Origin: DASVDK01 sp036381125 [NCBI: Thermodesulfobacteriota bacterium]
GTDB taxonomy: Bacteria; DASVDK01
Assembly (NCBI GenBank): GCA_036381125.1
Contig: DASVDK010000149.1
Location: forward strand, 1 to 13,900
Length of the DNA: 13,900 nt
Reading direction: 5' to 3'
The position numbers and the translations under genes were made by a program. Below, piece by piece: positions 1-13,900 of this stretch. The first letter of the stretch is position 1, and each line of letters starts with the position of its first letter. The notes beneath the pieces were generated by a model. The model was not told the origin of the DNA. It searched no databases and worked only from the letters and a program-made list of their open reading frames with translations.

Positions 1-463
<463 letters not shown>

Positions 464-589
464 GACGGAATCCTCCAGCCCGTTCTGACGTTCCAGATGT
501 CGCTGTGGGTCGTGCGATGTCGTACGAGCCGCCGGGTCCGGCCGCGCCTCCGTCGCCCGGTACGCGGACTGGGCGAGACCCGACGGGTA

Positions 590-616
590 CTAGCACTCAC
601 CGACTGCGAGTGCTAA
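590..616 (-). promoter_or_regulatory. CIRCE operator (HrcA binding site) of groESL
   Basis: An inverted repeat with 9-bp arms and a 9-bp spacer: left arm CTAGCACTC (590-598), right arm GAGTGCTAA (608-616). It matches the CIRCE consensus TTAGCACTC-N9-GAGTGCTAA except for one base in the left arm. CIRCE is bound by the repressor HrcA, which represses groESL and dnaK operons until heat stress. The element sits immediately downstream of the predicted transcription start, which is its classical position. Confidence 0.95.
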
Positions 617-625
617 CCGACACGG

Positions 626-655
626 AGTCTAGACGCGCCCCCTCCGGGCTGACAA
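626..655 (-). promoter_or_regulatory. Predicted sigma70-type promoter of groESL
   Basis: On the minus strand TTGTCA (655-650) and TAGACT (631-626) are separated by 18 nt. These match the -35 and -10 consensus at 5/6 and 4/6 positions. The expected start near 618-619 lies just upstream of the CIRCE element, the arrangement expected for HrcA repression. The position was inferred from sequence only. Confidence 0.65.
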
Positions 656-705
656 GGGCACTTTAGAGCAGTATTATCGCGCCGTCGAGGCGGAAGCGAG
701 CGGCC

Positions 706-1629
706 CTACGGGTTGGGGGCTATCCCCAGCCTGTCCACAACCTGTGGAGCACGGTTGTAGAAGCGGCAGACGGGGCGGAGAGGGCAGGGGGCGCAGCGCG
801 CGACGTCGCGGCGGCGAGGACAGCGGTCGAGGATGCCGAGGCGGCAGATGGCGAAGTCGTACCGGACCGGATCGGCCGGATCGAGGCGCCGCAGCCGCGC
901 CGTGATCTCCGCGGCCGTCCGCCAGTCGTCCGACCGGCGTCGCGTGAGGCCGATGTAGCGAGCGATGCGGCCCACGTGGACGTCGAGCGGGATCACGAGG
1001 CGCGCGGGGGCGAGCCGCCGCCAGAGGCCGAGGTCGATCCCGTCGTCGGGGCGCGCCACCCACCGGAGGAAGAGGTTCAGACGCTTGCAGGCGCTGCCGT
1101 CCGCGGGCGAGACGAAGAAGAAGCGAACGCCGGCGCGCGGCGGGATCCGGCGGGCGCCCCGGTAGAGCGGAAACGGGTCGACCGCGAGCGCCGCGGCGCT
1201 GAAGGCCGCGAGGGCCGGCTTCACGTCGGCCGCCGCGGGGTCGTCGCCCGCGAGGAAGGCGTCCTCGAGCGAGCCGTGGCGCTCGGCGAGCCGCCGCAGG
1301 ATCAGGCAGAGGGCGGCCAGGTCCTCGCCGACGTTGAAGCGGTGGACGAAGCCGTCGAAGGCGGCGGCGTCGCGCGCCGGGTCGAAGCGCCGGACGAAGG
1401 CGGCCGGCGAGGGCCCCATGCGGCCGAGCGCGTCGGCGACGCTCGACCTGATCGCCTTGACGTTCCCGTAGGCGAGGGCCGAGGCGACGAACGCCGCCAC
1501 CTCCCGGTCCGCGGGGTCGGCGTAGCGGCGGGGGAACTCGAGCGGGTCGGGGGCGATCTGCTCCGGCGTGAATGCCGCCGCGAGGGCGTCGAGGCGCGCC
1601 TTGAGCGCCTGGTCGCGCAGCCTCGCCAC
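706..1629 (-). CDS. TIGR02757/DUF2400 family protein with C-terminal Fe-S-type cysteine cluster
   Basis: A 307-aa protein of the conserved, uncharacterised TIGR02757 (DUF2400) family. Family blocks seen are FPRRYADPADREVAAFVAS (~33-50), the CKRLNLFLRWVAR block (181-193), PLDVHVGRIARYIGL (214-228) and DPVRYDFAICRLG (253-265). The C-terminus has C270-x8-C279-x2-C282-x5-C288, resembling the [4Fe-4S] loop of endonuclease III-type glycosylases (C-x6-C-x2-C-x5-C). The PLDVHVGR block also resembles the HhH-GPD aspartate region. A DNA-repair-like role is therefore an inference, not known. The start is GTG at 1629, directly abutting the ttcA stop codon (1630-1632), so translation is probably coupled. 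The stop is TAG at 706-708. The family is recognised with confidence; its function is not. Confidence 0.9.
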   Translation of the reverse strand: MARLRDQALKARLDALAAAFTPEQIAPDPLEFPRRYADPADREVAAFVASALAYGNVKAIRSSVADALGRMGPSPAAFVRRFDPARDAAAFDGFVHRFNVGEDLAALCLILRRLAERHGSLEDAFLAGDDPAAADVKPALAAFSAAALAVDPFPLYRGARRIPPRAGVRFFFVSPADGSACKRLNLFLRWVARPDDGIDLGLWRRLAPARLVIPLDVHVGRIARYIGLTRRRSDDWRTAAEITARLRRLDPADPVRYDFAICRLGILDRCPRRRDVARCAPCPLRPVCRFYNRAPQVVDRLGIAPNP

Positions 1630-2472
1630 TTACGGGACGATCGGCAGGGCGATCCGCCGCGCCGCGCGCCGAGGGCCGGCGGTGCCTCGCGTGATGCGGC
1701 CCTGCACGCGCCCGGCCGCCAGCTTCGCGGGCGGCACGAGCAGCTCGTCGACGTGGACGTTCGCCATCGCGCGCAGGAGCGTCTCCTTGACGCCCGGGTT
1801 GCGGTCCTCGAGGTCGCCGAGGAGCCACTTCACCTGCTTGCGCTGCAGCTCCGGCGAGCCGCACATGGGGCAGCCGCACGCCGTGATCGGGAAGCCCTGC
1901 TCGGCGGCGTAGTCGGCGAGGTCCTGCTCCCAGACGTAGGCGAGGGGACGGATCACCACGTGACGGCCGTCGTCCGAGCGCCGCTTCGGCGCCATCGTGC
2001 GGATCTTCCCGCCGAAGAGCTGATTGAGGAGCAGCGTCTCCACCAGGTCGTCCGCGTGATGGCCGAGGGCGACCTTCGTGGCGCCGACCTCGCCCGCGAG
2101 CGCGTAGAGGAACCCGCGCCGCTGCCGCGAGCAGAAGGCGCAGAGGGTGATGCCGGACGCCATCTTCCCCTCGAGGTCGTACGCCTCCTGCCGGACGATC
2201 CGGTGCTCGTACCCGTTGGCCAGGTACCAGGCCCTGAGCGGCTCGGCGTCGAAGCCGGCGTAGCCCTGGTCGAGGGTGCCGGCGACGAGCGTGTAGCGCA
2301 CCGGCGAGCGGCGGCGCAGCAGGTCGAGCACGCGCAGGAGCGCCATCGAGTCCTTGCCGCCGGACACCCCGACGAGGATCCGATCGCCCTCCTCGACGAG
2401 CCCGAAGTCGGCGATCGCCTGGCCGACGCGGCGGGTGATGCGGCGCTCGAGGTCGCTGGCGTATCGCGGCAT
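1630..2472 (-). CDS. ttcA: tRNA 2-thiocytidine biosynthesis protein TtcA-like
   Basis: An ATP- and Fe-S-dependent tRNA thiolase of the TtcA/TtuA branch, which converts C32 of certain tRNAs to 2-thiocytidine in the cytoplasm. The 280-aa product has the PP-loop SGGKDS (37-42), the CxxC pair C111/C114 (CAFC) that precedes SRQRRG, the GHHADD block (137-142) and a second cluster C199-x-C201-x2-C204 (CGCPMC). TtcA needs these cysteines for its [4Fe-4S] cluster. The ATG at 2472 (MPRYASDLERR) was chosen because it fits the family's N-terminus. The longer reading frame running up to 3006 crosses the divergent promoter and the acetamidase gene. The family also contains TtuA-type enzymes (thiolation of U54), so the exact nucleotide is less certain. 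The next gene starts at its stop codon. Confidence 0.9.
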   Translation of the reverse strand: MPRYASDLERRITRRVGQAIADFGLVEEGDRILVGVSGGKDSMALLRVLDLLRRRSPVRYTLVAGTLDQGYAGFDAEPLRAWYLANGYEHRIVRQEAYDLEGKMASGITLCAFCSRQRRGFLYALAGEVGATKVALGHHADDLVETLLLNQLFGGKIRTMAPKRRSDDGRHVVIRPLAYVWEQDLADYAAEQGFPITACGCPMCGSPELQRKQVKWLLGDLEDRNPGVKETLLRAMANVHVDELLVPPAKLAAGRVQGRITRGTAGPRRAARRIALPIVP

Positions 2473-2496
2473 GCGGGGAATTGTACCGCCCCGGCC

Positions 2497-2526
2497 TTGA
2501 CAGCCCGGCGCGAGCGGGCCGATAGT
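2497..2526 (+). promoter_or_regulatory. Predicted sigma70-type promoter of the acetamidase-TAXI unit
   Basis: A perfect -35 hexamer TTGACA (2497-2502) lies 18 nt before GATAGT (2521-2526; 4/6 match to the -10 consensus). It is in the 166-bp divergent gap between ttcA and the acetamidase gene. A start near 2533 would leave a leader of about 105 nt before the acetamidase ATG. Confidence 0.6.
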
Positions 2527-2638
2527 GCTCCTACAGGCCGCGCATCTCTGCTCGTCGCGCCCATCGGCCATGTCGGCCCGAAGGGCGCCCGCGTTTCGTG
2601 GGCCGTCCGCCGCGTCGGAGGCGGCGAGGAGGAGGCCG

Positions 2639-3970
2639 ATGAGAGGCGCAGTCGCCGGGCTCGCGCTCGCGACCCTCGGCGTGCTGGCGGCGGGCGGCGC
2701 CGCCGCTGCGAAGACCGTGACCGTCCCCATCACCTTCGACGGCGAGGTCCCCGTCCGCTGCGCCGTCGAGCCGCTCGGGACCTGCCACAACCGCTGGCAC
2801 CCGGACATCCCCGCGGTCGCGGAGGCCGACCCGGGCGACACCGTCGTCTTCCAGACCCGGGACGCCTTCGACAACCAGTTCAGCCGCGGATCGAGCGCCT
2901 CCGACGTCATGGCCGCCAACCTGAACCTCGTCCACCCGCTCACCGGCCCGGTCCACGTGCGGGGGGCGAGGGCCGGGGACGTCCTCGCCGTCAGGGTGGA
3001 GGACATCGCGCCCGGGCCGGACCGGTTCGGCTACACGGTGATCGTCCCGGGGTTCGGCTTCCTGCGCGACGTGTTTCCCGACCCCTTCATCGTCCGGTGG
3101 GACCTCGACCGCGGTGGGGAGGGTGGGTTCGTCGCGAGGTCGCGCGACATGCCCGGCGTGGGGATCCCCATCGGCGCCTTCGCCGGCACGATCGGCGTCG
3201 CCCTCGGTCCCTCGCAGACCGAGGCCGCCTTCCAGCGCGAGGCCGACCTCGCGGCCGCGGGCGGCTTCGTGCTCCAGCCCCAGGACGGCGGCGCCGCGTT
3301 CGACGCCGTGCCCCAGGAGGTCTGCGGCCCCGATCGCCCGGCGGCGTCACGGTGCCTCCGCACGGTCCCGCCGCGCGAGAACGGCGGGAACATGGACGTG
3401 AAGCAGATGGTGAAGGGGACGACGCTCCTCTTCCCCTGCTTCGTGGACGGCTGCCTCCTCTCGGTGGGCGACGTCCACTTCGCCCAGGGCGACGGCGAGG
3501 TGTCCGGAACGGCGATCGAGATGAACGCCGTGGTCACCGTGAAGCTGCAGATCCGCCGCGGCCAGGCCGCGCACGTCCCCAGGCCCCAGATCGAGGGGAC
3601 GCGCAAGCCGGGGATCCTCAAGCGGCTCGAGCCGGACCGGTTCCTCGCCACGACCGGCATGCCGCTCAAGCCGGCAGGGGAAGCGAACCCGCAGCTCGAC
3701 TACCTCAACTCGACCCTCGTCACCGGCCTGGCGAACCTCTCCGAGGACGTCACGGTGGCCGCGCGGGACGCGCTCCTGCACATGATCGACCTCCTCACGG
3801 GGCCGAACTCGCCGGCGCCCGTCTCGCTGTCGCGCGAGCAGGCGTACGTGCTCTCGAGCGTGGCGGTGGACCTCAGGATCAGCAACCTCGTCGACACGCC
3901 GAACTTCGTCGTCACGGCCTTCCTGCCGCTCGACGTGTTCGAGCGGACCAGACGGCGGGCGCGCGACTGA
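2639..3970 (+). CDS. Acetamidase/formamidase family protein with signal peptide
   Basis: A 443-aa hydrolase of the FmdA/AmdA acetamidase/formamidase family, which splits short amides into ammonia and carboxylate. Family blocks seen are HNRWHPDIPAVAEADPGD (50-67), LTGPVHVRGARAGDVLAV (101-118), IPIGAFAGTIGVA (176-188), ENGGNMD (247-253) and VGDVHFAQGDGEV (276-288). The ATG at 2639 has a GAGGAGGAGG ribosome binding site a few bases upstream, and the product then starts with a clean signal peptide (positive MRGA, hydrophobic core ~4-17, AAAA-K cleavage region ~24). This suggests export, whereas classical members are cytoplasmic. Six cysteines (41, 49, 229, 239, 267, 272) would allow disulfides. 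The longer frame back to 2525 adds a poor N-terminus. It is probably co-transcribed with the TAXI receptor 14 bp downstream. The substrate is unknown. Confidence 0.88.
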   Translation: MRGAVAGLALATLGVLAAGGAAAAKTVTVPITFDGEVPVRCAVEPLGTCHNRWHPDIPAVAEADPGDTVVFQTRDAFDNQFSRGSSASDVMAANLNLVHPLTGPVHVRGARAGDVLAVRVEDIAPGPDRFGYTVIVPGFGFLRDVFPDPFIVRWDLDRGGEGGFVARSRDMPGVGIPIGAFAGTIGVALGPSQTEAAFQREADLAAAGGFVLQPQDGGAAFDAVPQEVCGPDRPAASRCLRTVPPRENGGNMDVKQMVKGTTLLFPCFVDGCLLSVGDVHFAQGDGEVSGTAIEMNAVVTVKLQIRRGQAAHVPRPQIEGTRKPGILKRLEPDRFLATTGMPLKPAGEANPQLDYLNSTLVTGLANLSEDVTVAARDALLHMIDLLTGPNSPAPVSLSREQAYVLSSVAVDLRISNLVDTPNFVVTAFLPLDVFERTRRRARD

Positions 3971-3984
3971 CGGCGGCCGGGGCG

Positions 3985-4905
3985 GTGCGCTCGCTGACGC
4001 GCCGGCGCTGGCTCGCGGCAGCGGTCACGTCGGCGGCGCCGCTGCTCGCGGGGCACGCCCCCTACCGGCAGTGGCACGTCTACCGGCAGCGGCGGCTCGT
4101 CCTCGTGGTCAACGAGGCGGACGGCACCGCCGTCCGCCTCGGCGACGCGGCGGCGGCGGCGCTCGCCGCGGGCCTGCCGGAGAGCCGCGCCCTGCTCGCG
4201 ACCGCCGCGTCGGCGCGGGACCTGGTCGCCCTCCTGCGCAGCGGCCAGCTCGACATGGCCGTCCTGCCGGCCGACGAGGCGGTCGCGGCCTACACCGGGG
4301 CGCCGGACTTCGGCGGCTGGCCGGTCGCGTTGACGGCGGTCGCGCGCCTCGGGTCGGTCCGCCTGCACCTGCTCGTGCCCGGCGACCGGGCGGTCCGGCG
4401 CGCGGCAGGCCTCGGGCGCGGGCCGGTCGGCGTCGGCGTCGAGGCCTACCGGACGGCCGCCGTGACGGAGCGCGTGCTCGCGGCGAGCGGCGCGTCGGCC
4501 GCGCGGCTCGAGCCGCTGGCCGTCGGCGAGGCGGCGCACGCGCTGCGCGAGCGGCGCATCGAGGCGTTCGCCTGGCTCGACGACGTCCCGAGCGCTACCG
4601 TGCGCCGCCTGCAGGCCGAGGTCCCGGCCGGGCTGCGGCTCGTCGACCAGGGCGAGCTGCTGCCGCGGCTTGCCGAGCGGCACGGCGCCGTCTATCGCGA
4701 GGAGGTCGTCCCGGCCGGCACCTATCCCGGCGGCACGAGCGACGTGCGCGTCGCCGCCCTGCCCTACCTGCTCGTCTGCCGGCCGGTGGTGGCCGACGAG
4801 GTGGCCCACGACGTCGCGGCGGCCCTCGGCGCGCCGGCTCCCGATCCGGGTCCGCTGCCGCCCCACCCCGGCCTGGCCCACGACGCGCCCGCCGTCGGCC
4901 CCTGA
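3985..4905 (+). CDS. TAXI-family TRAP-type solute receptor (orphan)
   Basis: A 306-aa exported binding protein of the TAXI (TRAP-associated extracytoplasmic immunogenic) type. The body has the family order: an early GTAVRLGDA segment, the LLRSGQLDMAVLPADEAVAAYTG block typical of the first lobe (compare LxxGxxDxxxxQxDxxxxAYxG), a hinge with VGVGVEAYRTAA, and the conserved late motif PAGTYPGGTSDV around Tyr247. The N-terminus LTRRRWLAAAVTSAAPLLAGHA resembles a Tat-like signal peptide. The start is taken as GTG at 3985, 14 nt after the acetamidase stop, because it gives a complete signal peptide; no strong Shine-Dalgarno box is visible. TAXI proteins normally feed a DctQM-type membrane fusion protein, and none is adjacent. 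A much longer open frame in the same phase extends upstream but is an artefact of high GC. Confidence 0.8.
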   Translation: MRSLTRRRWLAAAVTSAAPLLAGHAPYRQWHVYRQRRLVLVVNEADGTAVRLGDAAAAALAAGLPESRALLATAASARDLVALLRSGQLDMAVLPADEAVAAYTGAPDFGGWPVALTAVARLGSVRLHLLVPGDRAVRRAAGLGRGPVGVGVEAYRTAAVTERVLAASGASAARLEPLAVGEAAHALRERRIEAFAWLDDVPSATVRRLQAEVPAGLRLVDQGELLPRLAERHGAVYREEVVPAGTYPGGTSDVRVAALPYLLVCRPVVADEVAHDVAAALGAPAPDPGPLPPHPGLAHDAPAVGP

Positions 4906-4958
4906 GCCGCCCGGCCGCGGCAGCGCGACGCGCCGGGCGTGGAGCCCGACCGCTGCGG

Positions 4959-5516
4959 TCAGGCGAGCGTGGTCCTGAGCGCCCACGGGCTCTCGGGGTA
5001 GCGGGCCACGACCTCGCGCCAGGCCGGCCAGAGGTCGTCCTTGTTCCCGCTCGCGCGGTACGCCGCGACCCCTTCCCAGAAGAGCGCCTCGGCCGCCACG
5101 TGGCGCCCGTTCCCACGCTCGCGCATGGCGCGCAGGCGATCGCGCGCCGCCGCGGCGCGTGCCGAGCGCAGCTCCACGAGCGCCTCCGCCAACTCGAGCT
5201 CCGCCAGCAGCTCCGGCGGCGGCAGAAAGCCGATCCACTCCCGGGTCACGATGCCGGCCGGGTGGACGACCACGAGCGTCGGCGTCCAGAGCACCCGGAA
5301 CTGCCGGGCCAGGTCCTTCTGCACCGTCACGTCGAGCTTCACCGGGACGAACCGCTCCGCGAGCGTCCGCGCGACCTCGCCGTCCGGGTAGGTCGCGGCC
5401 TCCAGCCGCGCGCAGCCGACTCAGCCCGGCGCCTTGAAGTCGACGAAGAGCGGCCGCCCCGCCTCGCGAGCCTCGGCCGCCGCGGCCTCGAAGTCCTCCC
5501 GCCACGAAATCGCCAT
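4959..5516 (-). CDS. Thioredoxin-fold selenoprotein (UxxC) with C-terminal helical/TPR-like domain
   Basis: A predicted 185-aa selenoprotein. From the ATG at 5516 (GGAGG box ~7 nt upstream) the product reads MAISWREDF... then FVDFKAPG, an in-frame TGA (5423-5421, codon 32), then VGC. This is where thioredoxins have WCxxC, so U32-V-G-C35 replaces the CxxC. The same frame continues without break through ARLEAATYPDGEVA, the FVPVKLDVT strand and the cis-proline motif WTPTLVVV (Pro79), so the fold is intact on both sides of the TGA. Residues ~100-185 are helical and TPR-like, ending DLWPAWREVVARYPESPWA. A hairpin at SECIS distance follows the TGA. The role is probably thiol/selenol redox chemistry in the cytoplasm, as no signal peptide is seen. 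The substrate is unknown. Alternative: a pseudogene with a nonsense mutation, which the intact frame and hairpin make less likely. The terminal stop is also TGA (4959-4961). Confidence 0.82.
5394..5423 (-). promoter_or_regulatory. Predicted bacterial SECIS element with UGA(Sec) codon
   Basis: After the TGA (5423-5421) and 10 nt of spacer, the minus strand has a perfect 6-bp stem CGCGGC (5410-5405) / GCCGCG (5399-5394) closing the loop UGGAG (5404-5400). A U-G pair could extend the stem to 7 bp with a GGA loop. Known bacterial SECIS elements place a small apical loop with G near its start about 16-37 nt after the UGA; here the loop starts 16 nt after the UGA codon. SelB would bind this hairpin to insert selenocysteine. 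High GC makes chance hairpins common, so the support is the combination of position and the UxxC context. Confidence 0.65.
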
Positions 5517-5546
5517 GCGCCGCCTCCTTCCGACGGGGCCCACCCT

Positions 5547-5765
5547 ACGGCCGCGGAGGGCCTCGGGCTCGCCCTCGTCCCCACCGTCGTGGCCGCCCCG
5601 CCGCCGCGCGGCACCCGGGCGCGAGCCCTCTCCGGCGACGACCTCGGGCTGCCGATCGGCCTCGTCCGCCGGCGCGACGCCGGCCGGCCGGGCCCCGCGC
5701 TCGCGGCCGTGCTCGACGCGCTGCGTCAGGGGCTCCGCACAAGAACCCCTTCGGGCCGCTCCTGA
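5547..5765 (+). pseudogene. Remnant: C-terminal end of a LysR-type transcriptional regulator
   Basis: An open stretch of about 72 codons ending in TGA at 5763-5765. It reads AAEGLGLALVPTVVAA, then ALSGDDLGLPIGLVRRRD, then ALAAVLDALRQGL. This matches the end of the LysR substrate-binding domain: the G-L-G-[IV]-A-L-[LV]-P helix, a following strand with xLVRRR, and a terminal helix. No start codon, helix-turn-helix or earlier effector-domain sequence precedes it. Just upstream lies the opposite-strand selenoprotein start (5516), so at most this tail survives. The call rests on a short match and is moderate; a coincidental frame is possible. Confidence 0.45.
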
Positions 5766-5835
5766 GAGCGGCTGCTTGCTATGCTGTCGAGCGTTGGCCA
5801 GGGCTCCAGAGGCCGTCCTCCGGAGGGCACCGTCG

Positions 5836-6097
5836 ATGGCAGATGCCTGGGGGCGCCGGCGGCTCGCCGGCACGATCGCCATGCGGGCTCCCGAGGCTGG
5901 TCGCGGGGTGCGGCGGCGACGGCGGCAGCGCCGTGTCCCCGCCCACCGCGCCGAACGGTCGGTTCCTCTACGTGGCCAACCGCGCCTCCAACGACATCCC
6001 GGCGTTCGCCATCGATCCGGCGAGCGGGGCGCTCGGGGCCGCGGGCGCCCCGGTCCCCACGGGCCTCGACCCACGGGCGATCGCCATCGCGTGGTGA
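5836..6097 (+). pseudogene. Remnant of a lactonase/YVTN-type beta-propeller lipoprotein
   Basis: The frame ending in TGA at 6095-6097 contains a lipobox-like LVAGC followed by a Gly/Asp-rich linker and one propeller blade, GRFLYVANRASNDIPAFAIDPASG ending GLDPRAIAIA. This is the typical first blade of the 6-phosphogluconolactonase-like (lactonase, Pfam PF10282) or YVTN repeat proteins. Full-length members have about seven blades and over 300 residues, so all but the first are missing. The signal peptide is also broken: a plausible start, MADAWGRRRLAGTIAM (ATG 5836), is in a different frame from the lipobox, suggesting a frameshift between about 5880 and 5905. The open frame from the ATG at 5843 (84 aa) lacks a hydrophobic leader. 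The exact pseudogene limits are uncertain. Confidence 0.55.
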
Positions 6098-6135
6098 CCG
6101 CGTCCGGTCGAGGCCGGGTCCGGTAGAGTCGTCCC

Positions 6136-7050
6136 GTGCGCGCCCTTGGCAGCCTGCTCGCCGCCGTCCTGGTCACCGGCTGCGCGAGCCGGCCGGCGAC
6201 CTCGCTCGCGCCGCTCGATCCGCAGCTCCGGCGCCACATCACGATGATCCGCGTGGCCCGCGCCGAGGCGCCCCCCGAAGTGGTGGTCCTGCCCGCCGGG
6301 CGCGACGTCGCCGGCAGCATCGCCAGGGGAGCCGGCCGGGGCGCCGCGATCGGTGTGGCGGCCGTGGACCCGGACGAGGCCGAGGACCCGCGTCTGCGCA
6401 GCGAGGATCCCGAGACGCGCCGCCGGGCGGCCCTTGCATACGGATCCGAGCGGGAGGCTCGCCGGGCCGCCGAGGGCGACGACCATCCCGCGGACGACGG
6501 CCTCGGCGAGGTGCTCGTCGAGGTACTCCTCTGGCCGTTCACGGCGCTCGCCGGCGCCATCGCGGGCGCCTTCGCGGGCGGGGTGTACGGGGCCGCAACC
6601 GCGCCCGAGTCCGAGGGCCAACGATACATCGCAGCGCCGCTGCGCGTCCTCGTGGACGAGGCCGACGTCCAGTCGGCGCTCCGGGACTACCTGGTGGAGA
6701 GGATCCGGTCCGGCGCGCAGGTCGGGTACGCGGGGCCGGACGCCCCGGCTGCGGTCCTCGAGGCCGCGGCCGTGCGCGTCGAGGTCCCGAGCCCGGAGTC
6801 GCCGAAGGACCCGGTGCCGCTCACGCTCGTCACGCGCGTCCGCGTCCTGCGGCCCGAGGGCGGTCGGGTCCTGCACGAGGGGACGGTCGTCTGCGAGACG
6901 GCGACCCATCCGCTCGGCGCGTGGCTCGCGCCGGACGGTGACGTCCTGACCGCCGAGCTGACGGGGTGCGCCGCCCGGACGGCGGCCGATGCGGCGCGGC
7001 TCCTCTTCGCGCCGGCGCCCGAGGCGCCGGTGCTCGATCGAGGCGCGTAA
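6136..7050 (+). CDS. Predicted lipoprotein of unknown function
   Basis: A 304-aa protein I do not recognise. The start is GTG at 6136, giving a compact lipoprotein signal MRALGSLLAAVLVTGC with lipobox LVTGC and lipidated Cys16, so it should be membrane-anchored outside the cytoplasm. Residues ~55-75 (AGRDVAGSIARGAGRGAAIG) and ~137-155 (ALAGAIAGAFAGGVYGAAT) are glycine-zipper-like segments separated by a charged Asp/Glu/Arg-rich linker (78-125). The second half is beta-rich, with two cysteines near the C-terminus (VVCETATH and LTGCAART). The glycine-rich segments could associate with or insert into a membrane, as in glycine-zipper lipoproteins; this is inference. It lies 38 bp after the propeller remnant and 100 bp before the convergent aminotransferase gene, and no operon partner is evident. 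Confidence 0.8.
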   Translation: MRALGSLLAAVLVTGCASRPATSLAPLDPQLRRHITMIRVARAEAPPEVVVLPAGRDVAGSIARGAGRGAAIGVAAVDPDEAEDPRLRSEDPETRRRAALAYGSEREARRAAEGDDHPADDGLGEVLVEVLLWPFTALAGAIAGAFAGGVYGAATAPESEGQRYIAAPLRVLVDEADVQSALRDYLVERIRSGAQVGYAGPDAPAAVLEAAAVRVEVPSPESPKDPVPLTLVTRVRVLRPEGGRVLHEGTVVCETATHPLGAWLAPDGDVLTAELTGCAARTAADAARLLFAPAPEAPVLDRGA

Positions 7051-7150
7051 CGGTCCCTGCGCCCGGGCCGAAGAAGCCGTCGTGGAAGCCGGTGGCCGCG
7101 CCGCAGAAAGCTGATGGAGCGGGCGCCGGCGGCGAACATCGCGGCGGCGC

Positions 7151-8368
7151 TTACCTCGCCGGCGCCACGCGCTGCACGGCCGCGCGCAGCCGCCGCAGCC
7201 CCTCGTCGATCCGCTCGGGTGTCGAGTTCGAGAAGTTGAGCCGGAGCGTCCGCGCCGCCTCCGGGCGCGACTGGTCGATGTAGAAGGGGGCTCCCGGCAC
7301 GAACGCCACGTCCGCCGCCACGGCCGCGTGGAAGAGCGCCATGGCGTCCCACCCGGGCGGCAGGGTCACCCAGACGAACATGCCGCCGTCGGGACGCGTC
7401 CAGGTCGAGCCGACCGGCAGGGCGTCGGGCAGGGCGGCGAGGAGCGCGTCGCGTCGCCTCGCGTACTCCCGGCGCAGGCGGCCGAGGTGCGCGTCGAGGT
7501 CCTCGCTCGCCAGGAAGTCGGCGGCGAGCCGCTGGCCGAGCGACGTCGTGTGGAGGTCGGCCGCCTGCTTGACGAAGACGAGCCGCTCGAGGATCGGCCC
7601 GGCGGCCATGACGTAGCCGAGCCGGAGCCCGGGGGCGAGCACCTTCGAGAAGGAGCCGAGGGAGACCACGCGGCCGGGGCCCTCGAGCGCGGTCTGCCCG
7701 GCCGTGCGGCCCGCCGCGACCGCGGGCGGGAAGGCGCCCTCGTAGCGGAGGGCGCCGTAGGGGTTGTCGTCGACCACCACGAAGCCGTGCCGGTCGGCCA
7801 GCTCGACGAGGCGCGCCCGCCGCTCGGCGGCCAGCGTGACGCCGGTCGGGTTCTGGAACTCGCTCACGGTGTAGACGAGCCGGACGCGACGTCGGCGACA
7901 GAGCGCGTCGAGGGCGTCGAGATCGATGCCTCCCGCGTCGACCGGCACGCCGGCGAGGTCGGCGCCGGCGAGGCGGAAGGCCTGGATGGCGGCCAGGTAG
8001 CCCGGCTCCTCGACCGCCGCCAGGGCGCCCGGCTCGAGGAAGAGCCGCGCCGCGAGGTCGAGCCCCTGCTGCGAGCCGGCCGTCACCACCACCTCGTCGG
8101 CCCGCGCGGGCGCGCCCCGCCGCGCGAACTGGGCGGCGATCCACTCGCGCAGCGCCGGGTGCCCCTCCGTCGTCGAGTACTGGAGCGCCGGCGCGCCGTC
8201 GCGCTCGAAGACGCGCGCCGCGGCGCGCGCGAGGGCGTCGGTGGGGAAGAGCTCGGGCGCCGGCAACCCGCCGGCGAGGGAGATCACCTCGGGCCGCGCG
8301 GTCACCTTGAGGATCTCGCGGACGACCGACCCTTCCGCCTGCCGCGCCCCCTTCGCGAACTCCACCAT
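7151..8368 (-). CDS. PLP-dependent aminotransferase, class I/II (LysN/2-aminoadipate aminotransferase-like)
   Basis: A 405-aa fold-type I aminotransferase using pyridoxal phosphate to move amino groups between amino and keto acids in the cytoplasm. Seen in order: VISLAGGLPAPELFP (28-42), the QYSTTEGHPALRE substrate/PLP loop (63-75), EPGY (121-124), QNPTG (172-176), the VVDDNPYG block with the PLP-ring Asp and Tyr204, and SFSKVLAPGLRLGY with the Schiff-base Lys242. LRLNFS near the end holds the carboxylate-binding Arg. The SLAGGLPAPELFP opening is typical of the LysN/aromatic aminotransferase group; the substrate cannot be decided. The ATG at 8368 (MVEFAKGARQAEGSVV) is preferred, with GGAGG 10 nt upstream; a GTG at 8413 would add 15 residues. 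It lies 162 bp downstream of the same-strand TrmB-family regulator, its probable controller. Confidence 0.93.
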   Translation of the reverse strand: MVEFAKGARQAEGSVVREILKVTARPEVISLAGGLPAPELFPTDALARAAARVFERDGAPALQYSTTEGHPALREWIAAQFARRGAPARADEVVVTAGSQQGLDLAARLFLEPGALAAVEEPGYLAAIQAFRLAGADLAGVPVDAGGIDLDALDALCRRRRVRLVYTVSEFQNPTGVTLAAERRARLVELADRHGFVVVDDNPYGALRYEGAFPPAVAAGRTAGQTALEGPGRVVSLGSFSKVLAPGLRLGYVMAAGPILERLVFVKQAADLHTTSLGQRLAADFLASEDLDAHLGRLRREYARRRDALLAALPDALPVGSTWTRPDGGMFVWVTLPPGWDAMALFHAAVAADVAFVPGAPFYIDQSRPEAARTLRLNFSNSTPERIDEGLRRLRAAVQRVAPAR

Positions 8369-8398
8369 CCCTGCGGTCCCTCCATGCCCGGACGCCCC

Positions 8399-8418
8399 AG
8401 GCTGTGCCTGCACAGCCT
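8399..8418. promoter_or_regulatory. Inverted repeat upstream of aminotransferase gene (possible operator)
   Basis: Perfect 9-bp arms AGGCTGTGC (8399-8407) and GCACAGCCT (8410-8418) around a 2-bp centre, located 31-50 bp upstream of the aminotransferase ATG. The very short centre suits a dimeric DNA-binding protein better than an RNA hairpin. Which regulator binds is unknown; the adjacent TrmB-family protein is a candidate, but its own palindrome has a different sequence. Confidence 0.45.
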
Positions 8419-8497
8419 CGCGCCGCCCGGCCCCCGAACCGCTCTGCGCGGTCTGCCCGCGTCGCGGTGTCCGCCGGCCGTCGGCCGACGCGCCCCG

Positions 8498-8515
8498 GCC
8501 GGTCCCGCGACCGGC
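8498..8515 (-). terminator. Hairpin just downstream of the TrmB-family gene (weak terminator candidate)
   Basis: Arms of 7 bp (GCCGGTC / GACCGGC) enclose a 4-nt loop, 16 nt past the regulator's stop codon on the minus strand. No T-run follows, so it is not a canonical intrinsic terminator and transcription may read through into the aminotransferase gene. Confidence 0.25.
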
Positions 8516-8530
8516 TCGTACGGACAGGCC

Positions 8531-9319
8531 CTAGCAGATGTCGAGGCGGCCCGGCGCCAGCGCCGCCTCGATCGACGCGAGGTTCGCCGCGGAGCGCGCG
8601 TCCGGCCGCCCCGGGGACGGCGCCTCCGCGCGCCGCCGCGACAGCGCCTCGGCCGCGAGGTCGAGCAGCGCCGGCTCGCGGCTCGCGAGGCCGCGCCCCT
8701 CGACGCGGCCGTCGGCGACGGTGTCGAGGCGCGCCACGATCGCCTCCGCGCCGTCCGCCACGAGGAGGAAGACCTCCGACGGGCTCGCCGCGCTCACCGC
8801 CACGCCCCGCTCCCGCGCCTCGGCGATGGCGCCGGCCAGGGCGGCGAGCGGCCCGCCGCCGCAGGCGACCTCGACGTGGCGCTCGGCCGCGGCGAGGAGG
8901 GCTGCCGCTCGCTCGAGCACGGCCGGACCGTCGGCAAGCGGCCAGGCGCCGCCGGGTGCCTCGCGGCGCGCGAGCCCTTCGAGCGCCCGCCGGACCGCCT
9001 GGAGGCTCTGGCGCGTGCGAGCGTCGAGGCGGCCGAGCAGGTCCTCGGGCGGCAACGCGGCGAACGTGGCCGGCTCCCCGGGCAGACGCAACGCCAGGCC
9101 GCGCGCCTCGAGGCGCTCGAGCACCCGGTAGATCTTCGAATCGGGGATGCCCGCCCCCCGGGCCGCCTCGTAGGCGGTCGCCGGCTGGCGCTCGAGGAGC
9201 GCCCCGTAGACCCGCGCGTCGTACTCCGCGAAGCCGAACGACGCAAGCGCCTCCACGAGGGGAGAGCCGCCGGCGCTCGTCGTGCGCCGCCCGGCGGCGG
9301 CCACTTTCTTCCCTACCAT
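8531..9319 (-). CDS. TrmB-family transcriptional regulator
   Basis: A 262-aa regulator of the TrmB family, which is best known from archaeal sugar regulators and is also scattered in bacteria. An N-terminal winged helix-turn-helix spans residues ~20-95: ALASFGFAEYDARVYGALLE, ATAYEAARGAGIPDSKIYRVLERLEARGLA (recognition helix at IPDSKIYRVLERLE) and a wing at LPGEPATFAALPPEDLL. A helical linker then leads to an effector-like alpha/beta domain (~125-220: HVEVACGGGPLAALAGAI, GVAVSAASPSEVF). The start is ATG at 9319, inside a perfect palindrome. No Shine-Dalgarno box precedes it, which fits a leaderless mRNA; a GTG at 9304 with AGGGA upstream is the alternative. It probably represses itself and may control the downstream aminotransferase gene. 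The effector is unknown. Confidence 0.87.
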   Translation of the reverse strand: MVGKKVAAAGRRTTSAGGSPLVEALASFGFAEYDARVYGALLERQPATAYEAARGAGIPDSKIYRVLERLEARGLALRLPGEPATFAALPPEDLLGRLDARTRQSLQAVRRALEGLARREAPGGAWPLADGPAVLERAAALLAAAERHVEVACGGGPLAALAGAIAEARERGVAVSAASPSEVFLLVADGAEAIVARLDTVADGRVEGRGLASREPALLDLAAEALSRRRAEAPSPGRPDARSAANLASIEAALAPGRLDIC

Positions 9320-9326
9320 GGTAGGG
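9311..9326. promoter_or_regulatory. 16-bp perfect palindrome over the TrmB-family gene's start (likely auto-operator)
   Basis: CCCTACCATGGTAGGG reads identically on both strands and is centred on the regulator's ATG. It sits directly downstream of a candidate -10 box, so a bound dimer would block initiation. The TACC...GGTA half-sites resemble the general style of TrmB-family palindromes, but no specific consensus match is claimed. Confidence 0.6.
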
Positions 9327-9356
9327 AGGTTACTCGGCGAGCGACCGTCGCGTCAA
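9327..9356 (-). promoter_or_regulatory. Candidate promoter of the TrmB-family gene
   Basis: On the minus strand TTGACG (9356-9351; 5/6 match to -35) is followed after 18 nt by TAACCT (9332-9327; only 3/6, but with the important T1, A2 and T6). Transcription would begin at about 9319-9321, at the ATG itself, predicting a leaderless or near-leaderless transcript overlapping the palindrome. Confidence 0.4.
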
Positions 9357-9447
9357 GATGAACGTTTTCTAACCAACGTATCAGCCGGGGTTAACGCAGT
9401 CGGGAGCCGGTTGGGGCAAGATCACGCCGAAGCGCTCTTCTCCTCCC

Positions 9448-9525
9448 CCGGGACCGACCCGCATCCGCCGTCGGCCACGCGCACCGCGGCGTCGGCCGCG
9501 GGTCGGTCCCGGTTCTCCTTTTTCC
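9448..9525 (+). terminator. Long hairpin followed by T-run (terminator or attenuator)
   Basis: Perfect 15-bp arms (left 9448-9462, beginning CCGGGACCGACC; right 9498-9512, ending GGTCGGTCCCGG) enclose a 35-nt loop. The loop can itself form a 5-bp inner stem (9466-9470 with 9487-9491). On the plus strand the hairpin is followed by TTCTCCTTTTTCC, as in an intrinsic terminator. No plus-strand gene lies just upstream; both left-hand neighbours are on the minus strand. It would therefore end a short leader or small RNA, or attenuate transcription into the histidine kinase gene. Confidence 0.5.
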
Positions 9526-9537
9526 ACGGTGGCCAGG

Positions 9538-9547
9538 GTCACGTGAC
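9538..9547. promoter_or_regulatory. 10-bp palindrome GTCACGTGAC (possible operator)
   Basis: A perfect 10-bp palindrome about 85 bp upstream of the kinase ATG, just after the hairpin/T-run. It has the size of a regulator binding core, but no regulator can be assigned and a chance occurrence is possible. Confidence 0.3.
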
Positions 9548-9599
9548 GAGGTGCCAGAGCGGTACGCTTGCTCGGCTAGCGAACTTTCGCACTTCGCCG

Positions 9600-9631
9600 G
9601 ACGACGCCCGGACGCTAAGCTAGGCGTCGTC
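9600..9631 (+). promoter_or_regulatory. 9-bp-arm inverted repeat abutting the histidine kinase start codon
   Basis: GACGACGCC (9600-9608) and GGCGTCGTC (9623-9631) pair perfectly across a 14-nt loop, and the second arm ends at the base before the ATG (9632). In RNA this stem would hide the ribosome loading region; in DNA it could be an operator. No good Shine-Dalgarno box is visible outside the stem. Confidence 0.45.
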
Positions 9632-12553
<2,922 letters not shown>

Positions 12554-12577
12554 CACGGCGGCACGCGCGCGACTCGA

Positions 12578-13396
12578 CTAGCCGCCGGCCCGCCGCCCCG
12601 CGTGCCAGCGCGCCACCTCGGCGCACGTCGTCCACCAGACGCCCGGGAACCGCCGGATGTAGCCGATCAGGTCCTCGAGCAGCCGGATGCGCGAGGCCCG
12701 GCCGCTGATGAACGGGTGACAGGTGAGGACGAAGCAGCCGTTCTCCTCGTGCATGGCGGCGAACTCGCTCGCCCAGAGCCTGAAGACCCGCTCCGTGTCG
12801 GCGATGGCGTTGGTCGAGCCGTAGACGTGCCGGAAGAGCGGCGCGTCGTCCATGATCCACTGCGGCGGGATCTCGGTGAGCGGGCCGTGAGGGGTGTCGA
12901 GGTCGTAGGGCACGTCGTTGCCCATGAGGGAGGAGTCGTAGAGGAAGCCGTTGGCCTTGAGGATGCCGGGCGTCCGCAGGTTCACGTCCCACGAGGGGGA
13001 CCGGTAGCCGACCGGCTTCACGCCGAGGAGGTCCTCGAGGATCGCGAGCTGCGCCCGCATGACGGCCAGCTCCTGCGCCTCGTCGAAGCCGTCGAGCGCC
13101 TCGTGCATGTTGCCGTGCGCGCCGATCTCGTGGCCCGCGTCGCGGATCCGCTTCGACTCGGCGGTCCAATGCTCGACGGTCCATCCCGGGATGAAGAAGC
13201 TCGCCGGGACCCGCTGGCGGTCGAGCATCCGGAGGATCCGATCGACCCCCACGCGCGGCCCGAAGCGGCGCTCCTCGAGGATGGCCAGGCTGCGCTTCGC
13301 CTTCTCGGGCTCCCGGAAGAGGAAGCCGCTCTCGGCGTCGAAATCGAACGAGAGGACGACGGCGCACTGCTTGCCGTCGGGCCAGACGTAACGCAT
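12578..13396 (-). CDS. Polysaccharide deacetylase-fold (NodB/PgdA-like) hydrolase
   Basis: A 272-aa metal-dependent carbohydrate-esterase-4-fold protein, of the group including HpPgdA-type peptidoglycan deacetylases and PuuE-like amide hydrolases. Seen: SFDFDAES (16-23, catalytic and metal-binding Asp residues), the metal-ligand motif H94-x3-H98 in AHGNMHE, the GYRSPSWD motif (130-137) with its Arg, and a late VLTCHPF motif with His227. There is no signal peptide, so it acts in the cytoplasm or on a soluble substrate. Substrates could be a cell-wall sugar or a small N-acyl/amide compound. The ATG at 13396 is preferred because GGGAGG lies 6 nt upstream; the ATG at 13402 sits directly against that box. 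It is convergent with the histidine kinase. A tandem repeat array fills the sequence upstream of its start and may include its promoter. Confidence 0.9.
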   Translation of the reverse strand: MRYVWPDGKQCAVVLSFDFDAESGFLFREPEKAKRSLAILEERRFGPRVGVDRILRMLDRQRVPASFFIPGWTVEHWTAESKRIRDAGHEIGAHGNMHEALDGFDEAQELAVMRAQLAILEDLLGVKPVGYRSPSWDVNLRTPGILKANGFLYDSSLMGNDVPYDLDTPHGPLTEIPPQWIMDDAPLFRHVYGSTNAIADTERVFRLWASEFAAMHEENGCFVLTCHPFISGRASRIRLLEDLIGYIRRFPGVWWTTCAEVARWHAGRRAGG

Positions 13397-13417
13397 TCGC
13401 ATCCTCCCTCGTCCCTC

Positions 13418-13543
13418 GGGGTCAGGTCTTTCCATTTTCCATGGGGTCAGGCCTTTCCATTTTCCAGGGGGTCTGACCCCACTCGTTTTCCAGGGGGTCA
13501 GGTCTTTCCATTTTCCGTGGGGTCAGGTCTTTCCGTTTTCCAC
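13418..13543. repeat. Five tandem copies of a ~25-bp repeat (REP-like core)
   Basis: Units at 13418-13442, 13443-13467, 13468-13493, 13494-13518 and 13519-13543. Each begins GGGGTCAGG(T/C)C and then continues TTTCC(A/G)TTTTCC, with one to three differing bases. The third unit differs: it reads GGGGTCTGACCCC, a perfect inverted repeat with 6-bp arms, followed by ACTCGTTTTCCAG. GGGGTCAGG-type repeats are common in intergenic DNA of high-GC proteobacteria-like genomes, often near REP-associated transposases, though none is visible here. Confidence 0.85.
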
Positions 13544-13589
13544 GCAGGCGCCGTTCCGGGCCGCCCGGGCAGGGGCCTCGCGCCGCAAG

Positions 13590-13612
13590 CCGCCCCCTCC
13601 TCGCGGGGGCGG
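13590..13612. terminator. GC-rich hairpin between the permease gene end and the repeats (weak)
   Basis: CCGCCCCC (13590-13597) and GGGGGCGG (13605-13612) form an 8-bp stem with a 7-nt loop, about 40 nt beyond the permease stop on the minus strand. No T-run follows, so function as a terminator is uncertain. Confidence 0.25.
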
Positions 13613-13650
13613 GGGATACGGGGCGGGACTCGGCGGCCCTCCGGCCGGCG

Positions 13651-13900
13651 TCATACGTGCCTCATCCGCGGGTCGAGCGCGCTGCGCAGCCCGTCGCCGA
13701 GGATGTTGAAGGCCAGGACGGTCACGGCGATGACCATGCCCGGGACGAGCGCGATGTGGGGCGCGACACGCAGGTAGTTGCGTCCCGAGGCGACCATGCT
13801 CCCCCAGGAGGCGGCCAGCGGCTGCGCGCCGAGGCCGAGGAACGAGAGCGCCGCCTCCATCATGATGGCCCTGGCCACGAAGAGCGTCTCCAGCACGATG
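13651..13900 (-). CDS. ABC transporter permease, DppC/OppC type, C-terminal part (runs off window)
   Basis: The last ~82 residues of an inner-membrane permease of the dipeptide/oligopeptide/nickel (binding-protein-dependent) ABC family. It shows the end of the cytoplasmic EAA coupling loop, EAALSFLGLGAQPLAASWGSMVASGRNYL, which contacts the ATPase. A last transmembrane helix (HIALVPGMVIAVTVLAFNILGDGL) and the typical terminus GDGLRSALDPRMR follow. The 5' end lies right of the window, so an apparent start at 13896 is an internal GTG. The permease partner, ATPases and binding protein would be expected further right. The substrate cannot be told from this part. Confidence 0.93.
   Translation of the reverse strand, partial: IVLETLFVARAIMMEAALSFLGLGAQPLAASWGSMVASGRNYLRVAPHIALVPGMVIAVTVLAFNILGDGLRSALDPRMRHV

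Follow-up and report, generated by a model that had tools for sequence, protein, structure and literature searches.

The question raised by this locus is whether a TGA codon that interrupts an otherwise open reading frame is read as selenocysteine (Sec) or ends translation. The window, that is, the whole stretch of DNA analysed here, is 13,900 nt long, and the frame in question, for which we coin the name trxU, occupies 4959..5516 on the (-) strand, as delineated by translation, Pfam matches and G+C content by codon position. It begins with an ATG at 5516 that is preceded, at a distance of 6 nt, by the Shine-Dalgarno (SD) box AAGGAGG (5523..5529, (-) strand), and it comprises 185 codons including one in-frame TGA, followed by a terminal TGA. 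When TGA is translated as U, the N-terminus reads MAISWREDFEAAAAEAREAGRPLFVDFKAPG-U-VGCARL.... The in-frame TGA is codon 32 (5421..5423, (-) strand), which coincides with a column of alignments A1 and A2 in which Cys is invariant, and would be read as Sec in the first position of a CxxC motif; the TGC at codon 35 (5412..5414, (-) strand) supplies the second Cys of UxxC, the presumed resolving Cys. These two TGA codons are the only stops in the frame and are separated by 153 codons. The arrangement proposed in the first-pass annotation, an ATG with an SD box at 5516 and a frame that passes a TGA and then runs uninterrupted to 4959, is indeed seen in the translation. In the region 4800-5900, no match to a sigma-70-type promoter was found.

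The coding character of the frame is the same on both sides of codon 32: G+C at the three codon positions is 0.74/0.55/0.94 before the TGA and 0.77/0.52/0.97 after it. In the entire window, 48 TGA codons have at least 25 open codons before them and at least 60 after them, and five of these are accompanied by a Cys three codons away (+3 or -3), namely that of trxU and those at 9880, 11900, 10512 and 186; the latter four belong to other frames over histidine kinase and groES genes. Reassignment of TGA to an amino acid was considered and rejected: TGA serves as the terminator of four of the 12 window genes checked, trxU being one of them, and no internal stop occurs in the remaining 11.

The position of the TGA acquires its meaning from the domain in which it lies. 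Residues 2-107 (5196..5513, (-) strand) form a thioredoxin domain according to Pfam and the alignment, and residues 5-86 of it match Thioredoxin_7; the joined protein scores 54.6 bits with this model against a cut-off of 27 bits. Each flank also finds the model by itself, though below the 27-bit cut-off: the segment of 31 residues N-terminal to the TGA position aligns with profile positions 2-26 at 24.3 bits (E 3.4e-5), and the 153-residue segment C-terminal to it aligns with positions 32-83 at 15.8 bits (E 0.015). The two flanks match one profile in order, as a single continuous conserved domain. An alignment of 10 rows, the window protein and nine homologues, has five invariant columns, A29, C32, C35, D62 and P79, where C32 corresponds to the TGA codon. 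The TGA had been claimed to sit at the catalytic Cys of a thioredoxin with a Cys at +3, and the alignment bears this out. The same can be said of the cis-Pro WTPT motif, which is present and contains the invariant P79, with the cis state being presumed.

Among NCBIfam families, the thioredoxin domain comes closest to the C-terminal ends of TsoB (NF045694) and DsbD (NF001419), far below the curated whole-protein cut-offs (45.8 of 805 bits and 37.6 of 330 bits, respectively). A structure model predicted from the single sequence has a mean pLDDT of 59.1 and is poor in the thioredoxin part (blocks of 30-52 in residues 1-100). A Foldseek search with this model gave no match at E 0.001, the best being a Thermus thioredoxin at 1.9e-3. 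Read by eye, the N-terminus lacks the hydrophobic stretch typical of signal peptides, and because of this a cytoplasmic enzyme is likely.

The first-pass annotation had suggested looking for homologues with Cys or Sec aligned at position 32, and Cys was found there throughout; its refuting case, homologues without Cys or Sec there, did not arise. It occupies the TGA position in 10 of 10 thioredoxin homologues of a first alignment (an eleventh row, L012, is a chance match of 20 residues and lies outside this count) and in nine of nine homologues of a second alignment, including both full-length ones; a tenth locus fetched, L100, which is outside these nine, shows CxxC. Among 27 loci read further, 26 have CxxC, and the 27th (L131, in genome G747) has CxxC as well. 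Note that these counts overlap, several of the loci being the same places fetched twice. At E 1e-10 or better, the protein found matches in 22 of 369 sampled genomes from the class to which G095 belongs; seven of these (G742, G659, G411, G693, G614, G553 and G594) have no flagged stops and do not enter the counts of Cys.

Full-length matches in this sample come only from G740 and G541. The two proteins, L097 (G740) and L098 (G541), belong to the phylum of the betaproteobacterium L078 and are about 32% identical to the window protein in the stretch from residue 2 to 182 (E 6.7e-21 and 1.9e-20 in the comparison with the fetched loci). Their motifs PGCPGC and PGCSGC stand opposite PG-TGA-VGC of the window, and their tails alone match that of the window protein with E 2e-8 and 1e-7 in a single comparison. 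A profile built from the three full-length proteins matched 29 of the 369 genomes of the same class sample at E 1e-12, with only these two at full length. In a sample of the phylum, one of 398 genomes, again G740, matched this profile at E 1e-18, and no further full-length member was found; in the order of G740 and G541, two of five genomes have the full-length form. No selB over the curated cut-off was detected in G740 or G541, which is a tentative result since genome completeness is not given; in that search, G095 was the one genome of six to pass, and two of 14 control genomes also pass. The pairing of a Cys form with a TGA form is a common basis for selenoprotein prediction (PMC13188914). 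The Cys forms L097 and L098 together with the TGA form of the window are the Cys/Sec pair expected of a selenoprotein.

Searches for further relatives added little to this pair. No second homologue containing Sec was found among the homologues read from genome samples of the phylum of G001, all of which have Cys. There was no relative in the genome contigs scanned with the protein by exact peptide patterns, nor in the viral contigs scanned with the protein and with alignment A2. In plasmids, the window protein had five weak matches of thioredoxin type and L098 had one; phages gave no match to the window protein. A degenerate DNA pattern (VDF-x-A-x-G-TGA with Cys at +3) picked out four viral-contig loci, L093-L096, which were rejected: the stretches shown are alike, rich in stops and unrelated to thioredoxin. 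The in-frame stops flagged in some thioredoxin matches (L081 and others) were likewise set aside. They lie at position 108 of the match or later, i.e., behind the CxxC, and look like the genes' own terminators.

The remaining part of the protein, residues 108-185 (4962..5195, (-) strand), is a TPR-like tail resembling CpoB/YbgF according to sequence and structure comparison, and it is matched by the tails of L097 and L098. In the structure model, residues 101-180 are mostly helical, with pLDDT blocks of 64-88. The tail matches CpoB with E 0.002 in phmmer and superposes on the YbgF/CpoB TPR domain with an rmsd of 1.8 over 75 columns in Foldseek (E 0.13). VIA-align gives Z 10.6 for YbgF (rmsd 3.4, 98 aligned), a value to be read with the fact that helical repeats produce middling Z by chance. 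The YbgF model finds both the L097 and the L098 tail (E 1.5e-8 and 2.1e-8, respectively) with scores under its cut-off, and all matches of the window tail to Pfam TPR models are below cut-off. The TPR-like character proposed for the tail is consistent with these results, and its length, estimated earlier at about 85 residues, is corrected to 78. The product of trxU thus has a thioredoxin domain followed by a TPR-like region, which is the CnoX-type order.

In bacteria, recoding of UGA involves a hairpin (bSECIS) just downstream, and a candidate was found at 5394..5410 on the (-) strand: CGCGGCT-GGA-GGCCGCG, with seven pairs, the loop GGA and -11.1 kcal/mol. It begins 10 nt past the TGA, with 17 nt between the TGA and the loop. 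PMC13188914 gives as limits a loop of 3-9 nt, a stem of 4-16 pairs, a G in the first two loop positions, a spacing of 16-37 nt and an energy of -7.5 kcal/mol or lower, and the candidate lies within all of these. When the frame was recoded synonymously 5000 times, 11% of the recodings passed the bSECIS model and 3.5% equalled the candidate; at 3238 codon positions of nine control genes, the corresponding proportions were 24% and 8.4%. The 51 nt around the TGA have no extra stability (z +0.92 against shuffles, 171 of 200 of which fold as well), and in a 140-nt context the candidate is outcompeted, with pair probabilities of 0.00-0.03. In a search against Rfam, no part of the window reached the gathering scores, and the surroundings of the TGA gave no match even at E up to 1. 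The hairpin is therefore only moderately beyond chance and lends weak support to a bSECIS element. No tRNA genes were found in the 13,900-nt window.

The genes around trxU were inspected for a possible partner. On the downstream side, trxU converges with a TAXI-type TRAP solute-binding gene ending at 4905; this gene scores 83.1 of 84.35 bits, just under the curated NCBIfam cut-off, and closely follows a formamidase-like gene on the (+) strand (2639-4905 for the two). Directly upstream of the start lies the remnant of a LysR-type regulator (5550-5735, (+) strand), which covers positions 146-208 of 209 of LysR_substrate at 26.9 bits against a cut-off of 28, its N-terminal part not being seen there. 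It is followed by the remnant of a lactonase-like beta-propeller gene (5948-6088, (+) strand) that covers 47 profile positions only. The presence of two gene remnants just upstream indicates that the neighbourhood has undergone decay or rearrangement. The groES gene is 4.5 kb from trxU, and nothing connects the two genes. Near the two full-length homologues, 10 neighbouring ORFs were scanned, four of 23 at L135 (near L097) and six of 22 at L136 (near L098). Those near L097 match the families CCG, LUD and GGDEF, those near L098 match aminopeptidase P, FAD_binding_3 (two), Metallophos and RsmI, and one of the 10 has no family match. When PAS-type sensor domains are left out, no neighbour family is shared between the two places, or between either of them and the scanned window genes. 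With no recurring neighbour, the gene context names no partner.

Several other features of the window were recorded in passing. A TtcA-like gene is among the neighbours; a scan of the genome contigs with it gave at least 80 loci at 47-52% identity, titled as Pseudomonadota. The G+C content and the genes present might suggest Rokubacteria (Methylomirabilota) as the source, which is no more than a guess. The gene at 7151-8413 on the (-) strand encodes an aminotransferase domain; in NCBIfam it comes closest to MocR-type regulators, with the match setting in only after their N-terminal part. At 13418-13542, five tandem copies of a 25-nt unit lie at the 5' end of a polysaccharide deacetylase gene, and the consensus of the unit is about half G+C, in contrast to 75% G+C for the window.

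Three explanations that do without Sec have to be weighed against these data. One is that trxU is a young pseudogene in which the codon for the active-site Cys became TGA by a single base change. TGA is one base away from both Cys codons, all homologues read have the Cys form, the LysR and lactonase-like remnants just upstream leave room for such a reading, and in the nine control genes an equally good hairpin is found behind 7 of the 30 ordinary Cys codons. However, a random nonsense mutation had been argued to hit an active-site codon only rarely, and counting agrees: codon 32 is the target of one of the 49 single-base nonsense paths in trxU, or of one of nine if only paths to TGA are considered. 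In addition, the rest of the frame is intact, the SD box is strong and the composition by codon position is unchanged past the TGA. We consider the pseudogene unlikely. A sequencing or assembly error that put TGA in place of TGC or TGT, the gene being one for an ordinary thioredoxin-TPR protein of Cys type, would fit the fact that both full-length homologues are Cys forms. Such an error, however, would have to hit the same one path in 49 and, moreover, chance on a bSECIS-like hairpin, which 11% of the recodings pass and 3.5% equal, and none of the 11 other window genes checked has an internal stop; this explanation is very improbable.

The remaining explanation takes the TGA as a true stop, so that the locus would yield a peptide of 31 residues and, separately, a protein of 127 residues starting at GTG 5342. 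The first-pass annotation had expected standard annotation to yield the latter protein, and the 127-aa ORF does exist. Its GTG, however, falls within the thioredoxin domain, in the stretch FVPVKLD, and has no well-placed SD box in the 25 nt upstream, and the ORF reaches no Pfam cut-off, whereas the joined 185-residue protein passes four. Two separate products can practically be dismissed.

Given the frame, the start signal, the domain, the TGA on an invariant Cys column, the tail homology and the full-length Cys homologues, we conclude that trxU is very probably a live selenoprotein gene, in which Sec is inserted at UGA codon 32 of a redox enzyme with a thioredoxin domain and a TPR-like tail. 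The selenoprotein reading is supported, short of proof. From it we infer Sec insertion, redox chemistry, a cytoplasmic location and partner binding in the following manner. Ribosomes would start at ATG 5516; SelB and Sec-tRNA would insert Sec at UGA codon 32, aided by the hairpin just downstream; and translation would proceed to 4962, giving a 185-residue protein without an evident signal peptide. The selenol of Sec32 would then attack a disulfide or an oxidised thiol of a partner, Cys35 would resolve the Se-S bond, Pro79 would shape the substrate groove, and the TPR-like tail would pick the partner or client. On this basis, the product most likely works in the cytoplasm as a selenol-based thiol:disulfide reductase, with the TPR-like tail steering it. 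More speculatively, it may be a selenocysteine chaperedoxin, i.e., a soluble cytoplasmic selenol reductase that the tail directs to chosen clients, from a family that is outside the 119-family table discussed below and whose Cys counterpart, found rarely, belongs to genomes lacking a recognisable selB; we regard this fuller picture as possible rather than probable.

If the selenoprotein reading is true, the thioredoxin-TPR architecture is added to the selenoprotein families, and trxU is a further example of a gene that loses its active site through truncation by standard callers. It would also provide a small, testable selenol enzyme with a built-in partner-binding module, and its natural Cys counterparts, L097 and L098, would allow Sec and Cys to be compared directly. 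A Methylomirabilota genome is reported to have 63 selenoproteins.

Known systems share parts of this architecture. UxxC thioredoxins are experimentally verified selenoproteins and UxxC proteins of PF13098 are confident predictions (Table 1 of PMC13188914). Like these thioredoxins and thiol:disulfide interchange selenoproteins (PF00085, PF13098), the trxU product has a thioredoxin fold, Sec first in UxxC and an in-frame UGA, but it differs in its best match, Thioredoxin_7, and in its TPR-like tail. In the 119-family table of PMC13188914, no family name joins thioredoxin to TPR; since the rows are domain ids rather than architectures, a listed family could hide a thioredoxin-TPR member. The main text of the same paper is without the words TPR, tetratricopeptide, CnoX and chaperedoxin, and that of PMC12013277 (deep-Sep) is without thioredoxin, TPR and tetratricopeptide. 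Judged by title, a literature search for a bacterial thioredoxin-tetratricopeptide selenoprotein returned nothing on bacterial selenoproteins. TsoB (NF045694) and the C-terminal domain of DsbD (NF001419) are the best NCBIfam matches, and TsoB is itself named a selenoprotein family, but the trxU product is far below their cut-offs and, at 185 residues, too short to include a membrane or rhodanese part.

In function, the CnoX/YbbN chaperedoxins offer the closest parallel. CnoX consists of an N-terminal thioredoxin domain and a C-terminal TPR domain; its Caulobacter form is active as a thioredoxin oxidoreductase, and CnoX-like proteins depend for their activity on the first Cys of CXXC (PMC6282202). 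The order of domains is that of the trxU product, but these proteins have Cys (Ser in E. coli) where Sec is predicted here. The TPR domain of CnoX type is long, with about four repeats, and the tail of trxU, which matches CpoB/YbgF, is shorter; with 78 residues after the thioredoxin domain, an assignment to CnoX was rejected. Closest in sequence is the Cys-type thioredoxin-TPR family of L097 and L098, which has the same full-length architecture, the PG(C/U)xGC motif and a similar tail, but has Cys at the TGA position and occurs in genomes where, tentatively, no selB exceeds the cut-off. UxxC thioredoxins and Cys-type thioredoxin-TPR proteins such as CnoX are thus known separately, and their combination, as predicted for trxU, is absent by name from the 119-family table.
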